A stretch of 64,000 bases of DNA, taken from Loigolactobacillus binensis (lineage in GTDB: Bacteria > Bacillota > Bacilli > Lactobacillales > Lactobacillaceae). The position numbers and the translations under genes were made by a program. Shown one piece after another: positions 1-64,000 of the stretch (the first letter of the stretch is position 1; each line of letters opens with the position of its first letter). The notes under the pieces were generated by a model. That model made no database searches. It saw only the letters and a list, made by a program, of their open reading frames with translations, and was not told the DNA's origin. The stretch lies in contig NZ_BJDN01000005.1 in the NCBI RefSeq assembly GCF_005405165.1, positions 1-64,000 of the forward strand. The letters are read 5' to 3'.

Positions 1-45
1 TGGATTTTTTGGATGGGGGCTGTGGGCTCTTTTTTGCACAAAAAA

Positions 46-85
46 TCCTGTTAATAGCTTACCACTTTGTAAACGATCAACAGGA
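46..85 (-). terminator. possible second terminator beyond kup
   Basis: A 7-bp inverted repeat (TCCTGTT at 46-52, AACAGGA at 79-85) is followed on the minus strand by six Ts. The 26-base loop is long, so this is only a candidate backup terminator beyond the strong hairpin at 101-150. Bases 1-45 hold nothing else I can identify. Confidence 0.3.
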
Positions 86-100
86 AAAAGTATAGAGCCT

Positions 101-150
101 AAAAAAATAGCTACGTGCGACGAAAATCTTCGTTGTCCGTAGCTATTTTT
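101..150 (-). terminator. rho-independent terminator of kup
   Basis: AAAAAATAGCTACG on the left pairs with CGTAGCTATTTTTT on the right around a loop with its own short AAATCTTCG/GAAGATTTT-type pairing. The T-run lies directly after the kup stop codon, and the arms are symmetric enough to stop transcription from either side. Confidence 0.85.
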
Positions 151-2142
151 TTACTTAATTTGCTTTAATTTAATGTGGTAACGTTTGCCTAGGATCAGCG
201 GTACTGCTTCGATGGTCACATCACTAAATTCCAGGCCAAACCATTGAACTGGTGTAGCAGTATGGTTTTGCAGCCAAATACGTGCCCCGATGATCAACTT
301 TTCCCAATTAGAAATATTAGTTGCTGGTGATAATAATTCATGTAAGACTACAAAACGAAAATCACCTACGTGCCGGTTAGGAATCGTTGTATACTGCTGG
401 GGCTGGTAGTCGATTTTACCTTCACGCATTAAATCCTGAATGATCTGCCGAATATACACATTGATCCACTGGTTGCGCCGGAAACCAAGATACAACGTGA
501 CATTGACCACACTTTTAGTCCCCATTGTGTCGACCTTATAGTTCTGCGTGTACGGCTCATCCGTGATCACTACAGTAACAAACCAATAGACCCGCGCACG
601 TTTCGGCCGCTTATCTAAAATTGAATACAACATGCTGCGCTTGATCATATGTCCTGGCTTCATTTTTGCCATGTACACAAGGTTAGTCGCGTACAACGGT
701 ACCTTTTCATCAGCGGATAATTCAACCAATTGATTCCGGTAAGCTAATAACGACACATATTCCCGCTCAGATTCATGCCGATCGCGAATCTTATTGCCAT
801 AATACCAGATCGCCATCACTGATAAAATTAAGCACGTGATCAAAACCGTAACGTAGCCGCCATGAGCAAATTTAACAATACTAGCCGCGAAAAATACGGT
901 TTCCACTGTTCCGAAGAAAAGTGCGATCAGTAGGGCAACCACCCGATTGATTTTCTGGGCCAAATAAGTGTGCAATAAAATCGTCGTCATCAGCATCGTA
1001 ACTGTGATCGCCAAACCATAGGCTGCTTCCATATGTTCGGATGTTCGGAAAAATAGGGTGACCGCTAAAGTGACCAAACACAACAACCAATTAACGTTGC
1101 CGATATAAATTTGGCCCCGTTCAGTACTGGGATACTTGATCAACATCCGCGGTAAGATCTTCAAACGAATCGCTTCTGCCACCAAGGTAAAAGACCCGGT
1201 GATCAAGGCCTGCGAAGCAATAATCGCCGCCAAAGTTGCGATCACGATCACAAATAACTTCATATTTGCTGGAACCACCGCGAAAAATGGATTGGTCAAG
1301 CCGGTGACCGCCTGCGAGTGATAATTACGAATCAACCATGCGCCTTGGCCAAAATAGCTAAGGGTCAACATGCTGTAAACAAAAGGCCAGCTGGCGTAAA
1401 TATTTTTCTTACCAACATGTCCCATATCTGAATATAACGCTTCCGCCCCAGTTGTTGCTAGAAAGACACTACCAAGAATGAACACGCCCACTTTATTGGC
1501 CGGACTGAACAGTGTTTTAAGGGCATAGACTGGCGATAAAGCCTTCAAAACTTCAAGATTCGGTAACATATTGACAAATCCGATCACCCCGATCAGTGCA
1601 AACCACAAAAACATGATCGGTCCAAAGGCCTTACCGATGGTGGAAGTACCGAAACGTTGAATTATAAATAGCAAAAGTAAAATAACGATCGTTGTCCCCA
1701 CCACAACATTTTGATTCTGACTAAAAATCAACTTTCCAAAAGCTTGGCCCTTTAAGCCTTCCACCGCACTAGTCACCGTCACTGCAGGTGTTAAAGTCCC
1801 ATCGGCTAACAAGGCCGCACCGCCTACCAACGCAGGGATCATCAGCCAACGCGCGTGCTTATGCACCAAGGCATACAAGGCAAAAATACCGCCTTCACCA
1901 TTATTATCAGCCCGCAACGCGATCAGCACGTATTTAACGGTAGTCACTAACATCAACGTCCAAAATATCAGGGAAATGCTGCCAATAATGTAGTCCGGGG
2001 TAGCGTGTTGTAACCCGCCAGCGTCAGCAACGATCGCATTCATCACGTAGAGCGGTGACGTACCAATATCCCCGTAGACAATTCCCAGCGTAACCAACAC
2101 GCCAGCAATTGATAATTTGTTACGTAAACTATTTTTTTGCAT
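151..2142 (-). CDS. kup: KUP/HAK-type potassium uptake permease
   Basis: The 663-residue product is the expected length for the KUP family, which imports K+ together with protons across the cytoplasmic membrane. The family signature [11 protein letters not shown] sits at residues 23-33. About twelve hydrophobic segments fill residues 10-450, and a soluble C-terminal domain of about 200 residues follows. The start ATG has a modest AGGTA-type site. The gene is transcribed alone: a terminator follows at once, and the YitT gene upstream is separated by 138 bases. No c-di-AMP (ydaO) riboswitch is recognisable in that gap, although the family is often under such control. The assignment is secure. 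Confidence 0.95.
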
Positions 2143-2280
2143 TTATCTTACCTACTAATTTCTGAAAATTTCTAACTTTGTGCTTTGATAATAACACTTT
2201 TTTCATTAGTGAGTGTGGCCAAAGTTATTGCTGCGCTAAAGGTCACAGGCCAGCTCAGGCTGCTTAGCCAAGCTGGCGTT

Positions 2281-3111
2281 TCATAAAATGCCCCCGTGGA
2301 CTTCAGCAATATCGTGAACCATCAAGAAAGCGGCTGGATCAATGCTATGAATACGCTTGATCACATGGGGATAATCTTGATTTTCCACTACCAACATCAG
2401 CATTTCCCGGGCCTCACCACTAAAGCCGCCAGTTACTTGTAAGGCGGTCAAACCACGTGCCATTTCATCAACTAGCACTGCCTTGATCGCCGCTTCCTGC
2501 TCGCTCATAACGTAGATCACGCGCTTGCGGTCTAAACCAGTTTCAATGTAATTCATTAGTAGCGACGTGATCACCAGCGACAGTAAAGCCGATACAAAAA
2601 CTTCAAAATTAGCGGTGATTAAATTACCAACACAGATCAACCCATCAATCACCAATAAACTGACTGCCGGCTTGATTTGAAAATACTTTTTTAAGATCAG
2701 CGGTGGCACGGTTGTTCCTCCGCTAGAGGCATCCATTCGGTATAATAGCGATACGCCTAACGCAAAGACAACGCCACCGATAATTACGGCCAGCAAACGG
2801 TCTTGTACCAGCTTTACTTGTGGGGTCAAAGCCAAACAAATCGGCAAAACAAAACTGCCAAAGGCGATTCGCGCAACTGTTGCACGTTCCAAGAAAAAAT
2901 ACGCGCTGACTAATAGAACAATGTTCAAGACTAAGACCACCGTTGACACCGGCCAGCCTAAAGCCGCTTCGGCTAAAATAGCGATCCCCGTCACCCCACC
3001 AGCAGCTACGGCGTGGGGGGCGTAGAATAAATTAATACTTAAAGCAATAATTTCTAAGGCGACGATCATCAAAACAAATTGGCGCACTTGGCCACGTGTT
3101 ATTTGGGGCAT
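2281..3111 (-). CDS. YitT family membrane protein (DUF2179)
   Basis: This 276-residue protein has five or six hydrophobic helices in residues 10-195. A soluble C-terminal DUF2179-type domain of about 60 residues (roughly 212-275, ending HDIAEVHGGIL) completes the standard YitT architecture. The N-terminal part carries the family's glycine-rich AAGGVTGIAIL stretch at about residues 36-46. The ATG follows a good GAGGTAACTG site. The molecular function of YitT proteins is not established; transport is inferred from topology only. It lies upstream of kup on the same strand, but the 138-base gap gives no proof of cotranscription. Confidence 0.9.
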   Translation of the reverse strand: MPQITRGQVRQFVLMIVALEIIALSINLFYAPHAVAAGGVTGIAILAEAALGWPVSTVVLVLNIVLLVSAYFFLERATVARIAFGSFVLPICLALTPQVKLVQDRLLAVIIGGVVFALGVSLLYRMDASSGGTTVPPLILKKYFQIKPAVSLLVIDGLICVGNLITANFEVFVSALLSLVITSLLMNYIETGLDRKRVIYVMSEQEAAIKAVLVDEMARGLTALQVTGGFSGEAREMLMLVVENQDYPHVIKRIHSIDPAAFLMVHDIAEVHGGIL

Positions 3112-3282
3112 TCAGTTACCTCATTTCTTTACTTTAGTTTCCATTATGCCAGAAATACAATTTAATTGCTGACTTGCACTAGTGCTTACCCGCAAAAAAT
3201 GATTAACAAAAAGAGACTAGGTCACAATGCCTTTACTGAATTAGTACGATACCCGCTTACTTGCTAAACAGTATTGCCGAAA

Positions 3283-3301
3283 ACGGGCGCCAGTAACCAT
3301 T
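3283..3301. repeat. copy of dispersed intergenic repeat
   Basis: The 19-mer acgggcgccagtaaccatt at 3283-3301 is identical to 10782-10800. A related version lies at 10682-10698, where the last 15 bases are identical. Downstream (3302-3328) a TTCAACT/AAGTTGAA pairing could form a hairpin. All copies are intergenic. The 3112-3458 interval holds this repeat and the terminator at 3391-3425 and nothing else recognisable. Confidence 0.6.
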
Positions 3302-3390
3302 CAACTGAGGTAAAAACCACCAAGTTGAAATAGAGCAAGCGAAAAAAGCTGCCTAGTGGAACACATTGTATTGTCCGAAAGTACAAAAAT

Positions 3391-3425
3391 GGAGTTGCAC
3401 CATAAATTACTTATGGCGCAACTCC
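3391..3425 (-). terminator. terminator of LysM protein gene
   Basis: Fifteen-base arms (3391-3405 and 3411-3425) pair with a single mismatch around a 5-base loop. On the minus strand the stem is followed by ATTTTTG. It lies 34 bases past the stop codon of the LysM gene. A hairpin with a similar arm sequence occurs at 43294-43329. Confidence 0.75.
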
Positions 3426-3458
3426 GATATTTGATCATTTAATTAAGACTAGTTTAGT

Positions 3459-4085
3459 TTAGTACCAGCCGTTTGCTTGCCAAAATGCTTGGGCAGCAGT
3501 CCATGAACCATAACGTGTAGTAACATAGTTATTAGCCACTTTTTCTTGGTTGGCAGCTGAGTAATCACCATTTAAGTATGAAGAGCTTAATTGATATTTA
3601 CCAACATATTGACCGTTTGTTGCGGTGTAGCTACCACCAGATTCTTTGTTCGCGATCCAAGCCTTAGCTGCTGCTTCTGAAGAGCTTGCGCTAGTCGTTG
3701 AAGTCGTTGAAGTTGCCGCCGTTGTTGTTGCGGCCGTTGAAGTTGAAGCAGCTTGCGTTGTTTGTTGTGTCGACGCTGCTGGCTGCGTTGTTTGTGTTGT
3801 TTGTGTTGTCGTTGCTGCTGGTTGCGCAGTAGTTGTTGTCGTTTGTGTACTACCAGGAAGCGTATAAGTTTGGCCCGCATAAATCAAATGTGTGCTTGAG
3901 CTGATCCCATTAGCTTGTTCGAATGCTGTAACGGAAACTCCGTTTGCGTTAGCTAACTTAGCGACTGTGTCGCCTGATTGAGCGGTTACGGTAGCCGCGC
4001 TTGCTTGAGCGACGCCACCAACGAATAGACTAGCGGCACCAACAGTGGATAAAACTACCATTTTAATACGGTTACTTAATAAAAT
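3459..4085 (-). CDS. secreted LysM wall protein with Apf-like C-terminal domain
   Basis: The product has a signal peptide (hydrophobic core VVLSTVGAASLFVGGVA, likely cleavage after QASA). One LysM peptidoglycan-binding domain follows (ATVTAQSGDTVAKLANANG onwards, about 45 residues), then a Thr/Gln/Ala/Ser-rich linker of about 70 residues. The C-terminal domain runs from WIANKESGGSY through GQYVGKYQLS to WQANGWY, as in aggregation-promoting-factor-type and transglycosylase-like proteins of lactobacilli. The start is unusual. AGGAG at 4098-4094 is 8 bases from an in-frame ATT at 4085, whereas the first good ATG (4061) has no site. I therefore place the start at ATT, giving 208 residues, with 4061 as the alternative. 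Probable role: cell-wall binding or remodelling. Confidence 0.88.
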   Translation of the reverse strand: MLLSNRIKMVVLSTVGAASLFVGGVAQASAATVTAQSGDTVAKLANANGVSVTAFEQANGISSSTHLIYAGQTYTLPGSTQTTTTTAQPAATTTQTTQTTQPAASTQQTTQAASTSTAATTTAATSTTSTTSASSSEAAAKAWIANKESGGSYTATNGQYVGKYQLSSSYLNGDYSAANQEKVANNYVTTRYGSWTAAQAFWQANGWY

Positions 4086-4174
4086 AAAAATCACTCCTAA
4101 ATTGGGTTTGTAAGATTTGTTTGTAAATAACGACCGTTCACGTGAATGTTGACTTAATTCAATCAACGAGACTG

Positions 4175-4183
4175 ATTATAGCA
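4175..4183 (-). promoter_or_regulatory. extended -10 promoter of LysM gene
   Basis: On the minus strand TGCTATAAT forms an extended -10 element about 75 bases upstream of the ribosome site. Only a weak TTTGTT-like -35 lies 16 bases before it. The leader contains the palindrome TTCACGTGAA near 4139-4148. The remaining AT-rich stretch up to 4472 shows no gene or element I can support. Confidence 0.55.
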
Positions 4184-4472
4184 ACTCGCTGTGACAAACA
4201 AATACCTAAACCATTACAGAACGGGATTTTTACGCAATATTGTCATACCGCTGTAATCTCTTGCAATACATTTTTTTCAGGCAGACCGTGTGTTCTTGAT
4301 CTGCTAACCTTCCGCTTTGTTTTTTTTAGATTACAAAATCACCTTTTTTCCCGCAAAAACGAAGAAAAACTTTTATTTTTTAGATTAAAAAATGATTAGA
4401 AGTCGTTATTTTTAGTTGTTTCCATGGAAATTGGCCTTTTTTAACTTACAGAAACCCTGAAATGAAGCCTAA

Positions 4473-4507
4473 AAAAACTTCTATCTAATTTCTAGATAGA
4501 AGTTTTA
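4473..4507 (-). terminator. terminator of Ldh-family gene
   Basis: ACTTCTATCTA and TAGATAGAAGT pair perfectly around a short loop and are flanked by A- and T-runs. It lies 13 bases past the stop of the dehydrogenase gene. Confidence 0.85.
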
Positions 4508-4519
4508 GTACGTTGCCAC

Positions 4520-5608
4520 CTATTTAACTAAATCTGCATATTCAATACCTAAGCGGCTGGCAATGGCTTCAATTTCTGCCAATGTTTTATCATCAATTTC
4601 AATGCCGTTGGCTTTGCGATCCGCATACGCCGCGGCTTCTTTATCACCATGAACATAGATCGTCTTTCCTGGAATGGCCGGTAATTCCCGAATATCCTGT
4701 AAATAACGGGAGAAACGGTCAATAATTTGTTCTTTATCACCAAAAATTGCGGGATCAATGGCGGTAAAACTTTGACACGGGCCAACGTTTAAGTCTTCTG
4801 GCGTAATTTCTGTTGAAATATTGCCCATCGATAAAATAGAAGTGAAGACTTCTACAATAATACCTAGACCAAACCCTTTATGACTACCAGTGTTTTCGGA
4901 GACCCCACCAAGTGGCGCCAAACCAACATTAGAATCAGGATCGCGTAGCGCTTTGAAGTCAGCGGTTTGTGTATGATCATAAACGGGCTCGTCACCATTT
5001 TTAGCCACCCACAATGCCGGCAGATCCTTTTCTAACTTATTATAAACTTCAATTTTGCCTTGCGGTACCGTTGTTGTTGCCGCATCAAAAATGAAGGTGT
5101 GCGGTTTGGCTGGCATCGCAAACGCAATTGGATTAGTGCCGACAAAAGCTTTAGTTGCATGCGTTGGTAACATTGCGGGACGCGAATTACACGACGACAT
5201 CCCGATCAAACCCTGCTGTGCTGCCATATCTGCATAGTAGCCAGCAATGCCGTAATGCCCGGAACGCCGCGTGGTGACAATCCCAATACCATGCTTTTTG
5301 GCCTTTTCAATGGCTAAATTCATGCTGTAGATCCCGTTTAACTGGCCAATGCCAAAATTAGCGTCCACCACTGCACTGACATCCGTCTCCTTCACGATCT
5401 CCGGTTTACTGTGGACACGAATTTTTCCATTTTGAATAAAATGATCGTACATCACTAAGCGTTGCACACCATGTGATTCGATCCCATGAAGATCAGTATA
5501 GATCAACGTATTAGCCACTTTTTGGCTTTCCGGCGCTGAAAATCCATAAGCTTGATAAATATTGAAAACTAACTTTTTAATTTTGTCACTATCATATCTT
5601 TTTACCAC
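4520..5608 (-). CDS. malate/L-lactate dehydrogenase family oxidoreductase
   Basis: This NAD(P)-dependent oxidoreductase belongs to the type-2 malate/L-lactate/ureidoglycolate dehydrogenase family, whose members reduce 2-oxoacids. Family signatures are TDLHGIESHGVQRL near the N-terminus, RRSGHYGIAGYYA, GTNPIAFAMP and SHKGFGLGIIVEV. The frame stays open up to 5695, but a TTGACA-N17-TACCAT promoter occupies 5667-5695, so upstream starts would lie in the promoter. I place the start at GTG 5608 (VVKRYDSDKIKK), where family members normally begin, giving 362 residues. The exact substrate cannot be read from sequence. The gene is monocistronic. Confidence 0.88.
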   Translation of the reverse strand: MVKRYDSDKIKKLVFNIYQAYGFSAPESQKVANTLIYTDLHGIESHGVQRLVMYDHFIQNGKIRVHSKPEIVKETDVSAVVDANFGIGQLNGIYSMNLAIEKAKKHGIGIVTTRRSGHYGIAGYYADMAAQQGLIGMSSCNSRPAMLPTHATKAFVGTNPIAFAMPAKPHTFIFDAATTTVPQGKIEVYNKLEKDLPALWVAKNGDEPVYDHTQTADFKALRDPDSNVGLAPLGGVSENTGSHKGFGLGIIVEVFTSILSMGNISTEITPEDLNVGPCQSFTAIDPAIFGDKEQIIDRFSRYLQDIRELPAIPGKTIYVHGDKEAAAYADRKANGIEIDDKTLAEIEAIASRLGIEYADLVK

Positions 5609-5666
5609 TACATTCACCACACCATTAAGTTTATTGGTGGATCCAAGAATCCACACCATGTAATAA

Positions 5667-5695
5667 ATGGTAAGTAACATAGCGTTACTTGTCAA
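5667..5695 (-). promoter_or_regulatory. promoter with palindromic spacer, Ldh-family gene
   Basis: TTGACA (5695-5690) and TACCAT (5672-5667) are separated by 17 bases. The spacer contains a perfect 7-bp inverted repeat, AAGTAAC at 5672-5678 and GTTACTT at 5684-5690, with a 5-base centre. That position suits a repressor operator. No regulator gene is adjacent. Confidence 0.6.
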
Positions 5696-5778
5696 ATTAT
5701 TTTTTAATCTATCCCTAATATTAAATTAATGGTTAAGCTTTTAATCGTGATTTAATCAGTTTAATTAATGAGAAATAA

Positions 5779-8700
5779 CTATACTTCAAATCCTAACTGA
5801 TAACGCACATGGCTTTGTCCGTTACCATTGGTCCGCACTTGCAGCTGATCAGGGACCTGCTCCTGTAATTCCTTAACATGGCTGATAATACCGATCATTC
5901 GGTGTTTACCTTCAACTGTCTCTAACGCATCCAACGCAGTTGCCAACGCATCTTCATCTAAAGAACCGAAACCTTCATCAATAAATAAGGCTTCAATCTC
6001 GATGCCACCCGCTTCTTGTTGGATCACTTCACCTAAAGCCAATGCCAACGTTAATGCAGCAATAAAGCTTTCGCCACCAGAAAGCGTATGGACACTGCGA
6101 ATAGCACCACAATTATCATCATAAACATCAATTTCCAAACCAGTATTGGTTCGAAAACTACCATTAACAGTTCGCAACTGAAATTGATAACGTCCTTGGG
6201 TCAATTGACTTAGACGTTGGTTCGCAACACGTAATACTTCACGTAAATAAGTTTGTAAAACATAACGTTCCAAGCTTAGTTTCTGGGGTCCATCGCCGTT
6301 AGCAACTTCCGCTAATTGCGTCAATTCAGCTAACGCCGCCATTTGTTGCTTGATACCCGCTAATTTCTGGGTGACCTGGGTTAAAACTTGCTGATCACGT
6401 TCACAGTATTCTTTCAATTGATAATAGCTTTGCTCGTTTTGCCGCAACTTAGCTGTTGCTTGCGCAAGCTGTTGCTTAAGTGCAGTTAAATCAGGCGGGG
6501 CCGTGATCGTTAACTGTGTCGTCAAACTTTGCTGCCGCGTTTCTAACTGCAAGCGCTGATCGTTAAATGCTTGCAGTTGGTGCCGTTGTTCATCTAATTG
6601 CGGCAAAAGGGCTAATAATTGCTGTAATTGAGCCCTAGTTTGCCCTGCAGTCGCTAAAGTCTGCGCCAACACTGCTTGCTGTTGCGTCAACTGCTGGGTC
6701 ACCGCCGTCAATTGTTTATCCTGTTCCGCTATCTGCGTCTGGTTGACTAAACTAGCTTCACTAGCAGCCTGTTGCTGTTTGGTTGCTGCCGCGAGCTCAT
6801 GCTCAAAAAGGGTTATCTTTTGCTGTAACTGCTCAAGTTGTTGCTGTAAGGCCGCTTGATCCGCAAAGGCTGCTGGTAATTGTTGCTGTTTATTTTGTTG
6901 CTGAGTTTGTAAGCCGATCAACTGCTGCGTTAACGCTTGGCTTTGCTGTTGTTGCTGCTGTAAAACTGTCTGATTAGTAAGCAAGGCCGCCTTTAATTTT
7001 GTTAATTGTAGCGTCGCTTGATCTAATTGACTTTGTTGTTGTTGCTTAGCGGCCAATTGCTGGGCTAAATTCTGTTGGGTTTGCGCCCCGATCGCCATTA
7101 ATTCGGTTAAATCAGTTGCGGTGGTAGCTGTCGTTTTAAGCAAAGCTGCTACCGCTGTTTGCCAAGTCGTTCGTTGCTGCTTAACATTTTCTGCAGTAGT
7201 GGTGACTTGCCCTGCTAACCGGGCTGCGGCTGCCTGGGCGTGTTGCCATGTTGTTTCCGCCGTTTGGTAGTCCTGTTCACTGACCACCTTAGTTTGTGTT
7301 GGCGCCACAATTTGGTGTTCCAAAGAGCCGCAAACAGGACAGGGTTGCCCCGGCAGTAGCTCCTGTTGTAAACGGGCAATTTGCGTCGCCGCCCAGTCAC
7401 TTTTAATTTGTAAAAAGTTGGTTTCGGCCTGGACACTAGCCGTTTGTAAATCGGTTAGCTTAGTCTGTTGCTGGGCCAAATCAGTTTCCGCGGTTTTTAT
7501 TTGGGTGGCTTGTTGTTGCAAAGCAGTGATCTGCTGGTGGATTTGTTGTTGTGCCTGTTGCTGACTCGTCAACTCCGCTATATCCTGCGCTAACTTGCCA
7601 CCAGTTGCCAGTAAATCATTCAATCTGGTTTGTTCGCCAATCAGTTGTTGTTGCTTAGTGTTGCTGTGCTGTTCAGCTTGCTGCGCCTGCTTTGCAGCCG
7701 TAGTGGTCTTTTTAATTGTCTGGGTCAATTCAGTAACTTCTTGATAAAGCGGCAGTAAGGCTTGGCCCTGATGTAATTGCTCCTGGCGGCTGGTCTGTTG
7801 TTCACTCATTGCCTGCAACGTATTTAGTTGTGTGTTGGCTGCGGACAATTCGGCCTTAAGCTGCGGTTGTTGTTGCCGCAAAGTCGTTAAATTCTGGCCT
7901 AATTCATGTTGCTGTGCCGTTAACTGCTGACATTGCTGCGCCACAGGCTGAACACCTCGCGCCCACTCTAATGCTTTGATTTGTTGCTGTAAGGCGGCCA
8001 TGGCAGGCTCCTGCTCCGTTAACGCCGCCAAGGCCGCCTGATTAGCCTGCTGCTCTTGGAGCCATTTGGCCTGCTGTTGGGCTGTCGTTAAAGCAGCCTG
8101 GTGTTGCTGTTCACTTTGGCGCGCGGCCTGCATTTGCTGTTCTGCTACGGTTGCTCGTTGAGTCAGCTCTGGCAATTGCTGCTGTAAAGCAGCCAACACA
8201 TCATCTGGGTTTGAACTGTCTGCGGCAGCTTGAAATTCCGGTAACCAAAAAGCTTGCTGTAAGATCACATTAACTTGCTGATTAGCATCGGCAAAAGCTT
8301 TATCAGCCGTTCGGCGTTGATCTTTTAAGACTTGCGCCCAGCGCTCATAAATTTGCGTGCCAAAAAGATTGCGTAACACTTTTTCTTTATCGTTACTATC
8401 CGACATTAGAAATTTACGGAACTCTCCTTGCGGTAATAACACGATCTGGGCAAATTGATTGGCATCCAAATGGAGTAGGTCTTGAATATAGGTAGCCACT
8501 TGACCTTTTTTAGTCAATTCCTGAATTTCTTTACCTTGTTGATAAACTGTTAACGTTACTTTGGCTGGCTGATCACGATAACCAGTGCCGCGTTTTTTGG
8601 CCACCAACTGATCGGGTTGCCGAACGATCAGATACTCCCGGTTGCGATGAGAAAAGCGAAAACTAACTTGGGTCAGATCAGCTGCAGTCGCAAAATCAGA

Positions 8701-8898
8701 ACGCAACATTTTGCCATCCCGCTCTTGTCCAGAAGTCACCCCAAATAAGGCATAACACAAGCCATCAAAAATCGTTGTCTTCCCACTGCCGGTTTTGCCG
8801 CTGATCAGAAATAAGGGGAGCTCCTGAAATTTCGTGAAATCAATCGTTTCATTGGCGTAAGGGCCAAAATTAATCATAGTCAAATTTAAGGGCCGCAT
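5779..8898 (-). CDS. sbcC: SbcC exonuclease subunit (SMC-like ATPase)
   Basis: SbcC forms the SbcCD (Mre11-Rad50-type) nuclease that opens DNA hairpins and processes double-strand ends. Residues (1039-aa form): Walker A GKTGSGKTT at 34-42; two very long Gln/Ala/Leu-rich coiled-coil arms; a zinc hook CPVC at 520-523; ABC signature LSGGESF near 937; Walker B ALFIDEGFGSLDED near 970. The coils are exceptionally glutamine-rich, with runs such as KQQQQSQ. The frame allows a GTG start at 8907, but ATG 8898 begins the conserved MRPLNLTMINFGPYA and sits one base past the sbcD stop, so I prefer it. It is cotranscribed with sbcD. Confidence 0.95.
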   Translation of the reverse strand: MRPLNLTMINFGPYANETIDFTKFQELPLFLISGKTGSGKTTIFDGLCYALFGVTSGQERDGKMLRSDFATAADLTQVSFRFSHRNREYLIVRQPDQLVAKKRGTGYRDQPAKVTLTVYQQGKEIQELTKKGQVATYIQDLLHLDANQFAQIVLLPQGEFRKFLMSDSNDKEKVLRNLFGTQIYERWAQVLKDQRRTADKAFADANQQVNVILQQAFWLPEFQAAADSSNPDDVLAALQQQLPELTQRATVAEQQMQAARQSEQQHQAALTTAQQQAKWLQEQQANQAALAALTEQEPAMAALQQQIKALEWARGVQPVAQQCQQLTAQQHELGQNLTTLRQQQPQLKAELSAANTQLNTLQAMSEQQTSRQEQLHQGQALLPLYQEVTELTQTIKKTTTAAKQAQQAEQHSNTKQQQLIGEQTRLNDLLATGGKLAQDIAELTSQQQAQQQIHQQITALQQQATQIKTAETDLAQQQTKLTDLQTASVQAETNFLQIKSDWAATQIARLQQELLPGQPCPVCGSLEHQIVAPTQTKVVSEQDYQTAETTWQHAQAAAARLAGQVTTTAENVKQQRTTWQTAVAALLKTTATTATDLTELMAIGAQTQQNLAQQLAAKQQQQSQLDQATLQLTKLKAALLTNQTVLQQQQQQSQALTQQLIGLQTQQQNKQQQLPAAFADQAALQQQLEQLQQKITLFEHELAAATKQQQAASEASLVNQTQIAEQDKQLTAVTQQLTQQQAVLAQTLATAGQTRAQLQQLLALLPQLDEQRHQLQAFNDQRLQLETRQQSLTTQLTITAPPDLTALKQQLAQATAKLRQNEQSYYQLKEYCERDQQVLTQVTQKLAGIKQQMAALAELTQLAEVANGDGPQKLSLERYVLQTYLREVLRVANQRLSQLTQGRYQFQLRTVNGSFRTNTGLEIDVYDDNCGAIRSVHTLSGGESFIAALTLALALGEVIQQEAGGIEIEALFIDEGFGSLDEDALATALDALETVEGKHRMIGIISHVKELQEQVPDQLQVRTNGNGQSHVRYQLGFEV

Positions 8899-8899
8899 C

Positions 8900-10018
8900 C
8901 TACTCACCGTCCTTTTGTGCGATTTTAAGTGCCACCGCCGCTAACTTTTCTTGCTTAGCCGTTAGCGGCTGTGTCGTTGTTTCTTGAAAAAAATCGGTTA
9001 ACAAAGCCAGCGGCGATAGCGTTCGAATCTGCGGTGTTGCCGTTGCAGTCGCTTCACGCCCATTTTCACGGGTCAGACTTAATATATAAGGATAGATTTT
9101 ACGTAGTTCTTGCATCACATTGGGAATAACCCTGGTATCCGTTAAATTGATCGCCAAATAATCATTCCGCGCCAATTGCGCATAATAGGCCGGATCAGTG
9201 AGCTGCGCAAAGCTAGCCGTCACTTCCGCAACATCACGCAACGGCTTCAATGGTAGAAACTCGGTCTGAAACGGATCGGTATCGACCAACCAAACCCCTT
9301 TTTGCTGCTGGGCCTCCGAAACCGAGAATTTTAATGGTGAGCCACTATATTTGATGCGTTCAGCATGCAGCGCCGTCTCATTGTGCAAATGGCCCAACGC
9401 CACATAATCAAAAGCCGCCAAGGCATCCGTTGGCACAGCGTCTAGTCCGCCCACAGTCACTTTAGTTTCCGAATCACTTTGCTGGCTACCGGCCGCAAAA
9501 AAATGGGCGACAAGAACATGCTTCTTATCGGCCTTAAATTTTTCTTGCATTGCCGCCACGATTTTCGGCATTGCCTGCGCGATGGTTCGCAATTTGTCAT
9601 CACCAAAGTACTGGCGGGCGGCAAACGGTTCAAAATAAGGCAGCAAGAAGAATTGCGTATCCGCAAGTTCGATCGGTGTAAATGCCTGCTCCAGCTTAGT
9701 ATTCAAATAAAAATCGGTGGCCGTAAACCAGGGACTACCGGTTTCCAGCCGAATCGCACTATCGTGATTACCGGAAATTGCCAATAAAGGCAGCCGCGCC
9801 GTCAAATTAATTTGTTGCAACATTTGATTGACCGTTGCCACAGCCTGCTCACTGGGCAGCGCACGATCGTAAATATCACCTGCTAAGACAACGGCAGCAA
9901 CTTTTTTTTGCTGAGCTAAGGCCAAGATCTGCTGAAAAGCGTCCTGTTGTTCGGCCCACAATTCATATCCATGTAATTTTTTACCAATATGCCAATCGGC
10001 CGTATGTAAAAAGCGCAT
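8900..10018 (-). CDS. sbcD: SbcD exonuclease subunit (Mre11-like)
   Basis: This is the metallophosphoesterase nuclease subunit of SbcCD, 372 residues. Metal-binding motifs are in order: HTADWHIGK at 5-13, GDIYDR at 47-52, GNHDS at 83-87, then VAHFF and GHLHN further on. The C-terminal part is the usual capping and SbcC-binding region. It is the first gene of the sbcDC operon and abuts sbcC. The ATG has a weak AGTGGGTG site. A -10-like TATAGT lies at 10062-10057, and a LexA-like sequence lies just upstream of it at 10082-10095. Confidence 0.95.
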   Translation of the reverse strand: MRFLHTADWHIGKKLHGYELWAEQQDAFQQILALAQQKKVAAVVLAGDIYDRALPSEQAVATVNQMLQQINLTARLPLLAISGNHDSAIRLETGSPWFTATDFYLNTKLEQAFTPIELADTQFFLLPYFEPFAARQYFGDDKLRTIAQAMPKIVAAMQEKFKADKKHVLVAHFFAAGSQQSDSETKVTVGGLDAVPTDALAAFDYVALGHLHNETALHAERIKYSGSPLKFSVSEAQQQKGVWLVDTDPFQTEFLPLKPLRDVAEVTASFAQLTDPAYYAQLARNDYLAINLTDTRVIPNVMQELRKIYPYILSLTRENGREATATATPQIRTLSPLALLTDFFQETTTQPLTAKQEKLAAVALKIAQKDGE

Positions 10019-10081
10019 TTTGCACCCACTTTCTTTGCATTCGTTTTAATAATCAAACTATACCATGAAATCGCGTCTTGG

Positions 10082-10095
10082 GGAACCTATGTTTG
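10082..10095. promoter_or_regulatory. weak LexA/SOS-box-like palindrome before sbcD
   Basis: GGAACCTATGTTTG matches 11 of 14 positions of the Gram-positive LexA box CGAACATATGTTCG. It sits about 65 bases upstream of the sbcD start and just upstream of a TATAGT -10-like hexamer. The match is imperfect, so this is suggestive only. Confidence 0.3.
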
Positions 10096-10127
10096 CTAAA
10101 ATAAATTCTACTATAATAGAAAACAAA

Positions 10128-10166
10128 TAGTGAGGTCGCGACAAAAATTCTGCCGTAACCTCACTT
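10128..10166 (-). terminator. terminator of 109-aa hypothetical gene
   Basis: AGTGAGGT and ACCTCACT pair around a loop of about 20 bases. On the minus strand they are followed by a T-rich stretch (ATTTGTTTTC). It lies just past the stop at 10174. Confidence 0.6.
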
Positions 10167-10173
10167 TAGTTAT

Positions 10174-10503
10174 TTAATACGTATATTCGTCGTAAACTAA
10201 CTCGATCTGCTGCTTGCGCGGTGCAAAATTAATGCTGCTAACGGGTTGCTCTAGAATTTTCGTATATTCACTTAACACATCCGTTGGCAACGGCGTAAAC
10301 ATTTTTAATTCATCGACTAATTGACCGACGCTAGTCATTTCCTGTAAGTCGATAAAAATTCGAACTTTTCCTAAAACGTCATTTAGCAGGTCGGTTAAAA
10401 CGCTATTTGGTTTACCTTTCGTGTCCGTCATAACAATTTGCTGGATATCAACCGGCATATGATTGATAGTGACTATCTTTAGCACGTCAAATACCGTCAT
10501 CAT
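10174..10503 (-). CDS. hypothetical protein, 109 aa
   Basis: I do not recognise this protein. It is 109 residues, mixed alpha/beta, with no signal peptide, membrane helix or Cys/His metal motif. A hydrophobic strand (KVRIFIDLQ) lies mid-protein and the end is acidic and tyrosine-rich (ELVYDEYTY). The ATG follows AGAGGTGCAAA, a good ribosome site. That site is directly next to copy A of a 53-bp duplicated intergenic repeat (10512-10564), so part of its leader is repeat-derived. It has its own terminator. Coding is supported by frame length, ribosome site and terminator rather than by homology. Confidence 0.65.
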   Translation of the reverse strand: MMTVFDVLKIVTINHMPVDIQQIVMTDTKGKPNSVLTDLLNDVLGKVRIFIDLQEMTSVGQLVDELKMFTPLPTDVLSEYTKILEQPVSSINFAPRKQQIELVYDEYTY

Positions 10504-10511
10504 TTTGCACC

Positions 10512-10564
10512 TCTACTCCACATATTGTGGTTATTTTTTTATCAAAAAATTTCTGATGTTACGG
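10512..10564. repeat. 53-bp intergenic repeat, copy A
   Basis: This matches 10733-10785 at 51 of 53 positions. Both copies contain CCACR-ATA-TGTGG, a small stem-loop on the minus strand. In copy A it lies just before the ribosome site of the 109-aa gene. One of the two differences is in the stem and changes an A-T pair to G-T, so pairing is kept. Confidence 0.75.
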
Positions 10565-10683
10565 ACGATGCGACTTAAACTTGCCGGTCTTCGGCATTAG
10601 TTTAATCGACATCGGAAAGCAAGTCCTGTTTAGCGAACAAACACTACATTCCGATACTTGCTAAAAATTGTTGTTAAGATCGA

Positions 10684-10723
10684 GCGCCAGTAACCATTCT
10701 TGTGGCAAAAATCGGACCGCAAG
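10684..10723. repeat. 40-bp intergenic repeat, copy 1
   Basis: It begins gcgccagtaaccatt and ends tcggaccgcaag, and pairs with the second copy at 10786-10825. Only the central bases differ. The first 15 bases also occur at 3287-3301. Confidence 0.65.
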
Positions 10724-10732
10724 AAACATGGT

Positions 10733-10785
10733 TCTACTCCACATATCGTGGTTATTTTTTTATCAAAAAATTTCTGCTGTTACGG
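10733..10785. repeat. 53-bp intergenic repeat, copy B
   Basis: This is the second copy of 10512-10564, lying between the two 40-bp repeats. A 22-residue frame starts just past it on the minus strand, but it resembles nothing and I do not call it. The rest of 10504-10890 holds no gene. Confidence 0.75.
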
Positions 10786-10825
10786 GCGCCAGTAACCATT
10801 TTCATGGTCTAGGTCGGACCGCAAG
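10786..10825. repeat. 40-bp intergenic repeat, copy 2
   Basis: It is directly joined to copy B of the 53-bp repeat. It carries a small ACCAT-TTTC-ATGGT hairpin in its centre. Bases 10782-10800 are identical to 3283-3301. Confidence 0.65.
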
Positions 10826-10890
10826 TAGCTTGGTTCACAACTATTTTTCTATTACTTTGCTTACATTATAGCCGCCTTACGCTAAATAAG

Positions 10891-11655
10891 CTACTGCAAC
10901 TCGACCCGCCAAAGTAACGTTTTGAACACATAAGTCTGTTGTACCGTTAGTTCATCGCGCTGGGCGAACTTTTCTGCCAACCACTGCTGAAATAGCCGCT
11001 GTTGTGGTGGCGTTAGCTCATCAGCTAACTCGGCGACCAACATTTCCCGGGTCACTTGCTCAGTTAAATGGTAGGTAAACGTCTGCTGCCAGGGTTGATA
11101 ACCTAGTTGCCGAACCGCCTGTACGTACTCAGAAAAAATTGCGGCGTCATTCGTTGGCTCAGCCACTGGCGGCAAATCTAGCAACTGCTGCAACGCCGTT
11201 GAAATACTATCGGTGTGGGTCACCGCCCGATTGAGCACCGCAAAATGCCGGCCTAACTGACTAAATTTTTGTAGCTCAGTCGGCGCCAGCGGCAACATGC
11301 TGGCAAAAACAACGTCAGCTTGCGGCTGTGGCGGTATTTGCGACCAGGCTTCGTGCTGTAGTTTTAGATTAGTCACGCCAGCCTGCATAGCCGCCTGCTG
11401 GGCAAAATTCAACATTTGTTGTGAAATATCGCTGATCGTCACTTGCTGGGCCACACGGGCAAAGGGCAAGGCAAACCGTCCAGCACCACCACCAACATCC
11501 AACACGCTGGTCAGCGGTAAAATATTTTGCTGGGTCAAATAAGCGGTTAAGTCGGCCGTGATCGGTAACCGCGATTCATTCTGCGCCGCAACATAATCCG
11601 GCGCAAAGTCATCCCAGAACGCTGCCGTTGCTTGGTCGTCCGTCGTCTTCACCAT
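10891..11655 (-). CDS. class I SAM-dependent methyltransferase
   Basis: This 254-residue protein has the Rossmann-fold SAM-binding motif I VLDVGGGAGRFALPFA at 51-66, an acidic motif II region (VTISDISQQML) and motif IV (ADVVFASMLPLA). The closest style is the UbiE/Methyltransf_11 group; the acceptor is unknown. It is the last gene of a translationally coupled unit: its ATG overlaps the stop of the preceding 56-aa ORF (ATGGTGA), which in turn overlaps the stop of the oxidoreductase gene. Methylation of a small molecule linked to the upstream redox enzyme is possible but is inference. Confidence 0.85.
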   Translation of the reverse strand: MVKTTDDQATAAFWDDFAPDYVAAQNESRLPITADLTAYLTQQNILPLTSVLDVGGGAGRFALPFARVAQQVTISDISQQMLNFAQQAAMQAGVTNLKLQHEAWSQIPPQPQADVVFASMLPLAPTELQKFSQLGRHFAVLNRAVTHTDSISTALQQLLDLPPVAEPTNDAAIFSEYVQAVRQLGYQPWQQTFTYHLTEQVTREMLVAELADELTPPQQRLFQQWLAEKFAQRDELTVQQTYVFKTLLWRVELQ

Positions 11656-11819
11656 GCCTTTTCATCCCAACTGCGCCCATCGATCTCCCCTTGTGCCTGC
11701 GTAATCCGTTTTTCCTGCTCTAAGGCTAATTGGCTTAATGCTTGAAAAAAAGCGCGCTCTTCGTAAGCAGTACTCTCTTGAGCTAACTGCTGGGTCGTTT
11801 GATATAACCACGGATCCAT
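11649..11819 (-). CDS. small protein, 56 aa, coupled between oxidoreductase and methyltransferase
   Basis: The frame reads MDPWLYQTTQQLAQESTAYE to the end SWDEKAW: a charged, helical, cytoplasmic-looking peptide of 56 residues that I cannot match to a family. Its ATG shares one base with the TAA of the upstream gene (TAATG), and its TGA overlaps the methyltransferase ATG. A GAGGTGATG ribosome site precedes it. The double overlap is strong evidence for translation. The spacing suggests equal amounts of all three products, and it may be a partner subunit (inference). Confidence 0.75.
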   Translation of the reverse strand: MDPWLYQTTQQLAQESTAYEERAFFQALSQLALEQEKRITQAQGEIDGRSWDEKAW

Positions 11820-12493
11820 TAGTCATCACCTCGCATTTGTTCAATCGTCCACCGCAACTCTGCCAACTCGTCCTGCTTGGTGGCCAGTTGTTGCGCAATC
11901 AATGTTAATTGCGTTTTACGCTCACCGGTGGCAGTGGCGATCATTTGCTGCAGCCGCTGGGCAAACCAATGTTGGCGCTGCGCAAAGGTCGCTGGTTGCG
12001 GCAAAGTCAGATATTGTTGGTAAGCGATCAGTAACTGCTGTTGCTGTGTTTCCGTTTGGTAGCTAAACTGGTGAAGCACAAATGGTGGCAACCAGTGCAT
12101 GCCGGCCTTATTCGCCAACGCCTGATACGGCCGCAATAATTCAGCCATGGTAAATTGTTCGGCTGCCCCTGACTGATAGTCGCTTGCTTTAGTGTCCGTG
12201 GTCGCCACGATCCCCAGCTCTTTTCCCGCTAGGCCATGCTCGTGCAAAACAAATTTACTGGTCAGCACCTGGTCCTGCCAAGCTTTCAATATCGCCGGTG
12301 CGCTGTACCAATAAAGGGGAAACTGCCAAATGATCCGCTTAGCTGCACGTAGTTTAGCTTGCTCGGTGGCAACATTAAACTCCGACATTAACGGTTGCCA
12401 GTCCGCTGCCACTAATTCAGCGCCACGCCTTAAAAATTGCTGTGTACTGGAGGCAGCTATTTCTGGATGAGCTACAATAATTAAAGTTTGCAT
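11819..12493 (-). CDS. NAD(P)H-dependent flavodoxin-fold oxidoreductase
   Basis: The N-terminus TLIIVAHPEIAASSTQQFLRR is the flavin phosphate-binding region of the NQO/MdaB/KefF-type flavodoxin-like fold. The FMN-binding strand IIWQFPLYWYSAPAILKAWQD near 53-73 is typical of the family, as is GKELGIVATTD. The family transfers hydride from NAD(P)H to quinones or similar acceptors. At 224 residues it is slightly longer than family norm because of a C-terminal helical extension (after about 165) rich in Gln and Leu. It is first in a three-gene coupled unit and has a good GAGGTGAGTGG site. Confidence 0.85.
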   Translation of the reverse strand: MQTLIIVAHPEIAASSTQQFLRRGAELVAADWQPLMSEFNVATEQAKLRAAKRIIWQFPLYWYSAPAILKAWQDQVLTSKFVLHEHGLAGKELGIVATTDTKASDYQSGAAEQFTMAELLRPYQALANKAGMHWLPPFVLHQFSYQTETQQQQLLIAYQQYLTLPQPATFAQRQHWFAQRLQQMIATATGERKTQLTLIAQQLATKQDELAELRWTIEQMRGDD

Positions 12494-12535
12494 CCACTCA
12501 CCTCATGTCTAAAATAATTACCCTAACTATAACAA

Positions 12536-12561
12536 AAAATCACGCCGTTAAGCGCGATTTT
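12536..12561 (-). terminator. terminator of UbiB-family gene
   Basis: AAAATCACGC and GCGCGATTTT pair with one mismatch around a 6-base loop. The minus strand then runs into TTTTTTG. It separates the kinase-like gene from the three-gene unit downstream. Confidence 0.6.
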
Positions 12562-12651
12562 GTCCGTTACTAACCAATTTTTAAATTGCACCTATGTTAA
12601 CTGTAAAAACCAGCACCGCCTAAGACAATAAAAACGCGGCTTGAACAACAA

Positions 12652-14331
12652 CTAGTGCTTGTGGCGCCAGCGTTGGTAGCGCCGGTATAAACTACTGATC
12701 ACTAGCCCAATGATCACCAATAATGCGGCACTATAACCGATTATTCCTAAACGGGCGATCAGGTCGTTGGCTTCGCGGGCCTGCACTAATAGTGAAGAAC
12801 CGATGATCACGGCCGCTAAAATAATCGCGATCACTAACCGATTGACAATGTTTTCCAAACAATCCAGTAGCGCGTCCCGCTGCTTTAGCTCTAAATTAAC
12901 TTTAGCCCCGCCGCGCTCGAACACGTCCAGCGCGCTTAGTAATTTCACTGGTAGCTGCGGCGCTGTTTTTGCAAATTGCCACAATTTAACTGCACTGGCC
13001 GCGGTTTCTTGGCGCCAATCGAAGTGCTGCCGGAAATAATCACGGGCAAAATGGCGGGCCACAGTCAGCATCGACAGTTCAGGGTCCAATTGTGCAACGG
13101 TACCTTCTAGCGCGCCAAATGCTTTAAGCAACAACGTTACTTCCGGTTTCATTTGTAGTTGATTAGCGCGACATAGCTGAATGATGGCATATAGCAACGC
13201 CTCAAAATCAATTTCACCTAAACCGGCGTTGAAATACGGTTGCATAAAAGCACCTAATTGCTGATAAAAACTTTCTTCATCCACGGTGCCAGTTCGATTA
13301 CAAATCGCTAACAAAGCCTGGCCAATTTGGCGACTATCCTTACCAGTGATCGCGATCACAACATTAGCTAAACTGGTGATCATCGCTGGTGCTAATTGCC
13401 CCATCATGCCAAAATCAAGATAAACTAAGCGATACGGTGGTAACGTTTCGGTTTGGGTCGCCGTAAAGTCAGCGCGCTGAAAAGCGTGCTTAACTTTGGT
13501 GACCGGCGATAATGGCTCAGTGGTCAATAAAATATTACCTGGATGGGGGTCGGCGTGAAAAAAACCATCCGTAAAAACTTGCTTCAAAAAATTCTGCACC
13601 AACGTTTGGGCCAAATAATGGCGCTGTTCAGTTGGCATATTTGCTAAAAAATGAGTGATGCGCTTGCCCGGCATGGCCTGGTTGACCAACACCGTCCCCT
13701 GTGAAAGTTCCGTATCGACTTGTGGCACCCGAATAATATCCCAAGCATTATTTAGTTCGTAAAAACGCTGGCCATTTTTTACTTCCAGCGCGGTGTTCAG
13801 TTCATTAAACAAGGCCCGTTTGATTTCACGAAACATTGCCTGGGGGTCGATCACACTGGCCTCTGGCACAAATTTTAGCAGGCTGACCGCTTTTTGAAAC
13901 AGCGCCAGATCAGTGATAATATTCGCGCGAATATGGGGATGCTGAACCTTGACCACCACGTGCTGGCCTGACCGCGTAATTGCGTGGTGCGCCTGCCCCA
14001 TCGACGCTGAAGCAAAGGCCTGCGTATCAAATTGCTGATATTGCGCAGTTAGCTTTTTACCCGTCTGCGCTTCCAGCGTTGCTTTGACCACCGCAAAATC
14101 ATCGGCGGGCACTTGATCCTGCAGTCCCTTCAGCACATGAGCAAACGCAGGGGTGATCAAATCGGTTCGCGCCGACAACATTTGCCCAACCTTAATAAAG
14201 GTCGGCCCCAACTCGGTCAAAGCCTGCCGCACCTGCTCCGGATGTGTTTGCTGGGTAAAGTTGTGCAACACATTATATTGACGCAGCACCTTAATAATTT
14301 GCCATAAGCGCGCCCGTTCACGTGGTTTCAT
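12652..14331 (-). CDS. UbiB/ABC1/AarF family atypical kinase
   Basis: This is an ADCK/UbiB protein-kinase-like ATPase. Motifs in the 559-residue form: KVGQ (the family KxGQ motif) at 47-50, the nucleotide loop ASMGQAHHA at 109-117, Lys in KVQHP at 128, catalytic HADPHPGN at 258-265 and metal-binding LDFG at 304-307. Two hydrophobic helices near the C-terminus anchor it in the membrane. In respiring bacteria the family supports ubiquinone synthesis; in lactobacilli the substrate is unknown. The frame permits GTG at 14340, but ATG 14331 sits 8 bases from AGGGCGG and is preferred. Confidence 0.93.
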   Translation of the reverse strand: MKPRERARLWQIIKVLRQYNVLHNFTQQTHPEQVRQALTELGPTFIKVGQMLSARTDLITPAFAHVLKGLQDQVPADDFAVVKATLEAQTGKKLTAQYQQFDTQAFASASMGQAHHAITRSGQHVVVKVQHPHIRANIITDLALFQKAVSLLKFVPEASVIDPQAMFREIKRALFNELNTALEVKNGQRFYELNNAWDIIRVPQVDTELSQGTVLVNQAMPGKRITHFLANMPTEQRHYLAQTLVQNFLKQVFTDGFFHADPHPGNILLTTEPLSPVTKVKHAFQRADFTATQTETLPPYRLVYLDFGMMGQLAPAMITSLANVVIAITGKDSRQIGQALLAICNRTGTVDEESFYQQLGAFMQPYFNAGLGEIDFEALLYAIIQLCRANQLQMKPEVTLLLKAFGALEGTVAQLDPELSMLTVARHFARDYFRQHFDWRQETAASAVKLWQFAKTAPQLPVKLLSALDVFERGGAKVNLELKQRDALLDCLENIVNRLVIAIILAAVIIGSSLLVQAREANDLIARLGIIGYSAALLVIIGLVISSLYRRYQRWRHKH

Positions 14332-14512
14332 CGCTAACACCGCCCTTTTAATGCCATCTTAGCACAAGAAAAGCCTGTGTGATATGGGCAACTACTTCAC
14401 AGCAAGGGTTGCTTTTCATTCTGATAATCTTTACTACTTCTAGCATTGCTTATTCTGCAGTAAAAACCGCCAAGCTGGGCCATAAATAACTGATATCACA
14501 ACTCCCGTATAC

Positions 14513-15838
14513 TTAAACCTTACGAAAATAGCTATGTTGCAGACTAGGGAAAGTATAAATAAAGCGTTGAACTTGTTCATGGGTCAAGCGTAATTCAATG
14601 ATCTCCAATAAACCATTGATCGTATCAACCGCTTCATGACTATACTCCACTGCACCCACCAGAATATTTTCCTGATCAAAAACCAAGGTCAGGCTGCCAT
14701 CCGTTTCATTTTGCACTTGGCGGAACCAATCTTCAGCATACGCAAAAGTTTCGCTTGTATATTGAGCTAGCGATTTAGCCGCCTCGGTTGGACTGATGCC
14801 AACCTGCGAGATTCGTGGTGAAGTAAAGACCGTCGTAGCAATACTAGGATAATTGATCGGCGCGGTTGTTTGCCCGGTAAATAGTTGGGCTAAATACTGT
14901 GATTCAAAGATAGCAACTGGCGTGATCTTCGGTTGCGTTTTAGCCACCACATCCCCCGTCGCATAAACGCCAGCAACGTTGGTTTGCAAATGATCGTCCA
15001 CCACGATCCCATCTTTATTGGTTGCAATACCGATGTTTTCTAGACCACTTCCCGTCACGTGTGGCTCACGACCAGTGGCATCAAGAATATAGTCGCTTTC
15101 CAAGGCAAATTGGTTAGCCCCTTGTAGTAACAAGCCCGCTGTTGATTTCGTCACTGACTCAACTCGCTGATCATAGAAGAAGCGTACGCCGCATTCGCGT
15201 AAGCTAACAACTAACCGTTCAACATACGGCTGATAAAATTCGCGTAGAGGCTGATGACCTTGTACCACTACATTGACTTCGGCACCGGCTGCATTAGCAA
15301 TCGCCGCAAATTCCATGCCCACATAACCAGCACCAATGATCGTCACCCGTTGCGGCAGCTGGGGCAACGCCATAAAGTCAGTGCTATCGCGCAGATATGC
15401 TTGACCAGGAATAGCCAAACGATGGGGCAACTGGCCAAGTGCCAGCACAATTTTTTCTGCTTTATATTCCGTTGTTCCCACGGTGACGGTATCGGCAGCC
15501 GTCACAGTGGCGTGGCCTTTGATCACTTGTACCCCAGCTTTAACCAATTTTTGTTCATTGCTTGCAGCTAGCCGTCCGATCACTTCATGCTTATGTGCCA
15601 TCAAATCCGGCCAGTTGATCTGGGGAACACTGTCAAATCCGCGCCCCTGCAATTGCTCAATATTGCGTACTAATTCCACTGGTTTATCCAATGTAATTTT
15701 CGCGTTGCACCCGCGATTACTACAGACACCACCAAATAGGCCTTCTTCGACTACAGCTACTTTTAAACCCGCTTGGCTCATAGGGATCGCACCATTCCAA
15801 GCACCTTGACCGCTACCAATAAAAAGGACATCAAACAT
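14513..15838 (-). CDS. FAD/NAD-dependent disulfide oxidoreductase (Lpd-like)
   Basis: This flavoprotein of the dihydrolipoamide dehydrogenase/glutathione reductase family has 441 residues. It has an FAD motif GSGQGAW at 8-14, a redox-active CSNRGC (Cys39, Cys44), an NAD motif GAGYVGME at 169-176 and a second FAD motif ATGDV at 292-296. The C-terminal dimer domain ends FIYTFPSLQHS, where classical members have His-Pro-Thr and a Glu. The catalytic His-Glu dyad is therefore absent, so true lipoamide dehydrogenase activity is doubtful. ATG 15838 follows GGGAGGCAGATAAA and is clearly the start. No pyruvate dehydrogenase genes are near. Confidence 0.85.
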   Translation of the reverse strand: MFDVLFIGSGQGAWNGAIPMSQAGLKVAVVEEGLFGGVCSNRGCNAKITLDKPVELVRNIEQLQGRGFDSVPQINWPDLMAHKHEVIGRLAASNEQKLVKAGVQVIKGHATVTAADTVTVGTTEYKAEKIVLALGQLPHRLAIPGQAYLRDSTDFMALPQLPQRVTIIGAGYVGMEFAAIANAAGAEVNVVVQGHQPLREFYQPYVERLVVSLRECGVRFFYDQRVESVTKSTAGLLLQGANQFALESDYILDATGREPHVTGSGLENIGIATNKDGIVVDDHLQTNVAGVYATGDVVAKTQPKITPVAIFESQYLAQLFTGQTTAPINYPSIATTVFTSPRISQVGISPTEAAKSLAQYTSETFAYAEDWFRQVQNETDGSLTLVFDQENILVGAVEYSHEAVDTINGLLEIIELRLTHEQVQRFIYTFPSLQHSYFRKV

Positions 15839-15949
15839 TTTATCTGCCTCCCTTGTTTGTTTCAAGTTAGCACGGTCGGTAGAATTCGCCTGCTACGCTG
15901 CCAGTAGCAGCGTCTAAAAAACGCTATAGACCCAGCTTGCGTAACTTTT

Positions 15950-16384
15950 TTAAACCGTGGCTGCTAATTGATAGTCTTCGGTCAATAATTGCTTGATCTG
16001 ATTCAAACTCTGCGTGCGTTGTGCGTGACCCGCACCTTGTTTAAGATGGCAAATAGCATGGTCAGTGACATTAAAGGCAGTGATCAATTCACAAACAGCC
16101 GCAGCGTAATCGCGATAAATGCGAATCAAATGTTGATGTTGGCGCTGGTACATCGTTGGTGCTTCAAGTTCCTGAAACCGATCAACTAAATAACCGAAAT
16201 TAAGCAGGCTGCGTTTGAAATTAGCCTTAAGCTCAGCCAATTCTGTCGCAGTTGCCGCTTGCGTTTCCATCACATTCAAATAATGCCCTTCATAATCATG
16301 GAACCCTTGATCAAACATTTTTAACTTGGTAATCATAAAAGTAACACATTGTAAATAGCGTTTTTGAATATCGTAATCGTTCAT
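15950..16384 (-). CDS. hypothetical helical protein, 144 aa
   Basis: I do not recognise it. The 144 residues are predicted mostly helical by eye, soluble, with scattered His and Tyr and no signal peptide or membrane segment. The ATG is well placed after AGAGGTGCGACA. It is divergent from the MDR oxidoreductase gene, with which it shares a 153-base control region. Frame length and ribosome site support coding. Confidence 0.7.
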   Translation of the reverse strand: MNDYDIQKRYLQCVTFMITKLKMFDQGFHDYEGHYLNVMETQAATATELAELKANFKRSLLNFGYLVDRFQELEAPTMYQRQHQHLIRIYRDYAAAVCELITAFNVTDHAICHLKQGAGHAQRTQSLNQIKQLLTEDYQLAATV

Positions 16385-16470
16385 TGTCGCACCTCTATCT
16401 TATTGATTTAATAAGAATAAAGTACCATTGATAAAAAATACTGGCAATAAAAACGCATACCAACTAATAT

Positions 16471-16498
16471 TTTGGACATCTACCGCTAATTGTATAAT
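16471..16498 (+). promoter_or_regulatory. promoter of MDR oxidoreductase
   Basis: TATAAT at 16493-16498 is preceded by a TTTGGA-like -35 at 16471-16476 with a 16-base spacer. The predicted transcript starts near 16505, which argues that translation begins at 16538 rather than at the earlier ATG 16514. Confidence 0.55.
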
Positions 16499-16537
16499 AA
16501 TAGTACGTAACTAATGACGAATAGAGGCTATTGGGTT

Positions 16538-17398
16538 ATGCAGGCAATGGTAATTAATCAATTTGGTACGGCAAAAGTATTAACTTTGGCGGAACGACCA
16601 CAACCAGAGATTTCCGCAACACAGGTGTTGGTCAAAGTTCACGCTTTTTCCATTGATACGTTGGATCTGCAACTGCGAACAGGACAGTTGACACAGCAAG
16701 TGCCGCCGACCTTTCCCCTCGCTTTAGGCTGGGATCTAGCCGGAACCATCGTGGCAGTCGGCAATGCGGTCACGGATTTTCTAGTTGCTGACGCTGTTTT
16801 GGCTCATTTACCATTGGCCACACCTGGTGCGGCAGCCGAATATGTAGCCGTTGAAGCAGCCGATCTAGCCTATAAACCGGATAACATTGACTTTCACAGC
16901 GCAGCGGCATTACCTACAGCCGGCTTAACCGCTTGGCAAACCATCGTAACTCATCTAGCAGTTGAAAAGGCGCAGCAGGTACTGATCGCGGATCTTACTT
17001 CTTGTGCGGGCCAGTTAGCAGCACAATTAGCTGCTGGAATTGGTGCAAAGGTAACCGCTATTGCTGCCGATACCACCAGCACAACCGCGTATACCTTAGT
17101 TTCTGCCGCAACGGCAGCGCAGCAGCATTACGACGCCGTGCTGGATTTAACCGCCGAACCACTCACTACCGCCGAATTAGCGCCGGCCGGCCACTATTTG
17201 GCGACCCAACAAGGCTTCACCGTGCAGGCCAATGGCACCGAGTTACAGCATCTAGTCGATCTGCTTAGTCATAACAAGTTACAACTGACACTCAGTCGGT
17301 GTTTACCTTTTTCCGAATTAAGTTTGATCACCGCTCACCGGCTCCTGGAAGCAGGTAATACGCAGGGTAAAATCGTGATCGAAGTGATCGCTGACTGA
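16538..17398 (+). CDS. zinc-independent MDR oxidoreductase (quinone-reductase-like)
   Basis: This medium-chain dehydrogenase/reductase has 286 residues: a GroES-like N-terminal domain (VLVKVHAFSIDTLDLQLRTG; LGWDLAGTIVAVG) and a short nucleotide domain. Zinc ligands are lacking, as in quinone oxidoreductases. The nucleotide loop is degenerate (SCAGQLAAQLAAGIGA instead of GAAGGVG), and the protein is shorter than the usual 320-340. It may have weakened NADPH binding. The start at 16538 follows AGAGG at a good distance. It is monocistronic, divergent from the 144-aa gene. Confidence 0.8.
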   Translation: MQAMVINQFGTAKVLTLAERPQPEISATQVLVKVHAFSIDTLDLQLRTGQLTQQVPPTFPLALGWDLAGTIVAVGNAVTDFLVADAVLAHLPLATPGAAAEYVAVEAADLAYKPDNIDFHSAAALPTAGLTAWQTIVTHLAVEKAQQVLIADLTSCAGQLAAQLAAGIGAKVTAIAADTTSTTAYTLVSAATAAQQHYDAVLDLTAEPLTTAELAPAGHYLATQQGFTVQANGTELQHLVDLLSHNKLQLTLSRCLPFSELSLITAHRLLEAGNTQGKIVIEVIAD

Positions 17399-17574
17399 AT
17401 TAGTTTTCGTTAAAGGCTCCAAAGGTACCAATAATTGCTAAAGGCCAAAGCATTGCCTGACTTGCTTATTTTAATAATAGTCTGAAGTCTCAAAATGTTA
17501 CCAAATTGTAAACTAAATCAGCGGCTAAATCACTGCTATTTTCTAAAATAATCAGTACAATGGAGGTAGTCCGA

Positions 17575-17749
17575 ATGAAAGGGGCTGAACATTGCTACAA
17601 ATACAGCTTTACCAATTTATAATTATTGCGGTCAACCTTTACAGTTACACATCAATATCCGCTATACCTTGATCGTTAAAAATGGCTATATTTTGGCATT
17701 GCGGGCCGGTGAGAAGCAAAAACGCTTGCCAAATCTAGCCAGTGCCTGA
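17575..17749 (+). pseudogene. frameshifted small ORF (57 aa if repaired)
   Basis: GGAGG at 17562-17566 sits 8 bases before ATG 17575, but that frame stops after 15 codons. Skipping one G of the GGGG at 17581-17584 restores a frame to the TGA at 17747-17749. It reads MKGLNIATNTALPIYNY and ends GEKQKRLPNLASA. The restored protein looks genuine, with a strand-rich middle (RYTLIVKNGYILALRAG). It is either a one-base insertion, a sequencing error in the homopolymer, or a +1 frameshift site. Function unknown. The rest of 17399-17873 shows nothing else I can support. Confidence 0.5.
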
Positions 17750-17873
17750 AGAAGCTGATCGTTTTTCCAAACACATTCTAAGCTATAATTCTTTGCAAAA
17801 ATTGTTATACTAAATATAGCCGTAATCTTAACAACGATATTAAAATTAAGCCTTATTTTAAGGGGGAATCCAT

Positions 17874-18779
17874 ATGACTTGGGGAATTATTTCAACTTGG
17901 CAAATGAGCCTAGCTGGCGTTACAAAGGCTGCAGAACAGTTACGCGATGGTCGGCCCAGTGGTGATGCGGTCCAAACGGCAATTGAAGATGTCGAAAGTA
18001 ATCCAGCTTTCAACACGGTGGGCTATGGCGGTTTGCCTAACGCTGAAGGAGCCGTGGAAATGGATGCTGCCTTCATGAATGGTGACACATTAAGTATTGG
18101 CGCAGTAACGGCTATTCACGATATCGCCCACCCGATCGCAGTCGCCCGTAACCTATCGCATGAACAGTTAAATAACTTTTTAGCCGGTAGTGGCGCTGAC
18201 GTTTATGCCCAACGGCACGGCTTTACCAGTAAAAATATGCTTACACCAGAAATGCAAGCTTTCTGGGGCAAACAAGTTCGTAAAAATGCGACCCGCCATG
18301 ATGTTTTGAATACCCATGATACGGTATCAGCAATTAGCCTCGATTATCGCGGCCGCTTACATACTGGTACTTCTACCACTGGTATTTTCATGAAAGCAAA
18401 AGGCCGCGTTGGGGACGCCCCTTTGCCTGGCGCCGGTTTTTATTGCGATAACCAGGTTGCTGGTGTGGTTACTACTGGCCTCGGTGAAGATTTGATGAAG
18501 GGCATGTTACCCTTTAAAATCAATGAATTGATCCGCAGTGGCGCTACACCCCAAGCGGCTTGCGATCAAGCCGTTTATCCGTTTGTTGATGAACTTTATC
18601 ATCGTAGTGGTCATATTGGTGCCGTTTCCGTAGTTGCTTTAGATAAGGAAGGTAACTGGGGAGTGGCGACTAACACCGAATTCACTTTTGTTGTCGCTAC
18701 CGATCAATTGGAACCAACTGTTTTTAAAGCAGAACGCGGTTCCCATAACACAACTACCATTGATGAAGCACGCCTTTAG
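17874..18779 (+). CDS. glycosylasparaginase / type 2 asparaginase family Ntn hydrolase
   Basis: This 301-residue amidohydrolase of the N4-(beta-N-acetylglucosaminyl)-L-asparaginase/isoaspartyl peptidase family is made as a precursor that cuts itself to expose an N-terminal threonine. HDT at 148-150 gives Thr150 as the expected nucleophile, followed by VSAISLDYRG. HTGTSTTG at 163-170 and GRVGDAPLPGAGFYCDN at 177-193 form the substrate pocket. No signal peptide is present, so it acts in the cytoplasm. The ATG follows AAGGGGGAATCCAT. The next small gene overlaps its 3' end and may be coupled. The substrate may be L-asparagine, glycosylated asparagine or isoaspartyl peptides. Confidence 0.9.
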   Translation: MTWGIISTWQMSLAGVTKAAEQLRDGRPSGDAVQTAIEDVESNPAFNTVGYGGLPNAEGAVEMDAAFMNGDTLSIGAVTAIHDIAHPIAVARNLSHEQLNNFLAGSGADVYAQRHGFTSKNMLTPEMQAFWGKQVRKNATRHDVLNTHDTVSAISLDYRGRLHTGTSTTGIFMKAKGRVGDAPLPGAGFYCDNQVAGVVTTGLGEDLMKGMLPFKINELIRSGATPQAACDQAVYPFVDELYHRSGHIGAVSVVALDKEGNWGVATNTEFTFVVATDQLEPTVFKAERGSHNTTTIDEARL

Positions 18780-19146
18780 CGGCTATCTAAATGGTGCTGA
18801 GCGTATTTTATTGGCACCAGCGCCAGCCGAATTTCAGTTAAAATTAGCGTTTGCTGCTGATCAGCAGGCGCTTTTATATTTGCCCACCGATAATCAACGC
18901 CAATATCCCGTTCAACTTAAGGTCACGGCGCAGCGGTTAGCCTTATTCACCAATCACCAGCACAAAAGCTGGGTGTTACCGGCGGTTGCACCATATTTGC
19001 TGGTCACTTGTACAATAGCCGGCTTTACTTGGCGCTATGGTAAGCAAAGCAGCTTTGTTCCTTTACCCCGCTTGCCGCAACAACGACTCGTTATTTTAGG
19101 CAGTCAAAGCCCTTTAGATTATCAAGTGACAATTTGGACAAAATGA
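18763..19146 (+). CDS. hypothetical protein, 127 aa
   Basis: This strand-rich protein of unknown family overlaps the last 17 bases of the asparaginase-like gene. The frame is open from 18688, but ATG 18763 gives overlap typical of coupling. No membrane helix is obvious. Tryptophans and basic residues increase toward the end (FTWRYGKQSSF). There is no strong ribosome site, so expression probably depends on translation of the upstream gene. A role linked to the hydrolase is inference. Confidence 0.65.
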   Translation: MKHAFSGYLNGAERILLAPAPAEFQLKLAFAADQQALLYLPTDNQRQYPVQLKVTAQRLALFTNHQHKSWVLPAVAPYLLVTCTIAGFTWRYGKQSSFVPLPRLPQQRLVILGSQSPLDYQVTIWTK

Positions 19147-19229
19147 ACCTGCGCAGCCTGGACATGTTTTGTTTAGTTCCGCCAGAAGTCGGCTAGTTCA
19201 ATGTAAATTATAGCTTTATTGCAACGCAT

Positions 19230-19276
19230 AATAACGCCAGTAAAAGTAGCGCTTTGCTATTTCTACTGGCGTTATT
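19230..19276. terminator. bidirectional terminator between convergent genes
   Basis: A 13-bp perfect arm pair (19230-19242 with 19264-19276) extends inward for seven more pairs. It serves the plus-strand genes ending at 19146 and hisC ending at 19311. The stem core gccagtaaaagtag is shared with the terminator at 37903-37948. Confidence 0.85.
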
Positions 19277-19310
19277 TATTTTCTACAGCTTAAGGCTAAA
19301 AATGTAGCCA

Positions 19311-20387
19311 TTATTTCTGATAAAAGGCCAAAATCAGCCGTTGTAGCTGTGTGTTTTGTTCACTGGTCCCAAAGGTGATCCGTAACCAGTCAGGCCGTAA
19401 TCCTGTGCGCACAATGAAGCCATGCTGCAATAAATAGTCCGCTAATTTTAGAGCATTAGGTGCCTGGAAAAAAGTAAAGTTAGCTTGGGACCGATAAAAA
19501 GTAAAGTCGTGCTGCTGTAAAAAGGCTTGCCATTGTTGGCGGGCTTTTTTGACCCGCGTCACCGTAGACTGCAAAAAATCCTGATCAGCTAAGGCCGTTT
19601 GCGCGGCTAATTGCGCGACGGCACCTAAATTATACGGCAGGCGCACTGACTGCAGACTAGGGGCCAACTTAGGCGGCATCACAGCATACCCGACCCGAAA
19701 ATTAGCTAAACCATAGGCCTTAGAAAAAGTGCGTAACACCATTAAGTTACTATAATCATTTAACAATGGTAGCGCCGTATAAGTGGCCAGATCGTCAACG
19801 AAATCCATATAGGCTTCATCAATCAACACCAACACATTTTGTGGTACTTGCGCCATAAACTTAGCGATCGCAGCACAAGTAACGGCGGTCCCAGTAGGAT
19901 TATTCGGATTACACAACCAGATCAACTTGGTTTGCGCCGTAATCGCCGCAGCCAACGCCGGTAGATCAGCGCTGCCATCACTTTGCACTGGTACATCCCG
20001 GACAATGGTATCCTCAATTTGCGCGTGTAACTTATATTCAGAAAAGGTCGGTCCTAACTCTAAGACTTCATCACCGTTTTCTAAAAAAGTCCGTGAAACG
20101 AGTTCGATCACTTCATCAAGACCATTGCCGAATAGCAATCGCTCTGGCGCCACCTTAACGTAGTCAGCCACCGCTTGGCGCAACGCTGAAGCATCGCCAT
20201 CTGGATAGTAACGACTATTACTAAAATCCCAATCCTGCAACGCCTGCTGAACTTGTGGTGAAGTGCCAAACGGGTTTTCGTTAGCGGATAAGCGGACTAC
20301 TGAAGTCAGACCTAACTTTTTTTCCAGCTCTGGTAATGGTGTTTCCGGTACGTATGGCTGCAATTGACTGACAGTTTTTTTCAGCAT
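19311..20387 (-). CDS. hisC: histidinol-phosphate aminotransferase
   Basis: This fold-type I PLP aminotransferase has 358 residues. It converts imidazole acetol phosphate and glutamate to histidinol phosphate. SANENPFGTSP near 34-44 and the NPNNPTGTA substrate loop are typical of HisC, and LRTFSKAYGLANFRVGY carries the PLP lysine. It is the last gene of the his operon, 78 bases after hisE and with its own AGGAGG site. The bidirectional terminator lies beyond it. Confidence 0.95.
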   Translation of the reverse strand: MLKKTVSQLQPYVPETPLPELEKKLGLTSVVRLSANENPFGTSPQVQQALQDWDFSNSRYYPDGDASALRQAVADYVKVAPERLLFGNGLDEVIELVSRTFLENGDEVLELGPTFSEYKLHAQIEDTIVRDVPVQSDGSADLPALAAAITAQTKLIWLCNPNNPTGTAVTCAAIAKFMAQVPQNVLVLIDEAYMDFVDDLATYTALPLLNDYSNLMVLRTFSKAYGLANFRVGYAVMPPKLAPSLQSVRLPYNLGAVAQLAAQTALADQDFLQSTVTRVKKARQQWQAFLQQHDFTFYRSQANFTFFQAPNALKLADYLLQHGFIVRTGLRPDWLRITFGTSEQNTQLQRLILAFYQK

Positions 20388-20465
20388 CGCGGTTCCTCCT
20401 GTTCATAATTAAGATCCAGTTGCAGACTCGAAACACCGATCTGCACGCTGAGCTTCTTCTTTATT

Positions 20466-20786
20466 TTAAAGTTTGTCGATCTCGCGACGTTCTTGCGTTT
20501 TACTCATTAGGCCTTCGCGTTTCGCCAATTCTTTTTTGATATCGTCAACACTAATACCACGATCAGCCATTAAAACAAGGACATGATAGACAAGATCACT
20601 CACTTCATAAACGAATTCTTCGTCGCTAGGGTTTTTCGCGGCCACGATCACTTCAGTAGATTCTTCACCGACTTTTTTCAAAATCTTATCCAACCCTTTA
20701 GTGAATAAATAGTCGGTGTATGAGCCTTTTTCTGGGTTACTTTTCCGTTGTAAGATTAATTGATATAGTTCTTCAACTGTTTGCAT
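20466..20786 (-). CDS. hisE: phosphoribosyl-ATP pyrophosphatase
   Basis: This all-helical NTP pyrophosphohydrolase (106 residues) performs the second step of histidine synthesis, PR-ATP to PR-AMP. The [15 protein letters not shown] segment and the later [10 protein letters not shown] with acidic residues form the metal site. It is a separate gene rather than fused to hisI, as often found in other bacteria. The start follows AAGAAGG. It lies 12 bases from hisI. Confidence 0.95.
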
Positions 20787-20798
20787 AATTTAGCCTTC

Positions 20799-21152
20799 TT
20801 AATTTAATTTCTTGTTGTTTTTTTCTAAATCGTTGCCGGCAATATCGCGATAAAAGCAACTGTAATGCCCAGTATGGCAAGCTGGTCCAGCGGGAGCAAC
20901 ACTGATCAATAACGTATCGGCGTCACAATCAACGCGAATGGCGACCACCTTTTGCGTATTACCACTAGTTGCACCTTTGTGCCATAACTCTTGGCGACTG
21001 CGCGACCAGAACCAAGTTTCACCAGTAGCCAGCGTTTTTTGCCAGCTGGTTTGATTCATATAAGCCACCATTAACACTTCGCCATTACTCGCATCAGTGA
21101 TCACAGTGGTCAACAGTTGCTGCGGTAATTTACTAAAATCAAGTTGGATCAT
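20799..21152 (-). CDS. hisI: phosphoribosyl-AMP cyclohydrolase
   Basis: This 117-residue enzyme hydrolyses the adenine ring of PR-AMP. The metal motif [10 protein letters not shown] and the zinc cysteines in [13 protein letters not shown] are intact. It overlaps the hisF stop by four bases (ATGA-type coupling) and is followed closely by hisE. Confidence 0.95.
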
Positions 21153-21907
21153 CGTACGATCACTCCCTGTTCGCGTAAGCTGGTTTTCACTTGTGGAATT
21201 GTCAGCTCACCGTAATGGAATACTGAAGCCGCTAAGGCAGCATCAACATCGGTTTCAGCAAATAATTCAGTGAAATCAGTTAGCTGACCACAACCGCCGG
21301 ACGCGACGATGGGCACGTTAACGGCAGCGGTCAGAGCCTGATACAACGCTAGATCATACCCGGATTTAGTGCCATCACGATCCATGCTGGTCACCAACAG
21401 TTCCCCTGCTCCTAGCGCAACAACCTTTTTGGCCCAGCTAATGGCCTCTAGCTCCGTGGCTTGACGGCCACCATTGACGTAAACCCGGTATTCCTGCGCC
21501 ACTTCGTCCCAACGAACATCAATTGCAACCACAATACATTGACTACCAAACTTTTCGGCACCAGCGTGGATCAGCTCCGGCTGGGTGACTGCAGCCGAAT
21601 TCAACGCAATTTTATCGGCACCGGCCTTTAATAAAGCTTGCATCGCGGCGACACTTTTAATACCGCCACCAACCGTCAGCGGCATGAAGACTTGGGCCGC
21701 CACTTTTTCGATCGTATCGACCATAGCACCACGCGCCTCGTTAGTTGCAGTAATGTCGAGAAAGACTAACTCATCGGCTCCTTGTTGCTCATAAGCTGCA
21801 GCAATTTCTGCAGGATCACCAACATCGGTTAGATCAACAAAATTAACACCTTTTTTGACCCGCCCGTGATCTACGTCAAGGCAAGGAATGATTCGTTTTG
21901 CTAACAT
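21149..21907 (-). CDS. hisF: imidazole glycerol phosphate synthase, cyclase subunit
   Basis: This (beta/alpha)8 barrel of 252 residues works with HisH to make imidazole glycerol phosphate and AICAR. Catalytic aspartates are expected in [11 protein letters not shown] (Asp11) and VVAIDVRWD. The phosphate loops VGGGIKSV and VASGGCG are present. It overlaps hisA by seven bases and hisI by four. Confidence 0.96.
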
Positions 21908-22623
21908 GTGGCCAACCTCCTTAATTCCGCTAAAGTAACGGTTCCAGCGTATAACGCCTTACCAACGATAGCGTGATCGATGCCTGCTGCGGCCAGCGCC
22001 TGCAGATCTTTGCCGTCGCGGACACCACCGGAAGCAACAAAGGTCGCCGCTGGAAACTGCGCTGCCAACGTCACTAACTGTTGCTGGTTAGGGCCTTGCA
22101 AAGTCCCGTCACGTTCGATATCAGTTACGATGAAGGTTTGCACGCCGACTGCCTGCATTGCAGCCACCAAATCAGCCATGGCGACCTCGCTTTGCGCCAG
22201 CCAACCTTCCGTGGCAACCTTACCGTTTTTGCCATCAATACCCACAACAATTCTACTAGCCCCAAATTTCTTAACGGCAGCAGTCACTAACTCAGGATCC
22301 TTCAATGCTGCCGAACCAATGATCACGCGGGAGACACCTAACGTTAAATAAGTTGCGATCTGCGCCAACGTTCGAATACCACCACCAATTTCAACTTGTA
22401 ATGGCGTCTGCTCAACGATTGCTGCAATCGTGGCCTGATTGGCTGGCTTACCATTTTTGGCACCATCTAGATCGACTAAATGTAAATTAGTTAATCCAGC
22501 TGCTGCGATCTGTTGGGCTTGAGCTAGCGGTGCGTCATTAACAATGGTTTCTTGGTCGAACTGTCCCTGATATAAGCGGACGCTACGGCCGTTCTTCAAA
22601 TCAATTGCCGGATACAAGTTCAT
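21901..22623 (-). CDS. hisA: ProFAR isomerase
   Basis: This (beta/alpha)8 barrel of 240 residues opens the ribose ring of ProFAR. Asp8 in YPAIDLKNG and the aspartate in VVGIDGKNG are the catalytic pair. IGGGIRTL and VASGGVRDG bind phosphates. It is homologous to the neighbouring hisF and overlaps hisH by four bases. Confidence 0.96.
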
Positions 22624-23231
22624 GCTAAGACCAACTCCTTATTGAAGCGCGCCAAGCCTTGCAGACCAACTTGGCCGCTTTTTTCGGGGTGAAATTGCAT
22701 GCCCATCACGTTATCTTGTTGGATAATGCTGGGGATTTTCACACCGTAATCGGTTTGGGCGAGAATATTCTTTGCTGCCGTTTGAACGTAGAATGAGTGC
22801 ACGAAGTAAGTTGCTTGACCAGCGAATACATCGGCAACTGGATTGGCCTGTAACACCTCATTGGTATTCCAACCCATATGGGGCACTTTTAAACCAGTGG
22901 CAGTCGGAATTGGTACAACTTCACCGGGCAATAAACCAAGCCCGCGGGCAGCACCAAATTCGTAGCCGGTTTCCACTAACAGCTGCATGCCTAAGCAGAT
23001 CCCCAGAATCGGTTTGCCTTGTTGAGCAGCAGTTTGTAAAACAGTCACTAGTCCCCGTTCTTCCAAGGCAGCCATTGCTTTTTGAAAGGCACCTACACCC
23101 GGCAGAATCAACCCGTCAGCCGCTAGAATCGTTGCGGGATCACTGGATAATTGGTTAGCAATACCCAGATAGTCCAGTGCTTTTTTTAGATTACGGGTAT
23201 TCCCCGTGTCATAATCGACGACAACGATCAT
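22620..23231 (-). CDS. hisH: imidazole glycerol phosphate synthase, glutaminase subunit
   Basis: This class I glutamine amidotransferase has 203 residues and feeds ammonia to HisF. The triad is Cys79 in GICLGMQ, His181 and Glu183 in QFHPEKS. The oxyanion region PGVGAFQKAM matches the family. Its start touches the hisB stop and its end overlaps hisA. Confidence 0.96.
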   Translation of the reverse strand: MIVVVDYDTGNTRNLKKALDYLGIANQLSSDPATILAADGLILPGVGAFQKAMAALEERGLVTVLQTAAQQGKPILGICLGMQLLVETGYEFGAARGLGLLPGEVVPIPTATGLKVPHMGWNTNEVLQANPVADVFAGQATYFVHSFYVQTAAKNILAQTDYGVKIPSIIQQDNVMGMQFHPEKSGQVGLQGLARFNKELVLA

Positions 23232-23818
23232 TAGATCACCCCTTTAGTGGACGGAATGCCTTTAACTTCCGGATTGATTGCGACTGCACCTCGCATCGCC
23301 CGCCCCAGCGCTTTGAACAGCGCTTCGATTTTATGATGCGTATTACGGCCGTATAAAACGGTGGCGTGGCAATTAAGTTCGGCATTAAACGCGAAACCTT
23401 GGAAAAAGTCTTCGGTGACTTCGGTGTCGTAGGTACCTAAACGCGGGTTAGGCAATTCAGCGTCAAACACTAAATAGGCGCGTCCGGAAAGATCAATGAC
23501 CACCCGCGCCAAGGTTTCATCCATCGGTACAAAGGCGGTCCCAAAGCGTTCGATGCCGGCTTTATCGCCTAATGCTTGTTTAAAACACTGGCCCAAAACA
23601 ATGGCAATATCTTCAGTGGTGTGATGGGGATCAACATTTAGATCGCCGTTGGCCTTAACGATCAAACCGAAACGCCCGTGTTTCGCAAAGGCGTTCAACA
23701 TATGATCAAGAAAACCAATACCGCTATCAATTTTAATGGTGCTGGCATCATCTAGATTTAAATCGACAGTAATCTGAGTTTCTTGAGTATTACGCGTAAT
23801 TTTTGCTTGCCGAGTCAT
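23231..23818 (-). CDS. hisB: imidazoleglycerol-phosphate dehydratase
   Basis: This monofunctional dehydratase of 195 residues lacks the phosphatase domain of the enterobacterial HisB; that activity is supplied by hisK at 27256. The manganese motifs HHTTED at 65-70 and THHKIEA near 160 are intact, as is [14 protein letters not shown]. Confidence 0.96.
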
Positions 23819-23820
23819 AA

Positions 23821-25107
23821 TTACACCTCCTGATTGGGAAAACGGGCTTCTATTGCCCGAGCGTGGGCTTCCAAACCTTCTGTACGTGCCAAAGTGGTGA
23901 TGGCGCTGGCCTCCGGCTGTAATGCGGCGTTTGTATACTGAATAAATTGCGTGCGCTTAACGAAATCGTAAACGCCCAGTGGTGAAAAGAAACGTGCCGT
24001 GCCGCTAGTAGGTAAAATATGGTTTGGACCAGCTACGTAATCACCTAAAGGCTCAGAGGCTGTGCTCCCTAAGAAAACAGAACCTGCGTTTTCGATTTGA
24101 GCAAGATATTGCGTCGGTTCCGCGACTTGTACTTCTAAATGTTCCGGTGCAATGGCGTTCATCAAGGTAAACGCATCATTTAGCGAAGCTACGATCGCAA
24201 TAAAACCTTGCTGATTCAATGCGGCCCGGGCAATTTCTTGCCGGGGCAAAGTAGTCAATTGCTTTTCTAATTCAGCGTTGACCGCGTTGGCTAGCGTTAA
24301 ACTCGTGGTGACCAACATTGGGCGCGCCATTTTATCATGTTCTGCTTGGGATAATAAATCAGCGGCGACCTGAGCTGGCTGCGCGTTTTCATCCGCAATG
24401 ATACCAATTTCGGATGGCCCAGCGATCATATCAATACTGACTTGGCCAAAAACTTGTTTCTTGGCAGTGGCGACAAAAATATTGCCGGGACCCATAATTT
24501 TATCAACTTGTGGAATAGATTCCGTCCCGTACGCCAAAGCGGCAACAGCTTGAGCCCCACCTACTTGATAAATTGCGTCGATCCCCACTAACTTAGCAGC
24601 AGTCAATACGGCCGGATTGATGCCATCTTTTTGCGGTGGCGTCACCATAACGATTTTTTTGACGCCGGCTAATTTAGCTGGGATCGCACTCATCATAATT
24701 GTTGACGGATAAGCAGCAGTCCCACCAGGCACGTATAAACCAACAGCAGCTAACGGGGTCACTTTTTGACCGCGGATCACACCAGCACGCTCGCTGTCGA
24801 TGAACCCATAACTGATTTCTTTTTTATGGAAGGAAGTGATATTGCGTTGCGCTAACTTAAGAGCAGCCAATAATTCAGGAGCACAATTGTTATAGGCCGC
24901 GTCAACTTCAGCTTGCGGTACTTGTAAAGCGTTTAAGGTCACACCATCGAATTTTTGACTGTACTGACGTAAGGCTGTATCACCATTTTGTTGTACAGCG
25001 GCTAAGATCGCCGCCACACTAGCTTCAACTTCGGGGTGGGTGGCTTGTTGGGTCCGCCGATTAACTTGTTGTTTAAGTTCCGCCAATGATTGTTGTAAAA
25101 TTTCCAT
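23821..25107 (-). CDS. hisD: histidinol dehydrogenase
   Basis: This zinc enzyme of 428 residues oxidises histidinol to histidine in two NAD+-dependent steps. The family signature region [15 protein letters not shown] leads to [11 protein letters not shown], and PEHLEV lies further on; these histidines and glutamates form the zinc and proton-relay site. It is spaced two and three bases from its neighbours in the operon. Confidence 0.96.
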
Positions 25108-25110
25108 GCT

Positions 25111-25743
25111 CTAGACCTCCGTTTTGATTGTCTGCTGCAAATTAGTGATCAGTTGTTGAATCTCATTTTGATGTTGCTTTAACGATAAGCGGTTGACCAC
25201 CAAACGTGTGGAAACGGACTGTAAGGTAGCAAACACTTGTAAATTATTTTCCCGTAAGGTGGTGCCGGTTTCCACAATATCGACGATGGCGTCCGCTAAA
25301 CCAACTAATGGTGCTAATTCAACGGAACCTTCGATCTTGATAATCTCCACATCTTCGCCGATACTACGGAAATAACGCTGGGTAATGCTGGGATATTTGG
25401 TGGCGATAATCTTCCGTTTCACCTGATGCGGATCAAATTCTGGTGTTGAGGCTAGTACAAAGTGGCATTTACCAGTTTGTAAGTCCAGCATTTCGTATTG
25501 TTCGTTGTGCTGCTCTTCTAAAATATCGCTACCGACGATACCGATATCCATGGCGCCGCGGTCTAAGTACGTCAGTACATCAGGCCCTTTGGCGAGAATA
25601 AAATGATAAGCAGGTAAATCATTAAAGATCAGCCGCCGCTGTTTATTCCGGATCGCCGTACAGTCGATCCCGCTGGCTTCCAGTAACGGCACAACTTGTT
25701 TTTCCGTTCGCCCTTTAGTTAAGGCAATTTTCAAAGCACTCAT
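25111..25743 (-). CDS. hisG: ATP phosphoribosyltransferase, short form
   Basis: This 210-residue short-form HisG lacks the C-terminal regulatory domain and therefore needs HisZ, encoded just upstream with a four-base overlap. The N-terminal ALTKGRTEKQV and the PRPP loop VDIVETGTTLREN are present. It catalyses the committed step of the pathway, with feedback by histidine expected through HisZ. Confidence 0.96.
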   Translation of the reverse strand: MSALKIALTKGRTEKQVVPLLEASGIDCTAIRNKQRRLIFNDLPAYHFILAKGPDVLTYLDRGAMDIGIVGSDILEEQHNEQYEMLDLQTGKCHFVLASTPEFDPHQVKRKIIATKYPSITQRYFRSIGEDVEIIKIEGSVELAPLVGLADAIVDIVETGTTLRENNLQVFATLQSVSTRLVVNRLSLKQHQNEIQQLITNLQQTIKTEV

Positions 25744-26882
25744 GGCTGCACCTCCGTGACGTCCAGTAACTTACTGTGTGTGCGCTGGGCAATTTGTTCC
25801 GCTTCGTGCTTAGTTTCCGCTAAACATAAGCTACTAGCAGGATTTTGTAGCAAGGCTTGTTGCGCTGCCTGCCAACTAGCTGCATCGAAATAGATCAAAG
25901 TAGTTGGCGCTGTAGCAGTCGCCGTGGTGTATTGCGCCAGCTGATCAACTTCAAAGGCCAAGCCAACTGCCGGTTGCAACGTATTTTGAAAACTGGAAAG
26001 TAACTGATCATAGCGCCCACCACTGAATAAAAACTCGGCGGTAGAATCACTATAACCATGGAAGATCATGCCGGTATAATAAGCTTGCGGTGACTCGATC
26101 GACAAATCTAACTCAATGCGTTGCTGCGGAAATTGCTGGGTCAAAAAGGCTTGTGTTGCCGCTAATTCCTGCATGATCGATTGTAATTCAGGAACCTCAG
26201 GCAACAATTTCAATTGATCCAACACCTTGGCAAAATCTCCGAATAGCCACGGCCACGTCTGTAAAAAGGGATAAAAGGGATCGGTGCTTAACGGGGCGAT
26301 CACTGCTTGGTAAGCCGTTAAGTTTTTGCTGAACAAAGCCTGCTGCAAAGTTGCCTGTTGTAAAGTATTCAAAGGTAAAGCCTGTAGCACTGCTTTAACA
26401 AAGCGCGCATGCCCTAATTCAACGTGAAGATCATTCACTGCCTGTTGTTGGCACAGCTCAATTGCCGCCGTCAAACACTCCCACTCGGCCTTTAACGAAC
26501 GATAACCAATAATTTCGATACCCGCCTGCGTTTGCTGATTATAACTGCCGGATAGACGCCGCTTGACCCGGAAAACCTCGCCACTGTAATACCATTTAAC
26601 TGGCGTTTTAATACCGGTAGTACTCATCACCCGCGCCACCGGTAAAGTTAGATCGGGGCGCAGAACTAAGGTTTCACCATGTTCGTCCAACATCTGATAC
26701 GGTTGATAAGTTTGCTGCTCCATGGAACTAAATACTGCTTTGTATTCCAATAACGGTGTGGTCAGTTTTTGAAACCCGCGCTTGCGAAAATAAGTTTGGA
26801 TCTGGTCAGTGATTTTTTCCTTGGCTTGTGCCAATGCGCCAAATTCATCCCGCGTACCGATCGGTAAATTACGATTGAACAT
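25740..26882 (-). CDS. hisZ: ATP phosphoribosyltransferase regulatory subunit
   Basis: This paralogue of histidyl-tRNA synthetase has 380 residues and forms the hetero-octamer with HisG. LRPDLTLPVAR is motif 2-like, and GFQKLTTPLLEY and FSGGRYDQLL are class II synthetase remnants. A tRNA anticodon-binding domain is absent. ATG 26882 lies 8 bases from GGGG and is preferred over TTG 26888. It is the first gene of the operon, directly behind the T-box. Confidence 0.94.
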   Translation of the reverse strand: MFNRNLPIGTRDEFGALAQAKEKITDQIQTYFRKRGFQKLTTPLLEYKAVFSSMEQQTYQPYQMLDEHGETLVLRPDLTLPVARVMSTTGIKTPVKWYYSGEVFRVKRRLSGSYNQQTQAGIEIIGYRSLKAEWECLTAAIELCQQQAVNDLHVELGHARFVKAVLQALPLNTLQQATLQQALFSKNLTAYQAVIAPLSTDPFYPFLQTWPWLFGDFAKVLDQLKLLPEVPELQSIMQELAATQAFLTQQFPQQRIELDLSIESPQAYYTGMIFHGYSDSTAEFLFSGGRYDQLLSSFQNTLQPAVGLAFEVDQLAQYTTATATAPTTLIYFDAASWQAAQQALLQNPASSLCLAETKHEAEQIAQRTHSKLLDVTEVQP

Positions 26883-26915
26883 TGTCAACGCCCCTTTTTT
26901 TTAAAATTTGCTAAA

Positions 26916-27182
26916 CAAAAAGTCCCCGTAAGCTATGCTTACGAGGACGAATAATCGTGGTGCCACCTCAAGTTTATCTGGACCTTGCAGGCCAGACCTC
27001 AAGTTGCAAATTAAGTCTTTTAGTTTTCATTTCATGAATTAACTTGTAACAGTTTTTAACGCAGACCCTGCGTTGGCACCTACTGAGTTCAGCACCAAAG
27101 TTCATAGATGTGTGTTCGTCAGCAACGCTATACCCTCACAGCCGAATGGATACTCTCTCAAAAAACGTTAGCTCACTACTTT
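26916..27182 (-). promoter_or_regulatory. histidine T-box riboswitch
   Basis: The conserved T-box AGGTGGCACCACGATT lies at 26968-26953. The terminator stem (26937-26948 with 26922-26933) is followed by TTTTT. Further upstream AGTA (near 27180) and GAA (27117-27115) provide the specifier-loop turn, and GAA is followed directly by CAC, a histidine codon (27114-27112). Uncharged tRNA-His should stabilise the antiterminator and turn on hisZGDBHAFIEC. Confidence 0.92.
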
Positions 27183-27221
27183 TTCTAATCAAAACTTCAT
27201 TTTATTTTTAATGTTGTTCTC

Positions 27222-27249
27222 ATAATAGCAGTTGCGGCAGAAAAGTCAA
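27222..27249 (-). promoter_or_regulatory. promoter of the his operon
   Basis: TTGACT (27249-27244) and TATTAT (27227-27222) are separated by 16 bases, immediately upstream of the T-box. It lies next to the hisK stop codon, so the operon has its own promoter. Confidence 0.75.
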
Positions 27250-27255
27250 GCCTAC

Positions 27256-28101
27256 TTAAATAAATTTTTCCAATTGATGATAAGCCTGACCAATCTCGGC
27301 AATACTGTGGGCATCCGAACCATAAACTAACGGAATACTGGCTGCTTTAGCTGCTACGATCAAGTCTGGATAAGGGTAGCTTTCGTTACAATAAGGCTTA
27401 TACAAACCAGCGGCATTGAGATCTAACGCAAAATGACGTTGGGCTAACACGGTAAATAACTGATCAACTAACGCTAAATTAGCGGCATTGAACTTGGCCG
27501 GTAAATTAAAATAATCTTGGAATTTTTTAATCAAAGTCATATGGCCTAAACGCCGTGGTGCGTTAACTCCTAAATCAGTTTGCACTGCTACCAGCAAGGC
27601 CCGTAAATATTGTCCGTATAACGCTTGTCCGTTCCCTTTTTGGGGATCAAGTAAGCCAGTTTTAAAATCAGCCAATGTATCATCAACACACCAAAACTTG
27701 GCGGCAGTTCCCTGCATAAAATGGACTGACAAAACGTTATCCTGTGTTTGTGGCCCGTATTCGGCCCAAAAATCACGTGTCCAGGCGAGTTGTGTCGGCA
27801 AGAAATCCAGCTCAAAACCTATATTTATTTTAAGTTGTGCTTGATATTTAGTTTGCAAATGGCGGCATTTTTTGAAATAAGCGGGTAGATCACTAAGCGC
27901 CATTGAAGCTTCGGTTAACCCAGTCAGTGTCCCCGCATAGTCCTGTTTAAACGCCGGCGGCAAAGGCGCATGCTCAGTGATGCTATATTCAGTAAAACCA
28001 AATTTAATTGCTTTTTGGATCATTAACTCAACGTCATCACCACTACCATGTGGGCAAAACTCGGTATGGCTGTGCCCTTCTTTTTTCACACTGATCACCA
28101 C
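27256..28101 (-). CDS. hisK: histidinol-phosphatase, PHP family
   Basis: This 281-residue PHP phosphoesterase removes phosphate from histidinol phosphate and completes the pathway. The metal motifs are HSHTEFCPHG near 10-19, TEHAPLPP, ELDFL and GSDAHS near the end. It is located upstream of the his T-box with its own start, so it may be expressed independently of histidine limitation. The start is GTG 28101, with a second GTG next to it; the ribosome site is weak. Confidence 0.92.
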   Translation of the reverse strand: MVISVKKEGHSHTEFCPHGSGDDVELMIQKAIKFGFTEYSITEHAPLPPAFKQDYAGTLTGLTEASMALSDLPAYFKKCRHLQTKYQAQLKINIGFELDFLPTQLAWTRDFWAEYGPQTQDNVLSVHFMQGTAAKFWCVDDTLADFKTGLLDPQKGNGQALYGQYLRALLVAVQTDLGVNAPRRLGHMTLIKKFQDYFNLPAKFNAANLALVDQLFTVLAQRHFALDLNAAGLYKPYCNESYPYPDLIVAAKAASIPLVYGSDAHSIAEIGQAYHQLEKFI

Positions 28102-28153
28102 TTTCGCTAAATTAGTTTGACTTTAGCACGCGTTCATGCCGAAAACAACCGCA

Positions 28154-28190
28154 AATAAAAAAGAGCCACAACATAATCGTTACTGCTCTA
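28154..28190 (-). terminator. terminator of lepB
   Basis: Arms AAGAGCCACAAC and GTTACTGCTCT pair with mismatches in the upper stem. On the minus strand a TTTTTTATTTG tract follows. It lies 31 bases past the lepB stop. Confidence 0.6.
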
Positions 28191-28220
28191 ACTTATTAAC
28201 CTGTGTTTTAAAATGATTTG

Positions 28221-28778
28221 CTAGTAAACCGACCATTTGTTAAGTGGCCAATACCGCCAGACAACTTTACCTTCAATTTTGGCCCGGGGTACAAAGCCGA
28301 TCAGTCGACTATCCTTAGAGATCGGCCGATTATCCCCCATGACAAAGTAGTCACCTTTAGGTACTTTTTTCGCGTAATTGGTTGCCTTCAGCGTGCTCAA
28401 CGAGAAATTCTGGGTAAATAAGCCATTGTTATCATCAGCCCACTGGGTTTTATAGCTATTCAAGTAAGGCTCGCTGTACTTCTTTCCGTTAACATACATC
28501 ACATCATCCTTAGAAGTGACAGTATCCCCCGGCAAACCAATGATTCGTTTGATATACAATGAACCGTCTGGTGCGTGTAAAATAACTACATTGCCACGTT
28601 TCAGCGTGGGATGCCGCCAGACTAAAACGCGATCTTTATCCATAAAGTTCGGTTCCATTGATGGACCGTCCACATTGTGCGGCGTGATCAAGAAGGTGCG
28701 CAATAACAAGGCAACCCCGACAATGACCACAACATCGATCACGACCCATAGCCATGATTTAACTGTTTCATTTTTCAT
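28221..28778 (-). CDS. lepB: type I signal peptidase
   Basis: This S26 peptidase of 185 residues removes signal peptides on the outer membrane face. An N-terminal membrane helix lies at about 9-30. Catalytic Ser40 is in DGPSMEPN and catalytic Lys77 in YIKRIIGLPGD. The GDNRPISKDSR box is present. Length and single helix fit the Gram-positive SipS type. It probably processes secreted proteins such as the LysM protein at 3.5 kb. Monocistronic. Confidence 0.95.
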   Translation of the reverse strand: MKNETVKSWLWVVIDVVVIVGVALLLRTFLITPHNVDGPSMEPNFMDKDRVLVWRHPTLKRGNVVILHAPDGSLYIKRIIGLPGDTVTSKDDVMYVNGKKYSEPYLNSYKTQWADDNNGLFTQNFSLSTLKATNYAKKVPKGDYFVMGDNRPISKDSRLIGFVPRAKIEGKVVWRYWPLNKWSVY

Positions 28779-28836
28779 TTATTCATGACTCCCATTCAAA
28801 AATATCTATAATTATACATATCTAGTCATACGTGAC

Positions 28837-28854
28837 GTTCATCAACTGATGAAC
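28837..28854. repeat. palindrome in lepB leader
   Basis: GTTCATCA and TGATGAAC form an 8-bp inverted repeat around two bases. It lies 17 bases downstream of the lepB -10 element, near the predicted transcript start, so it could be an operator or an RNA hairpin. Confidence 0.5.
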
Positions 28855-28870
28855 TTTTATGATCCTTTTT

Positions 28871-28899
28871 AGTATAAGCTGTCAGGCCTGCTTTGACAA
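28871..28899 (-). promoter_or_regulatory. promoter of lepB
   Basis: TTGTCA (28899-28894) and TATACT (28876-28871) are separated by 17 bases on the minus strand. Confidence 0.75.
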
Positions 28900-28926
28900 G
28901 CAAGACCGCCATTCTTATGGTCGAAA

Positions 28927-28935
28927 TGCTATACT
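28927..28935 (+). promoter_or_regulatory. extended -10 element, SDR gene
   Basis: TGCTATACT is a good extended -10, but no convincing -35 lies 17 bases before it. It would give a leader of about 180 bases before the SDR gene, containing the inverted repeats at 29031-29056 and 29062-29090. Confidence 0.45.
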
Positions 28936-29061
28936 AAAGGAAAGACTTAAAGCTATTTTCGTCTGACTTTTAATAATTTATTAAAGTAGCCTAACTTTGT
29001 AAAAGCCAGGCGCTATTAAAACCTTATATTTGGTCGTTTCATAACTAATTCGACCAGTCCG

Positions 29062-29090
29062 TGTTTGAAAACTAACCACGTTTTCAAACA
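29062..29090. repeat. 11-bp inverted repeat before SDR gene
   Basis: TGTTTGAAAAC and GTTTTCAAACA are perfect complements around a 7-base centre, 17 bases upstream of the AGGAGG site. A second repeat, TGGTCG (29031-29036) with CGACCA (29051-29056), precedes it. They may be a repressor operator or leader hairpins. Confidence 0.6.
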
Positions 29091-29119
29091 TCCCTTAATT
29101 TGACTAAGGAGGAAATATT

Positions 29120-29893
29120 ATGCCCCAAAAAATTGCTGTGATCACTGGCGCTGGCCAGGGAATCGGCCGGGCAATCGCCAAAGTATTAGCCGCAGATGGC
29201 TTCTTCGTTGCTGCTTCCGATATTATTATGGCCGCCGCACAACGCACGGTCAGCGAAATTCATCAACAACATCATCAAGCAGCGGCTTATCAGGCCAATG
29301 TGATCTACCAACACGATCTAGTACAGTTAGTTGAGCAGGTAGTTGCCGAACATGGTCACATTGACGTTATGGTCAACGATGCTGGGATCGTCAAAGTCGG
29401 CCCGATCGAGCAAATCACCAATAAAGAAGTCGACGAACTGTTAGCAGTCAACGTTAAAGGCGTTTTATTTGGCATTCAGGCAGCGGCTAAGTTTATGAAA
29501 CGGCAGCCAACTGGCGGCAAGATCATCAACGCCGCCGGTTTAGGGGGAATGGAAGGAATGCCGCTATTAAGCGCTTATTCGGCCAGTAAATTTGCAGTAC
29601 GCGGTTTAACCCAAGCCGCCGCCAAGGAATTAGCCCCCTACCACATCAACGTCAATGCGTATTCACCGGGCATTGTCGCTAGCCCGTTGTGGGATATCGT
29701 TAATGCCCAAGTCGAAAAATTAGATCAAGACAGCCGCCAGCTGGCCTTAAAACAATTTAAAGAACGAATCGCTTTAAATCGCATCGAACAGCCTGGTGAC
29801 GCTGCTAATTTAGTTGCTTTTTTGGCCAGTGACCGTGCAGACTACATCACTGGGCAAACGATCGCCGTCGATGGCGGTCTCCACATGAATTAA
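29120..29893 (+). CDS. SDR oxidoreductase, diacetyl/acetoin reductase-like
   Basis: This 257-residue short-chain dehydrogenase resembles (S)-acetoin-forming diacetyl reductases along its length: TGAGQGIG at 9-16, NVKG at 111-114, Tyr153 and Lys157 in YSASK, PGIV, and DGGLHMN at the end. Two active-site changes stand out. The catalytic serine, 13 residues before Tyr153, is Gly140 (INAAGLGG), and NNAG is NDAG (86-89). Activity on diacetyl is therefore uncertain. The start follows AGGAGGAAATATT. A strong terminator follows. Confidence 0.85.
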   Translation: MPQKIAVITGAGQGIGRAIAKVLAADGFFVAASDIIMAAAQRTVSEIHQQHHQAAAYQANVIYQHDLVQLVEQVVAEHGHIDVMVNDAGIVKVGPIEQITNKEVDELLAVNVKGVLFGIQAAAKFMKRQPTGGKIINAAGLGGMEGMPLLSAYSASKFAVRGLTQAAAKELAPYHINVNAYSPGIVASPLWDIVNAQVEKLDQDSRQLALKQFKERIALNRIEQPGDAANLVAFLASDRADYITGQTIAVDGGLHMN

Positions 29894-29997
29894 GGCCATT
29901 CAGTTTAGCGCCAACATTTAAATCCATTGGCTAACAGCTTCCTACCATAACTAGATCAAAAATAATTTAGGGCTCACGATGCAACTATCGTGGCCGC

Positions 29998-30042
29998 AAA
30001 AAAGGTGCGCGCCGTTGCTATTTGCTGACGCGCACCTTTTTT
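29998..30042 (+). terminator. terminator of SDR gene
   Basis: AAAAAAGGTGCGCG and CGCGCACCTTTTTT pair perfectly (14 bp) around a 17-base loop. A smaller CACGAT/ATCGTG hairpin precedes it at 29974-29991. Confidence 0.85.
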
Positions 30043-30083
30043 AAATATATTAGCGCAGACTGCTGGGCCACCTAGTACATATT

Positions 30084-30113
30084 TTGACGGCAAAATCACT
30101 AGCTTGTTACAAT
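30084..30113 (+). promoter_or_regulatory. promoter of P-type ATPase gene
   Basis: TTGACG (30084-30089) and TACAAT (30108-30113) have an 18-base spacer. The gene's AAAGGAGGCG site lies about 30 bases further on. Confidence 0.6.
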
Positions 30114-30159
30114 AAAACTATAGGTTTTTACCATTTGCTCGCAAAGGAGGCGACTCACT

Positions 30160-32799
30160 ATGACGCATGCCACTCGTAGCGGCAGTGACATTTGCCGCGA
30201 CTATCAAGTTGACCCCGAACAAGGCCTGACCGCAGCACAAATCGAGCAGCAACGTAGCCGTGCTGGCCAGAATGAACTCGCCGCGGTTCCGCCAACTCCA
30301 CTTTGGCGTAAAGTTATTCAGCAGCTCACTGATATCACGTCAATTATTTTATTGATCGCCACAGGGATCGCCGCCTACTTAGCCCTGACCAGTGACAGCT
30401 CCTGGCTGAAAGTGATCGTGATCGGTGCGATCATTATTTTGAACGTTGTCATCACTTTATTTCAGGAACACCACGCTGAGAAGGCTTTAGCAGCCTTACA
30501 AGATATGCACGTGCCGACAGTTACCGTGATCCGTGACGGAACTAAAACCACCTTGCCTGCACCAGAACTAGTTCCCGGTGATATCGTCGTTTTAACTGCC
30601 GGCAACACCGTTCCTGCCGATGGGCGCTTACTTAGCGCACAAAACTTGACCATTGACGAAGCGATTTTAACCGGTGAAAGTGAAGCGATCAGTAAACAAA
30701 CAGCCCCGATGGCCACGGAGCCAGAAAGTATCGGTGATAATCTGAATTTAGTTTTCTCCGGTACTGCAGTGACGCAAGGCAACGGTTATTTTATCGTCAC
30801 CGCCACCGGAATGGCCACAGAATTAGGTAAAATTGCCGCTTTATTAAATAAAACACAAAAGCAAAAAACACTGCTGCAGCAGCGCTTGGCCCAGTTGGCC
30901 TTACGTCTAACTTCGATTGCTTTAGTTGCTGGTGTTGTCATTTTCCTATTAAATTTTTTCCTTTATCAAGATAATTTAGCCGATAGTTTACTGATCGGTG
31001 TGTCACTGGCTGTAGCCGCTGTGCCGGAAACTTTGCCGGTGATCGTCACTTTGAGTTTGACCCATGGTGTACGTAAAATGGCCCAGCGCCGCGCGATCAT
31101 TCGCCGTATAACGGCTGTAGAAACCATCGGTAATGTGAATGTGATCGCCAGTGATAAAACCGGAACGTTAACGCAAAATAAAATGACGATCACTCAATTC
31201 TGGCAACCCGGACAGCCAGTTCAAAAAATCGCTGCCTTAACTAAGTTGGCGCCGCAGCAGCGCCAAGCCTTCACTTATATGGGACTGGCTACTAACGCCG
31301 AGGTCACAGCTGATGGTGAAGCCCACGGTGATGCCACTGAATTAGCCATCGTTCACTTATTAGCAAAATATAACCTGAAACGAACCACACTAGAACAAGA
31401 TTATCCCCGTTTAGCGGAAAACCCCTTCGACTCCAATAAGAAAACAATGGCCACTTTACATGAAACCCCAGATGGTCATTATCTGGTCATCGTTAAAGGC
31501 GCATTGGATCGCCTGCAATTAGCACAACGCCCGCACAAAACGACCACCATCCATGATGAATTTGCTGCCGGCGCCTTACGTATTCTTGGCATCGCTTATC
31601 GTGAATTCACAACTAAACCCGAATTAAACTGGGCCCAAATCGAACAAGAATTAACTTTAGTGGGCCTGATCGGCTTGATCGATCCACCACGGCCCGAAGT
31701 ACCGGCCGCAATCGCCAAAGCCCACGCCGCTGGAATCAAACCGGTAATGATCACCGGTGACCATTTAGCCACCGCCAAAGCGATCGCCAGTGATATCGGT
31801 ATTTTGCGGCCTGGTGAACAAGCCATCAGTGGTGCGGAGTTGCGCCAACTAAGTGATGCCGCCTTAAAGAAACAGATCACCGACTACAGTGTTTTTGCCC
31901 GCGTTTCGCCAGAAGATAAATTACGGATCATTAACGCCTGGCAGGCCAATGGCGCAACCATTGCGATGACTGGTGATGGCGTCAACGATGCGCCAGCACT
32001 AAAGGCCGCCGATGTTGGTATCGCTATGGGGATCACCGGCACCGATGTTTCCAAAAATGCCGCTGATATGATCTTGACCGATGATAATTTTGCAACGATC
32101 CTTGATGCTGTTGAAGAAGGACGTACGGTTTACCATAATATTCTCAAGGCGATCGAATTTTTGGTCGGGGTCAATTTCGCTCAGATCTTCCTCATGCTAT
32201 TTAGTGTCAGTCTCGGTTGGGGAGCAATCCTGATCGCCGAACAATTATTACTGATCAACGTCCTGGCTGACGGCCTACCTGGCTTCTATATTGGTGCAGA
32301 GCCTGGCGATCGTGATAATATGCAACATCCGCCAGTTAGCAAAAATCGCTCACTATTTGCCGATGGCCTAGGCTGGCGGTTAGCCCTTCGTGCGTTGGTT
32401 TTCATTATTCTAGTTGGCGGGGTCTACTATTGGGGTCGTTTCGGTCTGAACGACGGCTCACAGCTGCAAGGTATGACCATGGCCTTTCTCGTATTAGCTT
32501 TAGGTTCAGTCATCGACGTTTACGCCATTAAAACGCGACAAATGTTAAGTTGGCGCACCTTAAAACACAATCGCGCCTTAAACATCAGTGTCGTGATCGC
32601 TATCAGTCTAGTTTTAGCCGTTGCCTTAGTTCCATTCTTACAAAAAGCATTTGGCCTAACTGACCTGACAGCAAGTGCTTGGTGGATCACAGTTCCCGCT
32701 ATTTTCGGTTCGCTACTCTGTTTAGAGCTCACCAAGTATTTCCGCTTAAAACGTAAAGCACGCCAAAATTCAGCGTCACCTGAATACGAACTAGACTAA
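30160..32799 (+). CDS. P-type (P2A) cation-transporting ATPase, Ca2+-type
   Basis: This 879-residue pump has the full P2-type layout: an N-terminal cation_ATPase_N region, TGESEAISK in the actuator domain, phosphorylated Asp332 in DKTGTLT, KGAL in the nucleotide domain, TGDGVND at 604-610 and ten predicted membrane helices. The M4 motif is PETLP (usually PEGLP in Ca2+ pumps) and M6 is NVLADGLP; the acidic ion ligands are kept. Calcium (or manganese) export is the best guess. It has its own promoter and terminator. Confidence 0.92.
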   Translation: MTHATRSGSDICRDYQVDPEQGLTAAQIEQQRSRAGQNELAAVPPTPLWRKVIQQLTDITSIILLIATGIAAYLALTSDSSWLKVIVIGAIIILNVVITLFQEHHAEKALAALQDMHVPTVTVIRDGTKTTLPAPELVPGDIVVLTAGNTVPADGRLLSAQNLTIDEAILTGESEAISKQTAPMATEPESIGDNLNLVFSGTAVTQGNGYFIVTATGMATELGKIAALLNKTQKQKTLLQQRLAQLALRLTSIALVAGVVIFLLNFFLYQDNLADSLLIGVSLAVAAVPETLPVIVTLSLTHGVRKMAQRRAIIRRITAVETIGNVNVIASDKTGTLTQNKMTITQFWQPGQPVQKIAALTKLAPQQRQAFTYMGLATNAEVTADGEAHGDATELAIVHLLAKYNLKRTTLEQDYPRLAENPFDSNKKTMATLHETPDGHYLVIVKGALDRLQLAQRPHKTTTIHDEFAAGALRILGIAYREFTTKPELNWAQIEQELTLVGLIGLIDPPRPEVPAAIAKAHAAGIKPVMITGDHLATAKAIASDIGILRPGEQAISGAELRQLSDAALKKQITDYSVFARVSPEDKLRIINAWQANGATIAMTGDGVNDAPALKAADVGIAMGITGTDVSKNAADMILTDDNFATILDAVEEGRTVYHNILKAIEFLVGVNFAQIFLMLFSVSLGWGAILIAEQLLLINVLADGLPGFYIGAEPGDRDNMQHPPVSKNRSLFADGLGWRLALRALVFIILVGGVYYWGRFGLNDGSQLQGMTMAFLVLALGSVIDVYAIKTRQMLSWRTLKHNRALNISVVIAISLVLAVALVPFLQKAFGLTDLTASAWWITVPAIFGSLLCLELTKYFRLKRKARQNSASPEYELD

Positions 32800-32850
32800 C
32801 GAAATACTAAGAAGATACGCTGCGCAGCAAGCACCTATACCGCTGTAAAC

Positions 32851-32887
32851 AAAAATGTGGCCGCGTTATTGCGAGCCACATTTTTTA
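32851..32887. terminator. bidirectional terminator
   Basis: AAAAATGTGGC and GCCACATTTTTT pair around a 13-base loop. It serves the ATPase gene on the plus strand and overlaps the stop codon of the convergent LysR gene. Confidence 0.85.
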
Positions 32888-33778
32888 TGCCAATAAATTT
32901 TCTTCATAATTTTGCTGAATATAAGCCTTGATCGCCTGCAACATTTTTTTAGTCGATGGGGCTACTGCTTGCACTTTGTTGGCTACCAGCGCCACCGTTC
33001 GATGAAAGTCTTGATCAAATGGATAAATATTCACATTACCGGATAATTTCTGCAAGGCTAATTGCGGTAAAATCCCCATCCCCAAACCACTTTCCACCAT
33101 CGCCAGAATTGATTGATCATCAATACTATAGCGCAGCGAATTAGGCCGAACATTGTAGCGATCCAACGCACGCTTAGTATCCCGATCATAATCGGTTTGT
33201 TGCAAAATAAAATCTTGATCGGCAACATCAGCCGCGGTCACGTAAGTTTTGTGTTGGGGAACAAAATTCTGGGGCGTGATACAAAAAATTTGATCGGTGA
33301 TCAGGGGTGTCACCACTAGTTGATCCGCGATCGGCAAGGCGGAAAAACCAATATCGATCGTCCCGATCTTAGCTTGATTGACGATATCATTAAAGTTACT
33401 TTGAACGATGCTAATCGCAATGTCGGGATATTGCTGCTTAAACTTTTGAATGATCGGTGGCAGCCAACTGATACAAACACTACTAAAGGCCCCAATCCGA
33501 ATCGAACCGGCATTTAACCCATTGATATTAGCGGCCTCTTGACGCAGTCGTTCTTCAGTATTTAAGATCTCCTGTACGATCGGCAAAATACGCTGCCCAT
33601 CACTGGTTAATTCAACACCAGTACGATTGCGAATAAACAGCGGAAAGCCTAACTCATTTTCTAATTGCGTGATCGAATGGCTAACTGCACTAGGGGTAAC
33701 ATTGAGGGCCACCGCCGCCTGATAAAAAGTTTTACGTTCGACCACTTCATGAAAAATTTCATAAGAAAAAGTTGACAT
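32885..33778 (-). CDS. LysR family transcriptional regulator
   Basis: This 297-residue protein has an N-terminal winged HTH (FYQAAVALNVTPSAVSHSI, about 18-36) and a periplasmic-binding-protein-like effector domain from about residue 90. It is divergent from an aminotransferase gene 253 bases away. By the usual LysR layout it probably controls that gene and itself in response to an amino-acid-related ligand. Start ATG 33778 follows AAAGGAGTAG. Confidence 0.92.
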   Translation of the reverse strand: MSTFSYEIFHEVVERKTFYQAAVALNVTPSAVSHSITQLENELGFPLFIRNRTGVELTSDGQRILPIVQEILNTEERLRQEAANINGLNAGSIRIGAFSSVCISWLPPIIQKFKQQYPDIAISIVQSNFNDIVNQAKIGTIDIGFSALPIADQLVVTPLITDQIFCITPQNFVPQHKTYVTAADVADQDFILQQTDYDRDTKRALDRYNVRPNSLRYSIDDQSILAMVESGLGMGILPQLALQKLSGNVNIYPFDQDFHRTVALVANKVQAVAPSTKKMLQAIKAYIQQNYEENLLA

Positions 33779-33823
33779 ATTTCTACTCCTTTCAGCCCAA
33801 ACTAGGTTTGCGGATTATCTTTT

Positions 33824-33895
33824 AGTTAGTTTTACTAACTGAGTACACCTAAAATCAGCCCTGACACTGGGCAACGATTTAAGCAAATGATTTGC
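33824..33895. promoter_or_regulatory. inverted repeats between LysR gene and aminotransferase
   Basis: AGTTAGT and ACTAACT (33824-33840, 3-base centre) and GCAAAT and ATTTGC (33883-33895, 1-base centre) are perfect short palindromes in the shared control region. They are candidate LysR sites. The rest of 33896-34031 is AT-rich with no element I can support. Confidence 0.45.
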
Positions 33896-34031
33896 AATGA
33901 ATTAATTTCACTTAATTATGAAAAAGTTGAGTTTTACTTATTATGCAGTTCATTTTATCATAATAAACAACCACTAGTAAATGTGCATTAATTGCTATTT
34001 TGGGCAACAAGTTATAAATGGAGGGATTAAC

Positions 34032-35228
34032 ATGGTAAAATTTGCAAACCGAATTCAACCTTGCGACAACGGACTAAACGATATTTTCACTTACGCCAAC
34101 GACCCAGCATTGATTTCTTTTGCCGCCGGCTATCCAAATAACCAATTATTTCCTCGTGCAGCACTTCAAACGGCCTTTAATGCCAGCTTAACCGAGCGGT
34201 GCAACTTACAATACAGCACTGCCGCTGGTTTACCTAGTTTACGGGCAAAAATCGCCCAACACATTTCAACAGCCCAACGTCAATTCACTGCCGAACAAAT
34301 TTTGTTGACTCAAGGTGCGCAGCAAGGGCTTGACCTCACGGCTAAATTGTTGCTGAACCCAGGCGATGGGGTCGTGGTCGAAGCGCCAACTTATTTAGGC
34401 GCCTTATCCGCCTTCGATGCTTATCAGCCAACTTATTATGAGGTTCCTTTGATCGCCGATGGCATGGATCTAAATGCTTTACAAAAAATATTGCTGACGC
34501 ACACCGTTAAATTTATCTATACGATCCCCGATTTTCAAAATCCAACTGGCTGTACGCTATCCTTGGCCAAACGCCACGCACTGTTACGCTTGGCACAACG
34601 CTACGATGTGATCATTTTAGAAGATAACCCGTACCGTGAGCTACGTTTCAGCGGTACCCCACTGCCTTCTCTGGCCAGCTTGGACACCACCAACCACGTG
34701 ATCAGTTTAGGCAGCTTTTCGAAAATTCTTTCTCCTGGTCTGCGTTTAGGTTGGCTGGTGGCCGCACCAGAACTGTTGGAACCACTGACGGCCTTAAAGC
34801 TAGGCAACGATGTCCAATCTTCGACCCTAGTCATGAACGCAGTTGATCACTATTTGACCACCTACGATATTAAGGCACATATTAACGCAATGAACAGGGC
34901 GTACGCGAAAAAGATGACCGTTATGCTAACCGCGTTGGCCCGTTATTTACCGGCAACAGTTGCGTTTACCAAACCGTGCGGCGGCTTCTTCGTTTATTTA
35001 ACCTTACCTGCGGAAATTGATACCGGCCAATTGCTTAAACAAGTGATCCTGCGTGACGCCAAAGTAGCCTATGTGCCCAGCGCCAGCTTATTTCCAGTAA
35101 GTCATCAAGCGAACGGCATCCGCCTGAATTTTACCAATCTAGCTAATGAGACCATTGAACTAGGCGTAAAACGTTTAGGTCAGATTCTAACGCAAACATT
35201 ACACCAAAAACATTACGCTAAATTATAA
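34032..35228 (+). CDS. PLP-dependent aminotransferase (LysN/MocR-like fold I)
   Basis: This 398-residue fold-type I aminotransferase belongs to the 2-aminoadipate/aromatic aminotransferase group: ISFAAGYPNNQLFP at the N-terminus, PDFQNPTGCTLS, EDNPYREL, and the PLP lysine in GSFSKILSPGLRLGW. There is no N-terminal GntR domain, so it is an enzyme rather than a MocR regulator. GGAGGGATTAAC precedes ATG 34032; the longer frame from 33981 lacks a site. It is probably controlled by the divergent LysR protein. The substrate amino acid is not determined. Confidence 0.9.
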   Translation: MVKFANRIQPCDNGLNDIFTYANDPALISFAAGYPNNQLFPRAALQTAFNASLTERCNLQYSTAAGLPSLRAKIAQHISTAQRQFTAEQILLTQGAQQGLDLTAKLLLNPGDGVVVEAPTYLGALSAFDAYQPTYYEVPLIADGMDLNALQKILLTHTVKFIYTIPDFQNPTGCTLSLAKRHALLRLAQRYDVIILEDNPYRELRFSGTPLPSLASLDTTNHVISLGSFSKILSPGLRLGWLVAAPELLEPLTALKLGNDVQSSTLVMNAVDHYLTTYDIKAHINAMNRAYAKKMTVMLTALARYLPATVAFTKPCGGFFVYLTLPAEIDTGQLLKQVILRDAKVAYVPSASLFPVSHQANGIRLNFTNLANETIELGVKRLGQILTQTLHQKHYAKL

Positions 35229-35306
35229 GTCCCTAAAGTTTCTGATAGCCGCACTAGCAACTAGGCGTTACAATGAAACTATCAGAAAATCTGGGAGGGC
35301 AAGTCA

Positions 35307-36107
35307 TTGACCATTAAATTAATCGCAACGGATGTTGACGGAACGTTTCTAACTGATCAACACGAATATCAGATCCAGCGTTTCAACGAGCAACTTCAAG
35401 AAATGCAGCGCCGCAACATGCATTTCGTTATCGCCAGTAGCAATCATTATAGCCATTTACAGGCTGTTTTTGCGACTAAATCACCGATCACCACGTTTAT
35501 CGCTGAAAACGGCGCGTTAATTATGGACCGTGGTCAGGTCATTGCTGAAAGTAAGTTGTCGGCCGCAACGATTCAGCAATTATTACGCCAATTAAAGGAC
35601 GATCCAAAATTACAACCCGATTCGATTCGCTTATCCGGCCAACGCGCCAGCTATATGGTGAAAACAGAAACCATTGATGAATACGTGCGCTATTTCTTCA
35701 ATAATTTGCAGCTAGTCGATGATCTAAGCCAAGTCGATGATCATATTTACAAGTTAAATGCGGTGTGGAAACAGGCTGAATTAAAAGATAAGGCAGACTA
35801 CCTCAACGCCAAATTTTCCGGCGTGATCCACGCGACTGCCAGCGGTTTTGGTAGTATTGATGTGATCGCCGCTGGGGTCAACAAAGGTGTTGGCTTGCAA
35901 CAGTTAGAAGATCACCTCCAGCTGACAGCAGACAACATTGCGGCCTTCGGTGATAATTATAATGATCTAGAAATGTTGCGCCGAGCAAAATACAGTTACG
36001 CAATGCGGAACGCCCGCGCGGAAGTACAACGAGAAGCCGCCTTTATCACCCGATTAGATAATAATCACAACGGCGTACTGGACACGATCGATCAAATTTT
36101 AAAATAA
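35307..36107 (+). CDS. Cof-type HAD phosphatase, copy 1 of tandem pair
   Basis: This HAD-IIB phosphatase of 266 residues begins IKLIATDVDGTFLTDQHEY, with the nucleophile Asp in DVDGT, and ends with FGDNYNDLEML as motif IV. Start is TTG 35307 after GGGAGGGCAAG. It is strongly similar to the next gene along its whole length, including ENGALIMD and NKGVGLQ. Likely substrates are sugar or cofactor phosphates. An inverted repeat (35239-35248 with 35279-35288) precedes it. Confidence 0.92.
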   Translation: MTIKLIATDVDGTFLTDQHEYQIQRFNEQLQEMQRRNMHFVIASSNHYSHLQAVFATKSPITTFIAENGALIMDRGQVIAESKLSAATIQQLLRQLKDDPKLQPDSIRLSGQRASYMVKTETIDEYVRYFFNNLQLVDDLSQVDDHIYKLNAVWKQAELKDKADYLNAKFSGVIHATASGFGSIDVIAAGVNKGVGLQQLEDHLQLTADNIAAFGDNYNDLEMLRRAKYSYAMRNARAEVQREAAFITRLDNNHNGVLDTIDQILK

Positions 36108-36249
36108 TTAAATCTAGGGCAACAGTGAAAAGTTTCGTTTGCTTTTTCGCTTGTTGTGCTATTTTTTTAATTGATTTTAAATAAAATTATCGCTTTCATT
36201 GGCTTATCTAAGCTACAATATAGTTAAACAAGTTTTGGAGGTTATGCTA

Positions 36250-37062
36250 ATGCCTATAAAATTAATTGCCACTGATATCGACGGTACCTTTCTCAACGAT
36301 CAACACGAATACGCGATCGACCGTTTCAATGAATTACTGCAAACCATGCAGCAGCGTCAGATCCATTTTGTTATTGCCAGTGGTAACCATTATGGGCATC
36401 TGGTGGATATTTTTACGGCAAAATCACGGATCAACACGTTTATGGCCGAAAACGGCGCCTTAATCATGGATGGTTCCACCGTTGTGGCCGAAAAACAATT
36501 GCCGCTATTAACCATGCAGCAATTACTCAAAACGCTTCACGATGATCCCTTCCTAAAACCAGATTCCGTACGTTTATCTGGTCAGCACGCTAGCTATATG
36601 AATCGAACCGACCCAGATATCAATATTCCGGAAATTCGTTACTACATTAGCAATTTGCAGTTAGTCGACGATATTGCTCAGGTCACCGACCACATTTACA
36701 AGGTCAACGTGGCCTGGAAGCATGCTGCCAGTAAAGAAAAAGCGGACTATCTAAATGCCAAGTTCCCTGGCGCTTTCCACGCAACTGCCAGTGGTTATGG
36801 TGGTATTGATGTGATCCCAGCCGGCATTAACAAAGGCGTTGGCCTACAAGAACTAGAAGATTATTGGCAATTGACACCTGCCGAAGTAGCCGCCTTTGGT
36901 GATAATTATAATGATCTGGAAATGTTAAGTCGCGCTAAATACGGCTATGCCATGCTTAATGCCGAAGCCGCAGTGCGCAAACAGGCCGCTTTCACAACAC
37001 GCTTAGATAATAATCATTTTGGCGTATTAGATACGATCGAACAACTGTTGTTAGCAGATTGA
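36250..37062 (+). CDS. Cof-type HAD phosphatase, copy 2 of tandem pair
   Basis: This 270-residue paralogue of the preceding gene starts IKLIATDIDGTFLNDQHEY and has motif IV FGDNYNDLEML. Most differences lie in the cap domain, including a small insertion around RTDPDINIPEIRYY where copy 1 has KTETIDEYVRYF. That suggests changed substrate preference after duplication. GGAGG lies 8 bases before ATG 36250, so this rather than 36199 is the start. Confidence 0.92.
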   Translation: MPIKLIATDIDGTFLNDQHEYAIDRFNELLQTMQQRQIHFVIASGNHYGHLVDIFTAKSRINTFMAENGALIMDGSTVVAEKQLPLLTMQQLLKTLHDDPFLKPDSVRLSGQHASYMNRTDPDINIPEIRYYISNLQLVDDIAQVTDHIYKVNVAWKHAASKEKADYLNAKFPGAFHATASGYGGIDVIPAGINKGVGLQELEDYWQLTPAEVAAFGDNYNDLEMLSRAKYGYAMLNAEAAVRKQAAFTTRLDNNHFGVLDTIEQLLLAD

Positions 37063-37142
37063 CATGTGTACTGATCAATCGAAAAAGCGGCTGCGGTCGC
37101 TTTTTTGCTACCATAAAAAACATAGAAGACAGAAGGTTTAAA

Positions 37143-37835
37143 ATGCATTACTCAACTTTATTATTTGACCTTGACGATACATTACTCGATTTTCAGGCGG
37201 CGGAATATGCTGCTTTGACGCAACTTTTTGCGCAAACACACCACAAACTAACACCAACACTGCGATCCCAGTATCACGACCTGAATCAACAAATGTGGCA
37301 GGATTACGAATTAGGTAACTTGACACGCAGGGATTTATTAGCGACACGCTTTACAAAATTCTTTACCACATTAGGTGAAACCGTCGACGGACCGGCTTAT
37401 GAAAAACTATATCGCCAGTCACTGGCTGAAGGCCATCAAAAAATAACCGAGGCCACTGAGTTATTAGCAACACTGAAGCAGGCAGGTTACCATTTGTTTG
37501 TCGCTTCAAATGGGATCGGTCAGACGCAGCGCAAGCGCCTGACTGCTTCAGGTTTGATCACTTATTTCGATGATATTTTTGTGTCCGAAGAGCTGCAGGC
37601 CCAAAAGCCGACACCGGAATTTTTCAAACGCGCCGCAGCCCAAATTCCCAACTTCAAAAGTGCGCAAACGCTGATGATCGGTGATTCACTCACTTCTGAT
37701 ATCAAGGGCGGCGCTGCCAGTGGCTTAGATACGGTCTGGTATGATCCCCACTTCCAAGCCAACCGCACTGGGATCCTACCAACTTATCAAATCGATCACC
37801 TGCTGGAACTAGTCAACCTGCTACAAGCCGCATGA
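37143..37835 (+). CDS. YjjG-family HAD pyrimidine 5'-nucleotidase
   Basis: This 230-residue HAD hydrolase with a helical cap has motif I LLFDLDDTLLDFQAAE, motif II FVASNGIG, a lysine in QKPTPEFF and motif IV IGDSLTSDIKGG. YjjG-type enzymes dephosphorylate non-canonical pyrimidine nucleotides. ATG 37143 follows AGAAGG; the upstream part of the frame (from 37059) has no site. It is a distant relative of the two Cof-type genes before it, not a third copy. Confidence 0.9.
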   Translation: MHYSTLLFDLDDTLLDFQAAEYAALTQLFAQTHHKLTPTLRSQYHDLNQQMWQDYELGNLTRRDLLATRFTKFFTTLGETVDGPAYEKLYRQSLAEGHQKITEATELLATLKQAGYHLFVASNGIGQTQRKRLTASGLITYFDDIFVSEELQAQKPTPEFFKRAAAQIPNFKSAQTLMIGDSLTSDIKGGAASGLDTVWYDPHFQANRTGILPTYQIDHLLELVNLLQAA

Positions 37836-37902
37836 GGAAAATAATGCGCCAATCTGCGCACCTTGCCAAACACCCGCTAACTTCAATTAAGCTACAGCAC
37901 GC

Positions 37903-37948
37903 AATAGCGCCAGTAAAAGTAGCAAAAACTACTTTTACTGGCGCTATT
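37903..37948. terminator. bidirectional terminator, 20-bp perfect stem
   Basis: Twenty-base arms (37903-37922 and 37929-37948) pair perfectly around a 6-base loop, with T-rich flanks outward. It serves the YjjG-like gene and the convergent methionine gene. The core gccagtaaaagtag recurs in the terminator at 19230-19276. Confidence 0.88.
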
Positions 37949-38030
37949 TATTTACGTTTTTAAAATTGTTGTTGACCGTTTGATTCAAGTTAATGGTGTG
38001 CTTTAATCACAAATCGCTGTTCAGTCCTTT

Positions 38031-39884
38031 TCACACATTAACCGTGTTTTTAGCCTGAACATACTTAACCAATTCCAACGAGATCTCGTGATGCCGCAAA
38101 GGCGTATTGATGTGCACCCCATTGAAATCGGCACAGATCGCATCAATCGTTTCTTTGGCGATTTGGATGCCGACTTCACGTTCATTACCAGCAGCTTCTG
38201 CCTGTTGCATCCGCGCTAAAGTATCGTCGGCTAAACGAATACCTGGCACTTCATGATGTAGGAAGTTAGCGTTCCGGTAAGACAGTAACGGCATGACGCC
38301 AACAAAAACTGGCGTAGTGATGCCTTGTTCATCAAGGGCCGTGCGCAAAGCATGCACCTTTTCAATATCAAACACTGGCTGGGTGATAATAAAATCAGCC
38401 CCATAAGCCACCTTTTTAGCGATCATTTTACAAGCACGATCAACGCTGCGCACATTGGGGTTAAACGCACCACCAACGGCAAAGTTAGTTTTTTCCTGTA
38501 AATGGCGGCCAGTTGGCGAAATACCAGCATTAAATTTCTTGATCATTTGCATTAATTCAACGGAATGTAGATCGTAAACCGAAGTGGCACCCGGTAGATC
38601 GCCGACCTTGGCTGGATCACCGGTGATCACCAAAATATTGGAAATTCCCAGTGTGTGTAGGCCCATGATCTCCGCCTGTAAACCGATCAAGTTATGATCC
38701 CGCGTTGTTAAATGTACCAGCGGCGTGATCCCGTACTGATATTTTAATTGCGCCGCTAACGCCACATTGCTGATCGTCGGGTTAGCCAACGGTCCATCCG
38801 ACAAAGTAATGGCCCCGACACCGGCCTGATTTAATGCCTGTGCTCCCCGAAAAAACTTAGCCGTGGCAAATGTCTTTGGTGGATCCAGCTCGACTAACGC
38901 AACCTTTTCCTGGCGAACTTGTTGCAGAAAATCATGTTGCCGCGGATCGGCGGCCGCCGGTGGCGTTACAGCCGCCTGCGGGGTCACGATTTTAGTTGTG
39001 ATCGGTTGACGCGATTGCAAGCCAGCAACCAATCCTTTGATATGCGCTGGAGTGGTGCCACAACAACCACCGATCAAATGCGCTCCTTGCTGCTGGAAGA
39101 TCGCGCTATAATTTTCAAAATACTCCGCCGGACTATCGTAAACTGTTTTGCCATCCTGAACATCAGGTAACCCAGCGTTAGGATAAACGGCTAAAACCGA
39201 ATTCTCTGGTAAATTAACACTTTCAAAGGCACGACTCATGTTATATGGACCTAAGCGGCAGTTAGCACCAACAGCGTCGGCCCCTAAAGCGGCCAGCTCC
39301 TGTAAGGCAGTATTTAGATCCGTGCCATCTTGTAACACTCCCGGTTCATACATGGTAACGTTAGCAACCACCGGTAAATCCGTTAACTGGCGGACAATTT
39401 TAAATGCCCGCTTCAGCTCGTTAATATCATAGTAAGTTTCCAGCAAAATGCCGTCGATTGCTTGGGTATTCAATAAATATTCGGCTTGTTCTTGCACACC
39501 AGCATCAATTTCTTCAGCCGTCAAAGGTTCAATCTCTGTATCGGTGATCCCAGCGATTCCACCGATCGTGCCTAAAACGTAAACCGGATGTTCCGCCGCA
39601 ACTTGGGCTGTATGTGCTAAACTAACCGCTGCTTCATTGATAGCCTTCGTTTTATCGGCGAGGCCATAGCGATTTAACTTGATCCGATTAGCCGCATAAG
39701 TGTTGGTTTGGATCACATCGGCCCCCGCCGCAATATAGGCTTGATGAATCTTGAGAATATCGCCGCCATGGGTCAGATTCAACCCTTCAAATGCGGAATT
39801 CACGCCATATTGACTATAAAGCAACGTTCCCATGGCACCATCGGCGATCAAAACTTGCTGTTGTAAGGCTTCCTTGAAACTCAT
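38031..39884 (-). CDS. homocysteine S-methyltransferase / methylenetetrahydrofolate reductase fusion
   Basis: This bifunctional protein has 617 residues (YitJ-type). Residues 1-290 form the homocysteine methyltransferase domain with zinc cysteines Cys209 (GANCRLG) and Cys274-Cys275 (GGCCGTTP). Residues 320-610 form the MTHFR domain that makes 5-methyl-THF (FAVGGAFNPN, ADFIITQPVFD). It lies 23 bases after metE and so is in the T-box operon: the MTHFR domain supplies methyl-THF for MetE. Start ATG follows TGGAGGAGTCAA. Confidence 0.93.
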   Translation of the reverse strand: MSFKEALQQQVLIADGAMGTLLYSQYGVNSAFEGLNLTHGGDILKIHQAYIAAGADVIQTNTYAANRIKLNRYGLADKTKAINEAAVSLAHTAQVAAEHPVYVLGTIGGIAGITDTEIEPLTAEEIDAGVQEQAEYLLNTQAIDGILLETYYDINELKRAFKIVRQLTDLPVVANVTMYEPGVLQDGTDLNTALQELAALGADAVGANCRLGPYNMSRAFESVNLPENSVLAVYPNAGLPDVQDGKTVYDSPAEYFENYSAIFQQQGAHLIGGCCGTTPAHIKGLVAGLQSRQPITTKIVTPQAAVTPPAAADPRQHDFLQQVRQEKVALVELDPPKTFATAKFFRGAQALNQAGVGAITLSDGPLANPTISNVALAAQLKYQYGITPLVHLTTRDHNLIGLQAEIMGLHTLGISNILVITGDPAKVGDLPGATSVYDLHSVELMQMIKKFNAGISPTGRHLQEKTNFAVGGAFNPNVRSVDRACKMIAKKVAYGADFIITQPVFDIEKVHALRTALDEQGITTPVFVGVMPLLSYRNANFLHHEVPGIRLADDTLARMQQAEAAGNEREVGIQIAKETIDAICADFNGVHINTPLRHHEISLELVKYVQAKNTVNV

Positions 39885-39907
39885 TTGACTCCTCCATTCA
39901 CCCTGAA

Positions 39908-42196
39908 CTATTCGGTAACGCCTAATTTAGCCCGCACATTATTCCGTGCTTGCACCATATTGCGCAAAGCCGCAATTGTTTCCGGTTCCTTGCGGGTCTT
40001 CAAACCACAATCAGGATTGATCCAGAATTGATGAATATCGATCACCTGCAAGGCACGATCAATATTTTGTTCGATTTCCGCAACTGAAGGCACCCGCGGA
40101 CTATGAATATCGTAAACACCTAAACCGATCTGCTTATCGTACTTCGTTTGTTCAAAGGCCTTAATACTCTCACCGTGTGAACGCGAAGATTCAATCGAGA
40201 TCACGTCGGCATCCAACGCGCTGATCGCTGGCAAAATATCTTCAAAATCGGAATAGCACATATGGGTATGAATTTGGGTCTCGTCCTTAACCCCTGTGGT
40301 AGTGATCTTGAATGCTTTGACGGCATTAGCTAAATAATCAGCGCGGTAACGCGGTTTCAAAGGTAAGCCTTCCCGTAAAGCAGGTTCGTCAACCTGAATG
40401 ATCTTGATTCCTGCATCTTCTAAGGCTTTAACTTCATGCCGCAACGCCAAACCAATTTGGTCAGCAACAAGATTTTTAGCCAAATCATCACGTACAAAAC
40501 TCCAGTTGATGATCGTAACCGCTGAGGTCAGCATCCCTTTGACTAACTTATTGGTTTGTTTTTGTGCAAAAACCGTATCGCGTACCGTAATTGGTTCAGT
40601 CCATTGCACATCCCCAAAGACAACTGGTGGTTTGACCCCACGGGAACCATAGCTTTGAACCCAGCCATTTTGCGTGGTTGTAAAGCCCTTTAGTTTCTGT
40701 CCAAAGTATTCCACCATATCAGTCCGTTCAAATTCGCCATGAACTAACACATCAATGTCAAGATCTTCTTGAATTTTCAACCAACGTTTAGCTTCTTGAT
40801 CCAAGAAAGCTTGATAATCTGCTGTTGATAAGTCACCTTTGCGCCAAGCTTTCCGGTGTGAACGGACTTCAGCCGATTGCGGAAAGCTACCGATCGTCGT
40901 TGTTGGTAATAACGGCAGGTTCAATACTTTCTGGGCTTTGACCCGTTCTGGATAAGCGGAATGGCGTTCAGTTGGTGCAGCAAGTACTGCCTTGACTGCT
41001 TTGGCCACCTCCGGATTGTTACGATGCTCAGAATGATTTAGCTGGTCTAAGGCCACTTGGCTCGCCGTTAATTCGGCAGTAACATCGTCACCGTTAGCAG
41101 CTTTGGTCAAAGTAACGATCTCCGCTAATTTTTGGTCCGCAAAAGCTAGCCCATTTTTGATCACTGGATCTAGTTTGTGTTCGTTAGCCGTGGTGATCGG
41201 CACGTGTAACAATGAGTTGGAAGGTTGCAACCATAATTGCGCGCTTGCTACCTTATCCCGCAACTGTGCGACTAATTCTTGCTTAGCACTTAGATCGCTG
41301 CGCCAAATATTACGCCCATCGACCACCCCAGCAGCTAAAACCTTAGTTTCAGGGAAGCCATATTTTTGTAATGCTTGTAAGTTTTCACCATGATCATGGA
41401 CAAAATCAAGTCCAAAACCTTCGGCTGGTAAATTAACGATCGCCGAATAGTCATCTAATGAAGCGAAATAAGTCTGAACCAAAACGTTAACTTTTGGCGC
41501 CGCTTCGTGTAAAACTTCCAAGGCATGCCGGTAAAGTGCAATTTCGGCCTTATCCGTAGTCACCAAAGTAGGTTCATCTAACTGGATCCATTTTGCCCCG
41601 GCAGCTGCTAATTCACGGAAAACTTGGACATAAAGTGGCAATAATTCGTCTAATAACTGACTTAAAAGTTCGCCGCTAACGTAAGCATCATTAACCTTAC
41701 TGAGCTTTAAGAAACTAACTGGACCTAAAATAACGGGCTTGCCGTCAATACCTAATTCGGCCTTAGCTTCGTTGTAATAAGTTAACCACCGATTATCCAA
41801 TAACTTGAATTGGACATGATCTAATTCTGGCACAATGTAATGGTAGTTAGTGTTGAACCACTTCGTCATTTCAGCGGCCACGGCCTCCTTAGTGCCCCGA
41901 GCAACACTGTAATAAGCGGCCAAGCTCAACTTTTCGTTGAATTGACCAAAACGCTGTGGGACAGCACCAAAAGCGACTGCTGTATCTAACACATGATCAT
42001 AATTTGAATAATCAGCCACTGGGATCAGATCAACGCCAGCCACTTGTTGCTTTTTCAAATTAGCTAAACGTAAAGCCTTGGTCTGCGCGGTAAACTCAGT
42101 TTCATCAATTTTATGACTCCATAAATGCTCTAGTAAAAACTTCCATTCCCGTTTTTCACCTAACCGTGGATAACCTTGATTACTACTTTTTACCAT
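39908..42196 (-). CDS. metE: cobalamin-independent methionine synthase
   Basis: This 762-residue MetE transfers the methyl group from methyl-THF-polyglutamate to homocysteine. The double-barrel family length is complete. Zinc ligands are His645 and Cys647 (HTHMCYSD), Glu669 and Cys730 (NPDCGLKTR). [11 protein letters not shown] near the start is the family N-terminus. It is the first gene of the Met T-box operon. AGGAGG lies 10 bases before the ATG. Confidence 0.96.
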
Positions 42197-42227
42197 AATT
42201 TCTCATCCTCCTATGTATTTAACGATA

Positions 42228-42505
42228 CAAAAAAAGCGCCAGCCTTTGTATAACAAAGGACGACGCTTCTGCGTTCGCGGTACCACCTTATTTTTCCAAC
42301 ACCTCACAGTGTTGAACTCTACCAGTACGTTGCTTAGGCAACAGACTGTGGTGCGGTATCGGGCACAACCGTTGGTAACTAACCGAAGCTCGTTACCAAA
42401 CGCTCGGGGGTCATCTTCATCACTGATGCGCCATTCCTTTTCACTAACGGAACTCTCTGCAGGCTTTCTCAGCAATTACTTTCCTCGTCTTAACGTTCTC
42501 ATTCA
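42228..42505 (-). promoter_or_regulatory. methionine T-box riboswitch
   Basis: The conserved AGGTGGTACCGCG lies at 42288-42276. The terminator stem (42254-42267 with 42235-42248) is followed by seven Ts. AGTA on the 5' side and GAAGATG on the 3' side (42418-42412) give a plausible specifier loop with an AUG specifier. The distance between GAA and the triplet is one base longer than in the his leader, so the specifier is less certain than the class. Confidence 0.9.
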
Positions 42506-42523
42506 ATTTTAATCAGTGGCTAG

Positions 42524-42552
42524 AGAATACCACCAGAAATTTAACTTGTCAA
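42524..42552 (-). promoter_or_regulatory. promoter of metE operon
   Basis: TTGACA (42552-42547) and TATTCT (42529-42524) are separated by 17 bases just upstream of the T-box. Confidence 0.8.
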
Positions 42553-42597
42553 CCATGATAATTTTTTTCAATACTAGGCGTCACCGGATATAGCCAG

Positions 42598-42603
42598 TAT
42601 AAT
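42598..42603 (+). promoter_or_regulatory. -10 element of CadD-like gene
   Basis: TATAAT lies 22 bases before the start codon and just before GGAGGAACG. The leader is thus very short. No clear -35 is present. Confidence 0.5.
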
Positions 42604-42624
42604 AAACGCAGGAGGAACGCTTTT

Positions 42625-43230
42625 ATGCTAAAAACAATTCTCACGGCTATTATCTTATATGCTTCGACAGCATTAGATTTATTAGTGATTTTAATGCTGA
42701 TTTTTTCAAAATATCCTGATCGTAGTGCTCGCCGCGATATTTACATTGGCCAATACGTCGGCTCACTGTTCTTAATTGCGGTCAGTTTATTTTTTGCCTT
42801 TGTGCTCCACTACGTTCCGCAAAAATGGCTACTCGGTTTTCTCGGCCTGATCCCGATCGCTTTTGGGATCAAATATTTGATCAGCGATGAAGATGAAGCC
42901 GCAGAAGTTGACGAAAAATTAGCCCAACGGCAGCATAAAAATTTGCTGGCCACCGTGGCACTGATGACCGTGGCCTCGTGCGGCGCCGATAATATTGGTT
43001 TGTTCGTTCCCTATTTTGTTTCGCTGACTTTACTGCAACTGGCCGTAACCTTGCTGGTCTTCATCATCTGCATTTACTTATTGGTTTTTTGTGGTGAAAA
43101 ATTTGTCCACATCAGTTTCGTCAAAGTTTTCCTTGCTCGCTATGGCAATTGGATCATGGCGTTGATCTACATCGGTTTAGGCGGATTGATCATCTGGGAA
43201 AGTGGTACGTTGCAACATTTTATAAACTAA
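42625..43230 (+). CDS. CadD-family cadmium/cation exporter
   Basis: This 201-residue membrane protein has five or six helices and the CadD (cadmium resistance transporter) layout: STALDLLVILMLIF, YIGQYVGS, GLIPIAFGIKYL and ASCGADNIGLFVPYF, the last containing a Cys and Asp typical of the family. An acidic cytosolic loop (SDEDEAAEVDEK, about 92-103) separates the halves. No CadC/ArsR regulator is adjacent. The substrate (Cd2+ or another divalent or monovalent cation) is inferred from family only. Confidence 0.85.
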   Translation: MLKTILTAIILYASTALDLLVILMLIFSKYPDRSARRDIYIGQYVGSLFLIAVSLFFAFVLHYVPQKWLLGFLGLIPIAFGIKYLISDEDEAAEVDEKLAQRQHKNLLATVALMTVASCGADNIGLFVPYFVSLTLLQLAVTLLVFIICIYLLVFCGEKFVHISFVKVFLARYGNWIMALIYIGLGGLIIWESGTLQHFIN

Positions 43231-43293
43231 AAGTGACCCGTACACCGATAACGGGTACCAGTACGTTGGGCCAGCTTGCGTGGAGAGGCCGAA

Positions 43294-43329
43294 AAGGAGT
43301 CGCGCCATAAATCGCAGGCGCAACTCCTT
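43294..43329. terminator. terminator between CadD-like gene and pnuC
   Basis: AAGGAGTCGCGCC and GGCGCAACTCCTT pair with one mismatch and are flanked by short A/T runs. It lies between convergent genes. The arm sequence resembles the hairpin at 3391-3425. Confidence 0.7.
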
Positions 43330-43333
43330 CAGA

Positions 43334-44089
43334 TCAATTCTTATCTAATTGTAAATTAGCGGCATACTTGGTTTCTTGAGCAACGACCCGTGCCCGTTCT
43401 TTTTTGTTGTACCATGGGGAGATGGTGAAGGCCAAAACATCGTTGGCTAAGTAAATTGAACTATTGATAAACATTGCTAACGTCGCCGAACCTTGCCGGA
43501 AAGAGATGAACCAAAGGACCATCTGGGCTAAACCAGAGGCAACCCACCAGAAATACTGATTGTTAAAGCGTAAGAAACAGATCACGCCGGCAGTCAAACT
43601 GATTGAGAAGCTGATCGCATCGATCCAAGGCCGCGGATCATCGGTCAACGCTTGAATCAAATACCCAGAAACACCATAAACGATCAAAGTAGCAATCACC
43701 GCAATGCTCCAGCTACCGGCAGTAAACTTGCGGATCTTTGCGGCCATATTGACATTCCAACTGGCACTAAGTAAAACGGGAATATCCAATGTGATCATAT
43801 AGGCAATCTGTTCACCAATACTCAGATAATTTTTAGCGGCATAACCAGTAATGATGAAACAAATTGCGGATAAAATCCCGAGCCAACCATTAACCGACTT
43901 AGCGGCATTGATCGCCAATACACATAAAACCCCTAATGTGGTCCCGATAAAGGTTAAAACGGTTAATGGTGTAATATTATTGCTAACTAGGTTCATGACT
44001 TGACAGCCTAAACTGAAGAAAAATAGATAATAGTTCTGCTGCGGCCAGCCCTTTAACTGATGCGATAAGAATTTAATATAATTGCTCAT
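43334..44089 (-). CDS. pnuC: nicotinamide riboside transporter
   Basis: This 251-residue membrane protein with about seven helices matches PnuC: GWPQQNYYLFFFSLGCQV at the start, an aromatic-rich helix YFWWVASGLAQMVLWF and ISPWYNKKER before a charged tail. PnuC imports nicotinamide riboside for NAD synthesis. No nadR-like kinase gene lies in the window. The start follows AGAGGAGACACATA. A palindrome lies in its leader at 44158-44173. Confidence 0.92.
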   Translation of the reverse strand: MSNYIKFLSHQLKGWPQQNYYLFFFSLGCQVMNLVSNNITPLTVLTFIGTTLGVLCVLAINAAKSVNGWLGILSAICFIITGYAAKNYLSIGEQIAYMITLDIPVLLSASWNVNMAAKIRKFTAGSWSIAVIATLIVYGVSGYLIQALTDDPRPWIDAISFSISLTAGVICFLRFNNQYFWWVASGLAQMVLWFISFRQGSATLAMFINSSIYLANDVLAFTISPWYNKKERARVVAQETKYAANLQLDKN

Positions 44090-44157
44090 TATGTGTCTCC
44101 TCTATATAAACAGCAACCAGATATATAGTATATAAAATTGCTATATTTAAGTTTTCG

Positions 44158-44203
44158 ACACAACATGTTGTGTTTTTCGTTCGCGACGTTTTCTAGTATA
44201 GCA
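44158..44203 (-). promoter_or_regulatory. pnuC promoter and downstream palindrome
   Basis: An extended -10 TGCTATACT lies at 44203-44195. The perfect 16-bp palindrome ACACAACATGTTGTGT at 44158-44173 lies about 25 bases downstream and could be a repressor operator. The rest of 44204-44391 has no element I can support. Confidence 0.55.
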
Positions 44204-44391
44204 CAGATTTTTTAACGCTGCGCGGTTAATTTTTGCTGACTAAATTGCAGATGATTAATACACCAGCGAAGAAAGCGGTTAAGCTCGCTTTAAAAATTTT
44301 TCAACCAAAAGTAGCGGTAAAAATGACCATACTATTTTTGATCAAAGTTCATTAAACCTAGAAGTGACAAACATTAATTTTTAAAAATTCA

Positions 44392-44408
44392 GGCGCAGCA
44401 GCTGCGCC
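44392..44408. repeat. GC-rich palindrome upstream of S-box promoter
   Basis: GGCGCAGC and GCTGCGCC are perfect complements around one base. It lies 33 bases before the -35 of the riboswitch promoter. Operator or a remnant hairpin; undecided. Confidence 0.4.
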
Positions 44409-44440
44409 CAGTAAAGCGAGGCACCAGCACGCGATAGCGC

Positions 44441-44469
44441 TTGCAATTCTCTAGATAACTTGCTACACT
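44441..44469 (+). promoter_or_regulatory. promoter of SAM-riboswitch transcript
   Basis: TTGCAA (44441-44446) and TACACT (44464-44469) are separated by 17 bases. TGC directly precedes the -10 as in extended promoters. The transcript would start near 44476, just before the riboswitch. Confidence 0.7.
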
Positions 44470-44488
44470 TACAGTGAAATTAGGAACG

Positions 44489-44590
44489 TCTTTATCCAGA
44501 GTGCACGAGGGATCTGGCCCGTTGACCGCACAGCAACCTACCTTAGGCAAGGTGCTAATTCCAGCAGCAAGTAGCTGAGTAGATAAGGAG
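44489..44590 (+). promoter_or_regulatory. SAM-I (S-box) riboswitch
   Basis: The conserved S-box elements occur in order: TTATC-CAGAG, GAGGGATCTGGCCC, a TGA, AGCAACC, AAGGTGCTAATTCC-AGCAG and a closing GATAAGG that pairs with the first TTATC. A terminator at 44610-44645 completes the expression platform. SAM binding should favour termination, so the small ORFs downstream would be made when SAM is scarce. Confidence 0.93.
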
Positions 44591-44599
44591 CGATAACAT

Positions 44600-44662
44600 A
44601 TGATTCCAGCGCTTCTTTCAGCCAAGGCTCAAGGGGCGTTTTTATTTTCAACCAATAACTGA
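44600..44662 (+). CDS. possible 20-aa ORF across the riboswitch terminator
   Basis: ATG 44600 lies 9 bases after AAGGAG, which is itself at the 3' edge of the riboswitch P1 helix. The frame reads MIPALLSAKAQGAFLFSTNN and stops at 44662, 15 bases before the 49-aa gene. Its codons cover the terminator hairpin. It could be a leader peptide whose translation affects the terminator, or chance. No family is recognised. Confidence 0.35.
   Translation: MIPALLSAKAQGAFLFSTNN
44610..44645 (+). terminator. SAM-riboswitch expression-platform terminator
   Basis: CGCTTCTTTCAGCC and GGCTCAAGGGGCG pair with a small internal loop and two T-G wobbles around AA, then GTTTTTATTTTC follows. This is the regulated terminator of the S-box. 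Confidence 0.85.
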
Positions 44663-44677
44663 TTGGAGGAATTCATT

Positions 44678-44827
44678 ATGCGTTTAGGCGAAGAAAATTT
44701 CCGCGGTAAAATCGTGGGACGAACGGACAAGAAAATCAAAAATGATGTTGCGGCTTATTTGATCCAACAGGCGCTTAAAGCTGCGTTAGTTGCCCATGAT
44801 CAAACTAAAAAAGTGGGCGATGAATAA
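44678..44827 (+). CDS. small protein, 49 aa, under SAM-I riboswitch
   Basis: GGAGGAATTC is placed 7-8 bases before ATG 44678. The frame starts MRLGEENFRGKIVGRTDKKI and ends QTKKVGDE. It is basic in the first half, with a hydrophobic helix-like segment (AAYLIQQALKAALVAH) in the second, and no Cys. I do not recognise a family. It is the only gene between the riboswitch and a strong terminator, so the switch seems dedicated to it. A role in methionine/SAM balance is inferred from the control element alone. Confidence 0.75.
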   Translation: MRLGEENFRGKIVGRTDKKIKNDVAAYLIQQALKAALVAHDQTKKVGDE

Positions 44828-44829
44828 AA

Positions 44830-44873
44830 AAATAAGAAGCGTGGGCTGAATTTTCAGTCCGCGCTTCTTATTT
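44830..44873. terminator. bidirectional terminator after the 49-aa gene
   Basis: AATAAGAAGCG-GGGCTGA and TCAGTCCGCGCTTCTTATT form a long stem with one or two mismatches. It overlaps the stop codon of the convergent 64-aa gene. Confidence 0.85.
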
Positions 44874-45062
44874 GCCTTGAATGTACGCTTGAATTCGTTT
44901 GACGTCATCTTCTGGTGGTGTCATCTCCATCGCTTTTATAGCGTGAATATGTTCTACCGAAACGTGACTACTGAATGCCAATTCATTATCAGTTTGGTCA
45001 TGCCGTTTTTGGTACTGAATAATCTGTTCAGCCAACGCGCTTAATTCCCGTGATTCACTCAT
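44868..45062 (-). CDS. small HTH-like protein, 64 aa
   Basis: This short acidic protein has a segment ELAFSSHVSVEHIHAIKAME that fits the helix-turn-helix of XRE-type DNA-binding domains, preceded by a helix (ALAEQIIQYQKRHDQ). I recall similar short proteins in lactobacilli (LBP_cg2779-like), but cannot confirm. It may be a small regulator. The ATG follows AAGGATGGTG. Monocistronic. Confidence 0.75.
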   Translation of the reverse strand: MSESRELSALAEQIIQYQKRHDQTDNELAFSSHVSVEHIHAIKAMEMTPPEDDVKRIQAYIQGK

Positions 45063-45133
45063 GTCAATGCACCATCCTTCATTAATTTAATGTCATCTTT
45101 ACAACCAAGTGTACCACAATCACATCCAAATAG

Positions 45134-46093
45134 TTACGACTGCGCTAGTGTCGCCAACAAACGTGTAAAAGTAGGACTACCATTAAATGGATGCAAATAA
45201 GTAAAGCTACGGCCACCATTTTGCATAAAGTAACCCCGATTTTCATGACCAATTTCCTGCAGGGTTTCTAAACAATCGGCTACAAAGCCGGGAGTAATCA
45301 CCACCACGTCTTTGACCCCCTGGTGCGGCAAAGTTTTCAGTAATTGCATGGTTGCCGGACGCAACCATTGCCCAGGTCCAAACTTAGACTGATAAGATTG
45401 GCTGTACGGCACGTTTTTTCCGATCAAAGCCATCACCTGTTGCGTCGTTGTCGTGCATTGTTGCGGATACGGATCACCATGGTCAGCATACTTCTGCGGA
45501 ATGCCGTGATAGGAAAAAATCAGCTGTGCGTTGGGCCGCCGCACTAACGCACGCTTAATTTGATTTGCTAAAGCCTGAATATACTGGGGTGCCTGGTAAA
45601 AAGAACTTATAAAATGCAATTGCGGCAAGGCGGATGCCTGCATATAAAACGCTGCTACTTGATCAAAAACTGAACCAACGGTGGTGGTCGAATATTGTGG
45701 ATATTGCGGGATCACCGTTAAATCTGTCACCCCTAATTGCTGCATTTCCTGAAGTGCAGTTGGTACGGTAGGCGCACTGTAACACATTGCGTAGCGGACA
45801 ACTTGTTGTGGTAATAGTGCCTGTAATTGCTGTGCCTGTTTTTGTGTATACAAAAGCAATGGTGACCCCTGTTTAGTCCAAATCTTGCGGTACAAAGCCG
45901 CCGAACGATACGGCCGTGTCGGTAAAATCATACCGTGCAAAATAGGTTGCCAGACCCACCGCGGTAGCGTGATCACCCGTCGATCAGCTAAAAAACGCGC
46001 TAAATAAGTGCGGACTGCTGGTGCTGTCGGTGTCGTTGGCGTTCCTAAATTAACCAGTAAAATTCCTTTTTTCACGTTGCCGCCTACCCTCAT
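45134..46093 (-). CDS. hemH: ferrochelatase / coproporphyrin ferrochelatase
   Basis: The product has GILLVNLGTP at the N-terminus, the catalytic histidine in FSYHGIP (about residue 196), YSQSYQSKFGPGQW and the acidic ADCLETLQEIG with the metal-site Glu (about 276). The family inserts Fe2+ into porphyrins; Gram-positive members usually use coproporphyrin III. No other heme-synthesis gene is in the window. The ATG overlaps the sortase stop (TGATG). A GTG 18 bases later (46075), nearer AGGCGG, is an alternative start that gives the usual MKKGILLVNLG form. Confidence 0.92.
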   Translation of the reverse strand: MRVGGNVKKGILLVNLGTPTTPTAPAVRTYLARFLADRRVITLPRWVWQPILHGMILPTRPYRSAALYRKIWTKQGSPLLLYTQKQAQQLQALLPQQVVRYAMCYSAPTVPTALQEMQQLGVTDLTVIPQYPQYSTTTVGSVFDQVAAFYMQASALPQLHFISSFYQAPQYIQALANQIKRALVRRPNAQLIFSYHGIPQKYADHGDPYPQQCTTTTQQVMALIGKNVPYSQSYQSKFGPGQWLRPATMQLLKTLPHQGVKDVVVITPGFVADCLETLQEIGHENRGYFMQNGGRSFTYLHPFNGSPTFTRLLATLAQS

Positions 46094-46773
46094 CACTTAC
46101 TAAATAATGCTAAATTAGTCTTAGTCGCTTTGACACTGGTCACTAAAGTACCTTGAATCGCTAACCGATTGACCCCGCCATCGGCACAAGTGATCAACGT
46201 GATCAATTTCTTTCCTGCTACGTCAGCGATCAATTCAGTGGCGTACGGATTGACCACTTTTTTGACCGTTACCTTATACTGATACACCCGCGATAAATTA
46301 GTAATATAAACTGCCGCCCCCAGCTTGATATTATCTAAAGGTGAAAATAAGTTGGTCCCATTGTTCAACATGTAGTGACCGGCCAGCGCGTAATTACCTC
46401 GACCCATTTTTTGGTTGGCCTTCATTGTAGCGCCACCAGTGGCTAGAGCATCATTGGACAACCCTTTAACGATCGGTAAATGCATCCCGACACTTGGAAT
46501 AGCTAACTTGCCGATGGTCAATATGCCGTTTTGATTAACCGCAGCGTGAGCGACTTCGTTAACACCTAATGACTTAACTTTTCTAAAATCAAAGGTCGTT
46601 TTCTTTTTGGTGTTAGTGGCCACTTTTTTCTTGGTCAACTGTTCAATATGATTCTGCGCCATATTATCAATGATCCAATTCTTGATCGGCTCATTAAAAA
46701 TTAAAGCTAGGCCAACGACCAATAACACACCGATCACCACATTAACGATCCACCTACGCACCCGCTTCGACAT
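46093..46773 (-). CDS. srtA: class A sortase
   Basis: This 226-residue transpeptidase attaches LPXTG proteins to peptidoglycan. It has an N-terminal signal-anchor helix at about 9-26. The catalytic triad is His133 (LAGHYM), Cys196 (TLITC) and Arg203 (GVNRLAIQG). It shares an overlapping junction with hemH, so the two are likely cotranscribed, an unusual partner pair. No LPXTG substrate gene is seen in the window. The closeness to housekeeping sortases supports the srtA name. Confidence 0.92.
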   Translation of the reverse strand: MSKRVRRWIVNVVIGVLLVVGLALIFNEPIKNWIIDNMAQNHIEQLTKKKVATNTKKKTTFDFRKVKSLGVNEVAHAAVNQNGILTIGKLAIPSVGMHLPIVKGLSNDALATGGATMKANQKMGRGNYALAGHYMLNNGTNLFSPLDNIKLGAAVYITNLSRVYQYKVTVKKVVNPYATELIADVAGKKLITLITCADGGVNRLAIQGTLVTSVKATKTNLALFSK

Positions 46774-47013
46774 TTATGTTCACTGCCCTTCAATAATTAC
46801 TTTCACGTTGTAATTGCTTCCCCTATAGTGTACCAAAAAAGCAACGATAACGTTACCAATTTTTAGACTCAGTTTAGCACGCCACCGCGTAAAACACCAT
46901 CGTTAGGGCCAACAGGAAAAGCGGCCGGCAAAGAATGAATATGTTAAACTAGAAGGTAGTTTAAAACTATTTTCCAGCTATCAAGCGTGTCCAGTAATAG
47001 GTGAAAAAGAGGG

Positions 47014-47865
47014 GTGACTATGTTACAAACTATATTAATGATTCTCGGTGTTGGTTTACTAGCTGGTATTTTAGGTGCCATTTTGGGGATCGGCGGTGGT
47101 ATTATCATTACCCCGATCCTAACGTTAGGCTTTGGCCTTGATATTAAATACGCAATTGGCGCCAGTGTGATCTCCGTGATCGCAACCAGCTCTGGGGCAA
47201 CTATCGCTTATATCAAAGATGATTTACTAAATTTGCGGGTGGCTATGTTCCTGGAAATTGGGACGACAATCGGTGCGATCGTCGGTGCCGTTTTAGTCGG
47301 CGTGGTTCAGCCTAATTTTCTTTATGTTTTATTTGGCGGGTTGCTCTTATTCTCTTCTTGGAATATGTACCGTAAATTACGTGCTGGTGTTGAAGTGTTG
47401 CATAAAACTAAACCTGACCCAATTGCCGCCAAACTCCGGCTAAACAGTAGTTATTTTGACAAAAACACGCAGCAACAAGTCGACTATCAAGTTGAACATA
47501 TTCCTGGCGGTCTAAGCGTTATGTTTGGCGCTGGTTTGGCCAGCGGTATGTTAGGTATTGGCAGCGGGCCGTTTAAAGTAATGGCCATGGATACCGTTAT
47601 GAAAATGCCGTTGAAGCCTTCCAGTGCCACCAGTAATTTGATGATGGGGGTCACCGCTGCTGCCAGTGCCACCGTTTATTTTTTCAATGGTGCCATTTTG
47701 CCACAAATTGCGGCACCACTGGCGGTTGGTGTTTTGATCGGCGCCACGCTTGGCACGCGGATCATGCAGCGGCTCCCTGCACGTTGGATTCGGATGATTT
47801 TTGTACCACTGTTGCTGTACATTGGCGGTCAAATGATTCTTAAAGGATTCGGGGTGACCTTCTAA
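47014..47865 (+). CDS. TauE/SafE-family anion exporter
   Basis: This 283-residue membrane protein of the TauE/SafE (DUF81) family has two inverted halves, each starting with a glycine-rich helix: GILGAILGIGGGIIITPIL and FGAGLASGMLGIGSGPFKV. About eight helices in all. The family exports sulfite, sulfoacetate or related anions. The stop overlaps the start of the DUF1634 gene by one base (TAATG), which indicates coupling. ATG follows GAGGGGTGACT. Confidence 0.92.
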   Translation: MTMLQTILMILGVGLLAGILGAILGIGGGIIITPILTLGFGLDIKYAIGASVISVIATSSGATIAYIKDDLLNLRVAMFLEIGTTIGAIVGAVLVGVVQPNFLYVLFGGLLLFSSWNMYRKLRAGVEVLHKTKPDPIAAKLRLNSSYFDKNTQQQVDYQVEHIPGGLSVMFGAGLASGMLGIGSGPFKVMAMDTVMKMPLKPSSATSNLMMGVTAAASATVYFFNGAILPQIAAPLAVGVLIGATLGTRIMQRLPARWIRMIFVPLLLYIGGQMILKGFGVTF

Positions 47866-48248
47866 TGGCAACACAAAAGGAACAGCAAACTCATACTGAA
47901 ATGGCGCAAGTTGAAAAAAGTATTGGCGTTATTTTGCAGATCGGGGTTATTGTTTCAGCAATTATTATTGGTATCGGGTTGCTACTATTATTGTTTACTG
48001 GTCACAGTGGCTACCCAGCCGCAACTTTTCCAGCCCATTTCAGTACGATTTTTCGGGGGGTCATTCAACTAAAACCGTTCGCCATTATTATGTTAGGACT
48101 ATTCTGCTTGATCCTGACCCCAGTGTTGCGGGTGGTGGTTTCGATCTATGCCTTTGCTAAAGAACATGATCATCTGTACGTGATAATCACAACTGTGGTC
48201 CTGATTATTTTATTGTTCGGGATGGTCTTAGGTTACCTCGATATTTGA
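47865..48248 (+). CDS. DUF1634 membrane protein
   Basis: This 127-residue protein has three hydrophobic helices: a GVILQIGVIVSAIIIGIGLL segment, FAIIMLGLFCLILTPVLRVVVS, and a last helix ending VLGYLDI. It matches the DUF1634 profile. Such genes commonly follow TauE/SafE genes, as here with coupled translation. It is probably an accessory subunit of the exporter; function is otherwise unknown. Confidence 0.9.
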   Translation: MATQKEQQTHTEMAQVEKSIGVILQIGVIVSAIIIGIGLLLLLFTGHSGYPAATFPAHFSTIFRGVIQLKPFAIIMLGLFCLILTPVLRVVVSIYAFAKEHDHLYVIITTVVLIILLFGMVLGYLDI

Positions 48249-48457
48249 TCTAAATTAATCAGGCGGCTAAAATTCTCAAGTCTGGTTATTAAATGTATAA
48301 AAACAAGATTAGTTAGGTGCCATTTTGGCGCTGGCGGATTCCAGCTGTGTAATAACTGAGCGTTGACCATTCGCCGTTAAGTCGCTTAGTTAGTCCACTT
48401 GAACATAAACGCTAATTTCGGTAATTCGCAAATCTAAAATTAAATCAGCTACACCAA

Positions 48458-48506
48458 AAAAGCACTGATGAAAATAGTGAAAATTCACTTGCTCATCAGT
48501 GCTTTT
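48458..48506. terminator. terminator in 432-base gap
   Basis: AAAAGCACTGATGA (48458-48471) and TCATCAGTGCTTTT (48493-48506) pair perfectly, with a nested AGTGAA/TTCACT hairpin. It can serve the exporter pair on the plus strand and the aldo-keto reductase on the minus strand. The rest of 48249-48680 shows only a 27-codon frame (48517 onward) without a ribosome site. Confidence 0.75.
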
Positions 48507-48680
48507 GGCATTATGAATTTGAATGGTTTACCTAAAGCTGCCACTACCCAAAAAATAGTTTTAAGACTAGTTGCAGCCTGCTGGAATGGAATCTAATGTC
48601 TTTTATGGGAATTTAACCAAACTTAACCAAGGGCCTTAGGTTTAGTCCACCTGGTTTAAATTCTGGTACAAAACATTACA

Positions 48681-49532
48681 TTATGCTTTTTGCGTGGCCG
48701 CTAACCAGTCAGTATCGTCAGGACTATGGCTTAAACGCTTGTTTTGATCTAATTCTGCGATTGCCGCCATTTCCGCAGGCGTCAAACTAAAATCAAAAAT
48801 CGCCATATTTTCTGCGACCCGCTGTTCATGAACGGACTTAGGAATGATGATCACACCGCGATCAATATGCCAACGCAACACAACTTGTGCCGTTGACTTA
48901 CCGTATTTAGTCGCGATTTTTTGCAACACCGGATCACTTAAAATATCCGTTTTACCTTGACCTAAGGGGCCCCAAGCTTCATGAGCAATTTGATGTTCCG
49001 TCAAATAACGGTGCAATTCTTTTTGCTGAAAAATTGGGTGCGTCTCGATTTGATCAACCACAGGCACCACATCAGAATGAGCCGCTAACTCAGCTAAATG
49101 GTGGGGCTGAAAATTAGAAACACCGATCGCCCGAATTTTACCTTCATGATATAAGTCAGTCATGGCCCGCCAAGATTCAACGTAACCTGCAGCCGGCCAA
49201 TGAATCAGGTAAAGGTCTAAATAATCGAGTCCTAGGCGCTTTAAACTAGCCGCAAAGGCCAACTTAGTTTCTTCATAACCGCGATCAGCATTCCACAGCT
49301 TGGACGTGATAAATAAATCTGCGCGCGCAACGCCGCTTTCTTTGATCGCTTCACCGACCCATTCTTCATTTTGATAGATCATCGCGGTGTCGATCAGACG
49401 ATAACCATCTGCTAACGCCCATTTGATCGAGTTTTTAACGTCAGCAGCATTATCGACTTTAAAAACACCTAAGCCAAACTGTGGCATTTTAACCCCGTTA
49501 TTAAGTGTGATTTGCGGAATTGTTTGTCCCAT
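48681..49532 (-). CDS. aldo/keto reductase
   Basis: This NADPH-dependent (beta/alpha)8 reductase has 283 residues. The catalytic tetrad is Asp48, Tyr53, Lys78 and His111, in DTAMIYQNEE, SKLW and LIHWP. IGVSNFQPHHL and the C-terminal cofactor motif IIPKSVHEQRV are typical of the 2,5-diketogluconate/glyoxal reductase subgroup. The aldehyde or ketone substrate is unknown. Start ATG follows AGAAGGGATG. Confidence 0.93.
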   Translation of the reverse strand: MGQTIPQITLNNGVKMPQFGLGVFKVDNAADVKNSIKWALADGYRLIDTAMIYQNEEWVGEAIKESGVARADLFITSKLWNADRGYEETKLAFAASLKRLGLDYLDLYLIHWPAAGYVESWRAMTDLYHEGKIRAIGVSNFQPHHLAELAAHSDVVPVVDQIETHPIFQQKELHRYLTEHQIAHEAWGPLGQGKTDILSDPVLQKIATKYGKSTAQVVLRWHIDRGVIIIPKSVHEQRVAENMAIFDFSLTPAEMAAIAELDQNKRLSHSPDDTDWLAATQKA

Positions 49533-49583
49533 GGTTTTAACATCCCTTCTATAAATAAGTTCAATCTCAGAATACCGAATTAT

Positions 49584-50402
49584 TTAGCGTAGCGCAAACT
49601 TTTCAATCGCCTCTGCCACTGCACTGTGCTGGTGGTCGGCGCTTGTCACATAATCAGCGGCTGCTTTCACTGCCGGGATACCGTTTTGCACACTGACCCC
49701 TAATCCAGCCGCTTTGATCATCGCCAGATCGTTGCTGTTATCGCCTAACGCCATCACTTCATCAAGGGCGATCCCCAACTTAGCGGCCAATTGCACTGTG
49801 GCCTTACCTTTATCCGCCGCAATATCATTAAACTCAACATAACGATCGGACGAAAAAGTCGTTGCCAATGGTGTTGTGACTTGCTGCGGCACAAATTTAG
49901 CCAGTTCACGCCGCCGCGCCGGATCATCATCTTGCAATAAGATTTTCATCAATGGCTGCTTTTCCAAGAAATCAAGCCGTTTGCTAGGCAGCAATTCATA
50001 GTTGACCCCACGTTGATCCAGATAGTGGCGTTCCTCCGCACTTGGCCGCCATAAGTATAAATGCTGCAGGGCGTAAATATGCCCACTGATTTTTTCTGTT
50101 TGCGCAAAATCATAAATTTGTTTAACCGTAGCAAAATCTAGCGGGTTAGTGGCCAAAACTTGGTTACCGGCATTTTCGATCAACGCACCGCCATTATAAG
50201 CGATCACATACTGATCGGGTTGTTGGTACAGGCCTAATTGTTGTAGATCATCCTGCACGGATAAAAAGCTCCGGCCAGTATTGATCACAAAGTGCCCACC
50301 TTGCGCAACAAATGTCTTGATCGCCTTTTCGTTAGTTTTAGAAATATGGGCAGCGCGATCCAACAGGGTTTCATCCATATCGCATACAATTAATTTATAC
50401 AT
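49584..50402 (-). CDS. Cof-type HAD phosphatase
   Basis: This 272-residue HAD-IIB phosphatase has the nucleophile in VCDMDETLLD (DMDET rather than DxDGT), INTGRSF as motif II, Lys in AADKGKATV and motif IV LGDNSNDLAMI. It belongs to the same broad family as the tandem pair at 35-37 kb but is not close to them. GGAGGAAAATTAA precedes the ATG. The substrate is a phosphorylated metabolite of unknown identity. Confidence 0.92.
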   Translation of the reverse strand: MYKLIVCDMDETLLDRAAHISKTNEKAIKTFVAQGGHFVINTGRSFLSVQDDLQQLGLYQQPDQYVIAYNGGALIENAGNQVLATNPLDFATVKQIYDFAQTEKISGHIYALQHLYLWRPSAEERHYLDQRGVNYELLPSKRLDFLEKQPLMKILLQDDDPARRRELAKFVPQQVTTPLATTFSSDRYVEFNDIAADKGKATVQLAAKLGIALDEVMALGDNSNDLAMIKAAGLGVSVQNGIPAVKAAADYVTSADHQHSAVAEAIEKFALR

Positions 50403-50477
50403 TTAATTTTCCTCCAAAATTGATCCGCTTTCATAGATTTAATCATAGCATATTCTGCGGCGTGAATTAATCAACAT

Positions 50478-50507
50478 AAAAAAGATTGCCCTTAAGCAAT
50501 CTTTTAC
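50478..50507 (-). terminator. terminator of HesB-like gene
   Basis: AAAAGATTGC and GCAATCTTTT pair perfectly around a 6-base loop, with a T-run on the minus strand. It lies about 50 bases past the stop. Confidence 0.85.
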
Positions 50508-50559
50508 CAGGTTGGCAAAACGCAACCCTAGAAACTGGTCAATAGCTTATTGCCAGCTT

Positions 50560-50925
50560 TTAAGCGTTGATCTCTTTAGTAATATCAATAACGTTAACGT
50601 TGGGATCCATCTGCTCACTTTCACTGAATAAACCTAAAGTATTCAAACGCGGATTAACGTCTAAACGCATGTTAGCAGCAAGGTATTCAGTGGAATAGGG
50701 TTTAATGTGCAGCGGACCGATCGTACTCGCCAAAATTCCTGAATAATCTTCACTAATATCCGTTGCCGCATCAACTACTAAAAGCCGGTAACTAAGGTTC
50801 AATGCACACGAACCCAGCTTAGAATACTTGCCGACCCCGTCATCTAGATCTAAAATAAGCTGCCGCTCAGCCGTTAAATACTTAGCAAGTTTTGCTTGGG
50901 CTGCTGCAGTCACGGTTAAGAACAT
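50560..50925 (-). CDS. HesB/YqkB-like iron-sulfur biosynthesis family protein
   Basis: This 121-residue protein has the HesB/IscA-like fold seen in YqkB: LDLDDGVGKYSKLGSCAL, LLVVDAATDISEDY and IGPLHIKPYSTEYL. It has only one cysteine, so the three-Cys metal site of true IscA is absent and direct cluster assembly is uncertain. GGAGG is 7 bases before ATG 50925; the frame's earlier ATG (50931) is too close to the site. Confidence 0.8.
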   Translation of the reverse strand: MFLTVTAAAQAKLAKYLTAERQLILDLDDGVGKYSKLGSCALNLSYRLLVVDAATDISEDYSGILASTIGPLHIKPYSTEYLAANMRLDVNPRLNTLGLFSESEQMDPNVNVIDITKEINA

Positions 50926-51013
50926 CGTCATTCCTCCATTCTAGCGAAAGTGCTTCGACTGAATAAATATATTGTACCCAAGTCAAATATTACCGGCAAC
51001 TGATTTGCCTGAC

Positions 51014-51538
51014 CTACTTAAGTTGATATTCTCTAGTTAAACGTCGTTTTAATAGTTCCGCTTGTAGTAAGGGAATGGCACTTGCAATGATCTGCTGCTG
51101 ATCAGTTTGTTCGAGCACTAGATCCGCTACATCTGCCTGCACTGGCGCGCGCACGACCCTTAAATAGTCGGTTGGCTGTACCTTTAGCCGGTGCAAATTA
51201 TCTTCGGCGTGTGCGAGCTCGACTCGATCAATCGCTAAATTTTCGTCCTTCCAAGTTGCCGGTAATTCAACATTCGCAATCGACTGCCGCCCGGTCGTGT
51301 TGTCGATCCAACCTAATTTCAAATCTAACCCAGCGGCCATTTTTGATAGTGTCTTTAATGTAGGTAAATATTCCAAATTTTCGACCCGGGCCACCATCGC
51401 TGGGGTCATATTCGTCTTATCCGCTAATTCTTCGCGAGTGATCCCGCGCCGTTCGCGTAATTTAACTAGTTGCGCCGCAAGTTCTAAAATATTCTCTTGC
51501 CGTCTGCTCAAACCTTCAATGCCCGAAACTTCTGCCAT
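51014..51538 (-). CDS. XRE family transcriptional regulator
   Basis: This 174-residue protein has an HTH at about residues 28-70 (ITREELADKTNMTPAMVARVE) preceded by a helical N-terminus. After about residue 85 comes an uncharacterised domain without membrane helices. It lies about 90 bases upstream of the HesB-like gene on the same strand, so may share a transcript, and is divergent from a small membrane protein. The regulated genes are unknown. Start after GTGAGGTTTTTTCG. Confidence 0.88.
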   Translation of the reverse strand: MAEVSGIEGLSRRQENILELAAQLVKLRERRGITREELADKTNMTPAMVARVENLEYLPTLKTLSKMAAGLDLKLGWIDNTTGRQSIANVELPATWKDENLAIDRVELAHAEDNLHRLKVQPTDYLRVVRAPVQADVADLVLEQTDQQQIIASAIPLLQAELLKRRLTREYQLK

Positions 51539-51666
51539 CGAAAAAACCTCACAATTTTTGAATTTCAGCTGAAGCGCTTACCATATTGTAACAGATACAC
51601 ACCTGCCTATGGAATTTTTTTGCTAAGCCTGTTACGCTATAACTAATTATCGAGGAGGCGTTCAGT

Positions 51667-51900
51667 ATGATCTTAGCTTTACTATGTACCCTTGGTTTCA
51701 TTGTTATTGGTATTCTCACAACGGTTAAATTAAATAGTCTGGCTAGTCTAGTTGTCAATGTGATCGCCTATTTTGCTTATTATTGCGCGCTAGAAATTGC
51801 TGGTTTAGTGACTATCGGTAAAGCAGGCGCCGTATTTTTTGGCTTTAGCTTCGTGATCTTAATGACTATCATCAGTTTCCACCGGCAGCGGCAAAGCTAA
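51667..51900 (+). CDS. small membrane protein, 77 aa
   Basis: Three hydrophobic segments fill almost the whole protein (ILALLCTLGFIVIGIL, SLVVNVIAYFAYYCALEIAG, GAVFFGFSFVILMTIIS), with a short basic tail HRQRQS. I do not recognise a family. CGAGGAGGCG precedes the ATG. It is divergent from the XRE gene, suggesting possible control by it (inference). Confidence 0.7.
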   Translation: MILALLCTLGFIVIGILTTVKLNSLASLVVNVIAYFAYYCALEIAGLVTIGKAGAVFFGFSFVILMTIISFHRQRQS

Positions 51901-51930
51901 GCGCGCTGAGCTTAATTCAAACAAATCCGC

Positions 51931-51959
51931 CTGACAACACGTGGTTAGTGCGGTATAAT
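51931..51959 (+). promoter_or_regulatory. promoter of MerR-like gene
   Basis: CTGACA (51931-51936) and TATAAT (51954-51959) are separated by 17 bases, a near-consensus promoter about 60 bases before the start codon. Confidence 0.75.
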
Positions 51960-52019
51960 TAGTCAAGCACCGTTTCAAGCGCGCTTAACTCAGTAATTAT
52001 TTAAAAAGGATGATTTTTC

Positions 52020-52706
52020 ATGAAAAACGTTTCTGGTCAGGAATATCAAACGCCAAGACAAGCTGCGGACGAATTAGCTATCAGTCCGCAAACTTTGCGC
52101 GCTTATTCAGGGTTGGTCGAAAAAACAACCGGCCGTGCTGATTACTTTCATCGTGATCAAAATAATGGTCGGCTTTATTCTGCTCAAAACATCAAAGATC
52201 TCGCCCAAGTTAATCAAATCAAAAAGGAACATAGTAAAACCCTGAAAGATGCGATCAGCGAAGTCTTTGAACAGCAGATCATCAAATCGGCTGCTTCCGC
52301 TGCAACGTCTGCGGCAACAACTTTACCAACGGCGGCTGCCGCCAGCGCCACACCTCAAGTTTCCGATGATAATTTAGCGCCGATCCTTTACACTTTAAAG
52401 CAATTAACTAACCAAAACGCTGAAGTCGTCACCCAGATCCACCAGTTAAAGGAACAGTTGGACACCACCAACAGTAATTATGAGCAGCTGCTTAAGGCCA
52501 TTAAAATCCGCAATACTGCAGCGAGTGCGGCTAGCCAAGCTGCAGCAAGCAGTGCGGTAATTGCACCTAGTGCTGCTTCAGCTACTAGTGTGGCTAGCTC
52601 GCAAAATAACCGACCAACTTCATCCTCCAGTCTATCAATGGCTAGCTCTTCGGCGATCACTTCCCCGAAAAAAAGTTTCTGGGCACGACTATTTGGCCGC
52701 GATTAG
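52020..52706 (+). CDS. MerR-like HTH protein with coiled coil and amphipathic tail
   Basis: This 228-residue protein has an N-terminal MerR-type HTH (TPRQAADELAISPQTLRAYS, about 11-30, then RLYSAQNIKDL). A helix and an Ala/Thr/Ser-rich linker at about 95-115 follow, then a coiled-coil segment (LKQLTNQNAEVVTQIHQLKE). A second Ala/Ser-rich low-complexity region (about 165-215) leads to KKSFWARLFGRD at the C-terminus, which fits an amphipathic membrane-binding helix. The layout recalls chromosome-anchoring proteins such as RacA, but similarity is not strong enough to name it. It has its own promoter and terminator. Confidence 0.8.
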   Translation: MKNVSGQEYQTPRQAADELAISPQTLRAYSGLVEKTTGRADYFHRDQNNGRLYSAQNIKDLAQVNQIKKEHSKTLKDAISEVFEQQIIKSAASAATSAATTLPTAAAASATPQVSDDNLAPILYTLKQLTNQNAEVVTQIHQLKEQLDTTNSNYEQLLKAIKIRNTAASAASQAAASSAVIAPSAASATSVASSQNNRPTSSSSLSMASSSAITSPKKSFWARLFGRD

Positions 52707-52730
52707 GCCTAAACAGAAAAATTATGCGTT

Positions 52731-52760
52731 ACGCCATTTTTTGGGGGTGGCGCTTTTTTT
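52731..52760 (+). terminator. terminator of MerR-like gene
   Basis: CGCCA and TGGCG pair, extended by T-G wobbles, and are followed by a 7-base T-run. The stem is short but position and T-run are convincing. Confidence 0.55.
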
Positions 52761-52780
52761 ATGCCTAAATTTACTCAGCC

Positions 52781-52817
52781 GACTTAATTACAAATGATTC
52801 TCATTTTCAATTAAGTC
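52781..52817. promoter_or_regulatory. Fur-like box inside larger inverted repeat
   Basis: TGATTCTCATTTTCA at 52795-52809 matches 11 of 14 defined positions of the 7-1-7 Fur box. It is framed by GACTTAATT (52781-52789) and AATTAAGTC (52809-52817), perfect complements. A TATTAT -10-like element follows at 52841. Iron-dependent repression of feoAB is the natural reading. Confidence 0.65.
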
Positions 52818-52949
52818 TTTAAAACCTAGTAGAAATAGCGTATTATAAGGTAAGAAAGCGTTATACTTGACAGTTTATATTTTTAACAAATTGACCTAGA
52901 CTGAATTTATTAATTGCGATTTAACCATGGGTGATTTTAAGATGGAGGC

Positions 52950-53195
52950 GTGATCACTATGCAATTTGCTCAGGTACATCAACAACCAGAGACTTTTCAT
53001 GTTACAAATTTACAACTACTCGATGCAAAAACACAGCATCGGCTGAAAGATCTGGGGTTAATTGACGGTAAGGAAGTTACGATCATTCAACGTTATCCCT
53101 TCCATGGCCCGGTTATTATTGCATTTGATCACCAACAAGTCGGTTTACGCAGTAAATTAGTCAGTTGTCTTCAAGGAGAGCAGGTGAGTAAATGA
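52950..53195 (+). CDS. feoA: FeoA family protein
   Basis: This 81-residue SH3-like protein supports FeoB in ferrous iron uptake. It has LKDLGLIDGKEVTIIQRYPFHGP, the family core. The stop overlaps the feoB start by four bases (ATGA). The ATG follows ATGGAGGCGTGATC. A Fur-like box lies 140 bases upstream. Confidence 0.93.
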   Translation: MITMQFAQVHQQPETFHVTNLQLLDAKTQHRLKDLGLIDGKEVTIIQRYPFHGPVIIAFDHQQVGLRSKLVSCLQGEQVSK

Positions 53196-55189
53196 CCACG
53201 GTAGCTCTTTTTGGTAATCCCAATACAGGTAAAACTACCTTATTCAATCGGTTGACCGATTCTTATGCTTACATGGGCAACTGGAGCGGTGTCACTGTCG
53301 AAAAAAAGGTTGGCGTGATCAAGAATACTAACTTTGCAATTGTGGATCTCCCCGGAATCTACTCGCTTAATCCGTTGACTAAAGACGAAGCAGTAGCCAC
53401 CAATTTCTTGCTGACGGAAGATCAAAACATCATTGTTGACGTTGCCAATGCTTCACAACTCAAACGTAACCTGCTGCTTTCGATCGAGCTTCTAGAATAC
53501 GGTAAACCAACGATCATTGCGTTAAATATGATCGACAGTTTACGGAAAATGGGCATCAGTTACAATCAACATGTACTAGCTAAGGCCTTTGACTGTACGG
53601 TATTAATGACCAATGCGCGGGGGAATAAAGGAACCCAAGAATTGAAACAGGAAATTCTAACTGAGGATCCTTGCTTACCGCCCACTAATTTTGACTTACC
53701 TTACCCAAGTTCGATTCAGCAGGCGATCAAACAGGCTGTTGAAGGTTTAACTACAGAATATAATTTCAACCCCCGGTATGCCAAATGGTTGGCGATCCAA
53801 TTTATGAACGGTAATGACGCGGTACTTAGCTTTGTCGAAGCCCAAGAATTAAAGCCCTTGCTGGATCAGGCGCCTTATTACCGTGCACAGCACTTTGAAG
53901 ATAAAATTTATCAAGCGCGCTTAGGTTTCATTGAAGCAACTCTAAAAACTGCGCGTGAAGCGGGAGCTGATCCCCGTGTCCGCGATATCACCGCTAAAAT
54001 TGATCGTGTGGTTACACATCCAGTGTTAGGCTTACCGATTTTCGTTGGTATTTTTTTCTTAATGTTTAAGATCACTTTTGATTGGATCGGTACGCCATTA
54101 TCCAATTTACTTGACGCTTTCGTCAGTGGCCCGCTTTCTTCAACCGCTGATCACTGGTTAGTGGCAGTGGGTGCTTTACCTTTTTTGCGATCATTGATAG
54201 TCAATGGGTTGATCTCTGGGGTTGGTGGCGTTTTAGTCTTCATGCCGCAAATCTTTGCTTTATTTGCCTGTATTTCTATACTGGAAGATTCCGGCTATAT
54301 GGCGCGAGCTGCATTAGTGATGGATAAGTTGATGTCTAAAGTCGGCCTAAACGGTAAGGCTTTTATTCCCTTGATCATTGGTTTCGGCTGTAATGTACCA
54401 GGGATCATGGCCGCACGGACCATTGAACAACCTAAGGAACGGTTGATCACTTCACTGATCTCACCGTACATGAGCTGTTCGGCACGCTTACCGATCTACA
54501 GCCTATTCGTCGCAGCATTTTTCGCTAAAAATCAAGCGGTGATCGTTTTATCATTATATTTCTTAGGCATTGTAGTCGCTTTGGTGTTGGCCAAAATTTA
54601 CCAAAAAGTTTTTCATTCTGAATCCGAATCCGTTTTTATGATCGAATTACCTGAATATCATTTACCACAGCCAGCCATTATTTGGCATGGTACTTGGGAC
54701 AAGGGTAAGGGCTTCATTCATAAAGCAGGAACCGTGATTTTTGGTGGTACTGTCTTGATCTGGTTACTTAGTTACTTCGGTCCAAGTGGTATTGCCAACA
54801 ATATTGGTGATAGCTTTACTGCTTTGATCGGCCAATTCTTCTTACCGATTTTTATTCCGATCGGGCTTGTTTCTTGGCAAGCGATCAGTGCCATGCTGAC
54901 CGGGATCCTTGCTAAAGAAACGATCGGTGCAACCTTGATGGTTCTTTATCACACTTCTGGGCGCACTGTGTTAGTGGCCTCATTGGCACATATGTTTACC
55001 CCATTATCGGCTTACAGCTTTTTAGTTTTTATTTTACTTTACATCCCTTGTTTCGCAACGATCGCTGTGATCAAGGCCGAAACTGGTAGTTGGAAATGGG
55101 CCGCTTATTCCGTTGTCAGTAGCCTAATTATCGCCTATTTCGTCGCGGTACTCATTTTTCAGGGTGGCTTGTTACTTGGTTTTCATTAG
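53192..55189 (+). CDS. feoB: ferrous iron transport protein B
   Basis: This 665-residue membrane GTPase imports Fe2+. G1 is GNPNTGKTT at 8-16, G3 is DLPGIYSL, and G4 (normally NxxD) is NMID in ALNMIDS. Two Gate regions (GFGCNVPGIMAAR, MSCSARLPIYSLF) carry the conserved cysteines. Between G domain and membrane part is the usual helical spacer. It is the main gene of the feoA-feoB-Cys-rich protein operon. Confidence 0.96.
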   Translation: MTTVALFGNPNTGKTTLFNRLTDSYAYMGNWSGVTVEKKVGVIKNTNFAIVDLPGIYSLNPLTKDEAVATNFLLTEDQNIIVDVANASQLKRNLLLSIELLEYGKPTIIALNMIDSLRKMGISYNQHVLAKAFDCTVLMTNARGNKGTQELKQEILTEDPCLPPTNFDLPYPSSIQQAIKQAVEGLTTEYNFNPRYAKWLAIQFMNGNDAVLSFVEAQELKPLLDQAPYYRAQHFEDKIYQARLGFIEATLKTAREAGADPRVRDITAKIDRVVTHPVLGLPIFVGIFFLMFKITFDWIGTPLSNLLDAFVSGPLSSTADHWLVAVGALPFLRSLIVNGLISGVGGVLVFMPQIFALFACISILEDSGYMARAALVMDKLMSKVGLNGKAFIPLIIGFGCNVPGIMAARTIEQPKERLITSLISPYMSCSARLPIYSLFVAAFFAKNQAVIVLSLYFLGIVVALVLAKIYQKVFHSESESVFMIELPEYHLPQPAIIWHGTWDKGKGFIHKAGTVIFGGTVLIWLLSYFGPSGIANNIGDSFTALIGQFFLPIFIPIGLVSWQAISAMLTGILAKETIGATLMVLYHTSGRTVLVASLAHMFTPLSAYSFLVFILLYIPCFATIAVIKAETGSWKWAAYSVVSSLIIAYFVAVLIFQGGLLLGFH

Positions 55190-55204
55190 AAAGAAGTGAG
55201 CTTG

Positions 55205-55369
55205 ATGGCTTTAATCGTTAATATTCTGATCACGGCCGCCATTGTTGGTTTAGCTTTTTGGCAGATCGTTAAGGTAGTGCGCAAGTCGAAACAAGGTAAA
55301 TGTGCGGCTTGTGATTATAAATGTGCAGCTAAAAAGATGTCATTAACCGCTAAGCGGCGGCCAAGTTAA
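55205..55369 (+). CDS. FeoB-associated Cys-rich membrane protein
   Basis: This 54-residue protein has one N-terminal membrane helix (VNILITAAIVGLAFWQIV) and a basic cytosolic tail with three cysteines (GKCAACDYKC). It matches the FeoB-associated Cys-rich protein family found directly after feoB. The ATG lies 15 bases past the feoB stop with an AGAAGTGAG site. It may handle Fe2+ on the inner side (inference). Confidence 0.85.
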   Translation: MALIVNILITAAIVGLAFWQIVKVVRKSKQGKCAACDYKCAAKKMSLTAKRRPS

Positions 55370-55387
55370 CATGAGGTGTGGCAAACT

Positions 55388-55422
55388 AAGGCTGGCTAGT
55401 TCAATTAGAACGGCCTTTTTTG
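55388..55422 (+). terminator. terminator of feo operon
   Basis: AAGGC-GTTC and GAAC-GCC-TTTTTT arms pair with a small internal loop and a clear T-run follows. It lies 18 bases past the Cys-rich gene. Confidence 0.75.
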
Positions 55423-55578
55423 TTTATAATTTTTAACTTTGTTAAGCAAAAGTGCTGACGAAAGCAATAAAATTGTGTAAAATGTATTTGAAAGCTAAAC
55501 TATTTTGTTTGTTTGTTTTATTGGCAGTTTAAGTCACATTACCGCGCTTTGTGACCGGCAATTTTAGGGGGATATATT

Positions 55579-56034
55579 ATGACTAAGCCGATTCGTTTGG
55601 AGGAGCAACTTTGTTTTTCACTCTACACAGCGCAAAAGCAATACAATAAGTACTACGCAATTGCATTGGCACCCTTTCATCTGACCTACCCACAGTTTAT
55701 TGCGTTATTGACTTTGTGGGAACATGACACATTGACGGTCAATGATCTAGGCCACTATTTAAATTTAGACAGTGGCACTTTAACGCCATTACTTAAGCGT
55801 TTAGAAAAAGATGGTTGGGTCGAACGGCGCCGGGACAAGGCCGATGAACGGCGGGTATTGATTTACCTGACCCAGAAGGCCCTAGCGAACCGGGATAAAA
55901 TCTACACCCGGGTCAATAGTTGCTTAGCGCATCTAAATTTTTCACCGGAACAATACCGTTCCTTAAAGTCTGAAGTGGATCTGATCACGGAACATTTACA
56001 TCAATTCACCGACAACCACACTATGGAAATTTAA
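55579..56034 (+). CDS. MarR family regulator, OhrR-like
   Basis: This 151-residue winged-helix repressor has the N-terminal LEEQLCFSLYTAQKQYNKYY pattern with Cys12 at the position of the peroxide-sensing cysteine of OhrR. The HTH VNDLGHYLNLDSGTLTPLLKRL and the wing ERRRDKADERRVLI are standard. It is probably a one-cysteine organic-hydroperoxide sensor. No ohr peroxidase gene is adjacent, so targets lie elsewhere. Its own promoter region is AT-rich. ATG after AGGGGGATATATT. Confidence 0.88.
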   Translation: MTKPIRLEEQLCFSLYTAQKQYNKYYAIALAPFHLTYPQFIALLTLWEHDTLTVNDLGHYLNLDSGTLTPLLKRLEKDGWVERRRDKADERRVLIYLTQKALANRDKIYTRVNSCLAHLNFSPEQYRSLKSEVDLITEHLHQFTDNHTMEI

Positions 56035-56097
56035 AAAGTGAACCGAAAATTGCTTAGGAGGGCCATTAATGGCCTTGACCGTTTGTTATCAGGCAAT

Positions 56098-56131
56098 AAA
56101 AAGGTGAACGCACTTATGCGTTCACCTTTTT
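56098..56131. terminator. bidirectional terminator
   Basis: AAAAAGGTGAACGCA and TGCGTTCACCTTTTT pair perfectly (15 bp) around a 4-base loop between the MarR gene and the convergent 55-aa gene. A GGCCATTAATGGCC palindrome precedes it at 56061-56074. Confidence 0.9.
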
Positions 56132-56297
56132 ATTTAGACTTCTTTTTATACTTAACGGTCAGCTTAGCAAATTTATCTTGTAAGCGGCGAAAATCACTAG
56201 TTGATTGTTGCGCCTGTCTCACCATATCTTTAAAATCATGTGATCCTGTTTCAGATACTTTGCGGTCTTTAGTATGACTTCTCAAGTGAATCCGCAT
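56130..56297 (-). CDS. small basic protein, 55 aa
   Basis: GGAGG lies 7 bases before ATG 56297. The frame begins MRIHLRSHTKDRKVSETG and ends KLTVKYKKKSK: highly basic, helical, no Cys. I do not recognise it. A nucleic-acid-binding role is possible from charge only. The frame stays open further upstream (to 56390), but that part lacks a site. It ends at a strong terminator. Confidence 0.7.
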   Translation of the reverse strand: MRIHLRSHTKDRKVSETGSHDFKDMVRQAQQSTSDFRRLQDKFAKLTVKYKKKSK

Positions 56298-56439
56298 GTT
56301 CTCGCCTCCAACTACGAGCTCAACCGCCAAGTTCGTAGTACTTTTTTTGCTGGATGTTTCTATTATAGGTTGCCTGTGAGCGAGAATCAATACATGATGT
56401 TGCCACCACGTAATCGATTTCAGCGGTGTAATTCGTTCA

Positions 56440-56811
56440 TTAAGTCAAATCTAGAGGTAAATATTTTTGCAAAGTAGTCTGTTGTTGATCTTCATAATGA
56501 TAACGGGGAATCAGATGAATATGGCAGTGCATAATTTTCTGACCACCTACCGGACCAACATTAATGTCGATGTTATAACCTGCTGGATGATAACGCTGAT
56601 CTAAATAAGTTTTCGCCTCATCTAGCAAGGTATTCATATCCATGCGCACATTAAGGGGCAGATCAAAAAAAGTTGGGTAGTGTTGCTTAGCAATGATCAA
56701 AGCGTGGCCTGGTGAAACAGGGTGAATATCCAATAATAAACCCGCCGTTTGATTTTCTAACAAATAATTTCTATTCTGTGGTTGACAAAAAATACAATCC
56801 TTTTCTAGCAA
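56440..56811 (-). CDS. HIT family protein
   Basis: This 123-residue histidine-triad nucleotide hydrolase has His95, His97 and His99 in HCHIHLIPRY, and Cys6 and Cys9 (CIFC) as in zinc-binding HIT proteins. The family hydrolyses AMP-lysine, Ap4A or related nucleotides. It resembles the Hit-like proteins common in Firmicutes. ATG after GGAGGCCACCTG. Monocistronic as far as can be seen. Confidence 0.92.
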   Translation of the reverse strand: MLEKDCIFCQPQNRNYLLENQTAGLLLDIHPVSPGHALIIAKQHYPTFFDLPLNVRMDMNTLLDEAKTYLDQRYHPAGYNIDINVGPVGGQKIMHCHIHLIPRYHYEDQQQTTLQKYLPLDLT

Positions 56812-56913
56812 CAGGTGGCCTCCTTTTATTTATCAACATCATGCCTATGCTACCGCGTATTTAGATTAATGACCAGGGCTGCTAAACTTATTTTTAATGG
56901 CGCCCTTTAAGCC

Positions 56914-56951
56914 ATAAAAAAAGAAATCAATCGACTAGGAATTGATTTCTT
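56914..56951 (-). terminator. terminator of YhgE/Pip gene
   Basis: AAGAAATCAAT and ATTGATTTCTT pair perfectly around a 9-base loop. The minus strand then reads TTTTTTT. It lies just past the last stop. Confidence 0.88.
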
Positions 56952-56959
56952 AATTGCCA

Positions 56960-59900
56960 TTAATCTTCTAATTTTTGTAACTGCTGATTTTCATCCAATT
57001 GCGAAACGCCATTTAGATGAATTTTCTGTAGAACGCGCATAGTCCACCAAAGTAGTAATAAGCTGACCCCTAAAATACCTAACAAGGTACCGATAGAACT
57101 CCAAACTTGTCCGCTACCTAGGCCAGAAGTAATGGCTTGACGGAAGCCTAGAATCGAATAAGTCATCGGAATATACGGGTGGATCGCATTATAAAACGAA
57201 TTAGTCACTTCCATTGGGAAGGTCCCCCCAGAACCACCTAATTGCAACATCAGTAAGACCATAGCGACAAAGCGACCAGGGTTATCGAAGGCCATTGACA
57301 ATAGCATGACTAGAAACATCGACGCCAGTGCGAAAATGATCGCGATCAGATAGAAAGCGCCAATATGATCAACTTGCAAGCCGAACAATAACATCAAACT
57401 TGCCTCTAATACTGCCATCATAATCGCAACGACGCCCCCAACAGAAACTTTGCTGAAGAACCACGCAGTTGCTGATTGTCCTTTAGTCGAAATCTTACGA
57501 ATTGGGTAAGCAAAGTTGAAGACAATCGCACCGACATACAAGGCTAGCGATAAAACATATGGCGCTAACGCATGACCGTAATTCGGTACGTAACTATATG
57601 ATTTATGACTGAGTTTGGTTGGACTAGCAAACATATCGGCCGTTTTTGCTGTTGTTTGAATCCCGTTAACTTTTTTGCCACCGGCTGTCAAGGCCACTGC
57701 TAAAGTTTTCGAGCCACTATTTAATTTATCACCGCCCGTCGTTAATTCTGGCGATTTAGCGGCTAGTTGACTTGTCCCTGTAGCTAATTTAGTTACCCCG
57801 GCAGTTAATGTGGGAACCTGACTATTCATCGTGTTCAGGCCACCGGCTAATTGCGTCGCGCCAGAATTTAAAGTGCCTGAATTGGCATTTAGCGTTTGCG
57901 CGCCGGAATAAAGTTGGCTAACACCACTAACTAAAGTTGGTACTTGGCCATTTAGTGTATTCAAACCACCGGCTAACTGAGTCGCCCCAGAATTTAAAGT
58001 CCCCACACCAGCAACTAAAGCCGGTACTTGCCCATTCATTGTATTCAGTCCGGCTGCAACTTGGTCGGTGCCTGCAGTATATTGACCAACACCAGTTGCT
58101 ACCTGATTTGAACCTGTTGCTAATTTAGCGACACCAGTCGTTAAAGTCGGTAACTGGGTGTTCATTGTACTGATCCCACCAGTTAACGCCGTCGCCCCAG
58201 AGTTTAAGGCAACCGAATTAGCGGTTAATTGGTTCAACCCACTATCTAAACTGTTGGCGCCCGTTGTTAATTGGGCTAAGGCCGTGGTCAAACTAGGTAA
58301 CTTAGCCGCTAATTCATTAACGCCGGTAACGCTCTGATCTAAGCCAGCCGTAACTTGGGTAGCTCCTTGATATAATTCACTATCCGAAGCCGTATTAGTA
58401 GCAACTGTCCGTAATCCTTTGATCGCACTTTGACTACCAGCATAGAGTGATGGTTGACCATTAGTACCTGTAACGTAGCCAGCATATAGCTGGTTGATCG
58501 CACCTTGGAGTGATTGTACCTTAGTTGCTAATGTTTTTAACTGAGTCACATCAATTGATTTCAAAGGTGCTAAGGCAGTCTGAACATTTTGCAACTCAGT
58601 TTGGTTACTTTTCTGTGCGGTACCAACAGTCTACACGGCACTGATAATCGCTGCTTTTTGCGCCGCACTTAAATTGCTGGCCTGAACCGCATTAGTATCG
58701 ATCGCGGTCACAGCCTTAGCCGAACTTGCTGTATTATTACCGATGGTAGTCAAACTAGTCGTTGTAGTTGTTACCGCACCTTGAAGGCGATCAACTTGGC
58801 TTTGTAACTGGCTGATGGTTGCTGTTACTTCGGTGGCATTGACTTGCTCATTTAAGGCAGTCAGCCCACTCTTCATTTGATCTAAACCAGTATTTAAAGC
58901 CGTTAATTGTGCATCTTGACTGGTAACACCTTGATTAACTTTTAAGATACCATCAGCTACTGCTTTGCTGCCTGTTTCCAACTGCTGTAAACCAGTATTG
59001 AGCTCGGTCACCTTTGCGGGTAACGTTTTGACCGAACTATTGACTTGGGTCAACCCAGTAGCGAGTTGCCCACTACCTTTTTGTGCGCTTTCAGTGCCCG
59101 CCGTATATTTTGAAACGCCAGTTTGCAGCGTATTGGCGCCAGTGGCTAATTGTTGGACGCCGCTAGCTAACGGACCAACATTACTTTGCAACGTGGCAAG
59201 GCCGCCGGAAACCTGTTGTGCACCACTGTTCAGTACGCTGGATTTAGCTGTTAACTGATTGCCGCCGCTGGTCAATTTGGTGACACCACCAGCCAATGGG
59301 CCAACGCTATTTTGCAATGTGGTCGTCCCTGCTGCCAACTGATTCCCACCAGTAGCCAATTTGGTCACACCACTGGCCAATGGCCCGACACCACTTTGTA
59401 GCGTGGTAATACCGGTGGCCAATTGGCCGACACCATTAGTATAAGTTTTAACGCCGGTGGCTAGTTGATCGCCACCAGTAGCAAGTTGCTGCACCCCACT
59501 GGCCAACGGTTTAACACTGACTTTCAGTGTTTGAACACCAGCATTGACTTGAGAAACGGCCACTGTGTATTGGCCAAGGCCATCATTGAATGTGACCAAG
59601 CCATTATCCAGTTGCGTCGCCCCTTTGGCGGCCGTTGTCATTCCTTTGCCAACTACATGTAACTGGTCAAACATAGCACTAGCATAGGCATTAGTGACTG
59701 CTGCCCGAATTTCTTTGTCCAGGGCCGTGGTTCCAACCTGGCTAATGACCTCGCCGATATAATTCAACGAATCATTTGTTTTATAAGTTAATTCCATTTT
59801 CTTCGGGTTTTTATTTAGCGCTGTGGTCGCGTTCGCCGAAAATTCTTCGGCAACGTGATCACTGTATAATATTTCTTCGCCTTCAGCCCTTGTTGTGCTT

Positions 59901-60174
59901 GCTTAGCCGAAACAAAACGCCAACCTAACTGCTTATTATGCTTCAACTTTTGGACCGTTTGTTGGCCAACATTTAAAGTCTCCCCATTATACTTGACCGG
60001 CTGATCCTGATTGACCACCGCCACTGGTAACGCCTGGGTTTCACCGTATGGATCCCAAACCGACTTTAAAAAGAAGACGCTATACAAAAACGGGATCAAC
60101 GTCATGACGATCACCGATAGTAAAATCAACCGATTGTGACGAATAAAACGCCACTCATTTCTAACCATTTTCAT
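56960..60174 (-). pseudogene. YhgE/Pip family membrane protein, broken in two places
   Basis: Three frames together form one YhgE/Pip protein of about 1070 residues. Part 1 (60174-59815) has the N-terminal helix and DYxPY-like head. Part 2 (about 59840-58634) and part 3 (58630-56960) carry long repeats of the LATGxNQL / LNSGATQLAGGL type and then five or six C-terminal helices ending in LWWTMRVLQKI. The first break is a one-base loss in a T-run (AAAA at 59839-59842 on the plus strand). The second is an in-frame TAG at 58633-58631, with the same frame continuing beyond. Two independent lesions suggest real inactivation. YhgE proteins are tied to phage or secretion-linked functions. Confidence 0.85.
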
Positions 60175-60270
60175 TACTTAATTCCTTCCCCACCTAATTA
60201 TCTAAAAGAAAACCGCTACTTTTAATATCCATAAAACACTCTAGAGAATATTCTACAAATAAACCAGTGT

Positions 60271-60310
60271 TTTGTAGCCGGACACTTTAATAAAAATGTC
60301 CGGCTACAAA
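60271..60310. repeat. 14-bp perfect hairpin without T-run
   Basis: TTTGTAGCCGGACA (60271-60284) and TGTCCGGCTACAAA (60297-60310) are perfect complements around 12 bases. Neither side has a T-run, so it does not look like a normal terminator. It lies between the Spx-like gene and the YhgE gene. Confidence 0.7.
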
Positions 60311-60356
60311 TTAAAACGATTTCATTTTAGACTGACAACCCTAAAAAACACCCAAT

Positions 60357-60764
60357 TTAAATCAAATCCGCCTGGTAAAGTTGACCAAATAATGACAACC
60401 GCTCTCGCTTGCGTTGCTTGGCCGGAATAAAGACGCCGACTTTCTCCAAATTAAAGCCGGTGATCAAACTATGCTCATCAAATACGATCGGATTCTTCAA
60501 GATCTGGGGGTGGGCCTGTACGGTATCCACCATTTGGTTAAAAGTCACGTCATCGTCTAATTTTAACGCCTGAGCAGCCTTGGAACGTTGTGCCAATAAA
60601 TCAGCAGTGCCATTATCTGACATTAAAAATAGTTGCGTAATTTCTGTTTTGCTCAGCGGCTTTTGCAAAATATTGCGAATTTGCACGCCTAAATGTTGGC
60701 GCTTGAACCACCGAACCATTTTATTTTTAGCCGGGTCACTGGTATGAAAATACATTTTGATCAT
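60357..60764 (-). CDS. Spx/ArsC-fold protein lacking the CXXC switch
   Basis: This 135-residue protein has the Spx/ArsC thioredoxin-like layout: MYFHTSDPAKNKMVRWF at the start, RNILQKPLSKTEI, then ILKNPIVFDEHSLITGFN. The positions of Cys10 and Cys13 in Spx are Asp10 and Lys13 (SDPAK), and the conserved Arg before PI is Asn. There is no cysteine at all. It is therefore likely a redox-insensitive relative, with RNA polymerase binding uncertain. ATG after GAGCGAGGCTAG. Confidence 0.78.
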   Translation of the reverse strand: MIKMYFHTSDPAKNKMVRWFKRQHLGVQIRNILQKPLSKTEITQLFLMSDNGTADLLAQRSKAAQALKLDDDVTFNQMVDTVQAHPQILKNPIVFDEHSLITGFNLEKVGVFIPAKQRKRERLSLFGQLYQADLI

Positions 60765-60837
60765 AAGTCTAGCCTCGCTCTCTTTAACTTAATTTACGGG
60801 AATACTTAGTAAAATAAATTGATCACCATCAACTATG

Positions 60838-60862
60838 CAAAAAACCGCGCAACCTGCGCGGT
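60838..60862 (-). terminator. terminator of PspC gene
   Basis: ACCGCGC and GCGCGGT pair perfectly around 5 bases, with six Ts on the minus strand. Confidence 0.8.
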
Positions 60863-60947
60863 GGTAAAAAGTATAACGCTTTAAATTGCATTAAAAACTT
60901 TTTTTAGTCATTTTTCAAGCGGAACAACCTTATTTTAGTCGCTACCT

Positions 60948-61130
60948 TTAATCAGGCATGATCACCGCAGCTAAAACGTAAAGGATCACCATTGGAAAAC
61001 CGATCGTCACCACTGCCAATGCAGCAAAAATGACCCGTAGAACCGTTGCATCGACGCCATAGCGTTCCGCAAAACCACCAAGAACGCCGGCAACCATCCG
61101 ATTATTCGCGGATTTGTGTAGTTTATTCAT
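60948..61130 (-). CDS. PspC domain protein
   Basis: This 60-residue protein is a single PspC domain: NRMVAGVLGGFAERYGVD then one hydrophobic helix (LRVIFAALAVVTIGFPMVILYVLAAVIM). PspC-type proteins sense or signal membrane stress; in lactobacilli small single-domain forms are common. GGGGGGAGC lies before ATG 61130, and the longer upstream frame has no site. Confidence 0.9.
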   Translation of the reverse strand: MNKLHKSANNRMVAGVLGGFAERYGVDATVLRVIFAALAVVTIGFPMVILYVLAAVIMPD

Positions 61131-61327
61131 CACCAAGCTCCCCCCTTTACTAATCTCCTGATCTGTTAAGTTAATTATAAAAAACAATCAAGCAACCAGC
61201 ATCATGCTTACGGCTGAGTTTTGTCTTGCGCTGAGGACTGAACTTTCTGCGAAAAAAGATTTACCTGCAGCGAATTTAATGGTAAATTTGACTTGAGGAC
61301 TGCTTAACCTCATTTCTTAAGATGATG

Positions 61328-61356
61328 TGCCTGCTACTTAGTAGTGGGCATTTTTT
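61328..61356 (+). terminator. orphan terminator upstream of universal stress gene
   Basis: TGCCTGCTAC and GTAGTGGGCA pair along ten positions (two wobbles) around TTA and are followed by TTTTTT. No plus-strand gene ends here: the upstream genes are on the minus strand. It may end a small RNA or a leader. Confidence 0.6.
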
Positions 61357-61435
61357 ATCCTTTTTTGCTGAAAAGTTACGCCTAATTAGACTATAATAGT
61401 ATTGTCAACTATATTACGAAAGCGGGGGAAGTATT

Positions 61436-61912
61436 ATGTTACAAGAATATCGCAACATTTTAGTGCCCATGGATGGTTCTGACGAAGCAGAATTAGCTTT
61501 AGAAAAGGCCATCGAAGTTGCTAAACGGAATCAAGCGCACATTGATCTTTTAAACATTCTCGACACCAAACAATACAGTTATAATTATTCTGGTTTGATC
61601 GATGGCGATGTGATCTATAAAATGTCTGAAGATGCACAAAAATATTTAGAAGAAATCGTCACCAAAGCTAAAACCAATGACAACTTCGAAGATATTGATA
61701 TTCATGTCCGTTTTGGCAGTCCTAAAACGGTGATCGCCCAAGATTTTCCAGCAGAACATCATAATGACTTGATCATGATCGGCGCAACGGGCCTAAATGC
61801 CGTTGAACGCGTGTTAGTGGGTTCGGTTACGGAATATGTTAATCGCCACGCATTACCCGATGTGCTTGTGGTTAAAACCAAGCTTGATAATCACACTTCA
61901 TTAGAAAAATAA
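61436..61912 (+). CDS. universal stress protein (UspA family)
   Basis: This 158-residue alpha/beta protein begins ILVPMDGSDEAELALEKAIEVA and has the ATP-binding loop IGATGLNAVERVLVGSVTEYV (G-2x-G-9x-G-S/T pattern). It is a probable ATP-binding stress protein. AAAGCGGGGGAAG precedes the ATG. A -10-like TATAAT lies at about 61392. Monocistronic with a strong terminator. Confidence 0.93.
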   Translation: MLQEYRNILVPMDGSDEAELALEKAIEVAKRNQAHIDLLNILDTKQYSYNYSGLIDGDVIYKMSEDAQKYLEEIVTKAKTNDNFEDIDIHVRFGSPKTVIAQDFPAEHHNDLIMIGATGLNAVERVLVGSVTEYVNRHALPDVLVVKTKLDNHTSLEK

Positions 61913-61922
61913 ATCGGCAGGT

Positions 61923-61984
61923 TGATATAAAAAAGCAAGCCGTTAGTTGTGTTTCTTCACAACTAACGGCTTGCTTTTTATATC
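61923..61984. terminator. long bidirectional terminator hairpin
   Basis: GATATAAAAA-GCAAGCCGTTAGTTGTG and its complement make a stem of about 27 bp with one bulged base around a 6-base loop. It serves the universal stress gene and convergent small membrane gene. Confidence 0.88.
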
Positions 61985-62031
61985 GTCCAGTGTTTTGTAC
62001 TAAGTTCTTCACTCATGTCCGTAGACATGTT

Positions 62032-62226
62032 CTAATTACGGCGTATACTCGACTCGATCACGCCGAAAACGTAAGCAATGATCGCCACTAAAATGCTGGC
62101 TAGCAGCACAGTCGTAACTGCGTTTAGCAACGTGAATGCCCACGGCAACTGTAATATTGCCAAAACACCCAGCACAACTGCTAAACAGCCGATGAGCGCA
62201 AAGACGATCTTCCAGCTTGTCTTCAT
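62032..62226 (-). CDS. small membrane protein, 64 aa
   Basis: Two hydrophobic helices (IVFALIGCLAVVLGVLAIL and TLLNAVTTVLLASILVAIIAYVF, the latter in two halves) with a basic tail ESSIRRN. I do not recognise a family. GGTGG lies 8 bases before ATG 62226; a TTG just before it is also in frame. Function unknown. Confidence 0.7.
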   Translation of the reverse strand: MKTSWKIVFALIGCLAVVLGVLAILQLPWAFTLLNAVTTVLLASILVAIIAYVFGVIESSIRRN

Positions 62227-62319
62227 CAATTAAGCCACCTTTGCCTTTTTAACGAGTTTCCTCGTCATTCAAAACAAAAGCTATCTTAGCATATTCACCT
62301 GCTACTTGCAAAGTTACCC

Positions 62320-63201
62320 TTATTTCCCCCACAGAAAAGCGATCAAAGCGCCATCAACTACTGGATTGTTTTGGTGTAAGCGACTGTGCTCCGCATTAGG
62401 TCCCGTTACTTTCTGGGTTTGGTAACTGGCCGCCTGATCAGCCACCAAATAACGTAATGATTTAGCGGAAACCAACGTGACCACTTTATCTGCTGCAGTA
62501 CCATCCTTGAGATCACCATAAATATTCAACACCTGCGCCTGCTGAGGAAAACGCCGCCGTAAACGTTCCAAACGTAAATACTCTGGATGAACGATCAACG
62601 GTTCGCCGTTGGCCATTAGGCGGTTTTGGTGCGGTCGATCAGTCCACGTCGTGCCATCATCTGGATGGGACACTGCTGAGCTACCGATAATGCCGTCAAA
62701 AGGCCCGGCGATCGCCACTAATTTATTCAAGCGCGGATAGGCCCGCCTATTACCTGCCGCCATGGCGTAAGCAACTACCGCATAGGCACCCATGGAATGA
62801 CCCACTAAATTAACCTGCTTAACATGATAGCGCCGCTTGAGATCGCGCATTAGCTTACAAAGCCACCGCGTATACTGAACTTCACCAGCCCGATTATTAG
62901 CAAAAACAACCTGAATGATCGGATTACGCTGATTTTTTCGCCAAAAACCACTATACGTTAACCGTCCATGATAACCAACAGTCACCGTTAGAACTTTTTT
63001 AGCCGCGCCAACTTCAGTCGCGGCGGTGATCATTTGGTCCGTTGAATGGGCAGTTCCCCGCCAACCGTGAACAAATAACGTTGGCGTCGGCGAACTTAAA
63101 TAACGGCTGCTTTGCTGATGCTGCTGATACCAAGTCAATAGTACCGCCCCTAAGCAGAACGTTCCAAGTAAGCCGATCACCCATAACCGCCACTTCTTCA
63201 T
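62320..63201 (-). CDS. alpha/beta hydrolase, DUF915 family
   Basis: The 293-residue product has an N-terminal signal or anchor helix (LWVIGLLGTFCLGAVLLTWY), the oxyanion strand LFVHGWRGTA, the nucleophile elbow GHSMGA (Ser136) and a late His in AEHSRLHQNNP. It is probably a membrane-anchored extracellular or secreted lipase/esterase. ATG 63201 lies 8 bases after AGGTGTG and is preferred over 63222, which has no site. It is followed by the 64-aa gene; the 93-base gap leaves an operon open. Confidence 0.88.
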   Translation of the reverse strand: MKKWRLWVIGLLGTFCLGAVLLTWYQQHQQSSRYLSSPTPTLFVHGWRGTAHSTDQMITAATEVGAAKKVLTVTVGYHGRLTYSGFWRKNQRNPIIQVVFANNRAGEVQYTRWLCKLMRDLKRRYHVKQVNLVGHSMGAYAVVAYAMAAGNRRAYPRLNKLVAIAGPFDGIIGSSAVSHPDDGTTWTDRPHQNRLMANGEPLIVHPEYLRLERLRRRFPQQAQVLNIYGDLKDGTAADKVVTLVSAKSLRYLVADQAASYQTQKVTGPNAEHSRLHQNNPVVDGALIAFLWGK

Positions 63202-63228
63202 TCCTAGATCACACCTATTCATTAATTT

Positions 63229-64000
63229 TCATTGTAGTTGTGGGGCCAGCCAAAATAGTCGTTGGCGACTTTCCTTTAACTGCTCCAATAGCATCATTAT
63301 CATCAATGGTATCACAATGCCAGCAATAACCAAAAGCAACCACGAGCTACCGGTCAACTGTTGAAAGATCGCAAAGATTAATTTGTGTAAGTACATGATG
63401 ATCATTGTATGTTTACCAATAAAGGTCAGGCCATTAACTAATGGTGTATATTGAAGCCAATAAGCCAGCATAAAAATTACGTTACATAAAATCAAAGGTA
63501 GCACTAGCGCTAAGCTTGGACTAGTGATCTCGTGCGATTTCAAATATAAATGTAGATCGATCATCCCCCACTGTTGCGCCATAATACTAATACTGCTAAC
63601 ACCAATGATCACCGCTAACCACCAATTAGAACGTAGCCGTTGGCGGTGATAGCGAAACAATTCACGCCCAGCATACATATAAAATAATGCACAAAGGGTC
63701 ACATCTGCATCGCCAGGCAAAGTAAACCCAAATAAATCCGCCGCATTAGAATAACTGGTCCCCAATAGAAAGGCCACCGTGACGATCAACCACCGTAACC
63801 AATTTTGCGGGATAAACGAAATCAACATGGTTAACAACGTGACTGCCAAAATATAAACCGTCATATACCAAAAGGCACTAAGCACCCCATTGAGACGAGT
63901 ACCACCATAAAACAGATTACTTAATGCTGCTAATACTCCGGGCCAATGCGCCGGCGTGATCCACGCGCTGACGATCGTCAAAAACAAACCGAAACCAAAA
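63229..64000 (-). CDS. acyltransferase-3-like membrane protein, partial at window edge
   Basis: The frame is open through the right edge, so the N-terminal part is missing. At least 257 residues are present, with about seven or eight hydrophobic helices and FIGKHTMIIMYLHKLIFAIF, the C-terminal signature of membrane acyltransferases (OafA/WecH-like). Catalytic residues of this family lie in the missing N-terminal part. It probably O-acetylates a surface polysaccharide or wall component. It lies 27 bases upstream of the DUF915 gene, which suggests an operon. Confidence 0.75.
   Translation of the reverse strand, partial: FGFGLFLTIVSAWITPAHWPGVLAALSNLFYGGTRLNGVLSAFWYMTVYILAVTLLTMLISFIPQNWLRWLIVTVAFLLGTSYSNAADLFGFTLPGDADVTLCALFYMYAGRELFRYHRQRLRSNWWLAVIIGVSSISIMAQQWGMIDLHLYLKSHEITSPSLALVLPLILCNVIFMLAYWLQYTPLVNGLTFIGKHTMIIMYLHKLIFAIFQQLTGSSWLLLVIAGIVIPLMIMMLLEQLKESRQRLFWLAPQLQ

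Follow-up and report, generated by a model that had tools for sequence, protein, structure and literature searches.

The SAM-I leader and its expression platform

The window, a stretch of 64,000 nt of Loigolactobacillus binensis DNA, carries a SAM-I (S-box) riboswitch upstream of a 49-codon gene, here called ORF49, and methionine synthesis genes on the opposite strand. The features discussed below are the following.

38031..39884, minus strand: bifunctional homocysteine S-methyltransferase/methylenetetrahydrofolate reductase gene, downstream of metE (NF006396)
39908..42196, minus strand: metE, B12-independent methionine synthase (TIGR01371), the divergent linked gene in 7/7 genomes
42253..42500, minus strand: T-box leader of metE (RF00230, 94.3 bits), specifier AUG (Met) assigned by eye
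44441..44469, plus strand: promoter-like site read from the sequence, TTGCAA (44441-44446), 17-nt spacer, TACACT (44464-44469)
44489..44589, plus strand: SAM-I (S-box) aptamer, RF00162 (cmscan, 71.9 bits, E 7.5e-15)
44585..44617, plus strand: antiterminator predicted by folding, AAGGAGCG (44585-44592, overlapping the P1 3' strand) paired with CGCTTCTT (44610-44617)
44609..44643, plus strand: intrinsic riboswitch terminator, hairpin 44609-44639 plus T run (folding, shuffles)
44665..44669, plus strand: Shine-Dalgarno sequence GGAGG of ORF49, read from the sequence
44678..44827, plus strand: ORF49, 49-aa microprotein gene of a genus-specific family MRLxEENFR... (searches and codon statistics)
44830..44873, plus strand: unit-ending hairpin (-31.7 kcal/mol), likely bidirectional and shared with the convergent gene
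44868..45062, minus strand: convergent gene of the 64-aa LBP_cg2779 family (NF040507), outside the unit and a neighbor in 7/7 genomes

Methionine enzymes and transporters are the textbook targets of SAM-I riboswitches. An earlier note on this DNA described the S-box consensus as nearly complete, and the covariance model agrees: cmscan with RF00162 covers the full model (positions 1-108) at 71.9 bits, above the gathering score of 44.4, and the genome scan found 44489-44589 as the sole SAM-I copy in L. binensis. In the alignment of the seven Loigolactobacillus aptamers, the P3 loop GCAACC...GGTGC is retained in 7/7, as is the P2-loop/J3-4 pseudoknot (CTGG with CCAG, assigned by eye); GCAACC and GGUGC of P3 are the conserved SAM-site loops. 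J1/2 keeps CCAG in all seven, with CCAGAG in six and CCAGCA in G005. We infer that SAM is the in vivo ligand of this aptamer, and we predict repression. Spermidine-sensing variants of SAM-I have been described in Gram-positive bacteria, with changes in J1/2 and the P3 internal loop (PMC10853860), and a different ligand is conceivable here too. We consider this very improbable: P3 is canonical throughout and J1/2 in all but G005, the score lies far above gathering, and the named genes nearby serve methionine and heme rather than polyamines, with ORF49 as the gene behind the aptamer. The combination of altered J1/2 and P3 loop with downstream polyamine genes was not found in the seven Loigolactobacillus leaders.

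The same note credited the unit with a proper promoter and terminator. The terminator hairpin (44609-44639) reaches -14.1 kcal/mol (z -4.5, 0/200 shuffles as good) and recurs in 7/7 leaders. The promoter-like site scores under the 9-of-12 cutoff of the consensus scan, which did not list it; all 7/7 species have comparable hexamers at this position. The motif AGCGCTTGCA (44430-44446), which we take to resemble a cre (CcpA) site, overlaps the -35 region and is exact in 4/7 species; AAAGCGCTTTCA lies near the same site in G005.

The platform has the anatomy of an OFF switch. An antiterminator helix of 7 to 8 pairs is possible in 7/7 leaders when the platform stretch is folded alone. The P1 3' strand AAGGAGC (AAGGAAC in G005) can pair with the terminator 5' arm GCTTCTT (GTTCCTT in G005), and P1 and the antiterminator are therefore mutually exclusive, as are the antiterminator and the terminator. 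Three linked changes distinguish G005 (GAGC to GAAC, GCTTC to GTTCC, and GGGGCG to GGGACG in the terminator 3' arm); thus, one position has been altered along with both of its alternative partners. This single covariation event supports, without proving, the predicted switch. The antiterminator (-5.5 to -9.1 kcal/mol, in isolated-stretch folds only, versus -13.5 to -16.2 for the terminators) does not appear in the minimum-energy folds of the whole leaders, which give the terminator, and 44574-44650 as a whole is no more stable than its shuffles (z -0.64; 47/200). Absence of the antiterminator from minimum-energy folds is usual in kinetically driven switches. As a candidate leader peptide, a 20-codon frame with its own Shine-Dalgarno sequence within the platform (44600-44662) was rejected; its ATG is missing there in the other six species.

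A second hairpin (44830-44873) follows the ORF49 stop codon at -31.7 kcal/mol (z -9.2, 0/200 shuffles as good). Hairpins also lie 3' of ORF49 in the other six species (without shuffle control), and across the seven they range from -17.4 to -32.6 kcal/mol in 6/7, with a weak one in G007 (-9.0). Because of this second strong hairpin, the unit looks monocistronic, with a single promoter, switch, gene, and terminator. ORF49, then the hairpin, is the order in 7/7 genomes (weak hairpin in G007), as expected from the earlier claim that the 49-aa frame is the only full gene under this control.

Judging from this anatomy and the one covariation, SAM binding would let P1 hold 44582-44589, which blocks the antiterminator, so that hairpin 44609-44639 forms and transcription ends. 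At low SAM, 44585-44592 is predicted to pair with 44610-44617, and the polymerase would read through ORF49 and stop at 44830-44873. The complete aptamer and the P1/antiterminator/terminator OFF logic are shared with the SAM-I (RF00162) riboswitches of Bacillales and Clostridia. Those precede methionine or SAM enzymes and transporters, whereas here the switch precedes one microprotein gene.

ORF49, a microprotein gene under protein-level selection

ORF49 starts 87 to 91 nt 3' of the aptamer in 7/7 genomes, behind GGAGG in five species and GGATGG in two. Start, length (48 to 52 aa), and Shine-Dalgarno sequence are conserved across the family, in which identity to the L. binensis protein (MRLGEENF...VGDE) goes down to 44 to 47%. 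Sixteen residues are invariant among the seven proteins: eight within the first nine (MRL-EENFR), V24, L28, I29, A32, A36, L37, H40, and K45. With eight database proteins added, L28 and K45 are no longer invariant.

Among four close species, the variable columns are distributed over codon positions 1/2/3 as 12/5/38 (chi-square p 7e-8). The six pairwise comparisons contain 27 to 38 nucleotide changes and only 4 to 10 amino acid changes versus a neutral mean of 17.9 to 23.6; 0/5000 neutral simulations were as low in any of the six pairs. NG86 dN/dS, computable in 7/21 pairs, was 0.01 to 0.10 in five and 0.29 and 0.47 in two that involve the divergent G005. Since NG86 dS is saturated in the other 14/21 pairs, we base the case for selection on codon positions and simulation. 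ORF49 behaves as a protein-coding gene under strong protein-level selection. That it is a degenerating remnant or a frame arisen by chance, as its shortness and the lack of a functional name among its relatives might suggest, is hardly credible against the conserved start, length, and ribosome-binding site and the simulation result. Purifying selection and the good Shine-Dalgarno sequence indicate that ORF49 is probably translated, into a small protein that AlphaFold2 models, at low confidence (pLDDT 66.9, pTM 0.32), as two helices (residues 3-16 and 22-47).

The protein has no place among known families, much as the earlier note had found. Searches returned no credible relative in Pfam (best CTD4, E 0.0052, in 3/7 members), PHROGs (best 0.2), or PDB sequences (best 1.1), and no match in NCBIfam. 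Among 5.8 billion proteins, a single-sequence query matched four and a profile eight, its own protein included in both; the named relatives are hypothetical proteins of Loigolactobacillus jiayinensis, L. coryniformis, L. zhaoyuanensis, and L. backii. We also considered ORF49 as a fragment of a longer protein. All eight, own protein included, have 48 to 52 aa in a search that admits just 0.55 to 1.75 times the query length, and six-frame searches of 350 Lactobacillaceae genomes gave seven short frames alone, although a longer relative may exist elsewhere. A second match in the contig scan, 19 residues in Dielma fastidiosa, was taken as chance. Among the matches listed in literature searches (titles and abstract starts; few subscription papers covered), none describes the SAM-I/ORF49 unit, and riboswitch combined with Loigolactobacillus returned 0 papers within that coverage.

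Switch and gene travel together. Seven of eight Loigolactobacillus genomes, L. binensis included, hold one SAM-I and one ORF49 each, always joined, and in none of the seven does another SAM-linked gene follow the riboswitch. The eighth, G001, retains SAM-III and gave no match for SAM-I, ORF49, or MetE; thus, within the genus, every genome with the riboswitch also has the frame, which was not found in the one genome without a riboswitch match. Among 100 relatives, ORF49 matched seven genomes, its own included, all Loigolactobacillus, and a seven-row profile matched the same seven alone among the 350 Lactobacillaceae genomes, which were sampled evenly from a larger group.

The RNA itself might be the effector, either as a terminated leader acting in trans or as read-through antisense to the LBP_cg2779 gene, with ORF49 incidental. 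The LBP_cg2779 gene is convergent in 7/7 genomes, and SreA in Listeria reportedly provides a precedent for a SAM-riboswitch RNA as effector. Another comes from Clostridium acetobutylicum, where a SAM riboswitch runs antisense to the ubiG-mccB-mccA genes (PMC9943018). The strong protein-level selection on ORF49 makes this reading improbable, as does the hairpin that separates it from LBP_cg2779 in 7/7 genomes (strong in six, weak in G007 at -9.0 kcal/mol). SAM riboswitches also have no antisense tendency in a table of the same source, which counts 56 antisense versus 8,039 sense (PMC9943018).

Linkage to metE and the proposed role of ORF49

The earlier note assigned a T-box to the methionine genes of the window, correctly so for metE (RF00230, 42253-42500, minus strand). 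A second T-box leader lies at 26940-27201 on the minus strand (96.3 bits). ORF49, which has no assigned family, is linked to metE but forms a separate transcription unit. The aptamer lies 0.5 to 3.4 kb from the metE start, divergently, in 7/7 genomes, and the genes in between vary: G006 and G007 have a HAD-like gene there (by eye), G005 has just a 67-aa frame, and G000 and G002 to G004 have Cad-like, PnuC-like, and other genes. G001 has LBP_cg2779 and hemH side by side and no MetE match. ORF49 thus tracks metE in both linkage and presence, and LBP_cg2779 needs no metE. The co-absence of ORF49 and metE is a single loss, seen in G001 only, which one deletion could explain; the linkage could likewise be regional synteny, with LBP_cg2779 also a neighbor in 7/7. 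Linkage to hemH was dropped as an argument, since in G005 to G007 that gene lies far off or on a different contig.

The reading we favor, with a probability of about 0.5, is that a SAM-I OFF switch precedes a single conserved 49-codon gene whose protein, predicted to be made at low SAM, likely binds and tunes the MetE step or its supply. ORF49 would then be a SAM-starvation effector of methionine synthesis, acting most likely on MetE, as the linkage and co-occurrence with metE suggest. Because ORF49 is predicted to be made only when SAM is low, an activator or stabilizer of MetE is more likely than an inhibitor. In this way metE would receive signals from two sources, with uncharged tRNA-Met sensed by the T-box at the RNA level and SAM reported by the microprotein at the protein level. 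The observation in the earlier note is confirmed, and its interpretation as a SAM-controlled microprotein is supported, the function being our proposal.

The same SAM-off switch and a real microprotein could also serve another target, such as the uptake of methionine or homocysteine, MetK, or a step that uses SAM, and we see this as a possibility of some weight. The predicted signal is SAM starvation rather than methionine starvation, metK is likely under its own SAM-III, and the SAM-I small-protein genes read in other Lactobacillales do not adjoin metE; at L067 a metQ-like gene lies about 3.7 kb away, and at L068 a metY-like gene about 2.6 kb away (both named by eye). Within Loigolactobacillus, however, the stable linked methionine gene is metE (7/7), and ORF49 is absent from G001, which has SAM-III and no MetE match.

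By analogy, the nearest working precedent for ORF49 acting on MetE is the cyanobacterial gifB gene. A type 1 glutamine riboswitch on gifB controls the small product IF17, which inactivates glutamine synthetase (PMC6316151). As described there, gifB resembles the ORF49 unit in placing a small protein under a metabolite riboswitch, and IF17 has been demonstrated to tune an enzyme of the same pathway (PMC6316151). The signs differ: glutamine activates gifB and IF17 inhibits its enzyme, whereas SAM would switch ORF49 off and MetE is its presumed target. Class I c-di-GMP riboswitches, reported before domain-less 58-aa proteins in C. difficile (PMC11477304), share the pairing of a riboswitch with a small uncharacterized protein and differ in both ligand and protein.

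The riboswitch class at this locus is already known; what is new is that it is devoted to a conserved microprotein specific to the genus, and that such an arrangement recurs. A SAM-I riboswitch so devoted implies a previously unrecognized protein-level arm of SAM homeostasis, and the unit comes with what tests require: a ligand, a promoter, and a candidate target.

Small proteins behind other SAM-I-like RNAs in Lactobacillales

A published survey describes the loss of SAM riboswitches from nearly every Lactobacillus genome and the emergence or expansion of SMK boxes and methionine T-boxes (PMC3766115). Loigolactobacillus has all three: one SAM-III in each of 8/8 genomes, SAM-I, and the metE T-box in the L. 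binensis window. SAM-III was not found in any of the seven searched non-Loigolactobacillus Lactobacillaceae genomes with an RF00162 match. Among the 350 Lactobacillaceae genomes, RF00162 matched 73 at E 0.001 and 41 over the family cutoff; stricter filters, which lose weak matches, applied to the larger searches. The rarity of S-boxes asserted in the earlier note does not hold in Lactobacillaceae once reduced variants are counted (73/350), and 41/350 genomes have one over the cutoff. Matches of at least 58 bits occur only in the seven Loigolactobacillus genomes and, before metK, in three genomes of another genus.

Of 82 RF00162 places in Lactobacillaceae, 58 were read: the 7 Loigolactobacillus units, 10 others, and a further 41. 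Behind the 10 stand metK (nine, by eye) and one small protein; behind the 41, metK (26, by eye), 11 small uncharacterized proteins, and four unclear cases (L088, L102, L106, L114). The 11 comprise a family of 96 to 114 aa (7/11, plus L030), a pair of 128 to 129 aa (L110/L111), and an 86-aa protein (L112/L113, the latter open over 54 aa), the pair and the 86-aa protein behind 94-nt SAM-I-like RNAs. All these aptamers score 34 to 41 bits, under the gathering score.

The 96-114 aa family sits behind a reduced SAM-I-like RNA of 88 to 91 nt (36 to 41 bits; L098-L101, L103, L108, L109, L030) and spans five Lactobacillaceae genera (g17, g19, g20, g23, g31). A protein search gave 134 members at E 0.001; where named among the best 120 of the 134, they are only hypothetical proteins, of Leuconostoc, Weissella, Fructobacillus, Liquorilactobacillus, Lactobacillus delbrueckii, and others. 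The query recovers 5/5 of the genomes that supplied its rows and found no member in the eight Loigolactobacillus genomes. As a SAM-I-like RNA with a small hypothetical protein, the arrangement (Weissella, Liquorilactobacillus, probably Leuconostoc, others) is shared with the ORF49 unit, but the aptamer is reduced and below gathering, and the protein has no BLAST match to ORF49. In the reduced aptamers, changes in the P2 loop are matched by changes in its partner (CTGG/CCAG, TACAG/CTGTA, TTACA/TGTAA, by eye), which suggests that these RNAs still fold as SAM-I.

Outside Lactobacillaceae, SAM-I precedes a 73-aa protein in f7 and a 104-aa protein in f5 (two genomes each), and single genomes add proteins of 135 aa (G092) and 107 aa (G070). 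G092 has a third SAM-I (L070) without a clear gene behind it, and in f8 and G062 the genes behind SAM-I are, by eye, known methionine or transport genes. In G070 (L017), the P1 3' strand runs into AGGAGG right before the start codon of the 107-aa protein, which looks like a translational switch. Frames similar to the 73-aa and 104-aa types are broken by stops in G085 and G099, respectively (by eye). SAM-I aptamers at L018 (1501-1604) and L020 (1501-1599) are followed by a small frame that is stop-broken relative to the frames of relatives (by eye); there the small protein may be lost while the switch stays.

In all, at least seven further small proteins of Lactobacillales, with no match to one another, lie behind SAM-I RNAs or their reduced variants. 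BLAST among 19 representatives separated eight groups, ORF49 included, with no between-group match at E 0.01, although distant kinship may exist at the sequence level. Besides ORF49, 13 such proteins searched against Pfam and nine against NCBIfam gave none at the curated cutoffs. The recurrence of unmatched small proteins behind SAM-I-like RNAs in Lactobacillales means that riboswitches can point the way to functional microproteins. More speculatively, Lactobacillales may have repeatedly recruited SAM-I for small lineage-specific proteins (at least eight unmatched groups, 48 to 135 residues), forming an unrecognized tier of SAM-starvation effectors that adjust methionine enzymes at the protein level after loss of the classical S-box regulon, with ORF49 as the MetE effector of Loigolactobacillus; we hold this doubtful but worth stating.

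In several Lactobacillaceae genera, metK (by eye) stands behind a shortened SAM-I variant (84 to 127 nt; 39 to 60 bits; L022-L029, L077-L087, L089-L097), which typically has CACCAAC...GGTGGT instead of CAGCAAC...GGTGCT.
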